Source: Psychroflexus halocasei (lineage in GTDB: Bacteria; Bacteroidota; Bacteroidia; Flavobacteriales; Flavobacteriaceae). From it: DNA of 64,000 nt. Numbering within the stretch: the first letter of the stretch is position 1; each line of letters begins with the position of its first letter. A program made the translations under genes and the position numbers. This document shows positions 1 to 64,000 of the stretch, piece by piece. The stretch is taken from NCBI RefSeq assembly GCF_900107595.1, contig NZ_FNQF01000006.1, positions 1 through 64,000 of the forward strand, read 5' to 3'. Below the pieces are notes generated by a model. The model did no database searches, was not told the origin of the DNA, and was given only the letters and a program-made list of their open reading frames with translations.

Positions 1-117
1 TGTGTGTGTGTAAATTAAACATTGACAGTATTATTTAAATTGTTAATAAAAAATAAATATATAGCAAATTTTGTTAAAAAAGCACAAATAAATAAATTAT
101 TTTCAAATAACCAACAA

Positions 118-154
118 AAAAATCCCTCAACAGCTTGACTCTTGAGGGATTTTT
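118..154 (-). terminator. Terminator, first copy of a duplicated element
   Basis: A 13-bp perfect stem (AAAAATCCCTCAA at 118-130, TTGAGGGATTTTT at 142-154) with an 11-nt loop lies just downstream of the minus-strand gene that ends at 208. Read on the minus strand it ends in a U run. The 58 bp around it (111-168) recur almost unchanged at 1746-1804, next to glyS. Confidence 0.8.
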
Positions 155-207
155 ATTTAATGTAAAATGATAAGCTACGCTTAAATGTTAATTAAATCTC
201 TGTGATT

Positions 208-747
208 CTACTTTTTAATAAAAACCATTTCAGGGCAATCCATACACAAATTATCATTTACAAACACAATATTTGAAGGTGTAAAATTTAAAAAATACTG
301 ACCTGCCTTAACTTTAAAATAATCTTCATCTCTATAACTATAAGAATGATATAAATTATATTTGAATAACTCTACCCTATTATTTATCATCATTTCAATG
401 CTATCCTTTTTAAGAGTAAAACTCTTTAATCTTTGATTTTTTGTGTTTTGTGCATCATAATGACCCATATAATTAGTTAAAAAATCTTCTTGTATTTTAT
501 TTATATTTTTACTCTTTATAAGATTAAATTTAATTTCTTGAAGATGAGAATTTGTTAAATCTAAACTTTTTAGTTTTTCAATATCTATACTGTCTGATTG
601 TGTAATAATGTTGACAAGTTTAAACTTTGGTATTTCCATTATCGAATCAATCTTATCATTACATGAAGAGTCTTTTATTTTCTTATCATTTTGACAACTT
701 ATTAGGAAAATGATACAAATACTGAAGTAAATTTTAGTTATTAACAT
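208..747 (-). CDS. Putative lipoprotein of unknown function
   Basis: A 179-residue protein that I do not recognise. The N-terminus is a hydrophobic signal segment (residues 6-17) ending in Leu-Ile-Ser-Cys, so Cys18 is the predicted lipidated residue of a type II signal peptide. The mature part is Lys/Asn/Asp-rich with no motif I know. The last 30 residues contain a Cys-Met-Asp-Cys pair, which could be redox-active or bind metal; that is inference. It is the most 3' of three minus-strand genes for small exported proteins between the two terminator copies. Start is the only ATG that gives a complete signal peptide. Confidence 0.7.
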   Translation of the reverse strand: MLITKIYFSICIIFLISCQNDKKIKDSSCNDKIDSIMEIPKFKLVNIITQSDSIDIEKLKSLDLTNSHLQEIKFNLIKSKNINKIQEDFLTNYMGHYDAQNTKNQRLKSFTLKKDSIEMMINNRVELFKYNLYHSYSYRDEDYFKVKAGQYFLNFTPSNIVFVNDNLCMDCPEMVFIKK

Positions 748-847
748 TGTTGACTTGGATTATTATATTCTTGATTAATAATATCTATATAAACATTGTA
801 AGATCTCTCCGATTCAAGTAAATGAGATGTAGATGTTTTCTTTTGTA

Positions 848-1366
848 TTAACTGATACGCTTAAAATAACTTTCCTGCTCTTCAATTAAATAGGTTACGT
901 ACTTGCCGTTCTTATCATGAGGCGGGAAGATTTTACCCCATTTTTTTTGAAGTAAATTCAAATTTTTTCTATACCATTGTCTCCCCAGACTATCTAGATG
1001 TTTTAACTCGGTAAAATGATAATCCTGCAAATCTCTAATTTCTAAAGTTTCAGAATCTCCTTTATGAGGATAAAATAAAATTGCTTCTCCACATAAATTG
1101 AACTGTATGCCATTTTCTTTTTTCCATTTTAGTTTGTCTAAAATATCTGAATGTTGACAATTTTTGAAATAGTAAGAATAATCGAGATATAAGGTATCCT
1201 TCGGGATAACAATTTCCTGAGCAAAGCCCTTAAAACCTCCAAGTAAAAGAAAACTAATTAGGACAATTATTTGTCGTTGTAAAAATATACTGTTGCAAAG
1301 CTTAATTAGTATTCTACTGAACTCAATATCTTGATATCCCAACAACCGTTGATATCTTCTAAACAT
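848..1366 (-). CDS. Hypothetical exported protein, start uncertain
   Basis: A 172-codon frame with no family I recognise. A good signal peptide (Ile-Ile-Val-Leu-Ile-Ser-Phe core, cleavage after Phe-Ala-Gln near residue 50) sits inside the frame, but the only ATG (1366) lies 30 residues upstream of it and 60 bp inside the neighbouring gene. Between that gene's stop (1306) and the signal peptide there is no ATG, GTG or TTG in frame. Either the protein has an unusual N-extension, it uses a rare start such as ATA or ATT near 1300, or its start codon has been lost. The mature part is about 120 residues and rich in Lys, Tyr and Leu. Confidence 0.55.
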   Translation of the reverse strand: MFRRYQRLLGYQDIEFSRILIKLCNSIFLQRQIIVLISFLLLGGFKGFAQEIVIPKDTLYLDYSYYFKNCQHSDILDKLKWKKENGIQFNLCGEAILFYPHKGDSETLEIRDLQDYHFTELKHLDSLGRQWYRKNLNLLQKKWGKIFPPHDKNGKYVTYLIEEQESYFKRIS

Positions 1367-1671
1367 TCAAACTCTATGTAAACATTTTCAAAAGGTATAA
1401 AAACACCTACTTTGTAAAGTTCTTTATTGGATTTTATTTTCTTTAAAGCTCTGAGCACTAAAATATCTCGATATTCTTTATCAGCTGTCAAAGCTATATT
1501 TTGAAAGTTTTCACTTAATTCATTTTTATAAATTAAAGGAGCGTCTACATAAAGTGATATTTCTTTATGAGTAATTAGATTTATCATTAATTCTTCTTGA
1601 CTAGTGTTTTGAACAATAAATGAGTTTGTTAGAAAAATCAATGCGTTAATCATTACAAATATAGTTTTCAT
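1306..1671 (-). CDS. Hypothetical small exported protein
   Basis: A 121-residue protein without a recognisable family. Residues 1-20 form a signal-peptide-like segment (Met-Lys start, hydrophobic Ile/Val/Phe/Leu core). The mature part has alternating short charged and hydrophobic stretches and two cysteines near the C-terminus (Glu-Cys-Leu-Glu and Gly-Cys-Trp-Asp) that could pair in the periplasm. It is the first gene of the three-gene minus-strand block and its 3' end overlaps the only ATG of the next gene. Confidence 0.6.
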   Translation of the reverse strand: MKTIFVMINALIFLTNSFIVQNTSQEELMINLITHKEISLYVDAPLIYKNELSENFQNIALTADKEYRDILVLRALKKIKSNKELYKVGVFIPFENVYIEFECLEDINGCWDIKILSSVEY

Positions 1672-1752
1672 AGGTTATGCCATTATTTTTCATTGAATTA
1701 ACATAACATCAAAACATATACCAGTAAATTCATCACGCAATAAACCCAACAA

Positions 1753-1789
1753 AAAAATCCCTCAATAGCTTAACTCTTGAGGGATTTTT
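1753..1789 (-). terminator. Terminator of glyS, second copy of the duplicated element
   Basis: A 13-bp perfect stem (1753-1765 with 1777-1789) and 11-nt loop lie 25 bp downstream of the glyS stop. They differ from the copy at 118-154 at two loop positions and in the length of the trailing T run. The shared block runs from CCAAC (1746) to TGTAAAAT (1804). Confidence 0.85.
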
Positions 1790-1813
1790 TTTTTAATGTA
1801 AAATAGTCTGTTT

Positions 1814-3352
1814 TTAAGACTCTAAAACAGTTCTAAAATCAACTTCTTTTTGAATAATTGCTTTTAAATCTTCTATCTTCACGCGTTGTTGCTCCATGCT
1901 ATCGCGATGTCTGATGGTCACTGTGCCATCTTCTTTTGTGTCGTGGTCAACTGTGATACAGAAAGGTGTTCCCGCTGCGTCTTGACGACGATAACGACGA
2001 CCTACTGCATCTTTTTCATCATAAATCACATTAAAATCCCACTGCAATTCTTTCATAATCTCTTTAGCAATTTCTGGTAAACCATCTCGCTTCAGTAATG
2101 GGAAAATCGCTGCTTTATGCGGTGCTAAAATCGGAGGAATTTTCAAAACGGTTCTGCTCTTTCCATCGCCTAAATCTTCATCTTGAAGTGCTGCTGAAAA
2201 TACCGCCAAAAACATTCTGTCTAAACCGATTGAAGTTTCAACAACAAAAGGCGTATAGTTTTCTTTTAACTCAGGATCGTAAAACTGAAGTTTCTTTCCT
2301 GATAATTCTTCGTGCGCTTTTAAATCAAAGTCCGTACGTGAGTGAATGCCTTCAAGTTCTTTAAATCCGAATGGAAATTTAAACTCAATATCCGTCGCTG
2401 CGTTGGCGTAATGTGCTAAGTTTTCGTGATCGTGAAATCTGTAATTCTCTTCACCTAAACCTAATGATTGATGCCATTTGTAACGTGTTTCCTTCCAGTG
2501 TTCAAACCATTTTAGCTCTTCACCTGGTCTCACGAAATATTGCATTTCCATCTGTTCAAATTCACGCTGACGGAAAATAAATTGTCTTGCCACAATTTCA
2601 TTACGGAACGCCTTCCCGATTTGCGCAATTCCGAAAGGAATTTTGTGTCGGCTTGTTTTCTGAACGTTTGCAAAATTCACAAAAATACCTTGTGCCGTTT
2701 CTGGACGTAAATATAAATCTGAAGCTGATTCTGCCGATGCGCCTAACTTTGTTCCGAACATTAAGTTGAACTGCTTCACATCTGTCCAATCTCGTGAACC
2801 GCTAGCGGGACAAGCGATTTCAAGTTCGTCAATCAAGTTTCTGACATCGACTAAATCACCATTGTTGAGCGATTCGCCAAGGCGTTCTAGTATTTCTTTA
2901 GATTGTTGACGATACTTCACCACACGTGGATGTGTTGAAACAAATTCTTGCTCGTCAAATTTATCTCCAAAACGTTTTTCGGCTTTTTTGATTTCTTTTT
3001 GCGCTTTTTGCTCTAGTTTTTCAACATAATCTTCCACCAAAACATCAGCGCGATAACGCTTTTTAGAATCTTTGTTATCAATCAACGGATCGTTAAATGC
3101 GTCAACATGTCCTGAAGCTTCCCAAGTTTTTGGGTGCATCAAAATTGCAGCATCAAGTCCCACAATTTCTTCATGCATTTGCACCATTGATTTCCACCAA
3201 TAGTTTTTGATATTATTTTTGAGTTCAACACCATTTTGACCGTAGTCATAAACCGCGCTTAAACCATCATATATTTCACTTGATGAAAATATGTACCCAT
3301 ATTCCTTAGCATGGGAAATTACTTGTTTGAATTTGTCTTGTTCTTTTGCCAT
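1814..3352 (-). CDS. glyS: Glycine--tRNA ligase, dimeric class II type
   Basis: This 512-residue enzyme charges tRNA-Gly with glycine using ATP. It is the single-chain alpha2 form (glyQS type), not the alpha2beta2 enzyme. Class II signatures are visible: the Tyr-Leu-Arg-Pro-Glu-Thr-Ala-Gln-Gly stretch near residue 215, motif 2 (Phe-Arg-Asn-Glu followed by Arg-Glu-Phe-Glu-Gln-Met-Glu) around 248-270, and motif 3 (Gly-Leu-Asp-Arg) around 375. The C-terminal 100 residues fit the anticodon-binding domain, including Arg-Tyr-Arg-Arg-Gln-Asp. Residues 80-180 form the lineage-typical insertion with a charged coiled coil. It is monocistronic, with the strong terminator at 1753. Confidence 0.97.
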   Translation of the reverse strand: MAKEQDKFKQVISHAKEYGYIFSSSEIYDGLSAVYDYGQNGVELKNNIKNYWWKSMVQMHEEIVGLDAAILMHPKTWEASGHVDAFNDPLIDNKDSKKRYRADVLVEDYVEKLEQKAQKEIKKAEKRFGDKFDEQEFVSTHPRVVKYRQQSKEILERLGESLNNGDLVDVRNLIDELEIACPASGSRDWTDVKQFNLMFGTKLGASAESASDLYLRPETAQGIFVNFANVQKTSRHKIPFGIAQIGKAFRNEIVARQFIFRQREFEQMEMQYFVRPGEELKWFEHWKETRYKWHQSLGLGEENYRFHDHENLAHYANAATDIEFKFPFGFKELEGIHSRTDFDLKAHEELSGKKLQFYDPELKENYTPFVVETSIGLDRMFLAVFSAALQDEDLGDGKSRTVLKIPPILAPHKAAIFPLLKRDGLPEIAKEIMKELQWDFNVIYDEKDAVGRRYRRQDAAGTPFCITVDHDTKEDGTVTIRHRDSMEQQRVKIEDLKAIIQKEVDFRTVLES

Positions 3353-3430
3353 AGTGCAAAAATATAAAATTTAAAGATGTTGCGAACACCTTTTGAGGTG
3401 AATGCGAGTTTTAAAAAATCGACTGTAAAC

Positions 3431-5788
3431 TTAATCTTTTTTACCGATAGTTTCTTGAAAGAGTTTTAAGATGCGTTTATACTCATCCGTCCAACTGCTT
3501 GGCTGAGTAAATCCGTGTCCTTCAACTGGATAAACGGCCATTTCCCAATCGTCTTTTCCGAGTTCAATTAAACGCTGAGATAAACGTACAACATCTTGAA
3601 AATGCACGTTTGTATCAACAATACCATGAGCAATCAGTAAACGATTCTTTAAACCTTCAGCAAAATAAATAGGTGAGGAGCGACGGTATGCAATCGGATC
3701 GAGATGTGGCTCGTTCAAAATATTTGATGTGTAAGCATGATTGTAATGCGCCCAATCTGTCACAGAACGCAAAGCCGCACCAGCTTGAAAAGTGTCTGGC
3801 GAATTGAACATTGCCATTAAAGTGATAAAACCGCCATAACTTCCGCCATAAATACCAAGTTTATCAGGGTTGATGCCATGTTCTTGCACAAGAAAATCAG
3901 CTGCGTCAATTTGGTCAGACAAATCTTTTCCGCCCATTTGTCTGTAAATTGCAGTTCGCCAATCGCGGCCATAACCTGCGCTGCCACGGTAATCAATATC
4001 TAAAACGGTGTAGCCTAAATCTGTTAGCAAATTATGAAACATATATTCTCTGAAGTAAGTTGACCACCATTTGTGCGCATTTTGTAAATAACCTGCGCCA
4101 TGTACAAAAATAACAGCCGCATGCATATCTTTATCTGCATCTGGTTTATACAATCTTGCATAAGGTTTTTCGCCATCGCTGGCTTCAAACTGAATCAATT
4201 CAGGTTTTCTCCAGTTATAAGCTTGAAATTCTTTAGATTTCCCGTCTGTTAATTGCTCTGCTTTTGCATTTTTTTTATTGCGCTTTAAGTAAAGTTCCCA
4301 AGGTTGATTTTTTGAAGAAAAACGAATCGCTAAGTATTTTTCATCAGGCGATAAAGTCACTTCATTATTTCCTTCCATTGAAGTTAGCTTTATTTTATTT
4401 CCACCAGAAATTGGCATTTTATAAAAATGACGTTCACCAGGATGAACTTCTGATGATGTGAAATACCAATGCTTCTTATCATTTGAAAGTTGCGGATTAA
4501 AAACTTCAAACTCTCCTGAGGTTAAAGCTTTTTCTTTTTTTGAAGAAACATGATAAGTATAAAGATGAGAATAACCTGTTTGTTCTGATTGGTAGTAGAT
4601 TGTTTGAGAATCAACCCAACCTAAAGTTCCGCCGTTGTAATATCCATTAATGCCTGGGCCACCAATCCACGCCTCATCATGTTGATGACTGATTGTTTTT
4701 AATTCACCTGAAGTTAAATCAATTTCACAAATCCAACGGTCTTTATTGTCTTGTGAGCGCACATCAACAACCGCATGTTTGTCATTTGGAGAGAAATAAA
4801 CTTCAGAATAAGTGACAGCTCTTGGTTCTTTTTTCCAATCTCTGTCTGGATAATCCTTTGTGTAAGCTGGTAATCTATCGATTTCTGGAAGATTTGTCGG
4901 ATCGATTTTCATCACAGAATCATTTGCTGTGTTGTATAAGTAAAGTGTTGTTTTGCGTTCTTGATCGCCAACTTTTGAGCGTGCATTTAAATTTTTGGTG
5001 TAACCAGAAGCATCAGCATAATTTGGAACGCCAGTATAATCTGAACCTGTTGGATTATAGGTTTGAAAGCTTAAATAATCAGCCTTATTGCTGACATTAA
5101 AATTGTAAGCTCTTGCTTTTCCTAAATAAAATTTCTTTTGATTTTCATCAAAATTATCGCGATACTCTTTTTGTTTTTCCTTTCTTTCTTCTGCTTTATT
5201 AACCTCAGCCAAAAGCTCCAGATTTTCATTTTTCAACCATTCTTCTCTTTCGCTTAAATTATTTTTATCGCTTGATTTTTTCCCTTTCTGTATAAAACTC
5301 AACTGATTGATTTGCGCTGTTTTTAAATTGTAAACATAAAGATTGGAATCCATCATAAATGAAATACGCTCGTCTGATATAAATTGAGGCGAAATAATAG
5401 ATTTCCCTAAATTCAATAACATTTTTGATTCTCCACGACGAACGCCATAAAGCATCAATTGACCATTTTTTGTATAAACTTTTTCACGCTTCTTTGAATT
5501 ATAATCGCCGCTTTGAGGAATGAGATGTCGCTTCTCATTTAAGCTGACTTTTTCAATGTGATTCTTCTTTTTTAAACTGATTTTATAAAGCGAATCTGAA
5601 ATGTTTTTTTCAGGATTGTACTGAAAGTAAATCACATCAGATTGTTCATTCCATTGGATATTTGAAGGGAAGGTTCCCATCCAATTTGGGTCTTGCATAA
5701 TTTTTTCGACTGTCAATTCAGATTGTGCGAAACCTAAAAATGACAAGAAGAAAGTTAAACTCAAAAATAATTGTTTTGTCTTCATCAA
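3431..5788 (-). CDS. S9 family prolyl oligopeptidase (DPP-like)
   Basis: A 785-residue exported serine peptidase. It has an N-terminal signal peptide cleaved after Phe-Ala-Gln (about residue 21), then a WD40-like/beta-propeller region (about 30-500), then an alpha/beta hydrolase domain. The catalytic Ser650 sits in Gly-Gly-Ser-Tyr-Gly-Gly, with Asp725 (His-Gly-Ile-Val-Asp) and His758 (Glu-Gly-His-Gly-Phe) completing the triad. The family releases dipeptides or cleaves after proline in oligopeptides; here it probably acts in the periplasm on imported peptides. A charged Lys/Glu-rich segment at about 170-215 interrupts the propeller. It is divergently transcribed from the ChaN-like gene across 71 bp. 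Confidence 0.93.
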   Translation of the reverse strand: MMKTKQLFLSLTFFLSFLGFAQSELTVEKIMQDPNWMGTFPSNIQWNEQSDVIYFQYNPEKNISDSLYKISLKKKNHIEKVSLNEKRHLIPQSGDYNSKKREKVYTKNGQLMLYGVRRGESKMLLNLGKSIISPQFISDERISFMMDSNLYVYNLKTAQINQLSFIQKGKKSSDKNNLSEREEWLKNENLELLAEVNKAEERKEKQKEYRDNFDENQKKFYLGKARAYNFNVSNKADYLSFQTYNPTGSDYTGVPNYADASGYTKNLNARSKVGDQERKTTLYLYNTANDSVMKIDPTNLPEIDRLPAYTKDYPDRDWKKEPRAVTYSEVYFSPNDKHAVVDVRSQDNKDRWICEIDLTSGELKTISHQHDEAWIGGPGINGYYNGGTLGWVDSQTIYYQSEQTGYSHLYTYHVSSKKEKALTSGEFEVFNPQLSNDKKHWYFTSSEVHPGERHFYKMPISGGNKIKLTSMEGNNEVTLSPDEKYLAIRFSSKNQPWELYLKRNKKNAKAEQLTDGKSKEFQAYNWRKPELIQFEASDGEKPYARLYKPDADKDMHAAVIFVHGAGYLQNAHKWWSTYFREYMFHNLLTDLGYTVLDIDYRGSAGYGRDWRTAIYRQMGGKDLSDQIDAADFLVQEHGINPDKLGIYGGSYGGFITLMAMFNSPDTFQAGAALRSVTDWAHYNHAYTSNILNEPHLDPIAYRRSSPIYFAEGLKNRLLIAHGIVDTNVHFQDVVRLSQRLIELGKDDWEMAVYPVEGHGFTQPSSWTDEYKRILKLFQETIGKKD

Positions 5789-5859
5789 GTAATTGTTTTA
5801 TGTCCTACGTAAAATCGCTAATTTAGCTAATCTTTTCACCTTATTAGAAACTTTTAGTT

Positions 5860-6726
5860 ATGACTTTAAAACTTCGTTTGTGTTTAATATTAAGCCTCTT
5901 TTTTTCGATATCTTCTTTTGCACAACATAAAGCGGCCTACAAACTCGTTGATCAAACTGGAAAAGAAATCGCTTTCCAAGATATGATTGAAGTTTTGGAA
6001 GATGTTGATGTCGTTTTGTTTGGTGAGTTTCACGACAACCCAATTTCGCATTGGTTACAATATGAAGTTGTGAAAAGTCTGCATGACGAAAAAATCAATA
6101 TCAAGCTTGGCGCAGAAATGTTTGAAGCTGATCAGCAAGAAGCTTTAAATGCTTATTTATCAGATGAATTTTCTGCTAAACAGCTGCAAGATTCCATTAA
6201 ATTATGGCCGAATTATAAAACAGATTATAAACCTTTAGTTGATTTTGCTAAAACGAATTCTTTAGAATTTATCGCAACAAACATTCCGAGAAGATTTGCA
6301 AGTGATGTTTACAAAAAAGGCGGATTTAAAGCCTTAGACGAATTAAGTTCAAAACAAAAATCATGGATTGCACCTTTACCAGTTCCTTTTGATATTGAGT
6401 TGCGATCTTACCAAGATATGCTCAAAATGATGGGTGATCACGGCGGCGTTGATATCGTGAAAGCGCAAGCGATTAAAGATGCAACAATGGCGCATTTTAC
6501 ACTAACAGATCTTCTGCCTAATGAAGTTTTTATTCATTTTAACGGCAGTTATCATTCTAATTATTTTGAAGGGATTTTTTGGTATTTAAAACAATACAGA
6601 AAAGAAGTTCGCATCAAAACAATCACAACAGTAGAGCAGGAGCAACTCAAAAGGCTGGATGAAAAGAACAAAAACTTAGCCGATTACATCATCATCGTTG
6701 ATGAAAATATGACAAAGACTTATTAA
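5860..6726 (+). CDS. ChaN family protein (putative heme-binding, Tiki/EreA-like fold)
   Basis: A 288-residue exported protein. It has a signal peptide (residues 1-21, ending Phe-Ala-Gln) and no lipobox. Residues 54-58 read Phe-Gly-Glu-Phe-His, the family's N-terminal Glu/His motif, with a later His-Phe-Asn-Gly-Ser-Tyr-His motif near 229. ChaN of Campylobacter binds heme as a dimer, and the superfamily includes Tiki metalloproteases and erythromycin esterases. The role here could be iron/heme handling or proteolysis; I cannot decide. After its stop a 24-codon open stretch in another frame runs to about 6800 without a start codon. Confidence 0.82.
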   Translation: MTLKLRLCLILSLFFSISSFAQHKAAYKLVDQTGKEIAFQDMIEVLEDVDVVLFGEFHDNPISHWLQYEVVKSLHDEKINIKLGAEMFEADQQEALNAYLSDEFSAKQLQDSIKLWPNYKTDYKPLVDFAKTNSLEFIATNIPRRFASDVYKKGGFKALDELSSKQKSWIAPLPVPFDIELRSYQDMLKMMGDHGGVDIVKAQAIKDATMAHFTLTDLLPNEVFIHFNGSYHSNYFEGIFWYLKQYRKEVRIKTITTVEQEQLKRLDEKNKNLADYIIIVDENMTKTY

Positions 6727-6912
6727 AGAAAATCAACAATCTGAAAATAATAAAGTGTTAAGCGAAGATGAACTTGATAAAGAAATGAGCAAATGCTTTT
6801 AAGAAGTTAGATAGTGATAAATAAATTCTTTTTTAAGAAAATCAAGATTCTTTATAATTTATCCTAAATTTTCTTTAAATTCATCACATAATACTCTATA
6901 TAACAAACTATT

Positions 6913-8676
6913 ATGAAACCAAAAAGAATAACCAATCGTCCGCTTTTTTCATATTTTATATTATTTTTAGCTATCATATTTAACTCACCTTCTTTTGCCC
7001 AAGAAAATCTACCTTTCCCCTACGACAGAGAGTGGGCGACCTACTATGGTGGCTACTGGCTTTGGTCTTTTGGGATAGCGGTAGATTCCCGTGAGAATAT
7101 ATACATACGATCCAACGTAACCGCTCCAAATGGTTTGACGGGAACGCCTGGCACCCATCAACCTAATTTTGCTGGCATGCAAGATGACATGCTTACAAAA
7201 TTTGATACTGCTGGTAACCTTGTATGGTCCACTTATTTTGGAGGACCAGATGGTGAACATGAGGCTGGTGAACTGGTCATGGACGAAGAAAACAACATAT
7301 ATATAACAGGCTACACTAAGAGTAACACGAATATTGCTACGCCAGGGGCTCACCAAGAAAGCATTAACAACTCTTCTCCTGTTAACAATGGAAACGGCGA
7401 TTGTTATATTGCAAAATTTGACACGAATGGTAACTTGGTTTGGGCAACCTATTTTGGTGGCGAAAATTTAGAGAAAATTCAAAGCATAAGCCTAAAAGAT
7501 GGATTTTTTTATGTAGTTGGTGTTACACAATCTAGTACCAACATAGCCACTCCTGGTAGCTATCAATCAACTGTAAATCCGCAACCACCCGGAAGTATTC
7601 TATACACAGTACCGTTCATCGCTAAATTTAGTTTAGATGGTGACCTTATATGGAGCACTTATCATGGTCAGTTTGTAGATAGTTTGGGAGCGAATGCTGT
7701 TGGCATAGATGCCAATAACAATATTTATGTTGTAGGGCGCGCAAGACCTACTGCCGCTTACCTTACAACCGCAGGTGCCTACCAAACTGTAAATAATGGG
7801 GAAGGTGACTTAATGGTAACTAAATTTAATGAAAATGGAGACAAAATATGGTGTACCTATTATGGTGGCGAAGAAAATGACACTCCAAAAGATATAGTTA
7901 TTGCCAACAACCATCTTTATATTACCGGATATACTGCAAGCTCAACTAATATTGCCACCACAGGTGTTCACCACGAAAACTTAACAGCACCCAACGATGC
8001 ATTTCTGCTTAAAATGGATTTGGATGGTAATCCAAGTTGGGGCACTTATATGGGTAGCCAGGGTGCCAATTCCTTAACAATTGCCAAGTCAGTTTCTTAT
8101 TCAGACAACAGCATTTGGATTTCTGGAGAAACTAATGCCACCAATGGTATTGCTAGTCTTGGTGCGCATCAAGAAAGTTATGGCGGTGGTGATAAAGATG
8201 CTTTTTTTGCAAAATTTGATGAGAATGGTCAACGCTTATGGGGAAGTTATTATGGTGGCGAAAAAAGAGAAACCAATTTTATTGCAAACCAAGGAGATAA
8301 TTTTTACTTAGCTGGTCACAGTATGAGTACTACAGGAATTGCTACAGAAAGCGCTTACCAACCAAATATAGGAGCTGGTAATAATCCACAAAATGTGTAT
8401 TTAGCTAAGTTTGTTCCAAAAACCCTGAGCACACCTTCAAACCAAGTTAAGGCTTTTTCAATCTATCCCAATCCAGCTGAAAAATACTTTCAAATTGGTG
8501 GCAACAATACTGGTGATTTAAAGATAAATGTTTACACAAGTACAGCAAGGCTAGTTAAAACATTTAACGCTGCAAAGCTTTACCAAAAATTAGAGTTAAA
8601 CCTTGCTACTGGTGTTTATTTTATAGAAATTATGAGTAATGAAAACAAAGAAACTATTCGTTTGGTGGTCAAGTAA
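6913..8676 (+). CDS. T9SS-secreted seven-blade SBBP-type beta-propeller protein
   Basis: A 587-residue protein with a signal peptide (1-30, ending Phe-Ala-Gln). Seven tandem repeats of about 65 residues follow. Each has a core like Gly-Asn-Leu-Val-Trp-Ser-Thr-Tyr-Phe-Gly-Gly, then Asn-Asn-Ile-Tyr-Ile-Thr-Gly and a Thr-Pro-Gly-Ala-His-Gln turn. This is the SBBP (beta-propeller) pattern; seven repeats fit one closed propeller. Residues about 510-587 are a type A T9SS sorting domain: Ile-Tyr-Pro-Asn-Pro, then Gly-Val-Tyr-Phe-Ile-Glu-Ile and a basic Val-Val-Lys end. It should be exported through the type IX machinery and anchored or released at the cell surface. The ligand is unknown. Confidence 0.9.
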   Translation: MKPKRITNRPLFSYFILFLAIIFNSPSFAQENLPFPYDREWATYYGGYWLWSFGIAVDSRENIYIRSNVTAPNGLTGTPGTHQPNFAGMQDDMLTKFDTAGNLVWSTYFGGPDGEHEAGELVMDEENNIYITGYTKSNTNIATPGAHQESINNSSPVNNGNGDCYIAKFDTNGNLVWATYFGGENLEKIQSISLKDGFFYVVGVTQSSTNIATPGSYQSTVNPQPPGSILYTVPFIAKFSLDGDLIWSTYHGQFVDSLGANAVGIDANNNIYVVGRARPTAAYLTTAGAYQTVNNGEGDLMVTKFNENGDKIWCTYYGGEENDTPKDIVIANNHLYITGYTASSTNIATTGVHHENLTAPNDAFLLKMDLDGNPSWGTYMGSQGANSLTIAKSVSYSDNSIWISGETNATNGIASLGAHQESYGGGDKDAFFAKFDENGQRLWGSYYGGEKRETNFIANQGDNFYLAGHSMSTTGIATESAYQPNIGAGNNPQNVYLAKFVPKTLSTPSNQVKAFSIYPNPAEKYFQIGGNNTGDLKINVYTSTARLVKTFNAAKLYQKLELNLATGVYFIEIMSNENKETIRLVVK

Positions 8677-8710
8677 AAATCAAAGTAATTAAGACATCTT
8701 TTAATTAGAA

Positions 8711-9016
8711 TTAAGCCAACACTTTCAATAACATTTTAGGATCTTGCCTATTATCCCAAAAAGCAGTGATTAAAATATGCTTTTCAGATATTTTGTAATA
8801 AATGCTAAAATTCCCTAATGATGCAACACGAGTCTCTTTAAAGTCGGTCTTTTTATAAATAAAAGGTGAAGTTGCTATTTGTTTCGTTCGTTCAGCTACA
8901 ATTCTAATCAGTTTTTTTGAGAAAGATTTAGATTTATTGTGCTTGACCCAATATTCAAGGATTCCAACTTATTGAATATCCGCTGTACGTGTCCACTTTA
9001 CAGTTCGTTGATCCAT
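8711..9016 (-). pseudogene. RelE/ParE-type toxin gene with in-frame TAA
   Basis: Read on the minus strand from the ATG at 9016, which overlaps the antitoxin 3' end, the frame gives Met-Asp-Gln-Arg-Thr-Val-Lys-Trp-Thr-Arg, then a TAA at codon 16 (8969-8971). After the stop it continues without interruption for 85 codons with clear RelE/ParE features: Leu-Glu-Tyr-Trp-Val-Lys-His-Asn, a central Lys-Lys-Thr-Asp-Phe-Lys-Glu-Thr-Arg-Val, and the diagnostic Phe-Trp-Asp-Asn-Arg-Gln-Asp-Pro near the C-terminus. A single base change (for example TTA to TAA) would explain the stop. The toxin is either inactivated or the stop is a sequencing error. These toxins are mRNA-cleaving or gyrase-inhibiting; which one cannot be told here. 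Confidence 0.85.
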
Positions 9017-9240
9017 TCCAGATCTCTTATATCCATCTTTTCTTGAGAAATCAATCTTTCATTTTCGATATCTCTTTCGCTCAATTCTAACATGGCTTTT
9101 TGCTCTTGAGATAATTCGATAATTTCAGGATTTGATGAATTAGAGGAAATAAGTTGATCAAGAGCTACTAAAAAATCTTTATTTTCAATAGACATAATTT
9201 TGTCAATCAATTCGTTTTTTAAATTATCTATTGTCGCCAT
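8998..9240 (-). CDS. Antitoxin of a RelE/ParE-type module
   Basis: An 80-residue acidic, helical protein lying directly upstream of, and overlapping by 19 bp, the interrupted toxin gene. That arrangement and size are typical of Bacteroidota addiction-module antitoxins: an N-terminal helix (about 1-35) and a flexible acidic C-terminus (about 50-80, with Glu-Arg-Asp-Ile-Glu-Asn-Glu) that would wrap around the toxin. It has no recognisable HTH, so DNA binding is not evident. It is intact although the partner is broken, as expected when the antitoxin is no longer essential. Confidence 0.8.
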   Translation of the reverse strand: MATIDNLKNELIDKIMSIENKDFLVALDQLISSNSSNPEIIELSQEQKAMLELSERDIENERLISQEKMDIRDLEWINEL

Positions 9241-9322
9241 TTTTCTTGGAATTTATTCTAAATATCAGCAAATAATTTGAATTTATCCAATTTATTATTG
9301 TGGTATTCTTAGATATATAAAG

Positions 9323-10492
9323 TTAAAACTTCCTATGCCAATTCACTTTTAGATTTTGCTTCAACATTTTCTGGCGTTTAAGTTTAAGCTTGTTTGCAAA
9401 AATAATAGATCCCGTGATCGGCAAGCTTGTGGCGATGAGACAAGCCAAAAAGTAAATCCATTTTGAAAGCCAACCATAAATTTCACCTGTATGCAAAGCT
9501 TTGATGTGAGAAGCGATTTGGACATTTAAAGCATGATCTTTAAAAGCTTGTTTATAAAGAACCTCAGCATTTTGATCAATGATTAATTGGTCGTAAAACA
9601 CTGGAGATAAACTTTCTGCATGGTATTTTCTGATTTTAAATACATCATTTTCAGTTGAAGGAAAATTGATATCAACATCGCCTGGAAAAGGAAATTCTGT
9701 TTTTGATTGTTGATAAATTTCATCAAAACTGACTGCTTCATCTTTAAGTGAAGTTGTTTTATAAGCTGATAACGCATTTCTATTAAACACTTTTTCACCT
9801 AAAACAAAGCTGTTTAAATCTCGGCACCATTCGAAAGACCAATTCAATCCTGTGAGCGCCATAATGATCAAAAATAGACTTGCGTAAAAACCTAAAGTGT
9901 TATGCAAATCATGGTTTAAACGTGAACTTTTGCCTTTGTATTTTATTTTTAAACCGCGTTTTAGTGATTTCCATCTGATGCGTTTTTTAGGAAACCAAAG
10001 AATCAATCCGCTGAAAGTCAGTATTAAAAAAATGAGAGTTGCAATCCCAACAATTGGTCGACCTATAGAAGAGTCGAATAGAAGCCAGCGGTGCATCTTA
10101 AAGAAAAACAACATCACAGCGTCTGCGAAAGTTTTTTGTGGCTTTAAAACTTCAGCCGTGTAAGGATTCACTTTAAAAATTTCGCCGCGGCGTTTTTCTG
10201 GTGAAGTTTTGATACGGAATTCGTAAGCTTTATCATCAGATTCGGGAATTTTCGCACTCTGAACTTCTCCAAATTTTTCCAACTTTGAAGACAAATTGTC
10301 TAGTGAAATCTTCTTTTGATCAGTGTTTTCAATGACAAGTTCTTCTTGAAAAAAAGCTCTAATTTCTTTATCAAAAACCAAAATTGTTCCGCTCAGACAA
10401 ATCAAAAAAAGAATGAGACCACTTGCGATGCCAAGCCACAAATGAACATCGTTGGTGAACTTACGAAAAACAGAATCTTTATTTTTTTTCAT
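9323..10492 (-). CDS. PepSY-associated TM helix protein (PiuB/FhuF-region type)
   Basis: A 389-residue inner-membrane protein of the PepSY_TM family, often found next to TonB-dependent siderophore receptors and called iron-regulated membrane protein. Visible are TM1 (about 18-40, Leu-Trp-Leu-Gly-Ile-Ala-Ser-Gly), a periplasmic PepSY-like region, TM2 (about 145-165, ending in Trp-Phe-Pro-Lys), TM3 (about 200-220) and a last TM near 345-370. The conserved His residues (His-Leu-Trp, Lys-Met-His-Arg-Trp, Leu-His-Asn-Thr, Leu-His-Thr-Gly) fit the family and may coordinate heme or take part in ferric reduction. No receptor gene is adjacent here. Confidence 0.85.
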   Translation of the reverse strand: MKKNKDSVFRKFTNDVHLWLGIASGLILFLICLSGTILVFDKEIRAFFQEELVIENTDQKKISLDNLSSKLEKFGEVQSAKIPESDDKAYEFRIKTSPEKRRGEIFKVNPYTAEVLKPQKTFADAVMLFFFKMHRWLLFDSSIGRPIVGIATLIFLILTFSGLILWFPKKRIRWKSLKRGLKIKYKGKSSRLNHDLHNTLGFYASLFLIIMALTGLNWSFEWCRDLNSFVLGEKVFNRNALSAYKTTSLKDEAVSFDEIYQQSKTEFPFPGDVDINFPSTENDVFKIRKYHAESLSPVFYDQLIIDQNAEVLYKQAFKDHALNVQIASHIKALHTGEIYGWLSKWIYFLACLIATSLPITGSIIFANKLKLKRQKMLKQNLKVNWHRKF

Positions 10493-10670
10493 AGAAAATG
10501 ACAGTTCAAAATATAAAAAACAATCTCAAAATCAACGAAGTCTCGAAGAAGATTGACAAAATTTACTTTTTGAAACAGCTTACAATTTTTCGCAAAGATA
10601 GACTTTAAGTTAGAGATTAATAACTTGAAAAAGTGAAGGTGTTTTATTCATAAAACTTCCGAATTCCTGG

Positions 10671-11441
10671 TCATGTTCTTCTGTTCACAAATGCATGGTA
10701 TGAAATTGCAAAACCAACAATAATCGCACAAACCAAAGCTGTAATTGCTAGTGTTCCTTCAGCGTTTTGATGTCTGATATAGATTGCAAAAAGCGCCCAA
10801 ACACCAATGGCTGCATACTCTCGCATATTTCTGTAATAAACCATCCCAACATTGATAAGTGTTGCGATAACAATCATGATGATCGTCCAGTTTTGCTCTG
10901 AAAAAATAAAGTCACGAAATCCCGATTTGGTTAAAAAAGCTGCTGTGTTTGCAATGCTAGCAACAGTTAACCATCCTGAATAAAAACAAATCGGCCACCA
11001 ATTAAAAGCTGCAAATTTAACTGGTGCGTCCCAGCGTTCCATGTTTGTATTGACAATAATTCTAAGCAATGAAAATAAAGCCAAAAACATAAAAATGACT
11101 GATAAACCTGTGTATTCATATAGCCATGCGATCACCCAAAATGAGGTCAACAAATTAGCGCTAACAAGCCAATACTTCATTTTTTTTACAAAATCTAAAT
11201 CTGATTTTTTATAAAATGCTTGATAAAGCTGATAGACAGTCATCAGAATTAAAGCAATGTAAATTAAACCCCAAATCGCAAATGCATAAGGTGCTGGCGT
11301 AAAAAGATTTTGATATTCAGGTTCTTTACTTAAGCTCCCAATTGTATTGCCATTGAGCTTAAATGCTTGTGTGTAATAGCTGGTTGCAATTGCAAAAATA
11401 ACACTCAAAAAATTGAATACTGCGAGTCGTTTTGTTTTCAT
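10671..11441 (-). CDS. TspO/MBR-related tryptophan-rich membrane protein
   Basis: A 256-residue polytopic membrane protein with about seven hydrophobic segments and many Trp residues. The motif Pro-Ala-Pro-Tyr-Ala-Phe-Ala-Ile-Trp-Gly-Leu-Ile-Tyr (about 48-62) resembles the TspO/MBR signature region, and the Trp-Trp-Pro-Ile-Cys-Phe-Tyr-Ser-Gly-Trp stretch near 147 also fits. Classical TspO has five helices and about 160 residues, so this belongs to the longer subfamily. TspO proteins bind porphyrins and sterols; function of this branch is unsettled. It is monocistronic and divergent from the amidase gene at 11522. Confidence 0.7.
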   Translation of the reverse strand: MKTKRLAVFNFLSVIFAIATSYYTQAFKLNGNTIGSLSKEPEYQNLFTPAPYAFAIWGLIYIALILMTVYQLYQAFYKKSDLDFVKKMKYWLVSANLLTSFWVIAWLYEYTGLSVIFMFLALFSLLRIIVNTNMERWDAPVKFAAFNWWPICFYSGWLTVASIANTAAFLTKSGFRDFIFSEQNWTIIMIVIATLINVGMVYYRNMREYAAIGVWALFAIYIRHQNAEGTLAITALVCAIIVGFAISYHAFVNRRT

Positions 11442-11521
11442 AGTTTAAAGTTACATAATTTCATCAGTATTTGATATTGAAGAATAAAAATGTCATCTTT
11501 GATTAACAAAATTTGAAGTTT

Positions 11522-12298
11522 ATGTCAACCTTAGCCGTGAGTTATTTACAAACAGATTTGATTTGGGAATCACCTGAAGAAAATCGTCAGAAATTTGAAA
11601 AATATATTGCTGAAGAAGCTGCCAAAACAAATTTAATTGTGCTTCAAGAAATGTTTACAACTGGTTTTTCTATGCATCCCGAAGGTATTGCTGAAGAAGT
11701 AGGACCGACATTATCATGGCTTCAAAATTTGGCTCAAAAACATGATGTTGCGATCACAGGAAGTGTGATGCTTAAAGAAAAAAAGAACTATTACAATCGT
11801 CTTTATTTTGTGAAATCTGATGGTGAAACGCATCAATATGATAAAAAGCATTTGTTCAGTTTAGCAAAAGAAGAACGCGCCTATACAGCGGGAAGCAAAA
11901 AATTGATTGTCGAATACAAAGGCTGGAAAATTTGTCCGTTAATTTGTTATGATTTGCGTTTTCCGGCTTGGTCTCGCAATCTTGAAGATTATGATCTTTT
12001 GCTTTACGTTGCCAATTGGCCCGAAAAAAGAATCACGGCTTGGGACGCTTTATTAAAAGCGCGAGCGATTGAAAACATGGCTTACGTTGTTGGCGTTAAC
12101 CGAACAGGAAAAGATAATAATGATTTTCCTTACGTTGGGCATTCAGCAGTTTATGATTATTTAGGCGAAAGAATTAGCACACACGAGCTTGAAAATCCGC
12201 ATGTTGTAGAACATTGTACACTTAACAAAAACAAACTTCAAGAAGCTAGAGAGAAATTTGGTTTTCTTAAAGATCGTGATGATTTTATTCTAAATTAA
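11522..12298 (+). CDS. Omega-amidase / nitrilase-family carbon-nitrogen hydrolase (YafV-like)
   Basis: A 258-residue enzyme of the nitrilase superfamily. The catalytic triad is visible: Glu43 (Val-Leu-Gln-Glu-Met-Phe), Lys108 (Tyr-Asp-Lys-Lys-His-Leu-Phe) and Cys142 (Ile-Cys-Tyr-Asp-Leu-Arg-Phe-Pro). The Cys context and length match YafV/Nit2-type omega-amidases, which hydrolyse 2-oxoglutaramate or 2-oxosuccinamate, closing the glutamine/methionine salvage transamination. I chose the ATG at 11522 over the TTG at 11513 because Met-Ser-Thr-Leu-Ala-Val starts directly at the first beta-strand. Its stop overlaps the convergent lipoprotein gene by 14 bp. Confidence 0.9.
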   Translation: MSTLAVSYLQTDLIWESPEENRQKFEKYIAEEAAKTNLIVLQEMFTTGFSMHPEGIAEEVGPTLSWLQNLAQKHDVAITGSVMLKEKKNYYNRLYFVKSDGETHQYDKKHLFSLAKEERAYTAGSKKLIVEYKGWKICPLICYDLRFPAWSRNLEDYDLLLYVANWPEKRITAWDALLKARAIENMAYVVGVNRTGKDNNDFPYVGHSAVYDYLGERISTHELENPHVVEHCTLNKNKLQEAREKFGFLKDRDDFILN

Positions 12299-13889
12299 TT
12301 TTTTCAACATAATCAAAAAAGGCTCTCACTTTTAGTGATTTTTTGACATAAATAAGCTCTTCAGGTTTTTGCTTTTTTAGGTAATTTCCTGAATCCCATT
12401 TACCATTTTCATTATCATCATAAATCACTCGGAAATAATATTCGCCAGGTTTAATGAATTTGAATTTAAATAAATTAGCCTCTTCATGGTAGAGACTTTG
12501 CTCTACGAAACCATTTTCGTCAACCATTTCTACAATCACTGGAAAACGGGCTATATTATTCACTGTTAAATCTATATTTCCAAAATCTGAATATGATCTT
12601 GTTTTGAAATTGTAATCTAAAGTATCATTTGTTTTTCCATAAAAATCAGTAATTGCGGCAGGTAAAAGCCTTAATTGATAGCGTTGTTTTTCATCTTTAT
12701 CAAAGCTCACTTTTAATTGATTAAGTGTTTGATCAAGATCAATTTTCAGGTCAACAGGAATTGAATCTCTCGTTAGCATAGAAAATTTAGTCGTGTCAAT
12801 TTCTTCAATAGGCGTATTGGCGCGTAAAGTAAAATCTTCAAAAAAACCAATTCCTCCAGTTGGATTGGCTACCAAACTCAAAGAATCTTCCTCTATTTGT
12901 TTAGGTCTTATTTCTAAAGTGTCGCGATAATTTTTGTTAGTGATTTCAAAAAGTAAAGAATCTTTTTCTACAAAAGGTTTATACCAATAGTGTAAAGTAT
13001 CTTTTTCAAAATCTTTATAAACACGGTATTCATAATCAGCAGGCGCATCCGATATCAAATCGATTTGGGTGCTATCGAGCTTGCCTTCATAGCCAAATTC
13101 AAAGTGTAATTGAGAAACTTGTTTTGGCCGATTAGCTGAAAAATCAATTTCTGATTTGAAGACAGATAATTCAAACTCTTCTTCAGTTGGCAAGTCGATT
13201 TCCTTTTCTAAAAAATCAATTTTATCTGATTTTGGATTAAAGAGATAGTTGTTATTTTTATCGGAAATAGCAATGAGTTTATAACGGCCTTCTTTGATGT
13301 TTTCTACATTAAAATTAGAAACAGAATCTGTATAAGCAATATAAGTTGGTAATTCATTATAAATGATAGAATCATTAAAAGTGCCATCAATTTGATAGAG
13401 AAGCACTGAAATATTTTCGTCAGGCTCACGCTCAAAAGCGTCTCTCACATGACCTTTGACCTGAAGCGAATCAAGCTGATCTCCAGTAGAAAAAACATAT
13501 TTAAAATAAGGTAAAATGTTGCCTTCATTATTATCCTGAACGCTTAAGCCAAAGTTGATGGTGTATGTTGTTTCTTTTTGAAGTGAATCAACAGGCATAT
13601 CAATCGTAAAACTCTTGCTTGCCATACTCATCGGCATAATAGTTGGGCGTGGCTCAATAGGAGGTGAAAAGATGACTTGCTGGCGCGGATTGTCAAGTTT
13701 GACGAACTCATCAAAATTAATTCTGATTTCGTTTTTATTATAGTTAACACTGTAATTTGCAGGAGAAGAACCTACAAACACTGGCGGATCAAAATCTTCA
13801 GGACCACCATCTGGACGACCACGCTGAGCGCATGATAAAACTAAAACAGTGATGCCGAGACAAAATATAAAACGTTGTAAATCTTTCAA
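12285..13889 (-). CDS. Ig-like domain lipoprotein (SbsA-type Ig)
   Basis: A 534-residue lipoprotein with a type II signal peptide (Leu-Val-Leu-Ser-Cys, Cys20), then a short Arg/Gly/Asp-rich linker (Arg-Pro-Asp-Gly-Gly-Pro) and an SbsA-type Ig domain at about 35-135 (Asp-Pro-Pro-Val-Phe, Ile-Arg-Ile-Asn-Phe-Asp-Glu-Phe-Val). The rest is beta-rich, with Tyr-Lys-Leu-Ile-Ala-Ile-Ser-Asp-Lys-Asn-Asn-Asn near 210 and Phe-Arg-Val-Ile-Tyr-Asp-Asp-Asn-Glu-Asn-Gly-Lys-Trp-Asp near 490, both calcium-loop-like. The family is conserved in Bacteroidota beside comF. Its cellular role is unknown; an outer-membrane location is inferred. Confidence 0.85.
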   Translation of the reverse strand: MKDLQRFIFCLGITVLVLSCAQRGRPDGGPEDFDPPVFVGSSPANYSVNYNKNEIRINFDEFVKLDNPRQQVIFSPPIEPRPTIMPMSMASKSFTIDMPVDSLQKETTYTINFGLSVQDNNEGNILPYFKYVFSTGDQLDSLQVKGHVRDAFEREPDENISVLLYQIDGTFNDSIIYNELPTYIAYTDSVSNFNVENIKEGRYKLIAISDKNNNYLFNPKSDKIDFLEKEIDLPTEEEFELSVFKSEIDFSANRPKQVSQLHFEFGYEGKLDSTQIDLISDAPADYEYRVYKDFEKDTLHYWYKPFVEKDSLLFEITNKNYRDTLEIRPKQIEEDSLSLVANPTGGIGFFEDFTLRANTPIEEIDTTKFSMLTRDSIPVDLKIDLDQTLNQLKVSFDKDEKQRYQLRLLPAAITDFYGKTNDTLDYNFKTRSYSDFGNIDLTVNNIARFPVIVEMVDENGFVEQSLYHEEANLFKFKFIKPGEYYFRVIYDDNENGKWDSGNYLKKQKPEELIYVKKSLKVRAFFDYVEKINLE

Positions 13890-13925
13890 AACTCTGATAT
13901 TTAATGCAAAGAAACAACATTTTCT

Positions 13926-14603
13926 TTATCTAGCTAAGCAGATCGTAAGGATGCTCAATTTTAAGTTTTTGATTCTGTTTAAAGCCAAATAGCAAGATTC
14001 AATCGTGGAGCCTGTTGTGATTAAATCATCAACCAAAACAACATGTTTATTGGCTAGCTTCTCAATATTTTTAAGGTAAAAACCACCTTCGATCATTTCA
14101 ATTCTTGCCAATCTATTTTTAAAAACTTGAGACGCAGAGTTGGATTGTCGGTATAAAACATCATCTACATAATTGAGATTTAGTTTTTCTGAAATGACTT
14201 GACCAAAGCCGGCAATTTGATTGTAACCGCGTTGACGCATACGTTGCGGATGCAATGGAACTGGAACAATACAATCAAAATCGTATGATGCTTTCTGTGA
14301 TAAAAGCAATTGCGCCATCCATTGACCTACAAAATTTCCAATATATTTTTGACCTCTATATTTTAAATTATGAATAAGCTGTTGTGCAGAAGTTCCTTTT
14401 TGAAAATAAAAAAGTGTTTTTGCAAATTTATAATTCACCCGACCGTAGAAAGTACTTTCAAAAGCAGATTTCTGTAATTCTTCAGGATAAATTGCCAAGT
14501 TGTGAATACAGTAAGTACACAGAACATTTTCAGCTTCTATAAGCTGGTGCTCACATGAAGCACAAAACCTTGGAAATAAGAAATCTACAAATTGATTTAT
14601 CAT
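13926..14603 (-). CDS. ComF family phosphoribosyltransferase-like protein
   Basis: A 225-residue ComF homologue. An N-terminal zinc-finger-like Cys set (Cys14, Cys17, Cys29, Cys32) precedes a type I phosphoribosyltransferase fold. The PRPP-binding loop Asp-Asp-Leu-Ile-Thr-Thr-Gly-Ser-Thr lies at about 192-200, and Val-Pro-Val-Pro-Leu-His with Arg-Gly-Tyr-Asn-Gln around 110-125 is the ComF hallmark. ComF supports DNA uptake during natural transformation in several bacteria. It lies 36 bp upstream of the Ig-like lipoprotein gene on the same strand and probably forms a transcription unit with it. Confidence 0.92.
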   Translation of the reverse strand: MINQFVDFLFPRFCASCEHQLIEAENVLCTYCIHNLAIYPEELQKSAFESTFYGRVNYKFAKTLFYFQKGTSAQQLIHNLKYRGQKYIGNFVGQWMAQLLLSQKASYDFDCIVPVPLHPQRMRQRGYNQIAGFGQVISEKLNLNYVDDVLYRQSNSASQVFKNRLARIEMIEGGFYLKNIEKLANKHVVLVDDLITTGSTIESCYLALNRIKNLKLSILTICLAR

Positions 14604-14742
14604 CTTTAAATTTATATATTATTTTTGAAAAATCAAAGGTTTTACTTTTTCAGTCATCTGAATTTCAAGATCATGTGATTCTATTTGGTTAAAAACACAT
14701 CAACTTATTCATTATATCAATATTTATCATTTGTGGTTGAAA

Positions 14743-14750
14743 TAATTTTG
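14743..14750 (+). promoter_or_regulatory. Candidate -7 element of the M28 peptidase gene
   Basis: TAATTTTG matches the Bacteroidota -7 consensus TAnnTTTG and lies 28 bp before the ATG at 14779. I see no clear TTG at the expected -33 distance, so this rests on one element only. Confidence 0.4.
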
Positions 14751-14778
14751 TAATTTTCAGCACAAAAAATCATAAATC

Positions 14779-16176
14779 ATGCGAATTCCCCAAATAACAC
14801 TCTCAGCAATTATTATTTTAACAACACAGCTCTCAGTTTTTAGTCAAAACCAAACTAATTTTCAAAAAGACAGTACAATGCTGCGTCAAATTTTTGATGA
14901 AACACTTGAAAATGGAAGAGCTTATGAAGATTTAAGAAGTTTAACCAAAGATATCGGCGCAAGATTGGCCGGTTCTGCAAGTGCTGATATGGCTGTAGAA
15001 TGGGGTTATAATAAACTTAATTCTTATGGTTTTGATAAAGTCTATAAACAAGAAATCGAAGTCCCGCATTGGGAGAGAGGCACAACTGAAAAAGCTTGGT
15101 ACACCGATACTGATGGTAATATCCATCAGCTCAATATTTTAGCTTTAGGTGGTTCTGTTGCAACTGAAGGACCTTTACAAGCTGAATTAATTCACTTTAA
15201 AACACGAGAAGATTTACAGAATGCTAAAAAGAAGGATGTCAAAGGTAAAATCGTTTTCATCTCGCAGCCGATGGATCAGAAAATGATTGAAACTTTTGAT
15301 GCTTACGGTGCTTGCTACCCTATAAGAGGATTGGGGGCTATTGATGCCGCCAATAAGAGCGCGAAAGCTGTTATTATTCGTTCTTTAAGTTTAAGCGAAC
15401 ATCCACATCCACATACAGGAACGATGCAATATGAAGATGGTGTGACTAAAATTCCTGCCGCAGCAATTTCGACAATGGACGCAACAGCATTGGAAAAACA
15501 CATGATAACAACACGTGGCGTTACAAAATTGATGATTGAGATGAATTGTAAAACTTTTCCTCCAAAAAAGTCACATAACGTTATTGCGGAAATTACGGGA
15601 AGTGAAAACCCAAATCATATTATCACCGTTGGAGGCCACCTTGACTCATGGGATGTAGGTGAAGGTGCACATGATGATGGTGCCGGAATCGTTCATTCAA
15701 TGGAAGCGGCGAGAACCTTAATGGCTTTAAATTATCAACCTAAAAACACAATTCGTGTCGTCTTTTTTATGAATGAAGAAAACGGAAATATGGGTGGCAA
15801 AACCTATGCTGAATTAATGGGACAAAGCAATGAAAAACACATTGCAGCGATTGAAAGTGACCGTGGTGGATTTACACCCAGAGGTTTCAGCCTTGATGGA
15901 AATGATAGACAATTAAAATTGTTACTTTCTTTTACAAAGCTTTTTGAACCTTACCTTTTACAGCAACTTGAAGAAGGCTATGGCGGTGTTGATATCACAC
16001 CACTTAAATCTGAATTTAAAGACATTGCGCTTTTCGGTTTTGTCCCTGATAGTCAGCGTTATTTTGAAATTCACCATAACGCAAATGATGTTTTTGAAAC
16101 GGTTAATAAACGTGAACTACACCTTGGTGCAGCAAGTATCTCTAGTTTGATTTACTTATTGGACAACTACTTATAA
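14779..16176 (+). CDS. M28 family zinc aminopeptidase / carboxypeptidase, exported
   Basis: A 465-residue metallopeptidase with a signal peptide (1-22, ending Val-Phe-Ser-Gln). A PA-like insert (about 130-255) lies before the catalytic domain. Zinc ligands are visible in Gly-Gly-His-Leu-Asp-Ser-Trp-Asp (about 283-290), His-Asp-Asp-Gly-Ala-Gly (about 294-299), Met-Asn-Glu-Glu-Asn-Gly (about 332-337), Glu-Ser-Asp-Arg-Gly-Gly and the C-terminal His-His-Asn-Ala-Asn-Asp. The layout resembles plasma glutamate carboxypeptidase (PGCP), which releases residues from short peptides. It probably completes peptide digestion in the periplasm together with the S9 peptidase at 3431. Confidence 0.92.
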   Translation: MRIPQITLSAIIILTTQLSVFSQNQTNFQKDSTMLRQIFDETLENGRAYEDLRSLTKDIGARLAGSASADMAVEWGYNKLNSYGFDKVYKQEIEVPHWERGTTEKAWYTDTDGNIHQLNILALGGSVATEGPLQAELIHFKTREDLQNAKKKDVKGKIVFISQPMDQKMIETFDAYGACYPIRGLGAIDAANKSAKAVIIRSLSLSEHPHPHTGTMQYEDGVTKIPAAAISTMDATALEKHMITTRGVTKLMIEMNCKTFPPKKSHNVIAEITGSENPNHIITVGGHLDSWDVGEGAHDDGAGIVHSMEAARTLMALNYQPKNTIRVVFFMNEENGNMGGKTYAELMGQSNEKHIAAIESDRGGFTPRGFSLDGNDRQLKLLLSFTKLFEPYLLQQLEEGYGGVDITPLKSEFKDIALFGFVPDSQRYFEIHHNANDVFETVNKRELHLGAASISSLIYLLDNYL

Positions 16177-16241
16177 AAAGTAAATGATCATTTTCTTACT
16201 GATAAAGGACATAGCACTCCTTAATAAAAGTTAATGCATTC

Positions 16242-16269
16242 TTTGTCTCTTCATTTTATTTTATATTTG
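16242..16269 (+). promoter_or_regulatory. Candidate promoter of the bacilliredoxin gene
   Basis: TTTG at 16242-16245 and TATATTTG at 16262-16269 are separated by 16 bp and match the Bacteroidota -33 (TTTG) and -7 (TAnnTTTG) elements. The predicted start of transcription is about 25 bp before the ATG at 16302. Confidence 0.55.
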
Positions 16270-16301
16270 TAAAAAATTGTTGAACATAAAATTATCAAGA
16301 T

Positions 16302-16712
16302 ATGTATCCACCAGAACTGGTTAAACCAATGCAAGAAGAATTAACTAGCGTTGGCTTTAAAGAATTAAAATCTAAGGATGATGTAACTCAAGCCTTATCT
16401 CAAAAAGGAACAACATTAGTTCTCGTGAACTCAGTATGCGGTTGTGCAGCAGCAAATGCACGTCCAGGTGCAAAAATGTCAATCGAGAATGCTAAAAGCC
16501 CTGACCATTTAACAACTGTTTTTGCTGGAGTTGATAAAGAAGCAACTGATGAGGCACGTTCTCAAATGGTTCCATTTCCACCAAGTTCTCCATCTATTGC
16601 TTTGTTTAAAGACGGTGAACTTGTTCACATGTTAGAAAGACATCACATTGAAGGACGACCAGCTGAAATGATTGCTGATAACCTTAAAAGTGCTTATGAA
16701 GAGCATTGCTAA
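16302..16712 (+). CDS. Bacilliredoxin (BrxA/BrxB, YphP/YqiW family)
   Basis: A 136-residue thioredoxin-fold protein of DUF1094. The active-site Cys-Gly-Cys (residues 46-48, in Ser-Val-Cys-Gly-Cys-Ala) is complete, and Met-Val-Pro-Phe-Pro-Pro-Ser-Ser-Pro-Ser carries the cis-Pro loop. In Bacillus these proteins remove bacillithiol from S-thiolated proteins; many Bacteroidota make bacillithiol, so the same role is plausible here. No bshA/B/C gene lies in this window. It is a single-gene unit with its own promoter-like element and a large inverted repeat immediately downstream. Confidence 0.93.
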   Translation: MYPPELVKPMQEELTSVGFKELKSKDDVTQALSQKGTTLVLVNSVCGCAAANARPGAKMSIENAKSPDHLTTVFAGVDKEATDEARSQMVPFPPSSPSIALFKDGELVHMLERHHIEGRPAEMIADNLKSAYEEHC

Positions 16713-16740
16713 ACACTAGCATTGTCTCAATTATTGTACT

Positions 16741-16852
16741 AAAAGCTGTTTCAAAACTTCAACTTTATTTTCTGAAGCTTCAGAAAAAACAAAGTATATA
16801 TCTTTTTTCATTGAGATTTTAGATACGTTTGAAGTCTTTTGAAACAGCTTTT
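16741..16852. repeat. Nested inverted repeat between bacilliredoxin and plsC
   Basis: Outer arms 16741-16762 and 16829-16852 pair over 22 bp with one 2-nt bulge (arm 1 is AAAAGCTGTTTCAAAACTTC then AA). Inside lies a perfect 20-bp palindrome at 16768-16787 (TTTTCTGAAGCTTCAGAAAA). The right arm ends in a T run, so it can act as a terminator for the bacilliredoxin gene. The size (112 bp) and two-level structure are larger than the other terminators in the window. There are no direct repeats that would prove insertion of a small mobile element. Confidence 0.65.
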
Positions 16853-16868
16853 TATTTAGGTTTAGCTT

Positions 16869-17615
16869 ATGAAGATTATCGCTTATTTTTTATCAGTTAT
16901 TTTTTACCTTTTTTTTGGTCTAACCTTAGTCGTATTTCAAGGTATTCAATGGATATGTCTCAAATTCGGTTATCAAGCGCATAAAAAAAGTGTTGATGTT
17001 TTTAATTTCTTCCTGCTTGCTTGCTTAAAGTTTTTAGGAAATTATGTCTCTTTTGATAATCCTTATCAGTTTACAAAAGACAGGCCTCATCTAATCATTG
17101 CCAACCACCAAAGCATGTTTGATATTCCTCCTTTAATTTGGTATTTACAGAAATTACATCCGAAATTTATCAGTAAAAAAGAACTGGGTCAAGGTATTCC
17201 AGGTATTTCATTTAACCTTAAACATGGAGGTTCAGTTTTAATTGACAGAAATGATTCAGAACAAGCGTTAAAAGCAATTTCTCAGTTTTGTGAATACTTG
17301 AATGAAACAAAAAACTCAGCTGTTATTTTTCCTGAAGGCACACGAACCAAAACAGGATTGCCTAAAGAGTTTTCAAGAAATGGTTTAAGAACACTTTTTA
17401 AAAGTTGCCCTGAAGCTGTGGTTGTACCAGTAACTATAAACAACTCATGGTTGATGCAAAAGTGGGGCATGTTTCCGCTTGGTATTTTTGTCAACTTGAA
17501 ATTTAAAGTTCATCAACCTTTAAAAATAGAAGATTATTCTTCACATGAAGTGCTTATCGATAAAATTGAAAACCAAATTACATCAGCCATTAATCATCCA
17601 AAACAAAATTCATGA
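16869..17615 (+). CDS. plsC: 1-acyl-sn-glycerol-3-phosphate acyltransferase (PlsC family), first copy
   Basis: A 248-residue membrane acyltransferase that adds the second acyl chain to lysophosphatidic acid. TM segments lie at about 4-30 and 43-60. Motif I is His80-Gln-Ser-Met-Phe-Asp85 (HX4D), motif III is Phe-Pro-Glu-Gly-Thr-Arg at 154-159, and Pro-Val-Thr-Ile is motif IV. It overlaps hemF by 4 bp (ATGA), so the two are translationally coupled. A second plsC-type gene lies at 54151 and a third fused acyltransferase at 61431, so substrate roles may be split. Confidence 0.9.
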   Translation: MKIIAYFLSVIFYLFFGLTLVVFQGIQWICLKFGYQAHKKSVDVFNFFLLACLKFLGNYVSFDNPYQFTKDRPHLIIANHQSMFDIPPLIWYLQKLHPKFISKKELGQGIPGISFNLKHGGSVLIDRNDSEQALKAISQFCEYLNETKNSAVIFPEGTRTKTGLPKEFSRNGLRTLFKSCPEAVVVPVTINNSWLMQKWGMFPLGIFVNLKFKVHQPLKIEDYSSHEVLIDKIENQITSAINHPKQNS

Positions 17616-18541
17616 CTAAAAAAAAAGATATATCCTCTAAGAAAGATGAGTTTTATAATTACATCCAAAACTTACAAGATAAGATTACATCAAGCCTTGA
17701 GGAAATAGATGGAAAAGCCAATTTTCAGGAAGATTTATGGGAAAGAAAAGGCGGCGGTGGCGGTCGAACACGTGTCATAGAAAACGGTGATGTTTTCGAA
17801 AAAGGAGGCGTTAATATTTCTGCTGTTCACGGCGAATTACCTCAGTCTATGCAAAAGTATTTCAATGTTTCAGACTGCGATTTTTACGCATGTGGCTTAA
17901 GTTTAGTCATTCATCCTAAAAGTCCAATGGTGCCGACAGTGCATGCCAATTGGCGCTATTTTGAGATGTATAACAAAAAAGGAGAATTGATTGATCAGTG
18001 GTTTGGTGGTGGTCAAGATTTAACGCCTTATTATTTATTTGAAGAAGATGCAAAGCACTTTCATCAGGTTTGTAAAGATGCCTGCGACAAACACGATACA
18101 GAGTTTTATAAGCTTTATAAAGAAAAATGTGATTCTTATTTTTGGAACAGCCATAGAGATGAAGCCAGAGGGATAGGAGGTTTATTTTTTGATTATCTTA
18201 AACCTGTTTCAGGAAAATCAATTCATGATTGGTATAATTTTGTCACAGAAGTAGGCAATTCATTTATCGACACATATTTACCTATTGTCAAGAAGAGAAA
18301 AGAAATTGAATACACTCAAAAACAACGCGATTGGCAAGAAATTAGACGTGGCCGTTATGTTGAGTTTAACTTGGTTCATGATAAAGGCACTTTATTTGGT
18401 TTAAAAACAAATGGCCGTATTGAAAGTATCTTGATGAGTTTACCTCCTCATGTGCAGTGGCAATATGATTATCAAGTTGAAGAAGGCTCAGAAGAAGCCA
18501 AGCTTATTGAAGTTTTAAAAAATCCAAAAAACTGGGTTTAA
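17612..18541 (+). CDS. hemF: Oxygen-dependent coproporphyrinogen III oxidase
   Basis: A 309-residue soluble enzyme that oxidatively decarboxylates coproporphyrinogen III to protoporphyrinogen IX in heme synthesis, using O2. The family signature is strong: Val-His-Ala-Asn-Trp-Arg-Tyr-Phe-Glu with Trp-Phe-Gly-Gly-Gly-Gln-Asp-Leu-Thr-Pro-Tyr-Tyr (about 112-142), Ala-Arg-Gly-Ile-Gly-Gly-Leu-Phe-Phe-Asp-Tyr (about 185-195) and Arg-Gly-Arg-Tyr-Val-Glu-Phe-Asn-Leu-Val near 248. A Gly-Gly-Gly-Gly-Gly-Arg-Thr loop is present near 47. It starts inside the plsC stop codon. An aerobic lifestyle is implied. Confidence 0.97.
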   Translation: MTKKKDISSKKDEFYNYIQNLQDKITSSLEEIDGKANFQEDLWERKGGGGGRTRVIENGDVFEKGGVNISAVHGELPQSMQKYFNVSDCDFYACGLSLVIHPKSPMVPTVHANWRYFEMYNKKGELIDQWFGGGQDLTPYYLFEEDAKHFHQVCKDACDKHDTEFYKLYKEKCDSYFWNSHRDEARGIGGLFFDYLKPVSGKSIHDWYNFVTEVGNSFIDTYLPIVKKRKEIEYTQKQRDWQEIRRGRYVEFNLVHDKGTLFGLKTNGRIESILMSLPPHVQWQYDYQVEEGSEEAKLIEVLKNPKNWV

Positions 18542-18643
18542 ATGTTAAATATTTAAAAACAGATTCTATTATTAACCCTGTATTAACAGAATTAAGGCAA
18601 TCTATTCTTAAATTTGAGTAGAACAAACCTAAATATTTAAAAA

Positions 18644-18982
18644 ATGTCAAACAACACAGGAAACACGATAATCGCTTTATTAACTGGTGCAACTATAGGT
18701 GCTGGATTAGGGCTTCTTTACGCACCGAAAAGTGGTAAAGAAACACGCAAGCAACTTAAAGATGATGCTGGTGAATTAAAGAAAAGTTTGGGAGATCAAT
18801 ATGAATCTGTCACTAATCACCTTTCTGATTTTACTGAAGAAACAAAAAAGAAAATTGAAGCTCAAATCAATTCTACTTTAAAATCAGCAAATTCTAAGAC
18901 TGATGAAGTTATTGCTAACCTAGAAAGTGATCTTAAAGATTTGAGAAAGAAAAATGCTGATTTACAGAAAAAATTGAAGTAA
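18644..18982 (+). CDS. YtxH domain protein
   Basis: A 112-residue protein. Residues 8-32 form an N-terminal membrane segment (Ile-Ile-Ala-Leu-Leu-Thr-Gly-Ala-Thr-Ile-Gly-Ala-Gly-Leu-Gly) followed by the YtxH turn Leu-Tyr-Ala-Pro-Lys-Ser-Gly-Lys-Glu-Thr-Arg. The rest is a Lys/Glu/Ser-rich amphipathic helix likely to form a coiled coil (about 45-112). YtxH proteins are stress-associated and membrane-attached; their biochemical role is unsettled. It is the first gene of a tight three-gene cluster with the proteins at 18989 and 19401. Confidence 0.88.
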   Translation: MSNNTGNTIIALLTGATIGAGLGLLYAPKSGKETRKQLKDDAGELKKSLGDQYESVTNHLSDFTEETKKKIEAQINSTLKSANSKTDEVIANLESDLKDLRKKNADLQKKLK

Positions 18983-18988
18983 AATTTT

Positions 18989-19390
18989 ATGAAAGTAAAC
19001 ATAGGTCATCATTTTAGTGAGCTTTCAGAAGACACTAAGCTTTATATTCAAAAGTTAATTGAATATTACAAGTTAGATGCTTTCAAAAAATTAAGCAAAA
19101 GTTTGTCCACCTCAATGCATTTATTCATTGTAGGTGGCATTATTTTGCTTTTACTTTTATTTTTATCCATCGGTTTAGCTTTTCTCATTGGTAAAGAATT
19201 AGATAGTGTCTCTAATGGTTTTTTTATCGTTGGAGGAGCCTATTTAGTTTTCTTAATTATTTCTTTGCTTTTCGGTCAGAAATTTATTGACAAAGTCGTT
19301 TTAGGCTACATGGTTAGATTGATGAATAGTCATGATGAAATTGATATTAAAAGTTCATTAGACGAAGAGAAACCAAACGAAAAAGCATAA
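18989..19390 (+). CDS. Phage-holin-family-like membrane protein
   Basis: A 133-residue protein with two membrane helices (about 44-70, Leu-Phe-Ile-Val-Gly-Gly-Ile-Ile-Leu-Leu, and about 78-103) between a charged N-terminal helix and an acidic tail. Such proteins are often annotated as phage holin family or holin-X (superfamily III), but here there are no phage genes. The context, 6 bp after a YtxH gene, suggests an envelope-stress role that works together with it. Function is inferred only from context. Confidence 0.75.
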   Translation: MKVNIGHHFSELSEDTKLYIQKLIEYYKLDAFKKLSKSLSTSMHLFIVGGIILLLLLFLSIGLAFLIGKELDSVSNGFFIVGGAYLVFLIISLLFGQKFIDKVVLGYMVRLMNSHDEIDIKSSLDEEKPNEKA

Positions 19391-19400
19391 TTTCACAATC

Positions 19401-19622
19401 ATGAAGAACTATACATCATTTGAAGAAATTAATCGAGATTTAAAAATTAAAAAACTCGAAGCCGATATTCATAAACATAAAGCTAATCTTAACTTAACGT
19501 ATTTGAAAAAAGGCTTGAGTTTTACAAATTTATTGTCAGAGCTGATGGCTATTTTTGGGCAAAAATACGTTTATAAAAAAGCTGGTTTTAAACTTCTTTA
19601 CAAACTAGGAATCTTAAAGTAA
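19401..19622 (+). CDS. Small conserved flavobacterial protein (DUF6327-like)
   Basis: A 73-residue basic protein. The N-terminus (Tyr-Thr-Ser-Phe-Glu-Glu-Ile-Asn-Arg-Asp-Leu) resembles the small proteins called DUF6327 that follow YtxH and holin-like genes in flavobacteria; that name is from memory and should be checked. Residues 9-35 are helical and charged. It lies 10 bp after the holin-like gene and ends the cluster, convergent with the SPFH gene, 1 bp apart. No function is known. Confidence 0.7.
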   Translation: MKNYTSFEEINRDLKIKKLEADIHKHKANLNLTYLKKGLSFTNLLSELMAIFGQKYVYKKAGFKLLYKLGILK

Positions 19623-19623
19623 A

Positions 19624-20574
19624 TTAAGATTCCTTATTTTTTTCATCCAAAGCTTTTTGCTCTCTATTTTGTCTTTTCATTTCCTCGCCAATTTGGCTTG
19701 AAGCTCTAAATGATGTAATCATTTGGTTAAGCATTTCACTTCCCGCTTCTGGAGAATTTGGCATCAATATCAAGTTTGAATTATTCTTCTCACCAATCGA
19801 TTGTAGGGTATCATAATGCTGCGTCACCACAATTAAAGCAGAGGCTTCTTGTGAGTTGATTCCCACATTATTCAGTACATCTACACTTTCTTCTAAACCA
19901 CGTGCAATTTCACGTCTTTGATCTGCAATACCTTGTCCTTGTAAACGCTTGCTTTCCGCTTCAGCACGTGCCTTAGCAACAATCTTGATTCTATCAGCTT
20001 CGGCTTCATACTCAGCTGCCACTTTCTCACGTTCAGACGCATTAATTCTGTTCATTGATTCTTTAACCTTTTCATCAGGGTCAATATCAGTGACAAGTGT
20101 TTTTATGATATCATAGCCATAATCAAGCATCGCATCATTTAATTCTGCTTTTACTGCATTAGCAACATCATCTTTTCTTTCAAAAACGTTATCAAGCTTC
20201 ATTTTAGGCACTTCAGCTCTTACAACATCAAATACATAAGATGTAATTTGCGCACCCGGACTTTCCAATTTATAAAAAGCATCATAAACATTAGATGCCA
20301 TCACTTGATATTGCACAGAAACTTTAAGATGAACAAAAACATCGTCTTTGGTTTTTGTTTCTACAATCACATCAAGTTGCTGAATTTTTAAATTAATTCG
20401 GCCAGCAATTCTGTCAATAATAGGAATTTTAATTTGTAAGCCTGAATTTCTGATACTATTAAATCGGCCAAAGCGTTCAACGACGGCTGAGGTTTGTTGC
20501 TTTACTGTAAATATCCCTGAGAGGATGATAAATACAATAAAAATAATAATCGCAACGGTAATTACTTGTCCCAT
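19624..20574 (-). CDS. SPFH/band 7 domain protein (stomatin/prohibitin-like, QmcA type)
   Basis: A 316-residue membrane-anchored protein. Residues 4-24 form one N-terminal membrane helix, followed by the SPFH/band-7 domain (about 25-190; Val-Val-Glu-Arg-Phe-Gly-Arg-Phe, Gln-Leu-Asp-Val-Ile-Val-Glu-Thr-Lys-Thr-Lys-Asp). A long Ala/Glu/Arg-rich coiled coil (about 180-230) follows, including Glu-Arg-Glu-Lys-Val-Ala-Ala-Glu-Tyr-Glu-Ala-Glu-Ala. Related QmcA and slipin proteins oligomerise into membrane rings and associate with proteases such as FtsH or NfeD. No nfeD gene is adjacent. Single gene, convergent with the YtxH cluster. Confidence 0.92.
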   Translation of the reverse strand: MGQVITVAIIIFIVFIILSGIFTVKQQTSAVVERFGRFNSIRNSGLQIKIPIIDRIAGRINLKIQQLDVIVETKTKDDVFVHLKVSVQYQVMASNVYDAFYKLESPGAQITSYVFDVVRAEVPKMKLDNVFERKDDVANAVKAELNDAMLDYGYDIIKTLVTDIDPDEKVKESMNRINASEREKVAAEYEAEADRIKIVAKARAEAESKRLQGQGIADQRREIARGLEESVDVLNNVGINSQEASALIVVTQHYDTLQSIGEKNNSNLILMPNSPEAGSEMLNQMITSFRASSQIGEEMKRQNREQKALDEKNKES

Positions 20575-20640
20575 AATTTCTGTTTTTATTTTTCTAAAAA
20601 TAAGATAAAAAACAAGAAGATATGAGACAAATATAATTTA

Positions 20641-22158
20641 TTATGAAAAGTGGTTTATCGCTGTTTTAAGACGTTTAAGCGTTTCTTCTTGACCAATAGA
20701 TGTTGCTATATGAAAAACACTAGGACCTTGCATAGCGCCGACCAAAGAAAGTCTGAGCGGCTGCATCACTTTACCAAAACCTAACTCATGTGATGTAATC
20801 CAGTTTTTTATTTCTTTTTCAAGATTTTCTTCAGAAAAATCTTTTAAACCTGATAAAAACTCGGCAAACTCAGTCATTAGTTCTGAAGTTGTTGTCTTCC
20901 AAGCTTTTTTAGAAGATTTTTTATTAAACTCGCTAGGAGCTACAAAGTAAAAAGAAGATAATTCCCAAAAATCATCAACAAAAACTGCGCGTTCTCTAAT
21001 CGTTGAAACAACCTCCTTAACGTATTCTGTCTCTGTTTGAAGGTTTTTTTCTTTTAAAATTTCTTCATATTCTTTCACTAAAAAATCCAAATCAGCTTCT
21101 TGTAAATAATGTTGCTGAAACCATTTTAGTTTTTCAGGATCGAATTTAGCACCAGATTTATGGACGCGTTTTAACTCAAACCTGTCAATGAGCTCTTCTA
21201 TTTTATAAAACTCCTTTTCAGTCGCATCATTCCAACCTAAAAGAGCTAAAGTATTAATAAGCGTTTCTGGTAAGTAGCCACCTTCACGGTAGCCCGCGGC
21301 TTCTGAACCAGTTTTCGGATCTTTCCATTCTAATGGAAAAACAGGAATTCCGAGTTTATCACCATCACGTTTACTTAATTTACCTTTACCATTTGGTTTT
21401 AAGATTAAAGGCAAATGCGCAAATTTTGGTGGCTCCCAGCCAAATGCTTCGTATAAGGCAACATGAAGTGGAAGAGAAGGCAACCATTCTTCACCACGGA
21501 TCACGTGCGTGATTTCCATTAAATGATCATCAACAATGTTTGCCATGTGATAAGTTGGTAATCCATCCGCTTTAAAAAGAATTTTATCATCTAATACTGA
21601 AGTGTCAACTTCAATATGACCACGAATTTCATCTTTCAAAAATAATTTTTGAGCTGGTGATGTTTTAAACCGAATAACGTAAGCCTCATTTGCATCTAAA
21701 CGTTTTTGTAAATCTTCACTAGAAAGCTTCAATGAATTGTCAAGACTCAGTCTATTTTGCGGACCATAAGCGAATTTTTCTCCATTTGCTTCAGCCTCTT
21801 CTCTTAATTTTTGAAGACTTTCAGTTGTATCGAAAGCATAATAAGCTCTGCCATTATTGATGAGTTCATCAACATAATTTTTATAAATGTCTTTACGTAA
21901 ACTTTGTTTATAAGGACCAAATTCACCTTCTTTTCCTGGACCTTCATCGTAAGGGATTCCGCTCCAGTTCAAGCTTTCAACAATATAATCTTCGGCGCCT
22001 TCCACAAATCGATTTTGATCTGTATCTTCAATGCGCAAAACAAAAGTACCTTGATGCTTTTTTGCAAATAAATAATTATACAAAGCTGTTCTTAAACCGC
22101 CAATATGTAAAGGTCCCGTAGGGCTTGGCGCAAATCTGACGCGTACTGATGTTGACAT
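20641..22158 (-). CDS. gltX: Glutamate--tRNA ligase
   Basis: A 505-residue class I aminoacyl-tRNA synthetase that charges tRNA-Glu. The HIGH motif is His-Ile-Gly-Gly at 18-21 (Pro-Ser-Pro-Thr-Gly-Pro-Leu-His-Ile-Gly-Gly), and the KMSKS-equivalent is Lys-Leu-Ser-Lys-Arg-Asp around 260. The C-terminal anticodon-binding region starts near 360. Presence of gatCAB was not seen in the window, so whether it is discriminating cannot be told. It is preceded by a 190-bp gap shared with the divergent DUF4175 gene. Confidence 0.97.
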   Translation of the reverse strand: MSTSVRVRFAPSPTGPLHIGGLRTALYNYLFAKKHQGTFVLRIEDTDQNRFVEGAEDYIVESLNWSGIPYDEGPGKEGEFGPYKQSLRKDIYKNYVDELINNGRAYYAFDTTESLQKLREEAEANGEKFAYGPQNRLSLDNSLKLSSEDLQKRLDANEAYVIRFKTSPAQKLFLKDEIRGHIEVDTSVLDDKILFKADGLPTYHMANIVDDHLMEITHVIRGEEWLPSLPLHVALYEAFGWEPPKFAHLPLILKPNGKGKLSKRDGDKLGIPVFPLEWKDPKTGSEAAGYREGGYLPETLINTLALLGWNDATEKEFYKIEELIDRFELKRVHKSGAKFDPEKLKWFQQHYLQEADLDFLVKEYEEILKEKNLQTETEYVKEVVSTIRERAVFVDDFWELSSFYFVAPSEFNKKSSKKAWKTTTSELMTEFAEFLSGLKDFSEENLEKEIKNWITSHELGFGKVMQPLRLSLVGAMQGPSVFHIATSIGQEETLKRLKTAINHFS

Positions 22159-22348
22159 GATGCTCTTTTTTTTACAAAGATAAAATTTATGCGATGTAAT
22201 AAAATCATCCAGGCTTATACTTTAGCTTTTTAGTTCAAAATTTATTGATATTTTTATAAAAATAGATTTAATTCTAATCATGTTAAACTTAAGAAGCTTT
22301 TCAAGACAATAGAAATTGAATTTATACATTCGCAATTCAATCCATAAA

Positions 22349-25300
22349 ATGCAGAATTACAAACTTATAGAGGAAAAGTTAGAGCAATTTATCAAGAAAT
22401 ATTATTTGAATCAATTGCTGCGTGGAAGCATTTTATTTTTAAGTATAAGTTTATTATTTCTCCTCATTTTACTCGGACTCGAATATTTTTTGTGGTCGGG
22501 CACAGGCTTCAGACTTTTTCTTTTCTGGTGTGCTCTTGGTATTTTAGTTGGGATTGCAGTTCCGTTAATTTTAATTCCAATTTTAAAGCTTTTCAAAATT
22601 TCAAAAGGAATTGATTATGAAAAAGCCTCGGAAATAATTGGTCAACATTTTAATGAAGTCAATGATAAGCTAACAAACATTCTGCAATTAAAAAATCAAA
22701 ATGTTTCAAATGCTTTTATCGCAGCAAGCATTGAACAGAAATCACTAGAACTGAAACCGATCAAATTTCAATTAGCTGTCGATTTTAAAACAAATCTGAA
22801 ATACGCCAAATTCGCGATTATTCCAATTCTGATATTTATTGCCATTTGGATTTCAGGGCAAGGAGAGGCTTTCAGCGAAAGCTACACCCGAATTCTAAAT
22901 TACGATAAGGTTTATACGCCGCCAGCTGCTTTTAGAATTGACATTTTAAACGAAAAGTTAGAAGTTATCGCTGGAGAAGATTTTCTTGTTAAAGTAAAAA
23001 CTGAAGGTAAAAGTGTTCCTGAAAAGATGTTTATCAACATGAATGGAAAGGATTTCCAGATGAATAAAACTGATGCTAATCAATTCGAATTTGTCTTAAA
23101 TTCTGTGAGTGAAATGACAGATTTCTATTTAGAAGCCAACGAAGTTATTTCACAGAAACATCGAATTAAAGTCTTGAAAACACCCCAAATAACAAGCTTT
23201 GACATGTATTTTCAGTATCCAAAATATCTAAATAAAGCTGATGAAAAACAAAGTGGAACTGGCCACGCTCAATTACCTGAAGGGACGCGCATCAAGTGGG
23301 AGGTGCAAACTGAGTTTACTGATCATGTAAACTTTGAAACCAATGATACAACTTTGAATTTTTCAAAAAATCAAAAGCTTTTTGAGTATCAAAAAACTGC
23401 ATCAAATGATTTTGATTATGCAATGACCACGTCAAACCCTTTGTTTAAAAATCACGAGCGATTATCATATAAAATCAATGTTATTAAGGATGAATTCCCT
23501 GAAATTAAAGTTCAAAAAAAGAAGGATAGCTTAGATGAAAAACAATCTTATTTCTATGGACAACTGAATGACGATTACGGTATTCAAAAATTGGAATTGG
23601 TTTATAGAGATCTCAAAACAGATTCAGTTTTTCAAAAAAACATTAAAATCTCACGAAACACTTATGCAGATTTTACTTATGCATTTCCAAATATCGATTT
23701 AAAACTTCAAGGCGGACACGCTTATTCTTACTACTTTAAAGTATATGATAATGATGCTGTTAATGGATCGAAGTCGAGAAGATCAAAGAGTTTTCAATTC
23801 AGAAAATTAACTCAAGACGAAGAAAAGGAAGACAATCTAAAGCGTCAAAAAGAATCGTTTTCTGAAATTAATAAATCACTGGAAAAATCAAAAGAAGAGC
23901 AGAAAACATTAAAGGAATTACAGCAACTTAATAAAGAAAAAAGCCAGCTTAATTATAACGATAAAGAGAAGATCAAGCAATTTTTACAGAGACAAAAACA
24001 GCAGCAAGAGCAGATGAAAAAGTTCAGTGAAAAACTGAAAGAAGATCTTCAAAATCTAGATAATAACTCTGATCAAAAACAAAAACTTGAAGAGAGATTA
24101 GAGAGCAATCAAGAACAACTTGAGAAAAATCAAAAGCTATTAGACGAGCTCGATAAAATAAAGGACAAAATTAGAACTGAAGATCTCGATAAAAAGCTTG
24201 AAGAATTTGACCAATCAAAACAAAAGCAAGAGAAAAACCTTGAGCAACTTCTTGAGTTAACTAAGCGTTTTTATGTTGAGGAAAAGCAAAAACAATTAGC
24301 AGATAAGCTTAAAAAATTGTCTGAAGAACAAAAAGAATTATCTGAATCTGAAGAAAATAATACTGAAAAGCAAAAAGATTTATCTGAGAAATTTGAGAAG
24401 CTTACAGAAGAACTTGATGAATTAGAAAAGCAAAATCAAGACTTAAAATCACCCATGGAATTAGGCAATGATGAAGCTATAGAGGAAGAGGTGAAAGAAG
24501 ATCAAAAAGATGCAGAAGAAAACTTAGAAAAATCTGAATTTTCAGAAGAATCTGGCGAGGAAGAAAATTCTAAAAAAGAAAAGCAAAAAGCTTCTGAAAA
24601 ACAAAAAAATGCAGCTGAGAAAATGCAGCAAATGTCTCAGAAAATGCAAAAATCCATGAGCAGTATGCAAATGGAACAAGAAGCAGAAGATGCAGAAATG
24701 TTGAGACAGATCTTGAACAATCTGATTATTTTTTCATTACAACAAGAAAACTTGATGGAAGAATTTCGAAACATTGAAAACTCAAATCCTTATTTCGCTA
24801 AACATTTAAGACGACAATCGGAATTAAGAGAAAATTTCAAGCATATTGATGATAGTTTATTTGCTTTATCTCAACGTAACATTATGATTACTGAATCTGT
24901 CAATAACAAGATAGAAGACATTAACTTCAACACAGAAAAAGCACTTGAGCGCTTAGCTGACAATAAAGTTCGTCGAGGGACTGCAAACCAGCAATACGTG
25001 ATGAAAGATGCTAATAGCTTGGCGAATCTTCTAGCCAACGCACTTGATCAAATGCAGGACAAGATGTCTGGCTCAGGCTCTGGGCAAGGAAAGCCACAAC
25101 AAGGCGAAAGTCAAGGAGATCAGCTTTCAGACATCATTAAATCTCACGAAGAGCTGAAAAAAGAAATGCAAAAAGGACAACAGGAAGGCCAAAAAGAAGG
25201 CGAAGGTAAAGAAGGAAAAAGTGGTGAGAAAAGTGGTGATCAACAGGGTTCTGAAAGTAAAGGCAACCAATCTGGTGGTGAAAAAGAGGGAAGTGAAGGA

Positions 25301-25750
25301 GAAGGCAAAAATGGAAAGCAGAAAGGAAATGCTGAACAGATGAGTTCAGAAATTTATGAAATCTTTAAAAGACAGCAAGAGCTTAGGCAAGAATTAGAAA
25401 ACAGAATTGAGCGTTTAGGTCTAGAAGATAATAGCAAAGAATTAGAAAAAAGCTTAGATGAATTAGAAAATGAACTTCTAATGAATGGTTACAGCAACAA
25501 ACTTTTAAAACAAATGGAAGATGTACAACATCAACTCTTGAAACTTAAAAAAGCAGCTAACCAACAGTCAAAAGAAGAGAAGCGTCAAGCTGAAGCAAAC
25601 ACAAAAACTTACGACAAGCAATCTGAACAGTGGAAGAAAAAATCTAAAGAATATTTTCAGAGTACTGAAATATTAAATAGACAACAATTACCTTTGCAAA
25701 CTAAATATAAAGAGCTGATTAAAGCTTATTTCAATAATTTATATGATTGA
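22349..25750 (+). CDS. DUF4175 family large membrane protein
   Basis: A protein of about 1133 residues of the DUF4175 family, common in Bacteroidota. Two or three TM helices lie at about 25-85 and 150-170, then a beta-rich periplasmic region (about 180-490), and a very long Gln/Glu/Lys-rich coiled coil (about 500-810). A Gly/Ser/Lys/Glu-rich low-complexity linker (about 900-1000) and a charged helical C-terminus follow. I prefer the ATG at 22349 (Met-Gln-Asn-Tyr-Lys) over the TTG 33 bp earlier. The family is often adjacent to moxR/von Willebrand genes, but here it overlaps ybeY by 8 bp. Function unknown; a structural or mechanosensing envelope role is only a guess. Confidence 0.82.
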   Translation: MQNYKLIEEKLEQFIKKYYLNQLLRGSILFLSISLLFLLILLGLEYFLWSGTGFRLFLFWCALGILVGIAVPLILIPILKLFKISKGIDYEKASEIIGQHFNEVNDKLTNILQLKNQNVSNAFIAASIEQKSLELKPIKFQLAVDFKTNLKYAKFAIIPILIFIAIWISGQGEAFSESYTRILNYDKVYTPPAAFRIDILNEKLEVIAGEDFLVKVKTEGKSVPEKMFINMNGKDFQMNKTDANQFEFVLNSVSEMTDFYLEANEVISQKHRIKVLKTPQITSFDMYFQYPKYLNKADEKQSGTGHAQLPEGTRIKWEVQTEFTDHVNFETNDTTLNFSKNQKLFEYQKTASNDFDYAMTTSNPLFKNHERLSYKINVIKDEFPEIKVQKKKDSLDEKQSYFYGQLNDDYGIQKLELVYRDLKTDSVFQKNIKISRNTYADFTYAFPNIDLKLQGGHAYSYYFKVYDNDAVNGSKSRRSKSFQFRKLTQDEEKEDNLKRQKESFSEINKSLEKSKEEQKTLKELQQLNKEKSQLNYNDKEKIKQFLQRQKQQQEQMKKFSEKLKEDLQNLDNNSDQKQKLEERLESNQEQLEKNQKLLDELDKIKDKIRTEDLDKKLEEFDQSKQKQEKNLEQLLELTKRFYVEEKQKQLADKLKKLSEEQKELSESEENNTEKQKDLSEKFEKLTEELDELEKQNQDLKSPMELGNDEAIEEEVKEDQKDAEENLEKSEFSEESGEEENSKKEKQKASEKQKNAAEKMQQMSQKMQKSMSSMQMEQEAEDAEMLRQILNNLIIFSLQQENLMEEFRNIENSNPYFAKHLRRQSELRENFKHIDDSLFALSQRNIMITESVNNKIEDINFNTEKALERLADNKVRRGTANQQYVMKDANSLANLLANALDQMQDKMSGSGSGQGKPQQGESQGDQLSDIIKSHEELKKEMQKGQQEGQKEGEGKEGKSGEKSGDQQGSESKGNQSGGEKEGSEGEGKNGKQKGNAEQMSSEIYEIFKRQQELRQELENRIERLGLEDNSKELEKSLDELENELLMNGYSNKLLKQMEDVQHQLLKLKKAANQQSKEEKRQAEANTKTYDKQSEQWKKKSKEYFQSTEILNRQQLPLQTKYKELIKAYFNNLYD

Positions 25751-26165
25751 ATTTTACAGTGAGAACAATTTCTCTTTAGATGAAAAAGAAAAGCATCAAA
25801 TTTGGATTGAAAACGTAATTAATTCTGAAGGCTTTAAGCTTGAAGAAATCACTTATATTTTTTGTGATGATAATTACCTTTTAAAGATTAATCAAGAGTT
25901 TTTAAAACATGATACTCTGACAGACATCATCACTTTTGACAATAGTTTTGGTCTGTCAGTTGCTGCTGAAATTTATATCAGTACAGAACGCGTTGATGAA
26001 AATGCGATTAAATTTGGTAATAAATTCACTGAAGAATTGAGAAGAGTGATGGTTCACGGCGTGCTTCATTGCATGAAAATCGATGACCATACAGATGAAG
26101 AGAAGCGCAAAATGCGCCAGAAAGAAAATGAAAAATTGCAAATGTTCCACGTGGAACAAAATTAA
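25743..26165 (+). CDS. ybeY: rRNA maturation RNase YbeY
   Basis: A 140-residue zinc endoribonuclease needed for 16S rRNA 3'-end maturation and ribosome quality control. The zinc motif is [12 protein letters not shown] (HGxLHxxGxDH variant, with Met-Lys in place of the usual Gly), near residues 103-114. The start overlaps DUF4175 by 8 bp. Its last codons (Met-Phe-His-Val-Glu-Gln-Asn, stop) are spelled by the parS palindrome at 26143-26158. mnmG follows 5 bp after the stop. Confidence 0.93.
26143..26158. promoter_or_regulatory. parS: parS site 1 (ParB-binding palindrome)
   Basis: TGTTCCACGTGGAACA is a perfect 16-bp palindrome that fits the conserved bacterial parS consensus TGTTnCACGTGnAACA. 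It is read through as the last six codons of ybeY. A second identical copy is at 28043. ParB loads here to start chromosome segregation. Confidence 0.85.
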
Positions 26166-26170
26166 AAAAG

Positions 26171-28042
26171 ATGTTTAACAAAGAGTACGATGTGATCGTT
26201 GTAGGTGGCGGACATGCAGGAAGCGAAGCAGCAGCAAGTGCTGCTAACATGGGTTGCAAAACATTATTAATCACAATGAATTTGCAAAACATAGCACAAA
26301 TGTCATGCAATCCAGCAATGGGAGGAATCGCAAAAGGACAAATATTAAGAGAGATTGATGCGATGGGCGGTTATAGCGGAATTGTTTCTGATACTAGCGC
26401 AATTCAATTCAAAATGCTTAACAAATCAAAAGGTCCAGCGATGTGGAGTCCACGAGTGCAAAGTGATAGAATGATGTTTGCAGAGCATTGGAGATTAAAA
26501 CTTGAGCAAACTAAAAATCTAGATTTTTATCAAGAAATGGTCAGCGGCTTAATTATAGAAAACAATAAGTTAATAGGAGTGAGAACATCATTGGGATTAG
26601 ATGTCAAAGCGAAAAGCGTGATCCTAACCAACGGAACTTTTTTAAATGGATTAATCCACATTGGAACCAAAAATTTCGGAGGAGGAAGAGCAGGAGAAAG
26701 AGCCTCAACTGGTATCACAAAAGATCTTATAGATTTAGGTTTTGAAGCTGGAAGAATGAAAACAGGAACGCCTCCAAGAGTTGATGGAAGATCTTTAGAT
26801 TTCTCTAAGATGATTGAACAGCCTGGCGATGAAATCCCTTCTAAATTTTCATTCTCAGATGAGACAAAACCTTTAATAAAACAGCGTTCTTGTCATATGA
26901 CTTATACTTCGCCAGAAGTACATGAATTATTAAGACAAGGTTTTGACAGATCACCAATGTTCAATGGTTCAATTGAGAGCACAGGGCCAAGATATTGTCC
27001 AAGCATTGAAGACAAAATACATAGATTTGCAGATAAAGATAGACATCAAATGTTCATAGAACCTGAAGGTTGGAACACAGTTGAATATTATGTGAACGGC
27101 TTCTCAACATCATTACCGGAAGATATTCAGTTCAAAGCTTTAAAATCAGTCAAAGGATTTGAGAATGTGAAATTTTTCAGACCTGGTTATGCAATTGAAT
27201 ACGATTATTTTCCACCAACACAGCTTAAGCATACTTTAGAAACAAAATTGATCGATAACTTATATTTCGCAGGACAAATAAATGGAACAACTGGTTACGA
27301 GGAAGCGGCTTCTCAAGGTATGATGGCAGGAATAAATGCTGCGCTTAAAATTCAAGAAAAAGAAGAATTTATTCTTCAAAGAAATGAAGCATATATAGGC
27401 GTTTTAATTGATGATTTAATAACAAAAGGAACAGAAGAACCTTATAGAATGTTTACATCAAGAGCTGAATACAGAACCTTATTACGACAAGATAATGCTG
27501 ATTTTAGATTGACAGAAAAAGCGTATCAAATAGGTTTAGCTTCTGAAGAAAGACTTCATAAAATGGAAAAGAAAAAGATTCAGTCAGAAAGATTTGTTGA
27601 ATTCTTTAAAAATACGAGTGTCACGACAGCAGAAATAAATCCGATTCTCGAAAAGAACAAGTCACAAAAAGTTGATCAACAAGGCAAGATGTTTAAAATT
27701 TTTGCACGTCCAAATATCACGATGGATGATATGCTTCAAATTGACAGTGTAAAAGATTATGTTGATAATCACGAATTAGATTCTGAAACATTAGAACAAG
27801 TCGAAATCCAAGTTAAATATTCAGGTTATATCGCTAAAGAAAAACAAAACGCAGATAAACTCAATCGCTTAGAAAACATCAAGATTCCGCAAAACTTTGA
27901 TTATTCACAATTAAAGTCAATGTCTTTTGAAGCTAGAGAAAAACTCAACGAAATTCAACCACGAACAGTGTCACAAGCCTCAAGAGTTTCAGGAGTCAAT
28001 CCGAGTGATATTTCAGTCTTGTTAGTTCACATGGGACGCTAA
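26171..28042 (+). CDS. mnmG: tRNA uridine-5-carboxymethylaminomethyl modification enzyme MnmG (GidA)
   Basis: A 623-residue FAD protein that works with MnmE to modify U34 of several tRNAs to cmnm5U. The FAD-binding Gly-Gly-Gly-His-Ala-Gly-Ser-Glu-Ala (about 12-20), Asn-Gly-Thr-Phe-Leu-Asn-Gly and Gly-Gly-Gly-Arg-Ala-Gly-Glu are visible, with [12 protein letters not shown] (about 368-380) and the C-terminal Gly-Val-Asn-Pro-Ser-Asp. It lies between two parS sites, a common position for gidA near the replication origin. Start ATG is 5 bp after the ybeY stop. Confidence 0.97.
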
Positions 28043-28058
28043 TGTTCCACGTGGAACA
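28043..28058. promoter_or_regulatory. parS: parS site 2 (ParB-binding palindrome)
   Basis: A second perfect copy of TGTTCCACGTGGAACA directly follows the mnmG stop codon, 1,900 bp from site 1. Two identical 16-mers bracketing one gene are not expected by chance. They mark this part as an origin-proximal ParB loading region. Confidence 0.85.
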
Positions 28059-28066
28059 TGAAATAA

Positions 28067-28879
28067 ATGAGAATGAAGATAAAGGATTTCGCACATACAA
28101 AAGAAGAATTTAAACTAAAAAGAGTAGAGGAAGGTTTATATAAAACACAAAATCTTCCTCAAAATCTTGACCCTTATTATGATTTCGAAGAATACATTTC
28201 TCATGATGAAAGTAAAAAAGGAATAATTGGGAGAGTCTATGATGTAGTGAAAAAATTCATGTTTTACCAAAAATTGAATCTCATTAAAAAATACTCAAAT
28301 GAGAATCCGAAGGTTTTAGATTACGGATGCGGAACTGGTGATTTCTTAGATTATTTAAATCAAAAAAAATATAAAGTAGAAGGTTTTGAACCTACACAAA
28401 AAGCCAATGAGATTGCTTCTAGAAAAAATTTAAAGATGCATTCAGATATCAATTCAATCATTGGAAAATTTGATGTTATCACCTTATTTCATGTTTTAGA
28501 ACATGTTGAGGATATTGATTTTTTAATTAAAAGCTTAAAACAAAAACTAAATGAAAATGGAATCTTGATCATAGCAGTTCCAAATCATGAATCTAAAGAT
28601 GCAAAAATTTATAAAGAATTTTGGGCTGCTTGGGATGTGCCTCGACACGTTTGGCATTTTTCAAAAAGTAGTTTGATAAGAAAAATAAAATCATATTCAC
28701 TGAAGTTAATTTCAGTGAAACCTTTATTTTTTGATGCAATTTATATTTCAATAGTTTCTGAAAAATATAAACAAGGAAATTCTATCAAAGGGATTTTGAA
28801 TGGTTTATATGCCAATTTACATGCATTAAAGACAAAATCATGGTCATCTCACATTTTTATCTTCAAAAAAGAAATTTAA
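28067..28879 (+). CDS. Class I SAM-dependent methyltransferase
   Basis: A 270-residue Rossmann methyltransferase. Motif I is Val-Leu-Asp-Tyr-Gly-Cys-Gly-Thr-Gly-Asp-Phe (about 83-93), followed by the acidic Glu at about 107 (Val-Glu-Gly-Phe-Glu-Pro), motif II (Thr-Leu-Phe-His-Val-Leu-Glu-His-Val-Glu, about 139-148) and Ile-Ile-Ala-Val-Pro-Asn-His-Glu. This is the UbiG/Bud23-like small-molecule methyltransferase type. The acceptor cannot be read from the sequence. It starts 9 bp after parS site 2 and is probably co-transcribed with mnmG; a second ATG lies six bases downstream of the chosen start. Confidence 0.85.
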   Translation: MRMKIKDFAHTKEEFKLKRVEEGLYKTQNLPQNLDPYYDFEEYISHDESKKGIIGRVYDVVKKFMFYQKLNLIKKYSNENPKVLDYGCGTGDFLDYLNQKKYKVEGFEPTQKANEIASRKNLKMHSDINSIIGKFDVITLFHVLEHVEDIDFLIKSLKQKLNENGILIIAVPNHESKDAKIYKEFWAAWDVPRHVWHFSKSSLIRKIKSYSLKLISVKPLFFDAIYISIVSEKYKQGNSIKGILNGLYANLHALKTKSWSSHIFIFKKEI

Positions 28880-29051
28880 GCCTTTATAAAGCGATCTAAG
28901 AGCTAATTATCTATAATCATAGTCATATAGATTCAATTTTAAATAAATCGCTTAAAACACAATTTATAAAGCATTTTTGTAATAAGTAATAATTATTAAT
29001 AATAAAATATCTATAATTAAATCTTATTCATATATTTTAATGAATAAATGA

Positions 29052-29059
29052 TACATTTG
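29052..29059 (+). promoter_or_regulatory. Candidate -7 element for the OmpH-like gene
   Basis: TACATTTG at 29052-29059 matches TAnnTTTG and lies 16 bp before the ATG at 29075. No clear -33 TTG at the usual distance. Confidence 0.4.
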
Positions 29060-29074
29060 CGCAAAATCAAAAAC

Positions 29075-29593
29075 ATGAAAAAATTACTTTTTACAGCTCT
29101 CATTGCTGCAAGCTTAATATCTTGCCAAACAGAAAGCATGAAAACAGCTTACGTTGATAATTCAAGATTAGTTCAAGATTATCACAAAATGGAAAAAACT
29201 GAGGCTAAATTTGAAAAGAAAAATAAAGAACTCTCAGACGAATTAGATGCTGTAGCTCAAGAATTTCAAAAAGAGGTTCAAGAATTTCAAGCTAAAGCAA
29301 ATTCAATGAGTAAAGCTAATCTTGAAAAGAGACAAAACGAATTGATGCAAAAGCAACAAATGTTACAGCAACAACAGCAACAAAAAAGTGAGCAGATGCG
29401 ACAAGAAAGTGATGCTGCTATCAATGAAATCATTGATGATGTCAAAACTTACGTTTCAAATTACGGTGAAGAAAATGGCTATACTTATATTTTTGGTTCA
29501 AATGAATCAGCAAATATTATGTATGCTAAAAAAGGGCTTGATATTACTGATGAAGTTTTAAAATCTTTAAATGCAGAAGACTCTTTAAAATAA
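29075..29593 (+). CDS. OmpH (Skp) family lipoprotein chaperone
   Basis: A 172-residue Skp/OmpH homologue. I use the ATG at 29075 (Met-Lys-Lys-Leu-Leu-Phe) because it gives a complete type II signal peptide ending Leu-Ile-Ser-Cys, nine codons downstream of an earlier ATG. Residues 20-60 start with Thr-Ala-Tyr-Val-Asp-Asn-Ser-Arg-Leu-Val, the OmpH beta strand, then a long Gln/Lys/Glu-rich coiled coil (about 45-110) that forms the tentacle arms, then the C-terminal beta strands. Skp holds unfolded outer-membrane proteins in the periplasm; lipidation would tether it to a membrane. It shares its bidirectional terminator with the convergent holB gene. Confidence 0.85.
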   Translation: MKKLLFTALIAASLISCQTESMKTAYVDNSRLVQDYHKMEKTEAKFEKKNKELSDELDAVAQEFQKEVQEFQAKANSMSKANLEKRQNELMQKQQMLQQQQQQKSEQMRQESDAAINEIIDDVKTYVSNYGEENGYTYIFGSNESANIMYAKKGLDITDEVLKSLNAEDSLK

Positions 29594-29616
29594 AAAGAGA
29601 CTGACAAATCAATACT

Positions 29617-29656
29617 AAAAAAAGTAGTTTTTATAAATATGAAAGCTACTTTTTTT
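29617..29656. terminator. Bidirectional terminator between ompH-like gene and holB
   Basis: An 11-bp stem, AAAAAAAGTAG (29617-29627) with CTACTTTTTTT (29646-29656). The holB stop codon (TAG) is part of the right arm. T runs on both strands allow termination of both convergent genes. Confidence 0.75.
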
Positions 29657-30770
29657 TGTGTAATAAACGCGTGAGTTCAAATGATAAATCTGAAAAAATC
29701 ATTTTACCAGAACCGTTTCTCTCAACATAATAAAGCGCATCTTCAAGAGCCTTAAAAATGTCATTAATGTTGTGTCCTCCTATAAACTGTGCAAAACCTG
29801 AAAATTTAAATTTAGGATCATCAACTTTCAAGTAAACCAAATCTTTAGCATCATAATTAAATAACAAAGCTTGCCTGAAAAATTGAATACAATATTGTAA
29901 AAAACGTTTCTGTGTTTCTCTATTTTCTGAAGCCAATTCATCAGACCAATCGATCAAATCTTTAACAACATATTTATTCCCTTTAGCCCTAAAGGCAGAT
30001 CTCACCCAACGGATAAAAAGAGTTTCAAATCTTTGCTCATCATCACTTTGTTGTGATAAATGTATAGCAGCAGTATAATCTCCATCAGCTTGATGTGCAA
30101 TAGAAGAAGCTTTAGTTGCTTCTAAATTAAAGTTATTTTGCAAAGCAGAGGAAATATCAGCTTCACTTAAAGGTGGAAAATTCAAGCGTTGACATCGCGA
30201 TTTTATCGTATCAAGAATTTGATCTTCTTGATTTGTTATCAAGATAAAAAAAGTATTTTGAGGTGGTTCCTCAATCAATTTCAACAACTTGTTAGCAGCT
30301 TGTGTATTTAAACGATCCGCACACCAAATAATCATCACTTTTGCTCCACCGTTAAAAGCTTTTAAAGATAAGTCTTTCGTTATCTGTGTGGCTTCATCTA
30401 CATTAATTAAGCCTTGCTTTTTTTCAATACCAATATGCTTATACCAATCAAACAAATTTCCATAAGGTGAAACTTGAATAAAATCTCTCCATTGCGGTAA
30501 TAAATCTTTACTTAATGGTTTTTTAGAAGACTTTGAAACACTATTGATCGGATAAACAAAATGAACATCTGGATGCTCAAGAACATTTACTTTTTGAGAA
30601 TTCTTTTGTGAGTTTTCAATCAAAAGCCTTGCATACGCCAAAGCCATTGGTAATGTTCCATATCCATGCTCACCAACAAATAATTGTGCATGTGCAACAC
30701 GTCTATTTTCAATAGAGTTTACCAAGTGATGCTTGATATGCTCAAGCCCTAAAATTTCATCAAAATTCAT
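29646..30770 (-). CDS. holB: DNA polymerase III delta' subunit / AAA+ clamp-loader component
   Basis: A 374-residue clamp-loader subunit of the delta' type. The N-terminus (Gly-Leu-Glu-His-Ile-Lys-His-His-Leu) and Ala-His-Ala-Gln-Leu-Phe-Val-Gly-Glu-His-Gly-Tyr-Gly-Thr-Leu (about 24-39) match the family. The P-loop lacks the usual Lys (Gly-Tyr-Gly-Thr-Leu-Pro), and I do not find the four-Cys zinc module seen in E. coli delta'; delta' is generally a non-ATP-hydrolysing stator, so this is compatible with function. SRC-like Ser-Arg-Cys-Gln-Arg-Leu (about 193-198) is the arginine-finger motif. It stands alone and convergent to the OmpH-like gene. Confidence 0.88.
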   Translation of the reverse strand: MNFDEILGLEHIKHHLVNSIENRRVAHAQLFVGEHGYGTLPMALAYARLLIENSQKNSQKVNVLEHPDVHFVYPINSVSKSSKKPLSKDLLPQWRDFIQVSPYGNLFDWYKHIGIEKKQGLINVDEATQITKDLSLKAFNGGAKVMIIWCADRLNTQAANKLLKLIEEPPQNTFFILITNQEDQILDTIKSRCQRLNFPPLSEADISSALQNNFNLEATKASSIAHQADGDYTAAIHLSQQSDDEQRFETLFIRWVRSAFRAKGNKYVVKDLIDWSDELASENRETQKRFLQYCIQFFRQALLFNYDAKDLVYLKVDDPKFKFSGFAQFIGGHNINDIFKALEDALYYVERNGSGKMIFSDLSFELTRLLHKKK

Positions 30771-30834
30771 AGCGCTAAAATATTAAAATTGCGTTTAAAT
30801 TCGGCTGAATAGCGCGCAAAATGAATTAAATAAT

Positions 30835-30842
30835 TATTTTTG
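30835..30842 (+). promoter_or_regulatory. Candidate -7 element for pgk
   Basis: TATTTTTG at 30835-30842 fits TAnnTTTG, 20 bp before the ATG at 30863. The -33 element is not evident. Confidence 0.4.
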
Positions 30843-30862
30843 AGAAAACAACACATTTGTAT

Positions 30863-32044
30863 ATGAAAACAACAGAAGACTATAATTTTGATGGTAAAAA
30901 AGCGATTATTCGCGTTGATTTTAATGTTCCATTAAATAAAGACTTAGAGGTAACAGATATAAGTAGAATCGAAGCTGCAAAACCAACAATTATCAAAGTT
31001 TTAGAAGATGGTGGATCAGCAATTTTAATGTCGCATTTAGGAAGACCAAAAGGTGTTGAAGATAAATTTTCTCTTGAAAACATCGTTAACACAGTTTCTG
31101 ATGTGATTGGTGTCAAAGTCAAATTTGTAAAAAATTGTATTGGAGATCAAGTAGAACAAGCTGCAGCAGAACTTAAAAGTGGTGAAGTCTTGATGCTCGA
31201 AAATCTACGTTTTCATGATGAAGAAAAAGCTGGAGATAAAGAATTTGCTCAAAGATTAGCTAAACTTGCTGATGTTTATATCAACGATGCATTTGGGACA
31301 GCTCATAGAGCGCATGCTTCAACGACTGTCATCGCACAATTTTTTGAAGACAAAATTGTTGGAAAACTTTTACAAAAAGAAATAGATAGTTTAGATAAAG
31401 TTCTTCATTCTAATGAAAAACCTGTCACAGCCATTATTGGTGGTGCAAAGGTTTCATCGAAAATAACTGTGATAGAAAACATTCTACCAAAAATTGATCA
31501 TTTAATTATTGGCGGCGGAATGAGTTTTACTTTCATCAAGGCACAAGGTGGAAAGATTGGAAAATCTTTAGTTGAGGATGATAAATTAGATTTAGCGTTA
31601 AAAATTATCGACAAGGCAAAAGCTGAAAATGTAGAACTACATTTACCAGTTGATGTGATTTCAACAACAGATTTTAATAATGATGCTGAAACGCAAGTCG
31701 AAAAAAGCAATGCAATTTCTGATGATAGAATGGGACTTGATGTGGGTCCAGAAACCAATAAACTCTTTGCTGAAGTTATTAAAGAATCAAAAATCATTTT
31801 ATGGAATGGTCCGTTAGGTGTTTTTGAAATGGATAACTTTAAAGAAGGAACAATTTCAATCGGTCAAGCGATTGGTGAAGCCACTGAAAACGGTTCTTTT
31901 TCTCTTGTCGGAGGTGGAGATAGCGTTGCTGCTGCCAAGAAATTTGACTTAGCAGATAAAATGAGTTACGTATCCACTGGTGGAGGCGCGATGCTTGAAA
32001 TGCTTGAAGGCAAGTCTTTACCTGGGATTGAAGCTTTAAAATAA
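30863..32044 (+). CDS. pgk: Phosphoglycerate kinase
   Basis: A 393-residue glycolytic kinase that transfers phosphate between 1,3-bisphosphoglycerate and ADP. Signature Ala-Ile-Ile-Arg-Val-Asp-Phe-Asn-Val-Pro-Leu lies at about 13-23, Leu-Met-Ser-His-Leu-Gly-Arg-Pro near 55-65, Leu-Leu-Gln-Lys-Glu, Gly-Gly-Ala-Lys-Val-Ser in the centre and the ATP loop Gly-Gly-Gly-Asp-Ser-Val-Ala-Ala at about 350-360. I chose the ATG at 30863 rather than the TTG two codons upstream. A weak hairpin terminator follows at 32068. Confidence 0.97.
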   Translation: MKTTEDYNFDGKKAIIRVDFNVPLNKDLEVTDISRIEAAKPTIIKVLEDGGSAILMSHLGRPKGVEDKFSLENIVNTVSDVIGVKVKFVKNCIGDQVEQAAAELKSGEVLMLENLRFHDEEKAGDKEFAQRLAKLADVYINDAFGTAHRAHASTTVIAQFFEDKIVGKLLQKEIDSLDKVLHSNEKPVTAIIGGAKVSSKITVIENILPKIDHLIIGGGMSFTFIKAQGGKIGKSLVEDDKLDLALKIIDKAKAENVELHLPVDVISTTDFNNDAETQVEKSNAISDDRMGLDVGPETNKLFAEVIKESKIILWNGPLGVFEMDNFKEGTISIGQAIGEATENGSFSLVGGGDSVAAAKKFDLADKMSYVSTGGGAMLEMLEGKSLPGIEALK

Positions 32045-32067
32045 TTAAAACATTTAAAATATTTGAT

Positions 32068-32093
32068 AAAGCTCGGTCAATTGATCGGGCTTT
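32068..32093 (+). terminator. Terminator downstream of pgk
   Basis: AAAGCTCGGTCAA (32068-32080) and TTGATCGGGCTTT (32081-32093) form a 13-bp stem with two G-U type pairs and no loop bases beyond the turn, followed by a T-rich stretch AATTTTTT. Confidence 0.75.
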
Positions 32094-32159
32094 AATTTTT
32101 TAAAGTCGTTCAACAACAACTTAAAATTTTCTTAGCATCTTTGTCAGAGATAAATAACT

Positions 32160-32540
32160 ATGTCCACACAAGGTTTTCCAAAATCAGAACATCTTAAATC
32201 AAAAAAAGCGATTGATGAATTGTTTCTTAAAAAACATTCTGTCAAAGGCTATCCGATTCGTTTAATGTTTCATCAAAATGAAGAAGAATCGCATAAAGTT
32301 GGTTTTGTTGTTCCTAAAAGATTGATTCGTTTAGCGGTAAGTCGCAACAAGATTAAACGTCAATTACGGGAAGCTTATCGCTTGCAAAAACATCATATCG
32401 AAAAACTTCCACCTCAAAATATGATGTTTGTTTTGATTGGTAAAAAACCATTATCTTTTCAAGAAATAGAAGCTTGTGTTTTAAAATGTTTGACGAAATT
32501 AAAAGTAAAAGCAGATGAAAAAGAAAATCATATTAAGTAG
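32160..32540 (+). CDS. rnpA: Ribonuclease P protein component
   Basis: A 126-residue basic protein that assists the RNase P RNA in 5' tRNA maturation. The hallmark is the RNR region Val-Ser-Arg-Asn-Lys-Ile-Lys-Arg-Gln-Leu-Arg-Glu-Ala-Tyr-Arg (about 60-75), preceded by Gly-Phe-Val-Val-Pro-Lys-Arg. The typical rpmH partner is not upstream; instead a 3'-overlapping S41 peptidase gene follows (26 bp overlap). rnpA is usually origin-proximal, which fits the oriC candidate. Confidence 0.94.
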   Translation: MSTQGFPKSEHLKSKKAIDELFLKKHSVKGYPIRLMFHQNEEESHKVGFVVPKRLIRLAVSRNKIKRQLREAYRLQKHHIEKLPPQNMMFVLIGKKPLSFQEIEACVLKCLTKLKVKADEKENHIK

Positions 32541-34128
32541 TTTAACACTTGTCGTTATAGGGAGTTTGGCTTTTAAGTCAGTTAAAAATGACTTTTTTGA
32601 AATCGCTAAACAAATAGAGATTTTTACAAATTTGTATAAGGAAATCAACATGAATTATGTGGACGAAGTGAGTCCGTCAGAGCTTATGAACACTGCGATT
32701 ACAGCAATGTTAGCAGATTTAGATCCTTATACCGTTTATTGGAATGAGCAACAAGTGATAGAAGGCCGAATTCGCAATCAAGGTGATTACGCAGGTATTG
32801 GCGCTCATATTGAAAGTTATGCTGATAAAATTTTAATCAAAAGTTTAGAAAAAAATTCTCCTGCAGATAAAGCAAATTTGAAAATAGGTGACGAAATTAT
32901 AAAGATAGATGATATCAATATTTCAGAATACAGCGAAGATGCAGGCCAGCTTTTACAAGGTGAAACGGGTTCAGAAGTTGAAATTACTTTTACAAGAAAC
33001 GGACAAAAGCAATCGACTGTTTTAGAAAGAGAAAAACATGAAAAAAATGCAGTTATATTTCATCAACTTTTAGAAGATAAGTCAGGCTATATCGTCTTAG
33101 ATCAGTTTACGAAAACAGCTTCAGCAGAGGTTATTAAAGCTTTTAAAGAACTCAAAAGAGAAGGCGCAACACAAATTATTTTAGATTTAAGAAACAATCC
33201 AGGCGGTTTATTGTCTGAGGCGATAAACATCACAAATATTTTTGTTGATAAAGGCACAACTATCGTGACTACAAAATCTGTGATTGAAAAGTATAACAAA
33301 ACTTATGTGACTCAAAATAAAGCTTTAGACACTGAAATTCCATTAGTTGTTCTCATAAACCATAAAAGTGCTTCGGCAAGCGAAATTGTTTCAGGAAGCT
33401 TACAAGATTTAGACCGAGCTGTTGTGATTGGCGGTAGAAGTTTTGGAAAAGGTCTTGTACAAAGACCAAAGAAATTAAACTACGGAACACAAGCTAAAAT
33501 AACGATTTCACGCTACTATACACCAAGTGGAAGAAGCATCCAGGCACTCGATTATGTAGACGGTGTTGCTGTAAGAAAGAGCGAAAATTCATATCAAAAA
33601 TTCAAAACCAGAAATGGGAGAGAAGTTTATAGCGGAGGTGGAATCTTACCAGATATTTTGATTAAAAGTGAATCAACAAACGCTTTGACTGAAGAATTGG
33701 AAAAAAATAATTTAATATTCGGTTTTGCAAATCAATTTTATGCGAAAAATACAGACATCAAAATCAATCAATTTCAAAATAAAAATTTGATATCTGACTT
33801 CAAAAGTTTAGTCAAAAACAGCGATTTCAAATTTGAATCTGAAACAGAAAAAGAACTTCAGAAACTAAAAGTTATTGCTGAAAAAGAAAAGATTTATCAA
33901 AGTATCACTAATGATTTTGAAGCTTTAAAAAAACAAATGAATAAAGCTGAAGAAACTTTATTCAATCAATCACAAGCTCAATTAAAATTGAGTTTAACCA
34001 AAGAAATCATTAAACGTTATACTTATAAAGAAGGCGTTTTTGAGTATCTTATCAAAAATGGTGAAAGTATTTCTAAAGCCAAAGAAATTTTAAATAATCA
34101 GAAAGCATATCAAAATATTTTAAAATAG
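32515..34128 (+). CDS. S41 family C-terminal processing peptidase with PDZ domain
   Basis: A 537-residue tail-specific protease. An N-terminal signal anchor (residues 4-20) directs it to the periplasm. A PDZ domain (about 85-165, Gly-Ala-His-Ile-Glu, Asp-Lys-Ala-Asn-Leu-Lys-Ile-Gly-Asp) comes before the S41 core: Leu-Arg-Asn-Asn-Pro-Gly-Gly (about 225-231), the nucleophile Ser in Ser-Ala-Ser-Ala-Ser-Glu-Ile (about 285), and Lys in Ser-Phe-Gly-Lys-Gly. The C-terminus is helical and Lys-rich. Overlaps rnpA by 26 bp, so it is translated coupled or by an internal start. Ends at a strong palindromic terminator. Confidence 0.92.
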   Translation: MKKKIILSSLTLVVIGSLAFKSVKNDFFEIAKQIEIFTNLYKEINMNYVDEVSPSELMNTAITAMLADLDPYTVYWNEQQVIEGRIRNQGDYAGIGAHIESYADKILIKSLEKNSPADKANLKIGDEIIKIDDINISEYSEDAGQLLQGETGSEVEITFTRNGQKQSTVLEREKHEKNAVIFHQLLEDKSGYIVLDQFTKTASAEVIKAFKELKREGATQIILDLRNNPGGLLSEAINITNIFVDKGTTIVTTKSVIEKYNKTYVTQNKALDTEIPLVVLINHKSASASEIVSGSLQDLDRAVVIGGRSFGKGLVQRPKKLNYGTQAKITISRYYTPSGRSIQALDYVDGVAVRKSENSYQKFKTRNGREVYSGGGILPDILIKSESTNALTEELEKNNLIFGFANQFYAKNTDIKINQFQNKNLISDFKSLVKNSDFKFESETEKELQKLKVIAEKEKIYQSITNDFEALKKQMNKAEETLFNQSQAQLKLSLTKEIIKRYTYKEGVFEYLIKNGESISKAKEILNNQKAYQNILK

Positions 34129-34132
34129 ATAA

Positions 34133-34168
34133 TCAAAAAACGCTCTTGAATTCAAGAGCGTTTTTTGA
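34133..34168. terminator. Perfect 36-bp palindromic terminator
   Basis: Complementary arms TCAAAAAACGCTCTTGAA and TTCAAGAGCGTTTTTTGA meet at 34150/34151 with no unpaired centre beyond the turn. T runs on both strands make it a bidirectional terminator for the S41 gene and the convergent hydrolase gene ending at 34192. Confidence 0.85.
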
Positions 34169-34191
34169 TTCTGTTTCAACTTAAGTGGAAG

Positions 34192-34869
34192 TTAAAAATC
34201 TAAAGTTTCACCGATCTCAAGAAGCATTAAATCTTTATCTTTTTCATAAAATTTACGTTTAGCTTCATCATGGTCAATTTCAATAAAACCAAATGTATCA
34301 TAGTGATAACCTAGTATTTTATCACAATTTACAAAATCACTTGCAATGATGGCATCATCCACATTCATTGTAAAGTTATCGCCAATAGGTAAAATGGCTA
34401 AATCAAGTTTTGTGTGCAGCGGTATCAATTTCATATCCATTGTTAAAGCTGTATCACCAGCGATGTAGATATTTTTGTGTTCGCCTTCAATGACAAAACC
34501 TCCTGGTTGTCCGCCATAGCTTCCATCTGGAAAAGATGATGTATGAATAGCGTTTACATATTTCACTTTTCCAAAGTCAAAATTCCATGAACCACCATGA
34601 TTCATCAGGTGAACTTCAAATCCTTTTTCTTCGTAGTAATTTGCGATTTCAAAATTAGAAACAATCACTGCATTTGTGCGTTTTTCAATGGCTTCAACAT
34701 CCAAAATATGATCTTGATGTGCATGCGTTAGCAAGATATAATCTGCTTTTAGCTCATCAATATTGATATGAGAAGCCTTTTCGTTTCCTGTAATAAAAGG
34801 ATCGACAAGAATATGAATATCTTGCATTTGCAAGCCTAAACTTGCATGTCCATAAAATGTAATTTTCAT
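34192..34869 (-). CDS. Metal-dependent hydrolase, MBL fold (UPF0173 type)
   Basis: A 225-residue metallo-beta-lactamase fold enzyme. The zinc motif is Leu-Thr-His-Ala-His-Gln-Asp-His (about 48-55; HxHxDH), then His-Gly-Gly near 92, Ala-Gly-Asp-Thr-Ala near 137 and His-Tyr-Asp near 196. The family is conserved in bacteria and archaea, with an unknown natural substrate; some members act on cyclic nucleotides or lipids. Transcribed away from the QueD-like gene, 50 bp downstream of its stop. Confidence 0.9.
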   Translation of the reverse strand: MKITFYGHASLGLQMQDIHILVDPFITGNEKASHINIDELKADYILLTHAHQDHILDVEAIEKRTNAVIVSNFEIANYYEEKGFEVHLMNHGGSWNFDFGKVKYVNAIHTSSFPDGSYGGQPGGFVIEGEHKNIYIAGDTALTMDMKLIPLHTKLDLAILPIGDNFTMNVDDAIIASDFVNCDKILGYHYDTFGFIEIDHDEAKRKFYEKDKDLMLLEIGETLDF

Positions 34870-34920
34870 AAAGCTTTGTTTTGCCTATGAAATTACGAAA
34901 TTTTAAAAAGAAAGAAAAAA

Positions 34921-35373
34921 TTAAGCATTATCAGCTGCATACCATTCCGCAAAAGCAGTTCCTGTTTCGCGCAATTTTAAGCTGTGGAGTTCTAAATTTG
35001 AATCAAGTTTTGATTTTATTTTATCAGCAAAATCAATCACCATATTTTCGCTTGTTGGCTGATAATCAACCAAAACGACATTATGATTTGCTTTTTTCAA
35101 ATCTTGAGCAAGCTCAATATGCGGCGTATTTTTATTGAGCATAATGGCATGATCAAGAACATCAACAACTTCTTTTTTGACAATTTTTTTAAGATCGCCA
35201 AAATCAATCACCATTCCGCATTTAACATTTGAAGTGTCAGTAATTGGTTCGCCAATCACACAAACATCGAGCTTATAACTATGTCCGTGAATGTTTTTGC
35301 ACTTACCATCATAACCATATAAAGCATGCGCAGTTTCGAAAGTGAATTGCTTTGTAATTCTGATTTTTGCCAT
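34921..35373 (-). CDS. queD: 6-carboxytetrahydropterin synthase (QueD) / PTPS family
   Basis: A 150-residue tetrahydrobiopterin-biosynthesis superfamily enzyme. Zinc ligands are His15 (Phe-Glu-Thr-Ala-His) and the His-Gly-His pair at about 29-31 (Cys-Lys-Asn-Ile-His-Gly-His-Ser-Tyr); the catalytic Cys lies four residues before. The C-terminus Leu-Arg-Glu-Thr-Gly-Thr-Ala is the conserved Glu/Thr motif. QueD makes the 6-carboxytetrahydropterin needed for queuosine; the gene is isolated here from queC and queE, so a role in folate/pterin synthesis cannot be excluded. Sits upstream of and on the same strand as the MBL gene. Confidence 0.85.
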   Translation of the reverse strand: MAKIRITKQFTFETAHALYGYDGKCKNIHGHSYKLDVCVIGEPITDTSNVKCGMVIDFGDLKKIVKKEVVDVLDHAIMLNKNTPHIELAQDLKKANHNVVLVDYQPTSENMVIDFADKIKSKLDSNLELHSLKLRETGTAFAEWYAADNA

Positions 35374-35531
35374 TGTTCTAAATTCTGCTGCAAAGATATG
35401 AAAATTGCTTCTGAGAAATTATGCAATATATATTGAAAGTTTAAAAACTGATTTTGATCATTTAATTGAAAATCATATTAAAATTAGATGTAATTTTGCA
35501 TGCCTTTCAAAACAATTGGCTTGTCAAAAAA

Positions 35532-36176
35532 ATGCAAGAAAGATTAATTTCTGATGATATCTTTGCTGGGTATAATCAGACCTATGAAACAATAATTGAA
35601 GATCTGCAAAACAAGCACTTTAGTGTTGTAGATCATTTCTTCCCTTCACATCTCATCATTTCATTACAAAAAGAAATTTTGATAAAATACCAAGCTGATG
35701 ATTTAAAAAAAGCAGCTATTGGGAATAAAACAAATGAAATTATTGAAAAAGAAATTCGTGGAGATTTCATTCAATGGATTAATGAAAATAATGTGAATGA
35801 TATTGAAAAAGAATATTTTGATAAAATAAATGACTTTGTGACTTACCTTAATAGAACTTGTTTTATGGGTATTTTACACAAAGAGTTTCATTACGCAGTT
35901 TATCCTAAAGGAACTTTTTATCAAAGACATTTAGATACATTTCAGAATGATCAACGCCGCAAATTATCTATGGTTCTCTATTTGAATGACGAAAATTGGA
36001 CAATTGATAATGGTGGAGAACTCGTGATTTACACTAAAGAAAATAAAGCTGAAACCATCATTCCTTTACCAGGAAGATTAGTCATTTTTGAGAGTCAACT
36101 TTTAGAACATGAAGTTAAACCTGTTTTAAAAAACGAAAAGCGTCTTAGTATAACAGGTTGGCTTAAAACACGTTGA
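35532..36176 (+). CDS. 2-oxoglutarate/Fe(II)-dependent oxygenase (prolyl 4-hydroxylase-like)
   Basis: A 214-residue protein of the 2OG-Fe(II) superfamily. The facial triad is visible as His-Leu-Asp (about 135-137, Gln-Arg-His-Leu-Asp-Thr-Phe-Gln-Asn-Asp) and a distal His (Leu-Leu-Glu-His-Glu-Val-Lys-Pro-Val, about 189), followed by Arg-Leu-Ser-Ile-Thr-Gly-Trp, where Arg would bind 2-oxoglutarate. I start at the ATG at 35532 (Met-Gln-Glu-Arg) rather than an upstream TTG. The substrate is not known; bacterial relatives hydroxylate prolines of ribosomal proteins or elongation factors. Its stop touches the stop of the convergent ABC transporter. Confidence 0.82.
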   Translation: MQERLISDDIFAGYNQTYETIIEDLQNKHFSVVDHFFPSHLIISLQKEILIKYQADDLKKAAIGNKTNEIIEKEIRGDFIQWINENNVNDIEKEYFDKINDFVTYLNRTCFMGILHKEFHYAVYPKGTFYQRHLDTFQNDQRRKLSMVLYLNDENWTIDNGGELVIYTKENKAETIIPLPGRLVIFESQLLEHEVKPVLKNEKRLSITGWLKTR

Positions 36177-37952
36177 TTAACGCTCAATCTGTAATTGATT
36201 AAGCTTTCTGTACAAACCATTATCTTTAGTAAGTAGATCTTGATGTGTTCCTTTTTCGATGATTTCACCTTGGTCAACAACAATAATCTGGTCTGCATTT
36301 TTGATGGTTGATAAACGGTGAGCTATGACAATTGAAGTTCTGTTTTTCATCAATTCATCAAGTGCATCTTGTACCAATTTTTCTGATTCAGAATCTAAAG
36401 AACTCGTTGCTTCATCAAGGATCAAGATTTTAGGATTTTTAAGGACAGCTCTTGCAATCGCAACACGCTGTCTTTGTCCGCCAGATAACTGAACGCCACG
36501 TTCGCCAACTAAAGTGCCATAATCATCAGGGAAAGACATGATAAAATCGTGTGCATTAGCTTTTTTAGCAGCATCAATAATTTCTTCTTTTGTGGCATCT
36601 GGTCTTCCATAAGCAATGTTTTCTAAAATGCTTCCGCCAAATAAAAAAACATCTTGCGGCACAACAGCCATTTGAGATCTGAGCTCATATAAATCAAAAT
36701 TCTCTGATGCTTTTTGATCAAATAAAACTTGACCTGAATTAGGCTGATAAAAATTTAAAACCAAAGCAGCCATGGTTGATTTTCCTGAGCCACTCGGACC
36801 TGCAATCGCAACAGTTTCTCCTTTTTTAGCTTCAAAATTAATATTTTTTAAAACCTGAAAATCTGGTCTTGATGGATAAGAGAAATTAACATTTTTAAAA
36901 GCCAATTCTCCTGATAATTTTTGTTGAATTTCTTTTTCTTCAATCTCTTCAGGATACTCATCAATTAAATCAAAAACACGTTCAGTCGCACCAATTGCTT
37001 TTTGTATTTGCGCATACTGAATCGGTAAACCACCAATTGAAGCACCGACAAAAATTGTATATAAAATAAAAGTAATCAGCTCTGACTGCGTCAATTCACC
37101 AACATTCTGAAGTTTAACGGCATACCAGACTAGTAAAACAATGGCTCCAAAAATACAAAAGATGATAAACGATGAAAAAGCGCCCCTGGCCAAACCGCCT
37201 TTAATCGCTATCTTTTTTATAGAATTAACGGCTTTTTCATAACGTAAAATTTCAAAAAGTTCGTTTGTAAAAGCTTTGACATTCGCAATACCATGTAAAG
37301 TTTCGCCAACAATTGTGTTTGAATCAGCAACTTTATCTTGCGCTTGCTTAGATAATTTTTTAATGAAACGTCCAAAAAAAACAGCGACAATAGCAAACAC
37401 AGGAATGGTTGCGATCATTAATAATGAAAGCTTGACAGAGGTAAAAAACAAAGCTGCAATTCCGCCGATAATGATAATCGTTTGGCGTAAAAATTCAGCT
37501 AAACCTGTGGTAAATGTATCTTGAATTTGAGAAATATCTGCAGCCACACGCGAATTGAGTTCATTCACTTGACGATTAGAAAAAAACTGCATCGGCATTT
37601 TAATCAAATTATTATACGTGTCTTGCCGAATGGCTGAAAGCATATTTTCAGTGACATTAACAAACAAAACAACTCTAAAAAATGAAAAAATAGCTTGTGC
37701 TGTAAATAAGACTAAAAGCAAAAGTCCCATTTTGTTTATTTCTTCCGAAGAGAAATCAGCAGTTTCAATTAAATCGCCCATCAGTTTAGGAAACAATAAA
37801 GCTGTTACACCTGTTAAGGCTAAAAAAATGACACCAATAATGAGTTTCCATTTATGAGGTCCGATGTAATTAAAGAGTCGGAGGGAACGTTTAAGATTTG
37901 AACTCGTTAGTTTAACTTTTGGAAGATCGTTGTCTTTTTTTCGCTTAGCCAT
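36177..37952 (-). CDS. ABC transporter, fused permease/ATPase (MsbA/LmrA-like)
   Basis: A 591-residue half-transporter. Six membrane helices span about 30-325, typical of the exporter fold. The nucleotide-binding domain follows: Walker A Gly-Pro-Ser-Gly-Ser-Gly-Lys-Ser-Thr (about 383-391), signature Leu-Ser-Gly-Gly-Gln-Arg-Gln-Arg (about 486-493), Walker B Ile-Leu-Ile-Leu-Asp-Glu (about 508-513) and His-Arg-Leu-Ser-Thr H-loop. It works as a homodimer. Similar genes export lipids or drugs; nothing here identifies the substrate. It has no partner transport genes nearby. Confidence 0.93.
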   Translation of the reverse strand: MAKRKKDNDLPKVKLTSSNLKRSLRLFNYIGPHKWKLIIGVIFLALTGVTALLFPKLMGDLIETADFSSEEINKMGLLLLVLFTAQAIFSFFRVVLFVNVTENMLSAIRQDTYNNLIKMPMQFFSNRQVNELNSRVAADISQIQDTFTTGLAEFLRQTIIIIGGIAALFFTSVKLSLLMIATIPVFAIVAVFFGRFIKKLSKQAQDKVADSNTIVGETLHGIANVKAFTNELFEILRYEKAVNSIKKIAIKGGLARGAFSSFIIFCIFGAIVLLVWYAVKLQNVGELTQSELITFILYTIFVGASIGGLPIQYAQIQKAIGATERVFDLIDEYPEEIEEKEIQQKLSGELAFKNVNFSYPSRPDFQVLKNINFEAKKGETVAIAGPSGSGKSTMAALVLNFYQPNSGQVLFDQKASENFDLYELRSQMAVVPQDVFLFGGSILENIAYGRPDATKEEIIDAAKKANAHDFIMSFPDDYGTLVGERGVQLSGGQRQRVAIARAVLKNPKILILDEATSSLDSESEKLVQDALDELMKNRTSIVIAHRLSTIKNADQIIVVDQGEIIEKGTHQDLLTKDNGLYRKLNQLQIER

Positions 37953-38035
37953 AAATCGTTTATCCTAATTCGGTTACAAAGTTAGACTTTCATAATAATT
38001 AAAAGACTTAAGCTTTTCAAAAAATAAGCTAAATA

Positions 38036-38043
38036 TATATTTG
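38036..38043 (+). promoter_or_regulatory. Candidate -7 element for the CBS protein gene
   Basis: TATATTTG at 38036-38043 matches TAnnTTTG. It lies 75 bp before the ATG, leaving a longer AT-rich leader than usual. No -33 TTG recognised. Confidence 0.35.
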
Positions 38044-38117
38044 TAATTAAAAGTTATTTTATTATAAATAAATTTACTATTTTAATAAAATTATGTTTAA
38101 TATTTAAAATATAAATC

Positions 38118-38591
38118 ATGGCTATTAAGAATTTTAAAGGAAATCATGTTGGTGATGTTAATGAAAAAGCTGAAGAAATAAAAGTAAGAGATTGCATGTC
38201 GAAAAATATTATTTTGTTTCAAAAAGGGCAAAGCATTATTGAAGTTGTAGAAACTATTATGCGATACAGAATTTCAGGCGGACCTGTTGTTGATGAAAAT
38301 GATAAACTTATCGGTGTTATTTCTGAAGGAGATTGTATCAAACAAATTTCTGATAGTCGTTATTATAATATGCCTATGGAACTCACATTAATTGAGGATT
38401 ATATGACGAAAGGCATTGATACAATTTCGCCAGACACAAACTTATTTGATGCAGCTCAAAAATTTATCACATCAAAACACAGGCGTTTCCCAGTGGTTGA
38501 AAACGATAAAATTTTAGGTATCGTGAGTCAAAAAGATGTTTTAAGAACTGCATTAATGCTGAAAGGTTACAGTTGGAAACACGATTCTTAA
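38118..38591 (+). CDS. CBS domain pair protein
   Basis: A 157-residue protein made of two CBS domains, about 22-75 and 90-150. CBS motifs are clear: Val-Arg-Asp-Cys-Met-Ser, Tyr-Arg-Ile-Ser-Gly-Gly-Pro-Val-Val-Asp, Gly-Val-Ile-Ser-Glu-Gly-Asp-Cys, and in the second half Arg-Arg-Phe-Pro-Val-Val-Glu with Gly-Ile-Val-Ser-Gln-Lys-Asp. Such stand-alone pairs bind adenylates (AMP, ATP, SAM) and may sense energy state. It has no effector domain, so it likely acts through a partner that is not identified here. A second stand-alone CBS protein lies at 60821. Confidence 0.9.
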   Translation: MAIKNFKGNHVGDVNEKAEEIKVRDCMSKNIILFQKGQSIIEVVETIMRYRISGGPVVDENDKLIGVISEGDCIKQISDSRYYNMPMELTLIEDYMTKGIDTISPDTNLFDAAQKFITSKHRRFPVVENDKILGIVSQKDVLRTALMLKGYSWKHDS

Positions 38592-38599
38592 ATTTAATT

Positions 38600-39508
38600 T
38601 TAAAAGAAAATATCTTGAACTAATCTATAAGTATTTGTGTGCGCATTGATTATGTCTTTGATGTCTTTTGAATATCCACCGCCCATACTGATTTGTACTG
38701 GTAATTGATGCGTTTTAATGACATCAAGCACAAATTCATCACGAGCTTTACAACCATCAATTGTACAGCCTAATTTACCGAGTTTATCTGTTTTTAAAAT
38801 ATCAACACCTGATAGATAAAATATAAAATCAGGTTTGATATCTTCTACCAATCGCGGCAATGTTTCTTTAAGAATGGATAAATAGGTTGCATCGTCACAA
38901 TCATTTTCAAGCGGAATATCAAGATCAGATTCTTCTTTTTTAAAAGGATAATTACTTTTTCCGTGCATTGAAAAAATAAAAACCCGTGGATCATTCTGAA
39001 AAATTTTTGCGGTTCCGTTTCCTTGATGCACATCAAGATCAACAACTAATATTTGTTCAATATCAGTTTCTTCAAGCAAATAATAAGCAGCTGTGGCTTG
39101 GTCGTTAATCATACAAAAGCCTTCACCATGACTTGTAAAGGCATGATGCGTTCCGCCGGCGATGTTCATACCAACGCCATTTTGAAGTGCATATTTTGTG
39201 GCTTGAACTGTACCATTGGTTATTAATCGCTCACGTTTGACTAAAGCTTCAGATAAAGGAAAACCAATTTTACGAACAGCTTTTCTGTCGAGTTCTACCG
39301 CATACATCGCATCGAGATAAGCATCTGTATGTGACATCCGAATGTATTTTTCTGTAGAATCTTTGATTTCAGGTTCAAAAAAATTTTCTTGGTCACAGAT
39401 TCCTTCCAGCAAAAGTTGCTTTGGTATCAAATCATATTTTTCCATTGGAAACCTATGATTTTCTTTCAGCGGATGTTGATAGCTTGGATGAAAAGCAATT
39501 TTAAGCAT
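38600..39508 (-). CDS. Histone deacetylase-family zinc hydrolase
   Basis: A 302-residue class II-like deacetylase. Zinc and catalytic residues are in Gly-Gly-Thr-His-His-Ala-Phe (about 117-123), Asp-Leu-Asp-Val-His-Gln-Gly-Asn-Gly-Thr (about 157-166; Asp and His ligands) and Leu-Ser-Gly-Val-Asp-Ile-Leu (about 245-251). In bacteria, these enzymes deacylate small molecules such as polyamines or acetoin-linked proteins; the target is not known. Convergent with the CBS gene 8 bp away and only 18 bp downstream of rnr, so it may be transcribed with rnr. Confidence 0.9.
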   Translation of the reverse strand: MLKIAFHPSYQHPLKENHRFPMEKYDLIPKQLLLEGICDQENFFEPEIKDSTEKYIRMSHTDAYLDAMYAVELDRKAVRKIGFPLSEALVKRERLITNGTVQATKYALQNGVGMNIAGGTHHAFTSHGEGFCMINDQATAAYYLLEETDIEQILVVDLDVHQGNGTAKIFQNDPRVFIFSMHGKSNYPFKKEESDLDIPLENDCDDATYLSILKETLPRLVEDIKPDFIFYLSGVDILKTDKLGKLGCTIDGCKARDEFVLDVIKTHQLPVQISMGGGYSKDIKDIINAHTNTYRLVQDIFF

Positions 39509-39526
39509 TGAAAAATAAAAAGAAAG

Positions 39527-41746
39527 TTAGTCGATCTGAATTTCATCAGCAGCTCCTAAAAGTTCAAAATCAATATTTCTTTTGATTAAGTCTGCTTTTT
39601 TAACACGTACATAAACTTCATCACCAAGTTGATACATTGTTTTTGTACGCTTACCAATTACAGCGTAATGCTCTTCATTAAAAAGATAATGATCACCAGG
39701 AATATCACGTAATCTGACCATTCCTTCACATTTGTTTTCAATAATTTCAACAAAAATACCAAAATCAGTTACACCACTTATCACTCCTAAAAATTCAGAA
39801 TCTTCATGATTTTGAATAAATTTAACCTGCATGTATTTAATAGAATCACGTTCAGCATTTGTTGCTAAATTCTCCATTTCGCTAGAATGTTTACATTTCA
39901 CTTCATAATCAGTTGCGCTAGCAGATTTTTGGCCATCAAGATAGTGTTGTAACAATCTGTGCGTCATCACATCTGGATAACGACGAATAGGAGAGGTGAA
40001 GTGAGAATAATAATCGAATGATAAACCGTAGTGACCTATATTTTCTGTAGAATAATAAGCTTTGCTCATCGTTCTAATAGTTAATGTGTCAACAAGGTTT
40101 TGTTCCTTTTTACCTTTAACATCTTCAAGAAGCTTATTTAAAGATTTGGAAACTTGCTTCTGATTTTTAAAATTTAATGAGTAACCAAATTTAGAAACGA
40201 CTGTGTTTAAAGTTTCTAATTTTTCTTCGTTAGGTTCATCATGACAACGATAAACAAAAGTCTTTTCAGGTTTTTGTTTACCAATAAATTCAGCAACTTT
40301 TCTGTTAGCTAAAAGCATAAACTCTTCAATCAATTTATTGGCATCTTCAGAAGTTTTAAAATAAACCCCTAGAGGGTTGTTGTCTTCATCAAGGTTAAAA
40401 TTGACTTCAACTTTATCAAAGGACAAAGCGCCTTTTTGCATGCGTTCATTTCGCATAATTTTAGCAAGCCTGTCAAGTTCCAGAGTTGCTTCAAGTATGT
40501 CGTCTGAAACAGGATAAGCTTTTTTAGTTAAAGAAACATCAGCAGGAATTGTTTTGTCTTTGGTCGTGATTAAATGTTGCGCTTCTTCATAAGCAAACCT
40601 TGCGTTAGATTCCGTCACAGTTCTACCAAACCATTCGTTGACAACTTTGGCGTTTTTATCAAGTTCGAAAACAGCTGAAAAAGTATATTTTTCTTCGTTT
40701 GGACGAAGTGAACACGCATTATTAGATAGAATTTCTGGTAGCATCGGAACAACACGATCGACTAAATAAATAGATGTTGCACGGTTGTAAGCTTCTTCAT
40801 CTAAAATAGTATCAGGTTGTAAATAGTGTGAAACATCAGCGATGTGAACACCAACTTCAAAATTTCCGTTTTCTAATTTCTGAAAACTCAGAGCATCATC
40901 AAAATCTTTAGCCGAGGCTGGATCGATTGTAAAAGTCAAAACATCACGCATGTCACGACGTTTCTTAATTTCTTTTTCTGAAATTTTCGTATCGATTTGG
41001 TTTGCGTATTCTTCAACTTCAGCTGAAAAATGCTCTGGCAAATTATATTCAGCTAAAATAGCGTGCATTTCAGTATTATGTTCACCAGGAACACCTAAGA
41101 CTTCGACGATTTCACCATTAGGTGAATCAGAATTTTTGGACCATTTCGTCAATCGAACTTTAACCATTAAACCATCGTCTGCCCCATTAAAATCATCTTT
41201 TGAGACAAAGATGTCTGTGTACATTTTAGGATTCTGGACAACGACAAATCCAAATTTTTCTTGTTTTTGAAGCACTCCAATGTATTCATCTTTAAAACGT
41301 TCAATGATGGAAGTGACTTCTCCTTCGGATTTCTTTTCACGCTTTTTAAACACGAAAATCTCAACTTGATCGCCATCTAAAGCGTGATTAAGATTCTTAT
41401 TTTCAACAAAAATGTCATCATCAAGTTCTTCAACGACAACATAAGCATCGCCACGTGTGGTCATATCAACTTTACCAGTAAAAATTGAATCAGCGGTGTT
41501 GAATTTGAAATGATATTCGTCCTTTTGAATCAACTCATTTTTAGCAGTCATTTGTCCTAATAATCTGATCAAACGATTTCTGGTCTTCGTGTCTTTCAAC
41601 TCTAAAATTTCGGCAATTTGCTTAAAAGTGTATGTTTTATCTTTATTCTTTTGAAAAACTTCTAAGACTCTTTTCTTAAAATTTATGTTGGGTTGGCGTC
41701 TTTTGCCTTTATTTTTTTTTGTTTTACTCTTTTTGTTTTTACTCAT
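39527..41746 (-). CDS. rnr: Ribonuclease R (3'-5' exoribonuclease)
   Basis: A 739-residue processive exonuclease that degrades structured RNA. Order of domains: a Lys/Arg-rich N-terminal tail (1-25), winged helix (about 25-85), cold-shock OB folds (about 85-240), the RNB catalytic domain starting near 260 with Ile-Asp-Pro-Ala-Ser-Ala-Lys-Asp-Phe-Asp-Asp-Ala (the four Asp magnesium ligands), and an S1 domain from about 640 (Phe-Leu-Gly-Val-Ile-Ser-Gly-Val-Thr-Asp-Phe-Gly-Ile-Phe-Val). It is the last core gene on the minus strand before the oriC candidate, read away from the origin. Confidence 0.96.
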   Translation of the reverse strand: MSKNKKSKTKKNKGKRRQPNINFKKRVLEVFQKNKDKTYTFKQIAEILELKDTKTRNRLIRLLGQMTAKNELIQKDEYHFKFNTADSIFTGKVDMTTRGDAYVVVEELDDDIFVENKNLNHALDGDQVEIFVFKKREKKSEGEVTSIIERFKDEYIGVLQKQEKFGFVVVQNPKMYTDIFVSKDDFNGADDGLMVKVRLTKWSKNSDSPNGEIVEVLGVPGEHNTEMHAILAEYNLPEHFSAEVEEYANQIDTKISEKEIKKRRDMRDVLTFTIDPASAKDFDDALSFQKLENGNFEVGVHIADVSHYLQPDTILDEEAYNRATSIYLVDRVVPMLPEILSNNACSLRPNEEKYTFSAVFELDKNAKVVNEWFGRTVTESNARFAYEEAQHLITTKDKTIPADVSLTKKAYPVSDDILEATLELDRLAKIMRNERMQKGALSFDKVEVNFNLDEDNNPLGVYFKTSEDANKLIEEFMLLANRKVAEFIGKQKPEKTFVYRCHDEPNEEKLETLNTVVSKFGYSLNFKNQKQVSKSLNKLLEDVKGKKEQNLVDTLTIRTMSKAYYSTENIGHYGLSFDYYSHFTSPIRRYPDVMTHRLLQHYLDGQKSASATDYEVKCKHSSEMENLATNAERDSIKYMQVKFIQNHEDSEFLGVISGVTDFGIFVEIIENKCEGMVRLRDIPGDHYLFNEEHYAVIGKRTKTMYQLGDEVYVRVKKADLIKRNIDFELLGAADEIQID

Positions 41747-41940
41747 GTGTCATATTAAAATCTTGGATAAATGTACTATTTAAATCATTCATCGGTAATT
41801 ATTAAAATTAAATTTATGTAAAACTTGTAAGTCTTGTTAAATATTGTTAAAACAAAGATTCAATTACAAGCGAAATTATATTTATTTTTAACATAAATAT
41901 TTGTTAAGTTTTTATTATCTTGCCTAAGTAATCAACTTCT

Positions 41941-42111
41941 ATGTTCAAGTCAAAATCAATCATATTGTTTCTCATCATCATCACAATCATTGGTTTTGTG
42001 GTGGTTTTCTTGTACATTAACTTCATGTTGAATGCGCCAGTTGGAAGTGATAATATGATTAAATCTGCTGAAGAACTGACTTCTTATAAGATATATAAAG
42101 CAAATTATTAA
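41941..42111 (+). CDS. Small single-TM protein
   Basis: A 56-residue open frame translated as Met-Phe-Lys-Ser-Lys, one strong membrane helix (residues 6-28, Ile/Leu/Val/Phe-rich), then a polar tail with Asn-Ala-Pro-Val-Gly-Ser-Asp-Asn and a helical Lys/Tyr end. Positive residues before the helix predict the N-terminus in the cytoplasm. It is 26 bp upstream of the DUF2007 gene and on the same strand. It is short enough to be missed by length filters. No family recognised. Confidence 0.55.
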   Translation: MFKSKSIILFLIIITIIGFVVVFLYINFMLNAPVGSDNMIKSAEELTSYKIYKANY

Positions 42112-42137
42112 TTGCTTAAAAAGTATTATTTTTAGGC

Positions 42138-42380
42138 ATGCTAAATTACATTAAAATTGCGACGTTCACTTATGCGCATGAATACAGCATTCTGCAACAT
42201 TTGTTAGAGCAAGAATCCATTCGATTTTATTTTCAAAACGAAACAGTTTTAGGCGTCTTGCCTTTTTACTCAAACGCAATGGGTGGTATTTTCCTTAAAG
42301 TGCATCCAGAAGATGTTTTAGAAGCTAAGGAGATTATAGAACGGTACAAATCTAAGTCAAATTTAGATATCATCGAGTAA
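42138..42380 (+). CDS. DUF2007 putative signal-transducing protein
   Basis: An 80-residue protein of the small PII-like DUF2007 fold. Typical are the N-terminal strand Ile-Ala-Thr-Phe-Thr-Tyr-Ala-His-Glu, a helix Ile-Leu-Gln-His-Leu-Leu-Glu, and Gly-Gly-Ile-Phe-Leu-Lys-Val (about 50-56) followed by a helix. Predicted to bind a nucleotide or protein partner by analogy only. It borders the oriC candidate, and its stop codon is the left edge of the gene-free stretch. Confidence 0.82.
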   Translation: MLNYIKIATFTYAHEYSILQHLLEQESIRFYFQNETVLGVLPFYSNAMGGIFLKVHPEDVLEAKEIIERYKSKSNLDIIE

Positions 42381-42982
42381 TTTTCTTTTCAAATTTGATT
42401 TTAAGAAATTTCTAGAGATCAGACTTCTTTTACTTTTCTTTACACTTATCAACAACTTATATATAATTATTTTTCTTCTTTAAATTTTTAAAAAACTAAA
42501 TAGTGATGATTATTGCGTGTTGAAATCCTTATAATTCATTTGCTATTTATTTTGTTTTTTCAATTCTTCATTTATAGGATGACATTTATTAATAAAATGT
42601 TAATATCTTCTTGTTGATTTTGAATGCTTTAGATGAATTTATCAACAAATAGGCTTTTTGATTTTAGATGTTTTTGTTAGAAAATTTCAGCTTGAAAGCT
42701 GTTGATAAACTGTCAATAACTGCTGAAAACTTTTTACTAAATACATGAGTTATCATTTGCTTTTGAAGAAAAAAATTGCTGATAGAATTCTATTTCATTT
42801 ATCAAAAGAATCTTATTGTTTTTTACTTTAAAGTTATTCACAGTCTTGTTGAAAGTTAACTGCTTGAAAATCAATCTTCGTTATTGAGTTATTCACAGCT
42901 TATTTTTATATTATTTAATAATTTGATAATCAATTATTTAAACTGTTTATTTGTTCATCTTTATAGATATTATGATTCGTGG
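42381..42982. other. Candidate chromosomal replication origin (oriC)
   Basis: A 600-bp stretch with no supported gene, extremely AT-rich. Five DnaA-box-like 9-mers: TTATCAACA at 42446-42454 and 42639-42647 (+), its complement TGTTGATAA at 42700-42708 (-), and TTATTCACA at 42834-42842 and 42889-42897 (+). AT-rich tracts around 42900-42960 could be the unwinding element. The gene-free stretch separates rnr (minus) from a plus-strand gene run, and parS sites and rnpA lie 10-16 kb to the left. DnaA itself is not in the window, which is common in this phylum. This is inference from the motif density and position. Confidence 0.65.
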
Positions 42983-43011
42983 TTGATTATAAATATAACT
43001 TCGTATTTTTG
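42983..43011 (+). promoter_or_regulatory. Promoter of rpiB
   Basis: TTG at 42983-42985 and TATTTTTG at 43004-43011 are spaced by 18 bp, the best match in the window to the Bacteroidota -33/-7 promoter. It lies 25 bp upstream of the rpiB ATG. Confidence 0.6.
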
Positions 43012-43035
43012 TCTAACAACATAAAACAAAACAAC

Positions 43036-43467
43036 ATGACAATTGCAATTGGTAATGATCACGCAGGAACAACTTATAAAAATGAAGTTGTCACATATCT
43101 TGAAAAACAAGGGATAAAAGTTATTAATCACGGAACAAATAGTGATGACAGTGTCGATTATCCTGATTTTGTTCATCCTGTTGCTTCAGATGTGAGCAAC
43201 AAAAAAGCTGATTTCGGCATCATTATTTGTGGTAGCGGAAATGGTGCAAATATGACAGCAAATAAACACCAAGATATCAGATCAGCTTTATGTTGGAATA
43301 AAGAAATTGTTGCTTTAGCGAGACAACATAACAATGCCAATGTGTTGAGCATTCCGGCAAGATTTGTTTCAGAAAATCAAGCCATTGACTTTGTCAAAGT
43401 TTTTTTAGAAACAGATTTTGAAGGCGGCCGTCACCAAAATCGTGTTGACAAAATCGCTTGCCAATAA
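43036..43467 (+). CDS. rpiB: Ribose 5-phosphate isomerase B
   Basis: A 143-residue RpiB/LacAB family isomerase converting ribulose 5-phosphate and ribose 5-phosphate. N-terminal Ile-Ala-Ile-Gly-Asn-Asp-His-Ala-Gly (residues 3-11) carries the conserved Asp-His, and Ile-Ile-Cys-Gly-Ser-Gly-Asn-Gly (about 64-71) holds the catalytic Cys. The final Arg-His-Gln-Asn-Arg-Val-Asp is the phosphate-binding tail. I use the ATG at 43036, 19 codons after an earlier ATG that lies upstream of the promoter-like element's transcription start. First gene right of oriC. Confidence 0.95.
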   Translation: MTIAIGNDHAGTTYKNEVVTYLEKQGIKVINHGTNSDDSVDYPDFVHPVASDVSNKKADFGIIICGSGNGANMTANKHQDIRSALCWNKEIVALARQHNNANVLSIPARFVSENQAIDFVKVFLETDFEGGRHQNRVDKIACQ

Positions 43468-43480
43468 AAGACTAACTATT

Positions 43481-44383
43481 ATGTCACATCACCACCATCA
43501 TACGCATCAGCGGATTACTAAAAATCTGATGCTTACCATATTTTTGAACATCGGGATTACTGTGGCTCAAATTATTGGTGGATTGATCAGCGGAAGTTTA
43601 TCATTACTTTCAGATGCGCTGCATAATTTTACTGATGTGATTTCATTAATTATCAGTTATTCTGCTTCAAAATTTAGTAAAAAGAAAGCGACATTAAAAT
43701 ATACTTTTGGCTATAAACGTGCCGAAATTATCGCTGCTTTTATCAATGCTTCAACATTAATTGTTGTTGCTTTTATTTTGATTTATCATTCTATCGAAAG
43801 ATTTATCAATCCGCAAGTCATCGAATCTACGCTCGTTATTTATATGTCGATTTTGGCAATTTTAGGAAATGGTTTTAGTGTGATTTTATTGCTAAAAGAT
43901 AGAAAGCAAAATATGAATATCACTTCAGCTTTTGAGCATCTGTTTACAGATATGATGGCTTCAGTTGCCGTTTTGATTGGTGGAGTTTTAATGAAATATT
44001 ATCAAATTTATTGGGTTGATAGCGTGCTGACATTTGCCATCGCGATTTATTTAATTATTGTGGGATACAAGCTTTTTAAAGATTCATTCAACGTTTTGAT
44101 GTTATTTACGCCAAATGCTGTTGAAATCAAGGAAATTGTTGAACGTATTGATAATTTTGATCACGTCAAAAAAATGCATCATGTGCATGTATGGCAACTC
44201 AATGAAGAAGAAACACACTTAGAAGCTGAAATTGATTTTGATAAAGATTTAAAATTGAGTGAATTTGAAGTTATCTTGGAAAAAATAGAAAAATTATTGA
44301 ATGAAGATTATGCGATTAATCATGTGACGATTCAACCAGAATTTGAGAAAGACGATGATAAAAATTTAATTGTACAAGACTAA
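43481..44383 (+). CDS. Cation diffusion facilitator (CDF) metal efflux transporter
   Basis: A 300-residue CzcD/ZitB-like exporter, probably for Zn(II) or Co(II). The chosen ATG at 43481 gives an N-terminal run of histidines (Ser-His-His-His-His-His-Thr-His) that would bind metal. Six TM helices are expected; the metal site motif is Ser-Leu-Ser-Leu-Leu-Ser-Asp-Ala-Leu-His-Asn-Phe-Thr-Asp (HxxxD in TM2) and Phe-Thr-Asp-Met-Met-Ala-Ser. A C-terminal metallochaperone-like domain (about 215-285) includes His-His-Val-His-Val-Trp. 13 bp downstream of rpiB. Confidence 0.92.
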   Translation: MSHHHHHTHQRITKNLMLTIFLNIGITVAQIIGGLISGSLSLLSDALHNFTDVISLIISYSASKFSKKKATLKYTFGYKRAEIIAAFINASTLIVVAFILIYHSIERFINPQVIESTLVIYMSILAILGNGFSVILLLKDRKQNMNITSAFEHLFTDMMASVAVLIGGVLMKYYQIYWVDSVLTFAIAIYLIIVGYKLFKDSFNVLMLFTPNAVEIKEIVERIDNFDHVKKMHHVHVWQLNEEETHLEAEIDFDKDLKLSEFEVILEKIEKLLNEDYAINHVTIQPEFEKDDDKNLIVQD

Positions 44384-44385
44384 TT

Positions 44386-44835
44386 ATGACGATAAAAATC
44401 AAAGATTTTAACCACTTAAGTTCTGCTCAGCTTTATACTATTTTAGCTTTGCGATCTGAAGTATTTGTTGTAGAACAAAACTGCCCTTACCAAGATATTG
44501 ACAATTTAGATCAAGAGGCGCAACATGTCTGTTTTTATAAAAAAGGTGAATTGGTGGCTTACGCTAGAATATTACCAGCCGGAACTACTTTTGATAGCAT
44601 AAGTATAGGTCGTTTTTTAGTTAAAAAAACACATCGTCAAAAGCATTTAGGACATGATTTGATACAGACTTGTCTAACTTTTATCAAAGAAAATTATTCC
44701 TCTTCTTTGATAAAAATATCCGCACAACAATATCTGATAGATTTCTATGCACAACACGGTTTTCAAACTGTGGGAGAAGGCTATCTTGAAGATGACATTC
44801 CACATATAGAAATGCATTACGAAAGAGAAGAATGA
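44386..44835 (+). CDS. GNAT N-acetyltransferase (ElaA-like)
   Basis: A 149-residue acetyltransferase. It carries the acetyl-CoA motif Gly-Arg-Phe-Leu-Val with the Arg-Gln-Lys-His-Leu-Gly-His loop (about 84-90), and Arg-Ser-Glu-Val-Phe-Val-Val-Glu-Gln-Asn-Cys-Pro-Tyr (about 23-35) that is typical of ElaA. The acceptor is not known. It lies 3 bp after the CDF gene and overlaps the HD gene by 4 bp, so the three form one transcription unit with rpiB. Confidence 0.88.
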   Translation: MTIKIKDFNHLSSAQLYTILALRSEVFVVEQNCPYQDIDNLDQEAQHVCFYKKGELVAYARILPAGTTFDSISIGRFLVKKTHRQKHLGHDLIQTCLTFIKENYSSSLIKISAQQYLIDFYAQHGFQTVGEGYLEDDIPHIEMHYEREE

Positions 44836-45485
44836 GTGAAGAAAATTTATTAAAAGAAACACGAGAATTCGTTAAAATACAACTGTCTCAAGCTGAATCT
44901 GGCCATGATTGGCATCACATCAAACGCGTCTATCATTTGGCTTTACATATTGCTAAACAAGAAAATTACTCAGATTTATTATTGATTAAACTCGGCGCAT
45001 TATTACATGATATTGCTGATGCTAAATTTCATGATGGCGATGAGGAAATAGGACCCAAAATAGCACGAGAATTTCTTCAAAAACAAAATGTAAATCAAGA
45101 ATTGATTGATGAAATCGCCTTGATTATCAAACATATTTCTTTTAAAAACGCATCTCAAGATTACGCTTCAAAAGCCTTAAAGATACTACAAGATGCTGAC
45201 AGACTTGATGCCATTGGAGCGATAGGCATTGCGCGAACTTTTAATTATGGAGGTTATAAAAACAGAGAAATTTACAATCCAGATATTCCACCGCAACCAA
45301 ATCAAACCAAGGCTGAATATAAAAAATCAACTGCACCAACAATCAATCATTTTTACGAGAAGCTTCTACTTTTAAAAGACAAAATGAATACCAAAACAGG
45401 CTTTGAAATGGCAAAAGAAAGACATGATTTTATGATGAATTTTCTTGGGCAATTTTATGAAGAGTGGAATTTTTCAGGCGAATAA
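44832..45485 (+). CDS. HD domain phosphohydrolase
   Basis: A 217-residue protein with the HD motif: His-Asp-Trp-His-His-Ile-Lys-Arg-Val (about 19-27), Leu-Leu-His-Asp-Ile-Ala-Asp (His-Asp near 58-59), and a later His-Ile and Asp-Ala-Asp-Arg-Leu-Asp-Ala (about 121-127). It resembles the YedJ/YpgQ branch of metal-dependent phosphohydrolases that act on nucleotides. The 4-bp ATGA overlap with the GNAT gene suggests co-translation. Product not known more precisely. Confidence 0.88.
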   Translation: MSEENLLKETREFVKIQLSQAESGHDWHHIKRVYHLALHIAKQENYSDLLLIKLGALLHDIADAKFHDGDEEIGPKIAREFLQKQNVNQELIDEIALIIKHISFKNASQDYASKALKILQDADRLDAIGAIGIARTFNYGGYKNREIYNPDIPPQPNQTKAEYKKSTAPTINHFYEKLLLLKDKMNTKTGFEMAKERHDFMMNFLGQFYEEWNFSGE

Positions 45486-45571
45486 CTTCAATGAAATATG
45501 ACTGGTGATGCTTAAGATGTTTATTTTTATAAGTCCGTAAATTGATATTCTACATCTTCTAAAAGAATAAT

Positions 45572-46690
45572 TTGAAAAATAATTATCAAGTCAAATCTCT
45601 TTTGGCGATCAATAATCTTTCGTTGATCATCAGCATTCTCATGTCATTTAAACTATGGACGACGCAACGCGATTTTCCAGTGATTCCTGTTTTTGAGAGC
45701 TTACTTTCTTTTGAAGTGCTTAACGGCTATTTATTGGTTAGCTTACTTTTTGGCTGCTTGGTTGCTCTTATTTTTTACCCTAAACCTATTCTTGCATTAC
45801 TCACATTAAGTTTCATTGTTTTGCTTTTGTTGCAAGATCAAATGCGTTGGCAAATCTGGGTCTATTTGCATAGCTTGATGATTGTCCCTTTTTTATATGC
45901 TAAATTGAGAAAGCAAGATCTGACTATCTTTATAGCTATTTTATTAATTGGCGTTTATTTTTGGGGAGGTGTACATAAATTAAATCCTCATTTTTTTGAT
46001 TTGATTTTTCATCCGATGATGATTGATCTTTTCAACATTAATCTTAGTCGTTATCAATTTGTGGCTTATTTTATTCCTATTGCAGAAATTTTAATTGCGA
46101 TTGGTTTTCTATTTAAATCAACACGAAAGCTATCATTTTACTCTGCTATTTTTACTCACCTTTTGATTATTCTTTGGCTTTCTCCGATGTATAGAGACTC
46201 TAATTGGATTATTTTTCCAATGAATATAGCGATGATTTATTTTTGTTATTTCTGCTTTTATAAAGGAGATATCAACTTTTTTAAATTTACTAATAAATCA
46301 AAATCTGAATATTTATTACCCGTTTTAGCATTACTCGTGATCACATTACCGCTGCTGAATAAGATTGAGAAATGGCCTTATTATTTTTCTTTCCATCTCT
46401 ATTCTGGACAAGGAAAAAGCCTTTATATCATTAAAGATGAATCAGAATTTTTAGAAGAATCTGATGATTTTATCAAATCTTGTCAGATTGTGAAAGACTT
46501 CAATAATAAGGAAAGCATACGCGTTACGAATTGGTCGTATAATGAATTAAACGTTCCCATTCCGTTAGATGAAAGAAGCCTTGTTTTGCTTTTAGAGCAT
46601 TTTTGTCAACGCTTTTCTGATCAAACTTTTATATTAAGCTTTGACATTCAGTCTCCAAAAGGTGATTATAAGATTATTGAGTGTGATTAA
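45572..46690 (+). CDS. Polytopic membrane protein of unknown function
   Basis: A 372-residue protein with about eight or nine hydrophobic helices in the first 290 residues and a soluble C-terminal 85 residues. The segment Trp-Gly-Gly-Val-His-Lys-Leu-Asn (about 131-138) with a following Arg and His-rich TM block recalls the HTTM/vitamin K-dependent carboxylase-like or DoxX-type fold, but similarity is weak. The frame starts with a TTG at 45572; the next in-frame ATG is inside the first TM helix, so the TTG is likelier. It stands between the HD gene and a convergent S41 peptidase. Confidence 0.65.
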   Translation: MKNNYQVKSLLAINNLSLIISILMSFKLWTTQRDFPVIPVFESLLSFEVLNGYLLVSLLFGCLVALIFYPKPILALLTLSFIVLLLLQDQMRWQIWVYLHSLMIVPFLYAKLRKQDLTIFIAILLIGVYFWGGVHKLNPHFFDLIFHPMMIDLFNINLSRYQFVAYFIPIAEILIAIGFLFKSTRKLSFYSAIFTHLLIILWLSPMYRDSNWIIFPMNIAMIYFCYFCFYKGDINFFKFTNKSKSEYLLPVLALLVITLPLLNKIEKWPYYFSFHLYSGQGKSLYIIKDESEFLEESDDFIKSCQIVKDFNNKESIRVTNWSYNELNVPIPLDERSLVLLLEHFCQRFSDQTFILSFDIQSPKGDYKIIECD

Positions 46691-46771
46691 AATATGGGGT
46701 ATTAGTTGATGGTGGAGATTCACTTTCAAGTTTTAATCTGCTTGAAATTAGCATCATTTTGTCGATAGAGA

Positions 46772-48217
46772 TTACTCAATTATATTTTTAATAGTAAATT
46801 CTTTTTTAGCGTTTTTTCCTTTTAAATAAGCGTCCCAAGTTTGTGGAACTTCATGATCTGGCATAACTCCTCGCCCTTTTATTTCTGGAGAAACATTCAT
46901 TTGAAAATGCACAATAGGAATTTTAATCTTAATTTTTGAATTTGGCAACTTTAAATATTCAGAATATCCACTCACGTTTCCTTCATAAGTTCCGCCGGTT
47001 TCTTCTCCGATAAATAATCCTCTGTTGGTCATTTTTACCATACTGGCAAATTCTGCTCCGCCAGAGAATGTTCGACCACTTGTGAGAACATATAAATTTT
47101 CTTTATAAATCAGGTCTTTTAAAGGTTTCCGATAGCCTAAATCTGAATAGTAATCGCTGTATAATGTCAAATCTCCTCTTTTGGCAATTCTGTCTTGAAT
47201 GCGCCATTGATCTTCAATATAACCACCATCTTCCTTGTTTTTGTGATAAGGCTTAGGAAGCATTGTGACTTGCTTGTATTTCTGAATCACTTCTTCTGAT
47301 AAGTAACTGAAAAGTAAATTTCCGTTTCCTTCTGTTCCTCCACCATTGGCTTGAATATCAATAATGAGATGCTTGATATTTAGGGAATCTATTTTTTTAA
47401 AATTCGATTGAAGGAACTTTTCATACTTGTCATCATGATCGCTAAAACTCGGAATGCTCAAATAAGCAATGGAATCCTGGATGTGCTCGAATTTGAATTG
47501 AACATAATCAAAAGTTATTGATTTGAGCTTTGCGTTTTTCCTTTTAAATTTTGCGTAGCGAACTGCAGGAATCTTAATCGTCTGTATTTTATCACTCCCG
47601 AACTCCTGAACTTGAAGTTCAAACTCTTTCTCTTTGCCGTAAACCAATCTATAAAGTAAGGAAAAATTTATTCCGCCAATCCATTCCTTTTTTGAAGTTT
47701 CATTAAATCCGTCTGTCGTAATCAAAGGATATAATCGATCAAGAATATGATTTACTTTTTTATGATTAACGGAAATGATTTTAGAACCTTTTTTGAGTTT
47801 ACCTATGTCTTTTCCGTAGTTCTGGGTTATAATCAGGTTTCCTTCTAAAACTTTTACTGTCAATGGTAAAAAAGATTTTGAAAGTCCCAATTTTATCCTC
47901 GACCATTTAGGAATTATGATGGATGTATGTCCTTCATTTGTTAGGCTGATGAGGTATCTTAACTTTTGGTAAAACTCTAATTTGGTGTGAGGTGTATTTA
48001 AAGTATTTCGAACGCTATCAATTTTTGCATTTGTTTGATTTTGATCTGTATATTGATAAAGTCCTTGATGCTCTAATTTTAACTCTGTGACGAGAATATC
48101 AAAATCTTCTTTAAGTTTTTCTGGTTTTAGCTTTCTTTGAGCATTTCCCTCAAAAACAAAAAGCACTGTGATGATCAGTAAAAATATTTTCATGAGTTGT
48201 TTTGGTTTCTTTTTCAT
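46772..48217 (-). CDS. S41 family peptidase, exported
   Basis: A peptidase of about 481 residues with a signal peptide (Met-Lys-Ile-Phe core, ending Gly-Asn-Ala-Gln). I prefer the ATG at 48217 (or 48193, which gives a shorter n-region) over an ATG at 48310 that would add an unlikely hydrophobic extension. The N-terminal half (about 30-180) is helical/PDZ-like. The S41 core has Asp-Ile-Gln-Ala-Asn-Gly-Gly-Gly-Thr-Glu-Gly-Asn (about 285) and Leu-Thr-Ser-Gly-Arg-Thr-Phe-Ser-Gly-Gly-Ala-Glu-Phe (Ser about 378), with Ile-Gly-Glu-Glu-Thr-Gly-Gly where other S41 enzymes keep Lys. It differs from the classical Ctp at 32515. Confidence 0.82.
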   Translation of the reverse strand: MKKKPKQLMKIFLLIITVLFVFEGNAQRKLKPEKLKEDFDILVTELKLEHQGLYQYTDQNQTNAKIDSVRNTLNTPHTKLEFYQKLRYLISLTNEGHTSIIIPKWSRIKLGLSKSFLPLTVKVLEGNLIITQNYGKDIGKLKKGSKIISVNHKKVNHILDRLYPLITTDGFNETSKKEWIGGINFSLLYRLVYGKEKEFELQVQEFGSDKIQTIKIPAVRYAKFKRKNAKLKSITFDYVQFKFEHIQDSIAYLSIPSFSDHDDKYEKFLQSNFKKIDSLNIKHLIIDIQANGGGTEGNGNLLFSYLSEEVIQKYKQVTMLPKPYHKNKEDGGYIEDQWRIQDRIAKRGDLTLYSDYYSDLGYRKPLKDLIYKENLYVLTSGRTFSGGAEFASMVKMTNRGLFIGEETGGTYEGNVSGYSEYLKLPNSKIKIKIPIVHFQMNVSPEIKGRGVMPDHEVPQTWDAYLKGKNAKKEFTIKNIIE

Positions 48218-48334
48218 CAAGGGATTTAAATTTCTTGTCGGTATTTTAACTTCTATATCAAGTACTTTTTCTGTCAGAAAAATACAAAATTGAATAGTTA
48301 TTAACTTCATTTTTGAAAAAATATAGGATAACGA

Positions 48335-48544
48335 TTAGTATATGACAAGTAGATCAGTAGAAAGCGATAAACTATCAGTTTTGCTCTGAGCCAAAACGTC
48401 GCATTTTGTTTTTAATTTATTCTTTGTTGGATTGATTTTTAAGTCTAATATTTCAATCATCTCACAATCTACCGAATATGTAGCTCCTTCTCTAAAATAG
48501 CCTTTCATTCCAATTTTTATTCTATCGTAGTGATGTGATCTCAT
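48335..48544 (-). CDS. Hypothetical small protein
   Basis: A 69-codon frame (Met-Arg-Ser-His-His-Tyr) with no recognisable domain, near neutral, no signal peptide. It sits between an S41 gene and a decayed regulator in the accessory stretch, where short spurious frames are likely. The coding status is uncertain. Confidence 0.3.
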   Translation of the reverse strand: MRSHHYDRIKIGMKGYFREGATYSVDCEMIEILDLKINPTKNKLKTKCDVLAQSKTDSLSLSTDLLVIY

Positions 48545-48602
48545 TTGATTGCATATAATTCACATCTTTGCAGTTCCTGTATTTGGAACTGGTCTGTCAT
48601 TG

Positions 48603-48846
48603 TCAAGTAAAACAACTACTTTCTAAACTAAACACTCCACCTAGACTGTCCTTTTCTAAACCGAGTACATTTAAAACTTTAACATAAATACCAATACTAA
48701 CAGAACTTTTACTTTTCTCGATGGAATATAACGTCCTTCTGTTAGTACATGCCAGTTATGCAACTTGATTTGCACTTAGTTTTGGTCTTAGAGGTGTTAC
48801 TTTAATTGCTCGCCCATTTCTTCAACCAAACGTTCTAATATTATTA
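48603..48846 (-). pseudogene. Decayed XRE-family HTH regulator
   Basis: On the minus strand the block Leu-Glu-Arg-Leu-Val-Glu-Glu-Met-Gly-Glu-Gln-Leu-Lys is followed, after a frameshift, by Leu-Ser-Ala-Asn-Gln-Val-Ala, a TAA, and then Arg-Arg-Thr-Leu-Tyr-Ser-Ile-Glu-Lys and Ser-Val-Ser-Ile-Gly-Ile-Tyr-Val-Lys-Val-Leu. This is a recognisable HTH_3 core of the HipB type (recognition helix Ser-Arg-Arg-Thr-Leu-Tyr-Ser-Ile-Glu). At least one frameshift and one internal stop break it. No hipA kinase gene is left nearby. Confidence 0.7.
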
Positions 48847-48929
48847 AAGTGCTGCAATATAATTGTAGGGTTTAAAACCTTAACTTGAAACCAATAAAAT
48901 TTATAGAAAAACGGTAAATTCTGTTAACA

Positions 48930-48963
48930 AAAAGGGGAAAGCTTTTAAAAACTTTCCTCTTTT
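48930..48963 (-). terminator. Terminator of the lipoprotein gene ending at 48987
   Basis: AAAGGGGAAAG (about 48931-48941) pairs with CTTTCCTCTTT (48952-48962) with one mismatch. On the minus strand it ends in U residues and lies 24 bp after the gene's stop. Confidence 0.65.
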
Positions 48964-48986
48964 ACTAAAAAATATAATCTTTTTAA

Positions 48987-49541
48987 TTATTCTAAAATTA
49001 GATCTCCCTTATACTCAAATGAAAAATTCTTCCCAGTAGTTGTAATTCCTTCAAACGAAAACACATAATCTCCTTCATCTTTAGAAACGTGCAGAGTTCC
49101 AGATTTTAAAGTTTCACTGTTGCTACTTGCATCATCAGATCTGATAATGAAACCAGATCCAAAATATGTAAATATTCGAGGATCAGTATACGGCTCGTCA
49201 TTTTGATTATATGAACCTACAGACACATCAGCAAAACTACTAGAAACTATTTGAAAAGTAATCATAGAAAAATCGAAGTCTTCTGGAATAATGTTTCCAT
49301 TCTCCTGCTTTAGTTCTGTTGTGAAAAATTTAAGGTAATTATTATAGAGTCCATTCTCCTCAGGTTCATCCTCGTAAGGTTCAAGAACAGCCGATCTTAA
49401 ATCTTGAACTACGCCACCCTCTACCTGTAGAGAGCCTTTAGCAAGTGTAGTATTATCAGTAGCTTCATCATCACTAGTGCTGCATGAAATTAAAAAAATT
49501 GTAATGCAAGCATAAAATAACCTCGAATAAACATTTTTCAT
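48987..49541 (-). CDS. Putative surface-exposed lipoprotein
   Basis: A 184-residue protein with a type II signal peptide (Phe-Leu-Ile-Ser-Cys, Cys20). The mature N-terminus Cys-Ser-Thr-Ser-Asp-Asp-Glu resembles the acidic lipoprotein export signal (SDDFE-like) that Flavobacteria use to send lipoproteins to the outer surface; that is inference. The rest is beta-rich, with no family I know. It lies in the accessory island between a decayed regulator and an IS remnant. Confidence 0.68.
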   Translation of the reverse strand: MKNVYSRLFYACITIFLISCSTSDDEATDNTTLAKGSLQVEGGVVQDLRSAVLEPYEDEPEENGLYNNYLKFFTTELKQENGNIIPEDFDFSMITFQIVSSSFADVSVGSYNQNDEPYTDPRIFTYFGSGFIIRSDDASSNSETLKSGTLHVSKDEGDYVFSFEGITTTGKNFSFEYKGDLILE

Positions 49542-50372
49542 TTCTAATATTTTAAATTTTTAATTTGCGAATGTAACCAAACCAAAATAAATGGTTATGC
49601 TATTTGTTTAAAATTCTTAAATGTCATAATTCGTCCCATCCCTGAATAGAACAAGGTTATAGTTTATAATTGCGTTGTTATTAATTTTTCATAGTAGGAC
49701 TGGATTTCAGCAAAATGCTTTAGAAGCCCTGAGCCCATTGTCTGCTGTATAAAGACAATAAGGTTGCCTCATCTTGGTTTTATCTTTTCTTTTAGCAAAT
49801 GGCAGTTCAAGTATTGCTGTAGGTATTTGGTTGAGACGCTCCAGAAGGTGCTGTCAATCCATTTTTTAATCCTGTTATGCGTTGAATTTAAATGCTGGAC
49901 GTGAAATGCACCCCCTGACTCTTTCGGCCTTGGAAACATTTATAGGGCAAAATCCTACTTCGGCATCTTTGGCGAAGCCCTTGCAATTATGGTGGGAGTC
50001 ACTGCATTCCAATGGCCTGGTCAATTTCGTTTTTTCCTATCCGTCCATGAATGGCCACGCCATGCTAAGGTCAATCCCGGACTTCCTGACCTGGGTAGCG
50101 ATAACTGTTATTAAGGTGGGAACAGTGTGGGCACACTCCCAGCTTGTTGTCGAACTCGTGCCGGTGTGAGGCTTTAGCGGCAAAATCAGGACATTTTGAT
50201 GAAACCTTCGATTTCCTTCAATAAACGCTCATGCTGGGAACCGGCAGTGAAAGAATTTATTCTTTTATCTTTTTTATTCTAAAGCTAAATCAAAAAGATT
50301 AGGCGGTGTCCGCAATCAAACTCAGACATTTAAGCCAACATTACTGATATTCACTGTTGGCAAATATTTTTT
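49542..50372. other. Gene-poor stretch with transposon debris
   Basis: 830 bp between the lipoprotein gene and the Doc-like gene. It holds the IS1595 remnant described below (49769 to about 50200). Outside it I see only AT-rich spacer and no intact gene. The part 49880-50170 is visibly GC-richer than its surroundings. Confidence 0.6.
49769..50200 (-). mobile_element. IS1595-type transposase remnant, frameshifted
   Basis: On the minus strand, parts of an IS1595-family transposase can be followed across several frames: a block Gly-Arg-Ile-Gly-Lys-Asn-Glu-Ile-Asp-Gln-Ala-Ile-Gly, then Ser-Asp-Ser-His-His-Asn-Cys-Lys-Gly-Phe-Ala-Lys-Asp (the DSH catalytic-type motif), and finally Phe-His-Val-Gln-His-Leu-Asn-Ser-Thr-His-Asn-Arg with Val-Ser-Thr-Lys-Tyr-Leu-Gln-Gln-Tyr-Leu-Asn, ended by a stop at 49769-49771. 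At least two frameshifts are needed. I found no terminal inverted repeats, so the ends are lost or unclear. The GC content of about half, versus one third around, points to outside origin. Confidence 0.7.
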
Positions 50373-51251
50373 CTACGTTTTTGAAAGTCTATAAATTAGT
50401 TTTTTAAATGTTTTTATTTCAAAATCCAAAAAAGAGTCTTCGTTATAAAAGAATGTATTATCAACTCCATCAGCTTTTGTTAATTTGAAATCTCTTCTTA
50501 AAGCCTTTAATGTTCCTTTACCTATCGAAGATCTATTATTTCCTATAGAGTATTTCTTTTTATTCACAATTTTTGGAGACAATTTAAAACCTAAAAATTT
50601 ATTTTCTTTTTCGATGTAAACTTCTAGGTTAGATCCATTTAAATTTAATTTAATGCCTTTATTTACAAGTATTTTTTTTAAATCGGATATTTTCACTTCT
50701 CCTTTAAGAGTAGTCTGTTTTGGTTTTGAGTTTTTTTTAATCCAAAAGCCTATATACCTAATAACTGTATTTAATTCCCAATTTTCATTATTTTTCTTTT
50801 CAGTTTTAGATCTAATAAAAGAATACTTTTTTCTATACTTTTTGCTGAAACCCCTGATATTAGAGTCAGCAATTGCAATAAGAAACTCGTATATTTCATC
50901 AGAGTTAAGCTGGGGATTTAAAACATAACCATTAACATATAAATGTTTAATCAACGCCAACAATCCAGCTCTTTTATTTCCATTATGGAAAGAATGATTT
51001 TTTATAATTCCATAAACAAGTGTGGCACAATTTGAATGATAATCGGGGTATTTATTAAAATCTCCAAAACCGGTGTTTTGGCGTTCTACTGCACTTTCCA
51101 ACATTCCTTCGTTTTTAACACCTGGTGGTTCAACCGGATCCATTTCTTCAAGGAGATGAGTGCTCTGAGATAATAAGTTGTGTAAATCTATTATACATTC
51201 TTTGTTTAAAGTATATACTTTGCCATTTTGGCTTTTAAAACTACTGATCAT
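50373..51251 (-). CDS. Doc-like Fic-fold protein with C-terminal extension
   Basis: A 292-residue protein. Residues 1-130 are a Doc (death-on-curing) type Fic domain: Ala-Val-Glu-Arg-Gln-Asn-Thr-Gly-Phe (about 54-62) and the catalytic loop His86-Ser-Phe-His-Asn-Gly91-Asn-Lys-Arg94. Doc has the Lys in HxFxxGNKR and phosphorylates EF-Tu; AMPylating Fic proteins have Gly-Arg. The C-terminal 160 residues are Lys-rich with Leu-Lys-Lys-Ile-Leu-Val-Asn-Lys-Gly-Ile-Lys-Leu and no known match. No phd-like antitoxin is adjacent, upstream or downstream. It may be self-regulated, or an orphan. Confidence 0.7.
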   Translation of the reverse strand: MISSFKSQNGKVYTLNKECIIDLHNLLSQSTHLLEEMDPVEPPGVKNEGMLESAVERQNTGFGDFNKYPDYHSNCATLVYGIIKNHSFHNGNKRAGLLALIKHLYVNGYVLNPQLNSDEIYEFLIAIADSNIRGFSKKYRKKYSFIRSKTEKKNNENWELNTVIRYIGFWIKKNSKPKQTTLKGEVKISDLKKILVNKGIKLNLNGSNLEVYIEKENKFLGFKLSPKIVNKKKYSIGNNRSSIGKGTLKALRRDFKLTKADGVDNTFFYNEDSFLDFEIKTFKKLIYRLSKT

Positions 51252-51572
51252 TAAGACTTCTTATTTAAATATTCAAAAGGCAAATTTAACTTTATTTTAA
51301 GTTTTGAAGTAATTTTTAAAATCGCATATAATTAGCCCCTATCTTCCAAATATACAATATTTTGTTAAATACTATATTCATCAAATGTTAACATAAATCT
51401 TATCTATTTATCACTAATAAACGTTTACAAACGTATTTAAACGTAATTAACTATTTTTTAGACGATTATAACTTGCTTTGTGTTTCATCTTTGCCATGTC
51501 ACTTAACAACTAAACCGTGGCAGATTCAGAAAGTCTGAGTCTTTAATTTATTTTTATTTAATATTTATCGTT
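51252..51572. other. Intergenic region upstream of ssb with phased AAACGT repeats
   Basis: A 320-bp AT-rich spacer. AAACGT occurs at 51419-51424, 51429-51434 and 51439-51444, exactly one helical turn apart, with the first extended to the palindrome AAACGTTT. LacI-type regulators bind such half-sites, and a lacI-family gene lies 1 kb away. A near-perfect inverted repeat AGATTCAG...CTGAGTCT occurs near 51520-51540. No gene is supported here. Confidence 0.5.
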
Positions 51573-51914
51573 ATGAGCACTTTAAAAAATTCAGTACAGT
51601 TAATGGGTCATTTAGGAAAAGATCCAGAAGTTTTAAATTTAGATTCAGGCAAAAAACTCGTTAAGTTTTCGCTGGCTACAAATGACAATTACACCAAAAA
51701 AGATGGTGAGAAAGTCACCACAACAGATTGGCATCAAGTTGTTGCTTGGGGAAAAACAGCAGAGATTATCGAAAAATACGTCACTAAAGGCAAAGAGGTA
51801 ATCGTGAGAGGAAAACTCTCAAACAGAAGTTACGAAACTAAAGAGGGCGAAAAACGCTACATCACTGAAGTCAATTGCCAAGAAATTGTGATGACCTCTG
51901 CTTCAAACCAATAG
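51573..51914 (+). CDS. ssb: Single-stranded DNA-binding protein
   Basis: A 113-residue SSB. The OB fold is complete: Val-Gln-Leu-Met-Gly-His-Leu-Gly-Lys-Asp-Pro-Glu-Val (about 7-19), Phe-Ser-Leu-Ala-Thr-Asn-Asp (about 32-38), Trp-His-Gln-Val-Val-Ala-Trp-Gly (about 53-60) and Val-Arg-Gly-Lys-Leu. It lacks the long acidic C-terminal tail (Asp-Asp-Asp-Leu/Ile-Pro-Phe) of the main SSB, so it may be a second, shorter SSB, as found in competent species or elements. A strong terminator follows directly. Confidence 0.92.
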   Translation: MSTLKNSVQLMGHLGKDPEVLNLDSGKKLVKFSLATNDNYTKKDGEKVTTTDWHQVVAWGKTAEIIEKYVTKGKEVIVRGKLSNRSYETKEGEKRYITEVNCQEIVMTSASNQ

Positions 51915-51937
51915 ATTAAAATTTGTTATAAAATCTT

Positions 51938-51967
51938 AAAAGCCCTTTTTAAATAAAGGGCTTTTTT
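51938..51967 (+). terminator. Terminator downstream of ssb
   Basis: Stem AAAAGCCCTTT (51938-51948) with AAAGGGCTTTT (51956-51966) and a 7-nt loop, followed by T residues. Confidence 0.85.
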
Positions 51968-51982
51968 GTTTTTGATGAGATT

Positions 51983-52987
51983 TTAACTCGTCGCTTTTAG
52001 AGTTAATGAGGTTGACAATTTAATGGTTCTGTATTTGTGTTTTTGGTTTTTGTCTTCAATTCGCTCAATCAAAATTTCAGTGGCTGTTTTGCCGATTTCC
52101 TCAGGGTTTTGATCAATATAAGATAATTGTGGATAGGTTAAATAAGAGGTTTCTTTATCACCAAAACCAATAACAGCAATATCTTTTGGCACTTTAAAAC
52201 CGAGATCTTTAGCAGCGTTGATCATCATGATGCCAGATGTATTATCAGCAGAGACGATTGCATCAATCTTCTGGGACAACAAAAATTTAATCATCGACTG
52301 ATGTGGATTTTCAATCGAGGTAAGTTTGAGAATTTTGTTTTCATCAAAACTGATATCGCTTTCTTTTAAAGCTTTTTGGTAGCCTGATAAGCGCAATTGA
52401 CCAATTTCTAAATTTGTGATATTACTGACAAAAGCAATATTTTTTCGACCGTTTTCAATCAATTGTTTTGTGGCTTCATACATCGAATGCTGATCGTCAA
52501 TGATAATTTTATCACAGTCGAGTTTTTCTGTCACTCTATCAAATAACACAATAGGTTGATCTGCTCTTTTTAAGGTTTTGATGTGGTTGACATGTTCTTT
52601 AGCCAAGGTTTCTGCAGACAAAGACATGATGAATCCGTCCACACGACCGTTGGTTAAAACTTCTAAACTGCTGACTTCATTGGCATATTTTTCATGACTG
52701 ATGCAAACAATGGTGTCGTAAGATTGTTGTCTTGCTGCTTTTTCGATACCAAAAAGAACTTTTGCAAAAAAGTGATTGAGAATATTTGGGATAATCACAC
52801 CGATGGTTTTCGTCTGATTGTTTTTTAAACCCAACGCCATTTGGTTTGGCTTATAATTATATAATTCTGCAGCTTCTTTGACTCTCTTTTTGGTTTTAGC
52901 GCCAATATCATTGCTGTCGCTTAAAGCTTTTGAAACTGTAGAAATAGAGACATTAAGTAATTTGGCAAGCTCTTTTAAGGTTGTCAT
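51983..52987 (-). CDS. LacI family transcriptional regulator
   Basis: A 334-residue repressor/activator. Residues 1-50 form the HTH and hinge: Leu-Ala-Lys-Leu-Leu-Asn-Val-Ser-Ile-Ser-Thr-Val-Ser-Lys-Ala-Leu (about 6-21), Lys-Pro-Asn-Gln-Met-Ala. The periplasmic-binding-like sugar domain follows (about 60-330), with Ile-Gly-Val-Ile-Ile-Pro. It is a stand-alone gene, so the target pathway is not evident. The AAACGTTT-type half-sites at 51419 could be binding sites, but this has not been tested. Confidence 0.93.
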   Translation of the reverse strand: MTTLKELAKLLNVSISTVSKALSDSNDIGAKTKKRVKEAAELYNYKPNQMALGLKNNQTKTIGVIIPNILNHFFAKVLFGIEKAARQQSYDTIVCISHEKYANEVSSLEVLTNGRVDGFIMSLSAETLAKEHVNHIKTLKRADQPIVLFDRVTEKLDCDKIIIDDQHSMYEATKQLIENGRKNIAFVSNITNLEIGQLRLSGYQKALKESDISFDENKILKLTSIENPHQSMIKFLLSQKIDAIVSADNTSGIMMINAAKDLGFKVPKDIAVIGFGDKETSYLTYPQLSYIDQNPEEIGKTATEILIERIEDKNQKHKYRTIKLSTSLTLKATS

Positions 52988-53028
52988 AAATACAATTAAT
53001 TAACTTCTGTAAGATAGCATAAAAAGAA

Positions 53029-53065
53029 AAAAGTCACTTCATGTTGATGCATAAAAGTGACTTTT
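53029..53065 (-). terminator. Terminator downstream of trpS
   Basis: Stem AAAAGTCACT (53029-53038) with AGTGACTTTT (53056-53065) and a 17-nt loop. It separates trpS (ending at 53106) from the lacI-type gene start at 52987. Confidence 0.75.
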
Positions 53066-53105
53066 AAACTTAGATTTATAAAACTTATATCAAATATTTT
53101 ATGAT

Positions 53106-54074
53106 TTAATAACCGATCTTCTGGCGGACGCGTTGTAAAACTTCCGAACCAGTTTCTTGCGCTTTATCAGCGCCGATTTGTAGAAGCCTGTCTATTTCTG
53201 GCTTATCATTGATGTAACGTTCAAATAAAGCGCGTTCAACTTCATAAGTTGTTGTAATTAACTCAAACAATTCTTGCTTGGCATGGCCGTAACCAAAGTT
53301 CCCAGCGAGGTATTTTTGTTTTAAAGTTTCTGTTTGAGCTTCTGTCGCGATGAGTTTATAAATATTAAAAACATTGCAAGTTTCAGGGTTCTTTGGCTCT
53401 TCAAGTGGCGTGCTATCCGTTTCGATACTCATCACTTGTTTGCGTAATTTTTTATCACTTTGAAAAATATCGATGTAATTCCCTTTAGATTTACTCATTT
53501 TTGCACCATCAGTTCCAGGCACGTATTTGACGTTTTCAGTAATTCCGGCTTCAGGTAAAACAAAAGTTTCTCCATAATGTGCGTGAAAGCGTTCAGCCAC
53601 ATCTCTTGCCATTTCTATATGCTGTAATTGATCTTTCCCAACAGGAATTATTTTGGCATCGTAGAGCAAAATATCTGCAGCCATCAACATTGGGTAAGTA
53701 AATAATCCAGCGTTAACATCTTTAAGTCTATCCGCTTTATCTTTAAAAGAATGCGCTAAAGTTAAGCGCTGATAAGGAAACATGCAGTTGAGGTACCAAG
53801 TTAATTCTGTCACTTGAGGGACATCGCTTTGTCTGTAAAAGGTTGATTTATCAACATCTAAACCGAAAGCGAGCCAAGTTGCTGCAGTTGCATAAGTATT
53901 GTTTCTTAATGTTTCTGCATCTTTAATTAGTGTTAGGGTGTGAAGATTTGCAATAAACAAAAATGAATCTTCCTTTGATTTGTTTGCCATTTCGATAGCA
54001 GGTATAATCGCACCTAATAAATTACCTAAGTGAGGCGTGCCTGTACTTTGGACACCTGTAAGAATTCTTGACAT
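53106..54074 (-). CDS. trpS: Tryptophan--tRNA ligase
   Basis: A 322-residue class I synthetase. The HIGH motif is Thr-Gly-Thr-Pro-His-Leu-Gly-Asn-Leu-Leu-Gly-Ala (about 11-22; His15-Leu-Gly-Asn), and the KMSKS loop Lys-Met-Ser-Lys-Ser-Lys-Gly-Asn is at about 190-197. Gly-Lys-Asp-Gln-Leu-Gln-His (about 146-152) is typical of TrpRS. It is monocistronic, divergent from the second plsC gene. Confidence 0.97.
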   Translation of the reverse strand: MSRILTGVQSTGTPHLGNLLGAIIPAIEMANKSKEDSFLFIANLHTLTLIKDAETLRNNTYATAATWLAFGLDVDKSTFYRQSDVPQVTELTWYLNCMFPYQRLTLAHSFKDKADRLKDVNAGLFTYPMLMAADILLYDAKIIPVGKDQLQHIEMARDVAERFHAHYGETFVLPEAGITENVKYVPGTDGAKMSKSKGNYIDIFQSDKKLRKQVMSIETDSTPLEEPKNPETCNVFNIYKLIATEAQTETLKQKYLAGNFGYGHAKQELFELITTTYEVERALFERYINDKPEIDRLLQIGADKAQETGSEVLQRVRQKIGY

Positions 54075-54136
54075 TTGTATGAATTTTTATATACAGCAAA
54101 GGTAAAATTTTTCGCATTCTAATTCATATAGTTTAC

Positions 54137-54144
54137 TAAATTTG
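54137..54144 (+). promoter_or_regulatory. Candidate -7 element for the second plsC gene
   Basis: TAAATTTG at 54137-54144 matches TAnnTTTG but ends only 6 bp before the ATG at 54151, which would give an almost leaderless mRNA or point to another promoter. Confidence 0.3.
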
Positions 54145-54150
54145 GCATCT

Positions 54151-54888
54151 ATGAAATGGATCAAAATTCCTTTTGTTATTTTATGGCGTTTGTGGTTTTA
54201 TATTTTGGTGATTGTCCCCATCATCATTATGATGCCTGCTTTACTTGTTACGACAGCCAGAGAAAAATATTATAAATATGTTTACGCTATTGCGCGCTTG
54301 TGGGCAAAAATTGTGCTATTTGGTATGGGATTTATACCAAAAGTGACGCATAAAACGCAATTAGAAAAAGGCAAAAGTTATATGCTAACGGCTAATCATA
54401 CCAGTATGATAGATATTATGATGATGTTTTACCTTTCAAAATATCCTTTTGTTTTTGTTGGAAAAAAAGAATTAGCACGTTTTCCAGTTTTCGGATTCTT
54501 CTATAAACGCAGCTGTATTTTGGTGGATAGAAAAAACGCAAAAAGCAGACATCAAGCTTTTAAAGAGGCTGAACGAAGACTAAGTCAAGGCACAAGTATT
54601 TGTATTTTTCCTGAAGGTGGCGTTCCTGATGATGTTTCAATTAAGCTAGATCGTTTTAAAAAAGGCGCTTTCCGATTAGCGCTTGAACATCAAATTCCGA
54701 TTGTCCCGATTAGTTTTTTAGATAATAAAACAAAATTTCGTTATCAATTTTTAACAGGTCGCCCAGGAAAGTTAAGAGCTGTAGTTCATCCTTTGGTAGA
54801 GACAGAAGGAATGCCGTTAGACACAGCCTCAAAAAAAACTCTCGAAGACAAAACGCGTGCTGCCATCGAGAGTTCATTAATTTGGTAA
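54151..54888 (+). CDS. 1-acyl-sn-glycerol-3-phosphate acyltransferase family protein, second copy
   Basis: A 245-residue PlsC-type acyltransferase. I chose the ATG at 54151, three codons inside the TTG-started frame. A TM helix lies at about 6-30. Motif I is Asn-His-Thr-Ser-Met-Ile-Asp-Ile (about 80-87), motif III Phe-Pro-Glu-Gly-Gly-Val-Pro-Asp-Asp (about 154-162). Compared with the copy at 16869 (Phe-Pro-Glu-Gly-Thr-Arg), the motif III Thr-Arg is changed to Gly-Val, which hints at another acyl acceptor. Convergent with yebC. Confidence 0.87.
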   Translation: MKWIKIPFVILWRLWFYILVIVPIIIMMPALLVTTAREKYYKYVYAIARLWAKIVLFGMGFIPKVTHKTQLEKGKSYMLTANHTSMIDIMMMFYLSKYPFVFVGKKELARFPVFGFFYKRSCILVDRKNAKSRHQAFKEAERRLSQGTSICIFPEGGVPDDVSIKLDRFKKGAFRLALEHQIPIVPISFLDNKTKFRYQFLTGRPGKLRAVVHPLVETEGMPLDTASKKTLEDKTRAAIESSLIW

Positions 54889-54909
54889 AAGCATTTTTAT
54901 TTAAAAAAA

Positions 54910-55671
54910 TTAATCTTCTTCTTCTAGTTTTTCAATCAATTCATCGGTGATTTCAAGTGTATGATAAACGTTTTGAACATCGTCATCATCTTCAAATTTC
55001 TCGATGAGGTTCATGATTTGGATGGCATCATCAACAGCTAATTCTGTTGTGTTTAAAGGAATGCGTTCCAATTCAGCTTTTTTAGGTTCGATGTTGAGTT
55101 CTTCAAGTTTTTGTGACATTTTTCCAAAATCTGTAAATTCAGAGTAAACCATCAGGAATTCATCTTCATTTTCAAATGCTGTTGCGCCACCATCGATGAG
55201 TTCGAGCTCTAACTCTTCAAGATCATGTTCTAAATTTTCTTTCTCTATGGTAAAAACACCTTGGCGTTCAAAAAGAAATTCTAAAGAACCATTTGTTCCT
55301 AAATTCCCTCCGTTTTTAGAAAAAATAGATCTAACGGAAGCTACAGTTCTGTTGGTATTATCAGTTGTACATTCCACAAAAATAGCGATGCCATGAGGGC
55401 CATAACCTTCAAAAGAAACGATTTCGTAATGATCAGCATCAGCGCCAGAAGCTTTTTTGACGGCGCGCTGAATAGTGTCTTTAGGCATATTAACGCCCTT
55501 GGCATTAGCGATCGCGTTACGTAAAGTTGGGTTTGTATCTGGATCTGGTCCACCAAAATCTTTAACTGCAACGGATATTTCTTTAATCGCACGTGTAAAT
55601 TCTTTAGCTCTTTTTTTGTCTTGGGCGCCTTTTCTGTGTTTGATATTCGCCCACTTACTATGTCCAGCCAT
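54910..55671 (-). CDS. yebC: YebC/PmpR family DNA-binding transcriptional regulator / TACO1-like
   Basis: A 253-residue protein. It starts with the family hallmark Met-Ala-Gly-His-Ser-Lys-Trp-Ala-Asn-Ile-Lys-His-Arg-Lys (residues 1-14), then Asp-Lys-Lys-Arg-Ala-Lys, and Pro-Lys-Asp-Thr-Ile-Gln-Arg-Ala (about 74-81). YebC-like proteins regulate transcription in some species and relieve ribosome stalling at polyproline as TACO1-like factors in others. It ends in an acidic tail (Glu-Glu-Glu-Asp). Confidence 0.94.
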   Translation of the reverse strand: MAGHSKWANIKHRKGAQDKKRAKEFTRAIKEISVAVKDFGGPDPDTNPTLRNAIANAKGVNMPKDTIQRAVKKASGADADHYEIVSFEGYGPHGIAIFVECTTDNTNRTVASVRSIFSKNGGNLGTNGSLEFLFERQGVFTIEKENLEHDLEELELELIDGGATAFENEDEFLMVYSEFTDFGKMSQKLEELNIEPKKAELERIPLNTTELAVDDAIQIMNLIEKFEDDDDVQNVYHTLEITDELIEKLEEED

Positions 55672-55714
55672 GATAATTTTTATTAGAAATTAAACTTTTT
55701 AATGACTTTTTAAT

Positions 55715-56758
55715 TTATATATCATCATAATCAATCGTGATTTTACCAGTTTTTGGTAAAGATTGACAAGTTAAGACTAATCCTTCATCTAAATCTTCAT
55801 CCGTAAGAATTTGATTTTTAACCATTTCAACTTCACCTTCTGTTATTTTAGCAACACAACTACTGCAAATACCGCCTTTGCATGAATAAGGTGCATCAAT
55901 ATCTTGATCTAAAACGGCATTTAGCACACGCTCATCTTTTTGCATTGTAAATTCAAACTCTTCATCATCAAGTATAACTTTTATTTGTGTTGCGCCATCG
56001 TGTGCTTCAGTTGGTTTGGCATCTTCAGATGAAAAGAAAAGCTCGAAGTTTATTTTTTCTTCGGCGATATCATTTTCTAATAAAACATTTTTGACTTGAT
56101 CAATCATTTCTTCAGGACCGCATAAAAAGTAGTTACTAAAGTCAATTGACTTGTATTTGTTTTTCACCACATAATTGATGGTTGGTTTTTCAATACGGCC
56201 AAAAGTTGCATTGTCTTCTTTAGTTTCGCTGTACACAAACTCAATGAAAAAACGTTCATTATACTTTTTTTGAAGTTCTAAAAGTTCATTGATGTAAATA
56301 GTACTTTCTGGTGATTTATTACCATATACCAAAACAAATTTAGTGTCATCATTGTCTTTTAAGCTATGTTTTATCATCGACATAATTGGCGTGATGCCGC
56401 TGCCTGCTGCAAAAGCAATGAAGTTTTTACTTTCTGAATTATCGGGTAATTTAAAGAAGCCTTCTGGCGGGTGCACATCTAAAGTGTCACCAGCTTTAAG
56501 TTCTGAATTAACGTAATTTGAAAAAACACCATTTTCAATGGCTTTCACCACTACTGATTTATTTTCAGTATTATGAGAGCTAATGGAGTAGGAGCGGCGC
56601 TCTGTGTTGCCGTTTAATGTTTTTTCAAATGTTAAATACTGACCTGCTTTATGTTTAAATTCTTCTTTTAGATTTTCAGGAATATCAAGCGTTAGTTCAA
56701 CAGCTTTTGGTGTTTGTCTTTTTATTCCTTTAACTTTGATTGTATGAAAGTTTGACAT
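55715..56758 (-). CDS. PaaE-like ferredoxin--NADP reductase with C-terminal 2Fe-2S domain
   Basis: A 347-residue flavoprotein. It has an FAD-binding domain with Arg-Ser-Tyr-Ser-Ile-Ser (about 52-57), an NAD(P)-binding domain with Ala-Gly-Ser-Gly-Ile-Thr-Pro (about 118-124), and a plant-type 2Fe-2S domain whose four Cys are 293, 298, 301 and 331 (CX4CX2CX29C). This order matches PaaE, the reductase of phenylacetyl-CoA epoxidase, but no paaABCD lies here. It may serve other oxygenases or desaturases. Confidence 0.92.
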   Translation of the reverse strand: MSNFHTIKVKGIKRQTPKAVELTLDIPENLKEEFKHKAGQYLTFEKTLNGNTERRSYSISSHNTENKSVVVKAIENGVFSNYVNSELKAGDTLDVHPPEGFFKLPDNSESKNFIAFAAGSGITPIMSMIKHSLKDNDDTKFVLVYGNKSPESTIYINELLELQKKYNERFFIEFVYSETKEDNATFGRIEKPTINYVVKNKYKSIDFSNYFLCGPEEMIDQVKNVLLENDIAEEKINFELFFSSEDAKPTEAHDGATQIKVILDDEEFEFTMQKDERVLNAVLDQDIDAPYSCKGGICSSCVAKITEGEVEMVKNQILTDEDLDEGLVLTCQSLPKTGKITIDYDDI

Positions 56759-56821
56759 TTATTAACGATTTTGAACAAAAATACAATCTTCGCTTTAATA
56801 AAGACTTAATTTAATAAATGA

Positions 56822-57499
56822 TTAATGATCGCTTAATATTTGGTCATTTTTAATGGCAAAAACAGATTGATAATCCTTTGCTTCAATCTTATTTGATACA
56901 TTATTAGTTGCAAAAGTAGGTAAGCTGAAACCTGTTTTGGTTTCACAGAAGCAAGGCAAATTTTCTTGATTAATTTCGATGAAATTATCAGCCGAAAAAA
57001 TAACTGTTTCGTCAGATTTATCATGGCGATAGGTGACTTTAAAATCTTTAAAATTCAATTCACTTAAACACTCTATACCAATATGTTTAAAATCTTCTAA
57101 GAACGCATTTTCTTCAGATGAGATGTAAAAGAAATGCGCCTTTTCAAATTTGCTTTTAAACTCTTTGAGATTTTCAAGCGCTTCGTTGATGTGAAATCTT
57201 AATCCACCAAGAAATATAATTTGTTTGGGTTTATAATTTTTAATACAAGCTTCTAATTGAATTATTATTTTGAGTTTACCAAAATCAGCTAAGCGTTTAT
57301 CTTCAGAAATTGAAGATTGATAAAATTCGAAGTTAGGAATTATCAAAGCTTTTTGTTTTTCGTCATAAATTGAGCCTGTATGATGTAGCTCTATGTCGGC
57401 ATTCTTAAATTTGTAATTCAAAATATATGTTTTATAAGATGAAAACCTAAGATAAGACTTCCTAGTTGAGATATTGTTGAAGTGATCCCTAAATTTCAT
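56822..57499 (-). CDS. PdeM-like calcineurin-fold protein with lost metal motifs
   Basis: A 225-residue protein that looks like the PdeM (DNA ligase-associated phosphoesterase) family in its layout: a strand and turn before Ala-Leu-Ile-Ile-Pro (about 50-54, where PdeM has Asp-x-His-x-Gly), Ile-Ile-Phe-Leu-Gly-Gly-Leu-Arg-Phe-His (about 96-105, where GD-x-H is expected), and the C-terminal Leu-Pro-Cys-Phe with Phe-Ser-Leu-Pro-Thr-Phe (PdeM: Pro-Cys-Phe and Leu-Pro-Ala-Phe-Gly). The GNHD and GHxHP motifs are also missing. It is likely a non-catalytic paralogue. No lhr or ligase gene is adjacent. Confidence 0.6.
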   Translation of the reverse strand: MKFRDHFNNISTRKSYLRFSSYKTYILNYKFKNADIELHHTGSIYDEKQKALIIPNFEFYQSSISEDKRLADFGKLKIIIQLEACIKNYKPKQIIFLGGLRFHINEALENLKEFKSKFEKAHFFYISSEENAFLEDFKHIGIECLSELNFKDFKVTYRHDKSDETVIFSADNFIEINQENLPCFCETKTGFSLPTFATNNVSNKIEAKDYQSVFAIKNDQILSDH

Positions 57500-57559
57500 T
57501 TAAACTCTGTTTATATCTTTATAAATCTTTTATTTTTACATTCTTAACACAGATATCTA

Positions 57560-58963
57560 ATGCAGAAAATAACAGCATCTTACACCGACTTTTACCAGCT
57601 CACAATGGCACAAGTCTATTTTTTAAATCAAAACCATGAAGATCAATCTGTTTTTGATTATTTTTTTAGAAAACTCCCTTTCCATAGTGGTTATGCTATC
57701 TTTTCTGGCCTTGAAGTTTTGATCGATATTTTAGAAGATTTTAAATTTACACCTGAAGAACTTCAGTTTTTAGAAAAACAAGGTTTCCATAAAGATTTCA
57801 TCAATTATTTATCTGATTTTCAGTTTAATGGTGAAATAAAAAGTGTTCAGGAAGGTGATCTCATTTTCCCAACACGACCAGTTTTACAAGTGAAAGCAAC
57901 AATTATTGAAGCACAAATAATAGAAACACTTGTGCTTAATATTTTAAATTTTCAAACTTTAATAGCAACAAAAGCAAGTCGTATCAGGTTAGCAGCTCCG
58001 CATGATACTTTAATCGATTTCGGAATGAGACGTGCACAAGCTACTGGTGCTTATTATGCCAGTCGAGCTGCCTACATTGGTGGCTTTGATGCAACGAGTA
58101 ATGTGAAAGCTGCAACAGATTTTGGCATTCCCGTCTCAGGAACAATGGCGCATGCTTTTATACAATCTTATGAAAATGAGCTTGATGCTTTCCGTGATTT
58201 TGCTGAGGTGCATCCTGATAATTGTGTGTTACTGATAGATACTTATGATACTTTGAGAAGTGGTTTGCCTAATGCTATAAAAATCGCTAAAGAATTAGAA
58301 GCAAAGGGACACAAGTTAAAAGCCATTCGTTTAGATAGCGGAGATTTATCTTATCTCTCTAAAAGATGTCGCAAAATGCTAGATCAAGAAGGATTGAGCT
58401 ATGTGAAAATCGCAGCTTCAAATCAGTTGGATGAACATGTGATTAAGAGTTTAAAAGATCAAAATGCTTCAATTGATGTCTATGGCGTCGGTACCAATTT
58501 AGTGATCGGAAATCCAGATGCAGCGCTTGATGGCGTTTATAAATTAGCTTTTGCTGATGGAAAACCACGCATCAAGTTATCCGAAAATGTTGCAAAATCA
58601 ACTTTACCAAGTGAAAAACAAGTTTACCGCATTCGAAATCAGAAAAATGAAATGCTAGGTGCCGATATTATCACACAAGTTGATGAAACAAATATCGAAA
58701 AAATGCATCACCCGTTTGATTTGACAAAATCTACGACTTATCATAGCCACATTCTTGAACCGCTTTTAAAAACTGTGATGAAGGACGGAAAACGTTATGA
58801 AAAGAAAAAATCTTTAGCTAAAATTAAGGCTTACGCAGCCGAGCGTTTAAATGAACTTCCTGAAGAATATAAACGATTTTCAAATCCGCATATTTATAAA
58901 ATTGGTGTTTCAACTGAACTTTTAGAAACCAGAGAAAAATTAAGAGAAACTTTAAAGAAATAA
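57560..58963 (+). CDS. pncB: Nicotinate phosphoribosyltransferase
   Basis: A 467-residue enzyme of NAD salvage: nicotinate + PRPP + ATP to nicotinate mononucleotide. Met-Gln-Lys-Ile-Thr-Ala-Ser-Tyr-Thr-Asp-Phe-Tyr-Gln-Leu-Thr-Met-Ala-Gln (start) is the typical N-terminus, and Asp-Phe-Gly-Met-Arg-Arg-Ala (about 155-161), Gly-Thr-Met-Ala-His (about 193-197) and Leu-Asp-Ser-Gly-Asp-Leu (about 257-262) are PRPP/substrate motifs. It is directly followed by pncA without a gap. Confidence 0.95.
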   Translation: MQKITASYTDFYQLTMAQVYFLNQNHEDQSVFDYFFRKLPFHSGYAIFSGLEVLIDILEDFKFTPEELQFLEKQGFHKDFINYLSDFQFNGEIKSVQEGDLIFPTRPVLQVKATIIEAQIIETLVLNILNFQTLIATKASRIRLAAPHDTLIDFGMRRAQATGAYYASRAAYIGGFDATSNVKAATDFGIPVSGTMAHAFIQSYENELDAFRDFAEVHPDNCVLLIDTYDTLRSGLPNAIKIAKELEAKGHKLKAIRLDSGDLSYLSKRCRKMLDQEGLSYVKIAASNQLDEHVIKSLKDQNASIDVYGVGTNLVIGNPDAALDGVYKLAFADGKPRIKLSENVAKSTLPSEKQVYRIRNQKNEMLGADIITQVDETNIEKMHHPFDLTKSTTYHSHILEPLLKTVMKDGKRYEKKKSLAKIKAYAAERLNELPEEYKRFSNPHIYKIGVSTELLETREKLRETLKK

Positions 58964-59557
58964 ATGATGAAAACACTTGTATTGGTCGATGTTCAAAATG
59001 ATTTTATGCCAGGCGGTTCGCTTGAAGTGAAAGAAGGAGATCAAATTGTCAGCGAAATCAATAAAATTATTCAAAACTATGATTTAGTTGTCGCTACTGT
59101 TGATTGGCATCCTGAAAACCATATGAGTTTTGCTTCTAATCATGTTGATAAAAATCCTTTTGATAGCATTGATTTTAAAGGAAGCAAGCAAACTTTATGG
59201 CCAAATCACTGTGTTCAAAATACTGAAGGTGCTGCTTTTCATCCTGATTTAAAACAAAGCTATATAGAAACAATTTTCAGAAAAGGAACAAATCCTGAAC
59301 TTGATAGTTACAGCGGTTTTTATGATAATATGCATGAAAAATCAACAGGTTTGGCAGGTTATCTCAAAGAGAAAGGCGTGAGCGAATTCGATGTTTGTGG
59401 TTTGGCAGGAGATATTTGCGTTTATTTTACCATTAAAGATGCTTTAGATGAAGGCTTTAAAGTGAATGTGATTGAACAAGCTACAAAAGCTTTAGAACCT
59501 GTGACTTTTGAGAAACAGAAAGCTGAGCTTAAAGAGAAAGGTGTTTCTTATTTTTAA
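58964..59557 (+). CDS. pncA: Nicotinamidase
   Basis: A 197-residue isochorismatase-fold hydrolase that turns nicotinamide into nicotinate and ammonia. The triad is Asp8 (Val-Asp-Val-Gln-Asn-Asp-Phe-Met-Pro-Gly-Gly, about 8-18), Lys about 109 (Phe-Arg-Lys-Gly) and Cys about 150 (Ala-Gly-Asp-Ile-Cys-Val). Metal ligands include Asp48 and His50 (Thr-Val-Asp-Trp-His-Pro). Its start follows the pncB stop immediately, so the pair channels nicotinamide into NAD. Confidence 0.95.
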   Translation: MMKTLVLVDVQNDFMPGGSLEVKEGDQIVSEINKIIQNYDLVVATVDWHPENHMSFASNHVDKNPFDSIDFKGSKQTLWPNHCVQNTEGAAFHPDLKQSYIETIFRKGTNPELDSYSGFYDNMHEKSTGLAGYLKEKGVSEFDVCGLAGDICVYFTIKDALDEGFKVNVIEQATKALEPVTFEKQKAELKEKGVSYF

Positions 59558-59638
59558 TATTCTGTTAAACGAAACAGAATTAAAGCAAAATATGAATTGA
59601 GATATTTTTGATTTCTTAATTTGATGAAAATTAAGAAC

Positions 59639-60784
59639 ATGAAATTTAATACGAAAACAATTCATGGTGGTCAAGAAGATATTGATCCTGCTTATGGTTC
59701 AGTAATGCCACCGATTTATCAAACCTCAACATATAAACAAAGATCTCCTGGTGAGCATCAGGGTTATGAATATTCACGAAGCGCCAACCCAACGCGGACA
59801 GCTTTAGAAAAAGCCATTGCTTCTCTTGAAAATGGAAAACATGGTCTGGCTTTTGGCTCAGGTTTAGCAGCGATCGATGCCGTGATGAAGCTATTAAAAC
59901 CAGGTGATGAGGTTATATCTACCAACGATTTATACGGCGGAACTTACCGTCTTTTTAATAGCATTTTTAAAAATTTTGGTATCAAGTTTCACTTTATTGG
60001 TATGTCAAATCCCGATGAGATTGAAAGTTATATCAACACAAATACAAAAATGATTTGGACAGAAACACCGACTAATCCGATGATGAATATTATCGATATT
60101 GAAAGTGTTGCTCAAATTTCAAAAAAGCATAATCTCAAGCTCGTTGTCGATAATACTTTTGCTACAGCTTATTTACAACAACCTCTTGATTTGGGTGCAG
60201 ATATCGTGATGCATAGCGCTACAAAATACCTTGGCGGTCACAGTGATGTTGTGATGGGAACTTTGGCTGTAAAAGATGATGAACTTGCCGAAAAGCTTTA
60301 CTTTATACAAAACTCAAGTGGCGGAATTGCAGGACCAATGGATAGTTTTTTGGTGTTGAGAGGTTTAAAAACACTTCACGTCAGAATGCAACGTCATTGC
60401 GAAAATGGTCGCGCTGTGGCAGAATATTTAGCTCAGCATCCAAAAGTTGACAAAGTTTATTGGCCAGGTTTTGAAACTCACCCAAACTATGATATTGCTA
60501 AAAAACAAATGAAAGATTTTGGTGGCATGGTTTCATTTACCACAAAAGGAAATAAACAAAGTGATGCAGTTCAGTTTGTAGAGAATTTAAAAGTCTTCAC
60601 TTTAGCTGAATCTCTTGGAGGCGTTGAGTCTTTAGCTGGTCATCCCGCAAGTATGACGCATGCGTCCATACCAAAAGAAGAGCGTGAAAAAACGGGTGTT
60701 GTCGATTCCTTAATCAGATTAAGCGTTGGCATTGAAGATGAGGAAGACTTGATCGCGGATTTAAAGCAAGCTCTTGAAGCATAA
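59639..60784 (+). CDS. Trans-sulfuration PLP enzyme (cystathionine gamma-synthase/lyase type)
   Basis: A 381-residue PLP enzyme of the Cys/Met metabolism family. I use the ATG at 59639 (Met-Lys-Phe-Asn-Thr-Lys-Thr-Ile-His-Gly-Gly) rather than upstream starts. Tyr-Glu-Tyr-Ser-Arg-Ser-Ala-Asn-Pro-Thr-Arg (about 45-55), Ser-Ala-Thr-Lys-Tyr-Leu-Gly-Gly-His (PLP Lys near 200) and Ser-Leu-Gly-Gly-Val-Glu-Ser (about 330) are typical. Whether it is MetB (cystathionine gamma-synthase) or a cystathionine lyase cannot be decided. It ends in a clear terminator. Confidence 0.92.
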   Translation: MKFNTKTIHGGQEDIDPAYGSVMPPIYQTSTYKQRSPGEHQGYEYSRSANPTRTALEKAIASLENGKHGLAFGSGLAAIDAVMKLLKPGDEVISTNDLYGGTYRLFNSIFKNFGIKFHFIGMSNPDEIESYINTNTKMIWTETPTNPMMNIIDIESVAQISKKHNLKLVVDNTFATAYLQQPLDLGADIVMHSATKYLGGHSDVVMGTLAVKDDELAEKLYFIQNSSGGIAGPMDSFLVLRGLKTLHVRMQRHCENGRAVAEYLAQHPKVDKVYWPGFETHPNYDIAKKQMKDFGGMVSFTTKGNKQSDAVQFVENLKVFTLAESLGGVESLAGHPASMTHASIPKEEREKTGVVDSLIRLSVGIEDEEDLIADLKQALEA

Positions 60785-60788
60785 AAAG

Positions 60789-60821
60789 TCAATCGCCATA
60801 TTTCAGGCGATTGAGGTTTTT
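60789..60821 (+). terminator. Terminator between the PLP enzyme and CBS genes
   Basis: A 9-bp perfect stem, TCAATCGCC (60789-60797) with GGCGATTGA (60806-60814), followed by GGTTTTTT. The T run favours termination of the plus-strand PLP enzyme gene. Confidence 0.8.
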
Positions 60822-61240
60822 TAATATTGTTCAAGTAAATATTTGATGATGTCCGTTGTGGTTACTATTCCAACAATTTTATCATATTTAATGACAGGAA
60901 GTGCGTGAAATTCTTTTTTGGCAAATATTTCAGCAGCTTCTTTTATTGTCGTGTGTTCAGTCACAACTTCAACATTTTTGGTCATTACTTGTTCTAAAGT
61001 GAACATTTCGTAAACCGTTGTTTCAATCTCTTGGCCGTCATCATCAGTGGCATCAGCAAAAGAGATGCGCATCAAATCAGTGTAACTCAACATCCCGATA
61101 ATTTTGTCGTTTTTAACAACAGGGATATGTCTGATTTTGTTTTTCTTAAAGAGCGATTCAGCTTTGCTTAAGCTGTCATTGACATTTAATTTAATTAAAT
61201 TATCTGTCATTATTTTGGAGATTTTGTCTGTTGCTTCCAT
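60821..61240 (-). CDS. CBS domain pair protein, second copy
   Basis: A 139-residue stand-alone CBS pair. The first domain covers about 5-65 (Ile-Arg-His-Ile-Pro-Val-Val-Lys, Gly-Met-Leu-Ser-Tyr-Thr-Asp) and the second about 80-138 (Phe-His-Ala-Leu-Pro-Val-Ile-Lys, Gly-Ile-Val-Thr-Thr-Thr-Asp). It resembles the protein at 38118 but has a more hydrophobic core in the linker. Probably senses adenine nucleotides. Partner unknown. Confidence 0.88.
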   Translation of the reverse strand: MEATDKISKIMTDNLIKLNVNDSLSKAESLFKKNKIRHIPVVKNDKIIGMLSYTDLMRISFADATDDDGQEIETTVYEMFTLEQVMTKNVEVVTEHTTIKEAAEIFAKKEFHALPVIKYDKIVGIVTTTDIIKYLLEQY

Positions 61241-61430
61241 GGTTATGTTGTTAAGATTATTAATGTAAATTTCTGATAATAAATTAGTAAGTTACATGAT
61301 TAAAGTCATTTTTAGATGACTTCTTAATTTGCTCATTCAAAGAGTCAAATTTGAATAATTACTTTTCAGTCACTTATAGAAATATACAAAAAAATAAAGT
61401 TTTATCTTTACAAATTGCAATTTACACTCT

Positions 61431-63233
61431 ATGGCAATCATCAGTTCAAAGGATATTTCAGAAGCATTAAATTTTAACCGATTCGGTTATTTCGGTCAAG
61501 TGCTTGGCAATGTCGTTTTACAACTTACAAAACTCAATAAGCTTAACGATATTTATGATAAATACCGTGAGCTTGATGGTGTTGAGTTTATTGATGCTAT
61601 ACTGTTAGAAGTTGGAGCAGAATTTCACATTCCAGAAAAAGATTTTAAAAGAATTCCAAAAGAAGGCCCTTTTATCACGGTTTCAAACCATCCGCTTGGT
61701 GCGATTGATGGCCTTATTTTGCTTAAAATAATGCTTGAACAAAGACCAGATTATAAAGTTGTAGCAAATTTTTTATTACAAAAACTAGATCCTTTAAAGC
61801 CTTACGTCATGCCTGTTAACCCTTTTGAAGATAGGAAGGACGTAAAATCAAGTGTTTCAGGTCTGCGTGAAGCCCTAAAACACATCAAAGAAGGCAAGCC
61901 ATTTGGTGTTTTCCCAGCAGGTGAAGTTTCTACTTTTAAAGAAGATAAAAAAATAGTTGATAAACCTTGGATGCCAGAGGCAATGAAACTTATACAAAGG
62001 GCAAATGTACCTGTTGTTCCTGTATATTTCCACGCTAAAAACAGTCCTGTCTTTTATAAATTAGCGAAAATCAATCCTAATTTACGAACTGCCAAATTAC
62101 CAAGCGAAATGTTGTCTCGTCCTAAAAACAGACCGATTAACGTGCGTATTGGCAATCCTATTTCGCCCAAAGATTATCAAGAATATGAAGATCTAGAAGA
62201 TTTCACAAATTACATGCGTCGCAAAACATATATGCTCGCGAATGCTTTTGAGAAAAAGAAATTAATTAGTCAAATCCCAACTCAGATCAAGCTTCCGAGA
62301 GCTCCACAAAATATTATTGAGGAAGTCGGCAAAGACTGTATTTTAGAAGAAATAGAAAAATGTAGAAATAAAAGTGACCGTTTATTACAAAGCAATAATT
62401 ATGAAGTTTTTCTTTCAAGAACGGATCACATCCCGAATATCATTAGAGAAATTGGGCGTCAAAGAGAAATCACTTTTAGGTCAGTAGGTGAAGGGACAAA
62501 CAAATCTATTGATCTCGATAAATATGATGAATATTATCATCACATGTTTTTGTGGGATAATAAAGCAGAGCGTATTGCAGGTGCTTATCGCATGGGTTTT
62601 GGGAAAGAAATTTATAAAAATCACGGAATTGATGGTTTTTACTTAAATGAATTATTTCGTTTTGAGCCTGAGCTTTACAAATTAATGAGCGAGTCTATTG
62701 AAATGGGACGCGCTTACATCATTAAAGATTATCAGCAAAAACCAATGCCTTTGTTTTTGCTTTGGCGTGGTATAGTGCATTGTACATTGCGCTTTCCTGA
62801 TCATAAATATTTAATAGGAGGCGTGAGTATTAGTAATAAATTTTCAAACTTCTCAAAATCAATGATGATTGAGTTTATGAAATCAAATTATTACGATCCT
62901 TATGTTGCGCAATTTATTCGACCTAAGAAAGAGTTTAAAGTTAAGCTAAAAGATGCGGACAAAGATTTTGTTTTCGATGCGACAAAAGCTAACTTGAACA
63001 AGTTTGATAAAATTATTGATGAAATTGAACCAGACAATTTACGCTTACCCGTTTTGATTAAGAAATACATCAAACAAAATGCAAAAGTTGTCGCTTTTAA
63101 CGTCGATCCGATGTTTAATAACTCAGTAGATGGCTTAATGTATATCAGAATATCAGATTTACCAGAAAGCACCGTCAAACCAGTTTTAGAAGAATTTCAA
63201 GCAGAACTTGAACAACAAAATAAAGAAAAATAA
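61431..63233 (+). CDS. Fused acyltransferase, PlsC-type plus OlsB/hemolysin-like GNAT (OlsF-like)
   Basis: A 600-residue protein with two acyltransferase domains. The N-terminal PlsC-like domain has Val-Ser-Asn-His-Pro-Leu-Gly-Ala-Ile-Asp (His87, Asp93) and Phe-Pro-Ala-Gly-Glu (161-165). The C-terminal half (about 310-530) is an OlsB/hemolysin-like GNAT domain: Glu-Val-Phe-Leu-Ser-Arg-Thr, Gly-Ala-Tyr-Arg-Met-Gly, Glu-Leu-Phe-Arg-Phe and Glu-Met-Gly-Arg. This architecture matches OlsF, which makes ornithine (or glycine) aminolipids by N- and O-acylation. It is followed by the HIT gene, 1 bp after its stop. Confidence 0.82.
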   Translation: MAIISSKDISEALNFNRFGYFGQVLGNVVLQLTKLNKLNDIYDKYRELDGVEFIDAILLEVGAEFHIPEKDFKRIPKEGPFITVSNHPLGAIDGLILLKIMLEQRPDYKVVANFLLQKLDPLKPYVMPVNPFEDRKDVKSSVSGLREALKHIKEGKPFGVFPAGEVSTFKEDKKIVDKPWMPEAMKLIQRANVPVVPVYFHAKNSPVFYKLAKINPNLRTAKLPSEMLSRPKNRPINVRIGNPISPKDYQEYEDLEDFTNYMRRKTYMLANAFEKKKLISQIPTQIKLPRAPQNIIEEVGKDCILEEIEKCRNKSDRLLQSNNYEVFLSRTDHIPNIIREIGRQREITFRSVGEGTNKSIDLDKYDEYYHHMFLWDNKAERIAGAYRMGFGKEIYKNHGIDGFYLNELFRFEPELYKLMSESIEMGRAYIIKDYQQKPMPLFLLWRGIVHCTLRFPDHKYLIGGVSISNKFSNFSKSMMIEFMKSNYYDPYVAQFIRPKKEFKVKLKDADKDFVFDATKANLNKFDKIIDEIEPDNLRLPVLIKKYIKQNAKVVAFNVDPMFNNSVDGLMYIRISDLPESTVKPVLEEFQAELEQQNKEK

Positions 63234-63234
63234 T

Positions 63235-63627
63235 ATGTCAATTTTCACAAAGATTATAAACGGAGATTTACCAGCCTATAAAGTTGCTGAAAATGATGAT
63301 TTTTTAGCCTTTTTAGACATCAATCCTAATACAAAAGGTCACACACTTTGTATTCCCAAAAAAGAAGTTGATAAAATTTTTGACCTTGATGAAGACACTT
63401 ACAATGCGTTGATGACATTCTCTAGAAAAGTCGCTTTGGCTTTACGCAAAACGGTTGAATGCAAGCGCATCGGCATGTCAGTCATTGGACTTGAAGTGCC
63501 ACACGTCCATGTCCATTTAATTCCTTTACACAAAATGGAAGACACGAGGTTTGATAAAAAAGTCTCACTTTTTGAAGAGGAATTTAAAAAGTTAGCAAAA
63601 GAAATTCAGGATAATTTTGAGGCTTGA
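63235..63627 (+). CDS. HIT family hydrolase (Hint-like)
   Basis: A 130-residue histidine triad protein that hydrolyses nucleoside phosphoramidates or AMP-amides. The triad His90-Val-His92-Val-His94-Leu-Ile-Pro is clear, with Phe-Leu-Asp-Ile-Asn-Pro (about 26-31) and Lys-Gly-His-Thr-Leu (about 34-38) upstream. I chose the ATG at 63235 right after the OlsF-like gene. Probably co-transcribed with it. Convergent with the penicillin-binding protein gene. Confidence 0.93.
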   Translation: MSIFTKIINGDLPAYKVAENDDFLAFLDINPNTKGHTLCIPKKEVDKIFDLDEDTYNALMTFSRKVALALRKTVECKRIGMSVIGLEVPHVHVHLIPLHKMEDTRFDKKVSLFEEEFKKLAKEIQDNFEA

Positions 63628-63651
63628 TTGAATTATAAAGTACTTAAACTA

Positions 63652-63684
63652 AAAAGCCGAGATCAAATTTGAATCTCGGCTTTT
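63652..63684. terminator. Bidirectional terminator between HIT gene and PBP
   Basis: AAAAGCCGAGAT (63652-63663) and ATCTCGGCTTTT (63673-63684) form a 12-bp stem with a 9-nt loop. T and A runs on both sides serve both convergent genes. Confidence 0.85.
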
Positions 63685-63690
63685 GTGTAT

Positions 63691-64000
63691 TTAAAAATCA
63701 ATCTTGACTTCTTCAAATTCATTTTCTTCTCCTTCTTCATCTTCTTTTTCAAGATCATCGCAATCAATTTTGATGCTGAGGTTATCAGGTTTTTCAAAAT
63801 CATCATCAGAGACAATAATGTCTTCATCTTTATACAAAGATTTCATGTACATTCCCCAAATTGGCAAAGCCATTGTTGCACCTTGACCATAAGTAATTGT
63901 CGGGAAACGAACTGATCTATCTTCACCACCAACCCAAACGCCAGTTGCTAAGTCAGGAACCATCCCGATAAACCAACCATCACTTTGGTTTTGTGTTGTT
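63691..64000 (-). CDS. Class A penicillin-binding protein (PBP1a-type), C-terminal end, partial
   Basis: Only the last 103 codons are inside the window; the gene continues past 64000. The translated end starts with Thr-Thr-Gln-Asn-Gln-Ser-Asp-Gly-Trp-Phe-Ile-Gly-Met-Val, which is the piece just after the KTG transpeptidase motif (Lys-Thr-Gly-Thr-Thr), then Gly-Val-Trp-Val-Gly-Gly-Glu-Asp-Arg, Tyr-Gly-Gln-Gly-Ala and Pro-Ile-Trp-Gly-Met-Tyr-Met. The C-terminus is strongly acidic (Asp/Glu-rich from about 60 residues before the end). Its role is peptidoglycan cross-linking and strand polymerisation. Confidence 0.85.
   Translation of the reverse strand, partial: TTQNQSDGWFIGMVPDLATGVWVGGEDRSVRFPTITYGQGATMALPIWGMYMKSLYKDEDIIVSDDDFEKPDNLSIKIDCDDLEKEDEEGEENEFEEVKIDF

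Follow-up and report, generated by a model that had tools for sequence, protein, structure and literature searches.

A probable chromosomal replication origin upstream of rpiB in Psychroflexus halocasei

The stretch between the DUF2007 gene and rpiB

The genome of Psychroflexus halocasei is available as a 2.67-Mb draft in 43 contigs. The window, i.e. the whole stretch of DNA that was analyzed, comprises the initial 64 kb of the 188,842-bp contig C29. The feature described here is a gene-free stretch of 655 bp between the end of a DUF2007 gene at position 42380 and the ATG of rpiB at position 43036 (Table 1). An earlier note, made from the sequence alone, had proposed this gap as a candidate oriC. 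The note described the gap as very AT-rich and as dividing rnr on the minus strand from a run of plus-strand genes; both points agree with the measured composition (22% GC, 78% AT over the 655 bp) and with the gene positions, rpiB opening the plus-strand run. The gap itself is real. It is not clearly the largest clean gene gap in the core part of the window, as the note had called it, because about 831 bp separate open reading frames of 100 or more residues at 49541-50373, an interval that contains an open reading frame of 95 residues. Scanning the window for Rfam families and for tRNAs produced no matches.

Table 1. Features of the putative origin and its surroundings (window coordinates)
Feature	Position	Strand	Remarks
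parS-like site, left of mnmG	26144..26157		exact GTTCCACGTGGAAC
parS-like site, right of mnmG	28044..28057		exact GTTCCACGTGGAAC
rnr	39527..41746	-	Pfam RNB
DUF2007 gene, left neighbor	42138..42380	+	Pfam DUF2007, E 5.7e-5, 23.6 bits, slightly below the cut-off of 25.7
Putative oriC, gene-free stretch	42381..43035		655 bp, 22% GC, five DnaA-like boxes, conserved array
DnaA box 1, TTATCAACA	42446..42454	+	top-conserved 9-column block, 14-genome alignment
AT-rich tract, likely DNA-unwinding element (by composition and conservation)	42455..42517		between box 1 and weak inverted box; 23-genome alignment and family-wide R1 matches
Weak inverted DnaA-box-like site	42518..42526	-	minus strand reads ATTTCAACA
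Place of box 2	42572..42581	+	present in 11 of 14 genomes sharing the spacing, lost in window
DnaA box 3, TTATCAACA	42639..42647	+	9-mer scan and alignment
DnaA box 4, inverted, TTATCAACA	42700..42708	-	9-mer scan and alignment
DnaA box 5, TTATTCACA	42834..42842	+	9-mer scan and alignment
DnaA box 6, TTATTCACA, 55 bp from box 5	42889..42897	+	9-mer scan and alignment
rpiB, right neighbor	43036..43467	+	Pfam LacAB_rpiB

DnaA boxes were defined as 9-mers with at most one mismatch to TTATCCACA. The gap holds exactly five of them, three of one form and two of another with one of the three inverted, all as the earlier note had listed them. There are 24 such 9-mers across the 64 kb, and the gap is their densest 650-bp cluster. 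Of 2000 sequences simulated from the gap with a second-order Markov model, none reached five boxes, the mean being 0.15. The boxes of the gap are TTATCAACA and TTATTCACA rather than the Escherichia coli form, which several relatives carry. DnaA-trios were counted as runs of at least three NAN trios that come no farther than 16 bp from a box, a pattern that T-rich tracts fit easily. The longest run in the window is 6, compared to a shuffle mean of 3.7, and 11% of the shuffles reach 6; over 23 genomes the mean run is 5.8 versus 3.9, with the same ease of fit for T-rich tracts.

Two parS-like palindromes lie 1,900 bp apart on both sides of mnmG (window 26144-28057), about 14-16 kb from the gap on its left, where the earlier note had placed two parS sites together with mnmG. 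Only one of 100 shuffles of the window has two or more such sites when one mismatch is allowed. The number of parS sites per genome is two, about 1.9 kb apart, in 24 of 27 genomes of the genus, one in G015, none in G017 and four in G022. In the last genome, which has 4% contamination and no rpiB match, contigs C201 and C211 each carry one pair 1,900 bp apart, possibly reflecting a mixed or duplicated assembly.

Conservation of the box array in Psychroflexus

The gene rpiB was found in 26 of the 27 Psychroflexus genomes. The earlier note had made its reading depend on conservation of the 9-mers in relatives, and at 14 of the 26 loci the same array, whole or partial, is indeed kept upstream of rpiB in both place and spacing. 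The boxes are located at about -584, -457, -390, -329 (inverted), -195 and -142 relative to the rpiB start codon. The intervals of 127/67/61/134/53 bp are nearly fixed among the 14. The window holds positions 1, 3, 4, 5 and 6. Eleven of the 14 have box 2, which is absent from the window, G011 and G018; in the latter two genomes positions 5 and 6 carry the variant TTATTAACA and box 4 is not clear. When the 14 genomes are aligned, the five most informative blocks coincide with the five boxes of the window, while the place of the lost box 2 comes 13th.

The weak inverted site that faces box 1 across the AT-rich tract reads, for example, TTATTAACA, TTATCAACA or TTATACACG in some relatives. Three columns of this site, a G, a T and an A, are invariant in 23 genomes. 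A conserved block that is not itself a box (window 42513-42535, consensus TTGCTCGTGTATAACTGGAAAAC) lies to the right of the AT-rich tract and overlaps the weak inverted site. It has diverged in the window, and of its pieces, CGTGTATAACT is exact in 7 of the 14 genomes and AACTGGAAAAC in 8. The block may be a site for another origin-binding protein.

The other 12 loci are more varied. G005, G019, G021, G023 and G024 have groups of boxes near rpiB with different spacing. No array was found within 1.5 kb of rpiB in G008, G010, G012, G014 and G020, which have at most two single 9-mers there, and the rpiB loci of G016 and G017 end at contig ends with 128 and 872 bp of upstream DNA. Besides the spacing common to the 14 genomes, a second type of about 128/53-55/63/134 was found in G010 and G012 and, for the most part, in G020 and G008, and a third of about 72/67/53 in G005, G019 and G016. 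Searches upstream of rpiB and with a pattern made of the box 5-6 pair found no array in G014, G017 (52% complete) or G022, which has no rpiB match.

The pair pattern located arrays away from rpiB in G008, G010, G012 and G020. In G016 the array is on a 4-kb contig and could still adjoin rpiB across the contig break. The pattern has chance matches: its backward control hits 3 of the 27 genomes, and matches off the arrays occur in G004 and G017, once in G018 and twice in G024. In G010 (contig C5) and G012 (contig C7) the array lies beside DUF2007-rnr, and rpiB is on the same contig 165 and 98 kb away, respectively; the 1.5 kb upstream of the separated gene contain no boxes. Conversely, in G011 and G018 the array lies beside rpiB and neither DUF2007 nor rnr is present in the stretch searched. 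The array thus stays when either rpiB or DUF2007-rnr leaves, and neither neighbor explains it. Judged by these arrangements, the array is an element of its own and not the promoter of one gene.

G018 also has a second cluster of boxes (L121, G018:C1:520001-540000, offset about 10514), with four boxes of at most one mismatch inside 650 bp; its distance from the putative origin is about 600 kb. It is possible that this cluster is a titration or control site.

A module found throughout the family

A sequence-only profile, R1, was made of the 106 positions that include box 1, the AT-rich tract and the weak inverted box, using an alignment of 23 of the 27 genus genomes. Its E-values are rough, owing to a shortened calibration. 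In the P. halocasei genome R1 finds this place with an E-value of 2.5e-13 and the reverse strand of the same place with 0.002; the next other place has an E-value of 0.12, leaving one place at E ≤ 0.01. The module is single-copy in this genome, and the statement is confined to it. R1 has 1-4 matches per family genome and, among the matches listed, a second match in a genome is always the opposite strand of the same place.

Outside the genus, 66 of 80 public rpiB loci were searched; five of the others are from Psychroflexus or from a genus-genome record, and nine have less than 1.8 kb of upstream sequence. R1 matched 61 of the 66 at E ≤ 0.01. Fifty-six of these matches are 450-700 bp before rpiB, the median distance being 529 bp compared to 597 bp in the window. 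The misses are L079 (E 0.013), L105 (E 0.16), L104, L112 and L115. Among 149 family genomes, at least 95% complete and drawn evenly at about one per genus, 139 have a match at E ≤ 0.01 (137 of 147 without the two genomes from the training genus) and 10 have none at this threshold. In the class as a whole, 20 of 246 genomes match at E ≤ 0.001, eight of them from the same family, in a search whose stricter filters lose weak matches. Since R1 is rare across the class, the module as modeled is largely a family trait.

Five box 9-mers were also counted, independently of R1. In the 700 bp preceding rpiB at 64 loci outside the genus their mean number is 2.0, and it is 0.12 in 817 control windows from the same loci, which are mostly coding and less AT-rich. 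At least one of the 9-mers is present upstream of rpiB at 56 of the 64 loci. Compared to composition-matched simulations of the 64 loci, TTATCAACA is found at 29 versus 2.3 expected, TTATTAACA at 41 versus 6.6 and TTATCCACA at 11 versus 0.4, whereas TTTTCCACA and TTATACACA show no enrichment upstream of rpiB there.

Position on the chromosome

Distances along the chromosome were taken from the 27 single-contig genomes of the family that R1 matches; G044 and G141, which are single-contig and have no match, were left out. The parS pattern is present in 26 of the 27, G126 having none, and in all 26 the nearest parS site is 5-55 kb from the module (median 18 kb). Of 55 parS sites, 54 are within 65 kb of the module, the exception being one site in G104. 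Among the Psychroflexus genomes, G018 has parS at a distance of 16-18 kb from rpiB, and G025 at 11-12 kb.

The gene dnaA is not in the window, as the earlier note had observed; it is on another contig, C26. Around dnaA there is no cluster of boxes, only zero to three scattered 9-mers, in this genome and in six relatives. In all 27 single-contig genomes, which are from other genera, dnaA is 775 kb to 2.0 Mb from the module, or 0.19-0.47 of the chromosome. Chromosome sizes are known to 0.1 Mb, so that distances across the record end (e.g. in G046 and G104) are rough. Within the genus, dnaA and rpiB are separated by 1.13 Mb in G018 and 1.40 Mb in G025, and by 190 kb in G005 and 238 kb in G019. 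The short distances in the last two genomes imply that the remoteness of dnaA is usual, not universal. A gene-dosage effect or an effect of inherited position on the initiator gene is possible.

The earlier note had expected the GC-skew minimum of the full chromosome near 42.6 kb of the window. The cumulative skew of the window itself has only a local low at 40-42 kb. Because the P. halocasei assembly is split into 43 contigs, the checks that the note had proposed were carried over to relatives where possible. In the genus the raw GC skew and coding bias are weak, noisy and confounded by gene strand; therefore, the skew at third codon positions, corrected for gene strand, was used. It was read from sampled 20-kb stretches of three single-contig genus genomes, with small bootstraps (25-60 resamples). 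In G025, which we take to be P. torquis (4,321,832 bp), the corrected skew switches at 2.02-2.03 Mb and rpiB is at 2.014 Mb; the bootstrap (25 resamples) has a median of +0.004 of the chromosome and a lower tail reaching -0.30. In G018 the switch is at 0.94-1.04 Mb with 20 stretches (94-194 kb off) and at 1.10 Mb with 40 stretches, compared to rpiB at 1.134 Mb. In G019 the switch found with 20 stretches, at 1.46-1.92 Mb, is away from rpiB (2.395 Mb), and with 40 stretches the bootstrap ranges from -0.30 to +0.27 of the chromosome, which makes this genome uninformative rather than contrary. The corrected skew thus switches near the locus in G025 and, with 40 stretches, in G018, while the G019 bootstrap is too wide to place a switch.

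The nature of the element

The stretch 42381-43035 is very probably the chromosomal replication origin, as the earlier note had suggested. This reading is based on a box cluster beyond chance, boxes conserved at nearly fixed spacing, an array separable from its neighbors, a module found throughout the family, parS sites close to the module in single-contig genomes and the nearby skew switch in G025 and G018. Several observations count against it. With 20 stretches the switches in G018 and G019 are off the locus, and the G025 bootstrap has its lower tail; ten family genomes lack an R1 match, and G014, G017 and G022 yielded no array. The place at about 530.5 kb in the sampled DNA of G018 has four boxes with at most one mismatch, compared to three at the origin, and another place in the G019 origin stretch ties the array at three boxes.

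The array might instead be a DnaA-binding control site, either an array at the promoter of rpiB or of DUF2007, or a site that titrates DnaA, such as datA in E. coli. Boxes do occur upstream of rpiB in most of the relatives searched, and such groups can occur elsewhere, as in G018. However, the array outlives both neighbors, remaining in G010 and G012 without rpiB and in G011 and G018 without DUF2007-rnr, so that a promoter array of either gene was rejected. Furthermore, a control site fits poorly with a module that has one place in its own genome at E ≤ 0.01, that has parS nearby in 26 of 26 single-contig genomes and that lies near the skew switch in G025 and G018. A control function is therefore improbable. 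A titrating site close to the origin would be compatible with position alone and is covered by the same low estimate. Chance 9-mers might be expected in a gap that is 78% AT, yet neither the simulations nor the conservation across the family can be reconciled with them, and this explanation was rejected as having a negligible probability.

The origin might also be situated farther left by some 14-16 kb, at mnmG with its flanking parS sites, where Ori-Finder 2022 placed it in two papers on Flavobacteriaceae; the passages concerned put oriC adjacent to or at mnmG (PMC11278836, PMC12843772), and skew cannot resolve sites so close together. Three box-like 9-mers at 26652-27901 fall inside mnmG, however, and not in a gap; no intergenic box cluster was found beside mnmG. 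In the ten stretches that include both mnmG and the array, the array is the largest box cluster according to one motif set. Other motif sets give a tie with the array in G019 and put a different place, with four, at the top of the list in G024. An origin at mnmG is even less probable than a control site, and mnmG was rejected because its box-like 9-mers are intragenic and the array is the larger cluster by that one motif set.

Comparison with published origins

Origins distant from dnaA are already known in Bacteroidetes, and the origin proposed here is a further case with an unusually well-conserved core. According to a passage on Prevotella intermedia OMA14 (PMC4755523), such an oriC is common in Bacteroidetes and sits at the skew transition, and a passage on Elizabethkingia (PMC8994065) places the predicted origin far from that organism's dnaA. 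The present stretch resembles these Ori-Finder or DoriC predictions in that DnaA boxes cluster, in a gap or by prediction, at a site remote from dnaA. It differs from the origins in those passages by the homologous module found throughout the family and by the linkage to rpiB. Its boxes, TTATCAACA and TTATTCACA, are not of the E. coli form.

The text on Mariniflexile (PMC11278836) reports an Ori-Finder oriC at mnmG and a dnaA that did not fit the skew plot, although a figure legend of that paper labels mnmG as ter, contradicting its text. For Algorimicrobium the oriC predicted by Ori-Finder is adjacent to or at mnmG in the relevant passage (PMC12843772). Both organisms belong to the same family, judging by the titles and text of these papers, and their predicted origins are in the same broad region near mnmG; the element described here, in contrast, is separated by 14-16 kb from mnmG and from the parS sites there. 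Passages of PMC5219744 show a Flavobacteriaceae chromosome numbered from dnaA, and in PMC11278836 the first, automatic numbering also started from dnaA. The main text of Ori-Finder 2022 mentions neither rpiB nor mnmG, nor any term beginning with Bacteroid- or Flavobacter-; its indicator genes are in Table S2. No rpiB-linked origin and no family-wide origin module of Flavobacteriaceae was found in the literature, judged by title and start of abstract, and such entries may exist in DoriC or in subscription papers.

As in the basal origin-unwinding system described in PMC8287927, a box is followed directly by an AT tract. Unlike in that system, the trio-like runs in the window are not clearly above those of shuffles, and a weak inverted box closes the far side of the tract.

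Proposed mechanism and significance

The spaced boxes, whose sequence, conservation and phasing are described above, would be bound by DnaA, the product of the gene on contig C26. By analogy to the general bacterial mechanism, DnaA acting from box 1, and perhaps also from the weak inverted box that faces it, would open the AT-rich tract. The helicase would then be loaded at the opened tract, and forks would leave in both directions, as in the general scheme outlined in PMC8287927. Boxes 3-6, on the rpiB side, may hold further DnaA, with the loss of single boxes and changes in spacing apparently tolerated between lineages. ParB bound to the two parS sites at mnmG would mark or organize the origin region for segregation.

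Tentatively, and with more doubt than confidence, we suggest that the Flavobacteriaceae share one homologous origin-opening module. It would consist of an AT tract bounded on each side by a DnaA box, the two boxes facing each other, and would lie about 500 bp ahead of rpiB, recognizable in 138 of 148 sampled genera, with flanking boxes that turn over in sequence and spacing. If this is true, the origin could be marked with a single profile, in drafts as well, and opening might be guided from both sides of the tract by the facing boxes.

Going by the 27 single-contig genomes, the numbering of some Flavobacteriaceae chromosomes from dnaA would start far from the module. With the origin marked in drafts, replichores, growth rates (peak-to-trough) and gene dosage could be analyzed correctly in a major marine family. 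The stretch would also provide a short test fragment for oriC plasmids. The evolution of an origin could be traced base by base, through the loss of boxes, the different spacing types and the parting of the array from its neighbor genes.
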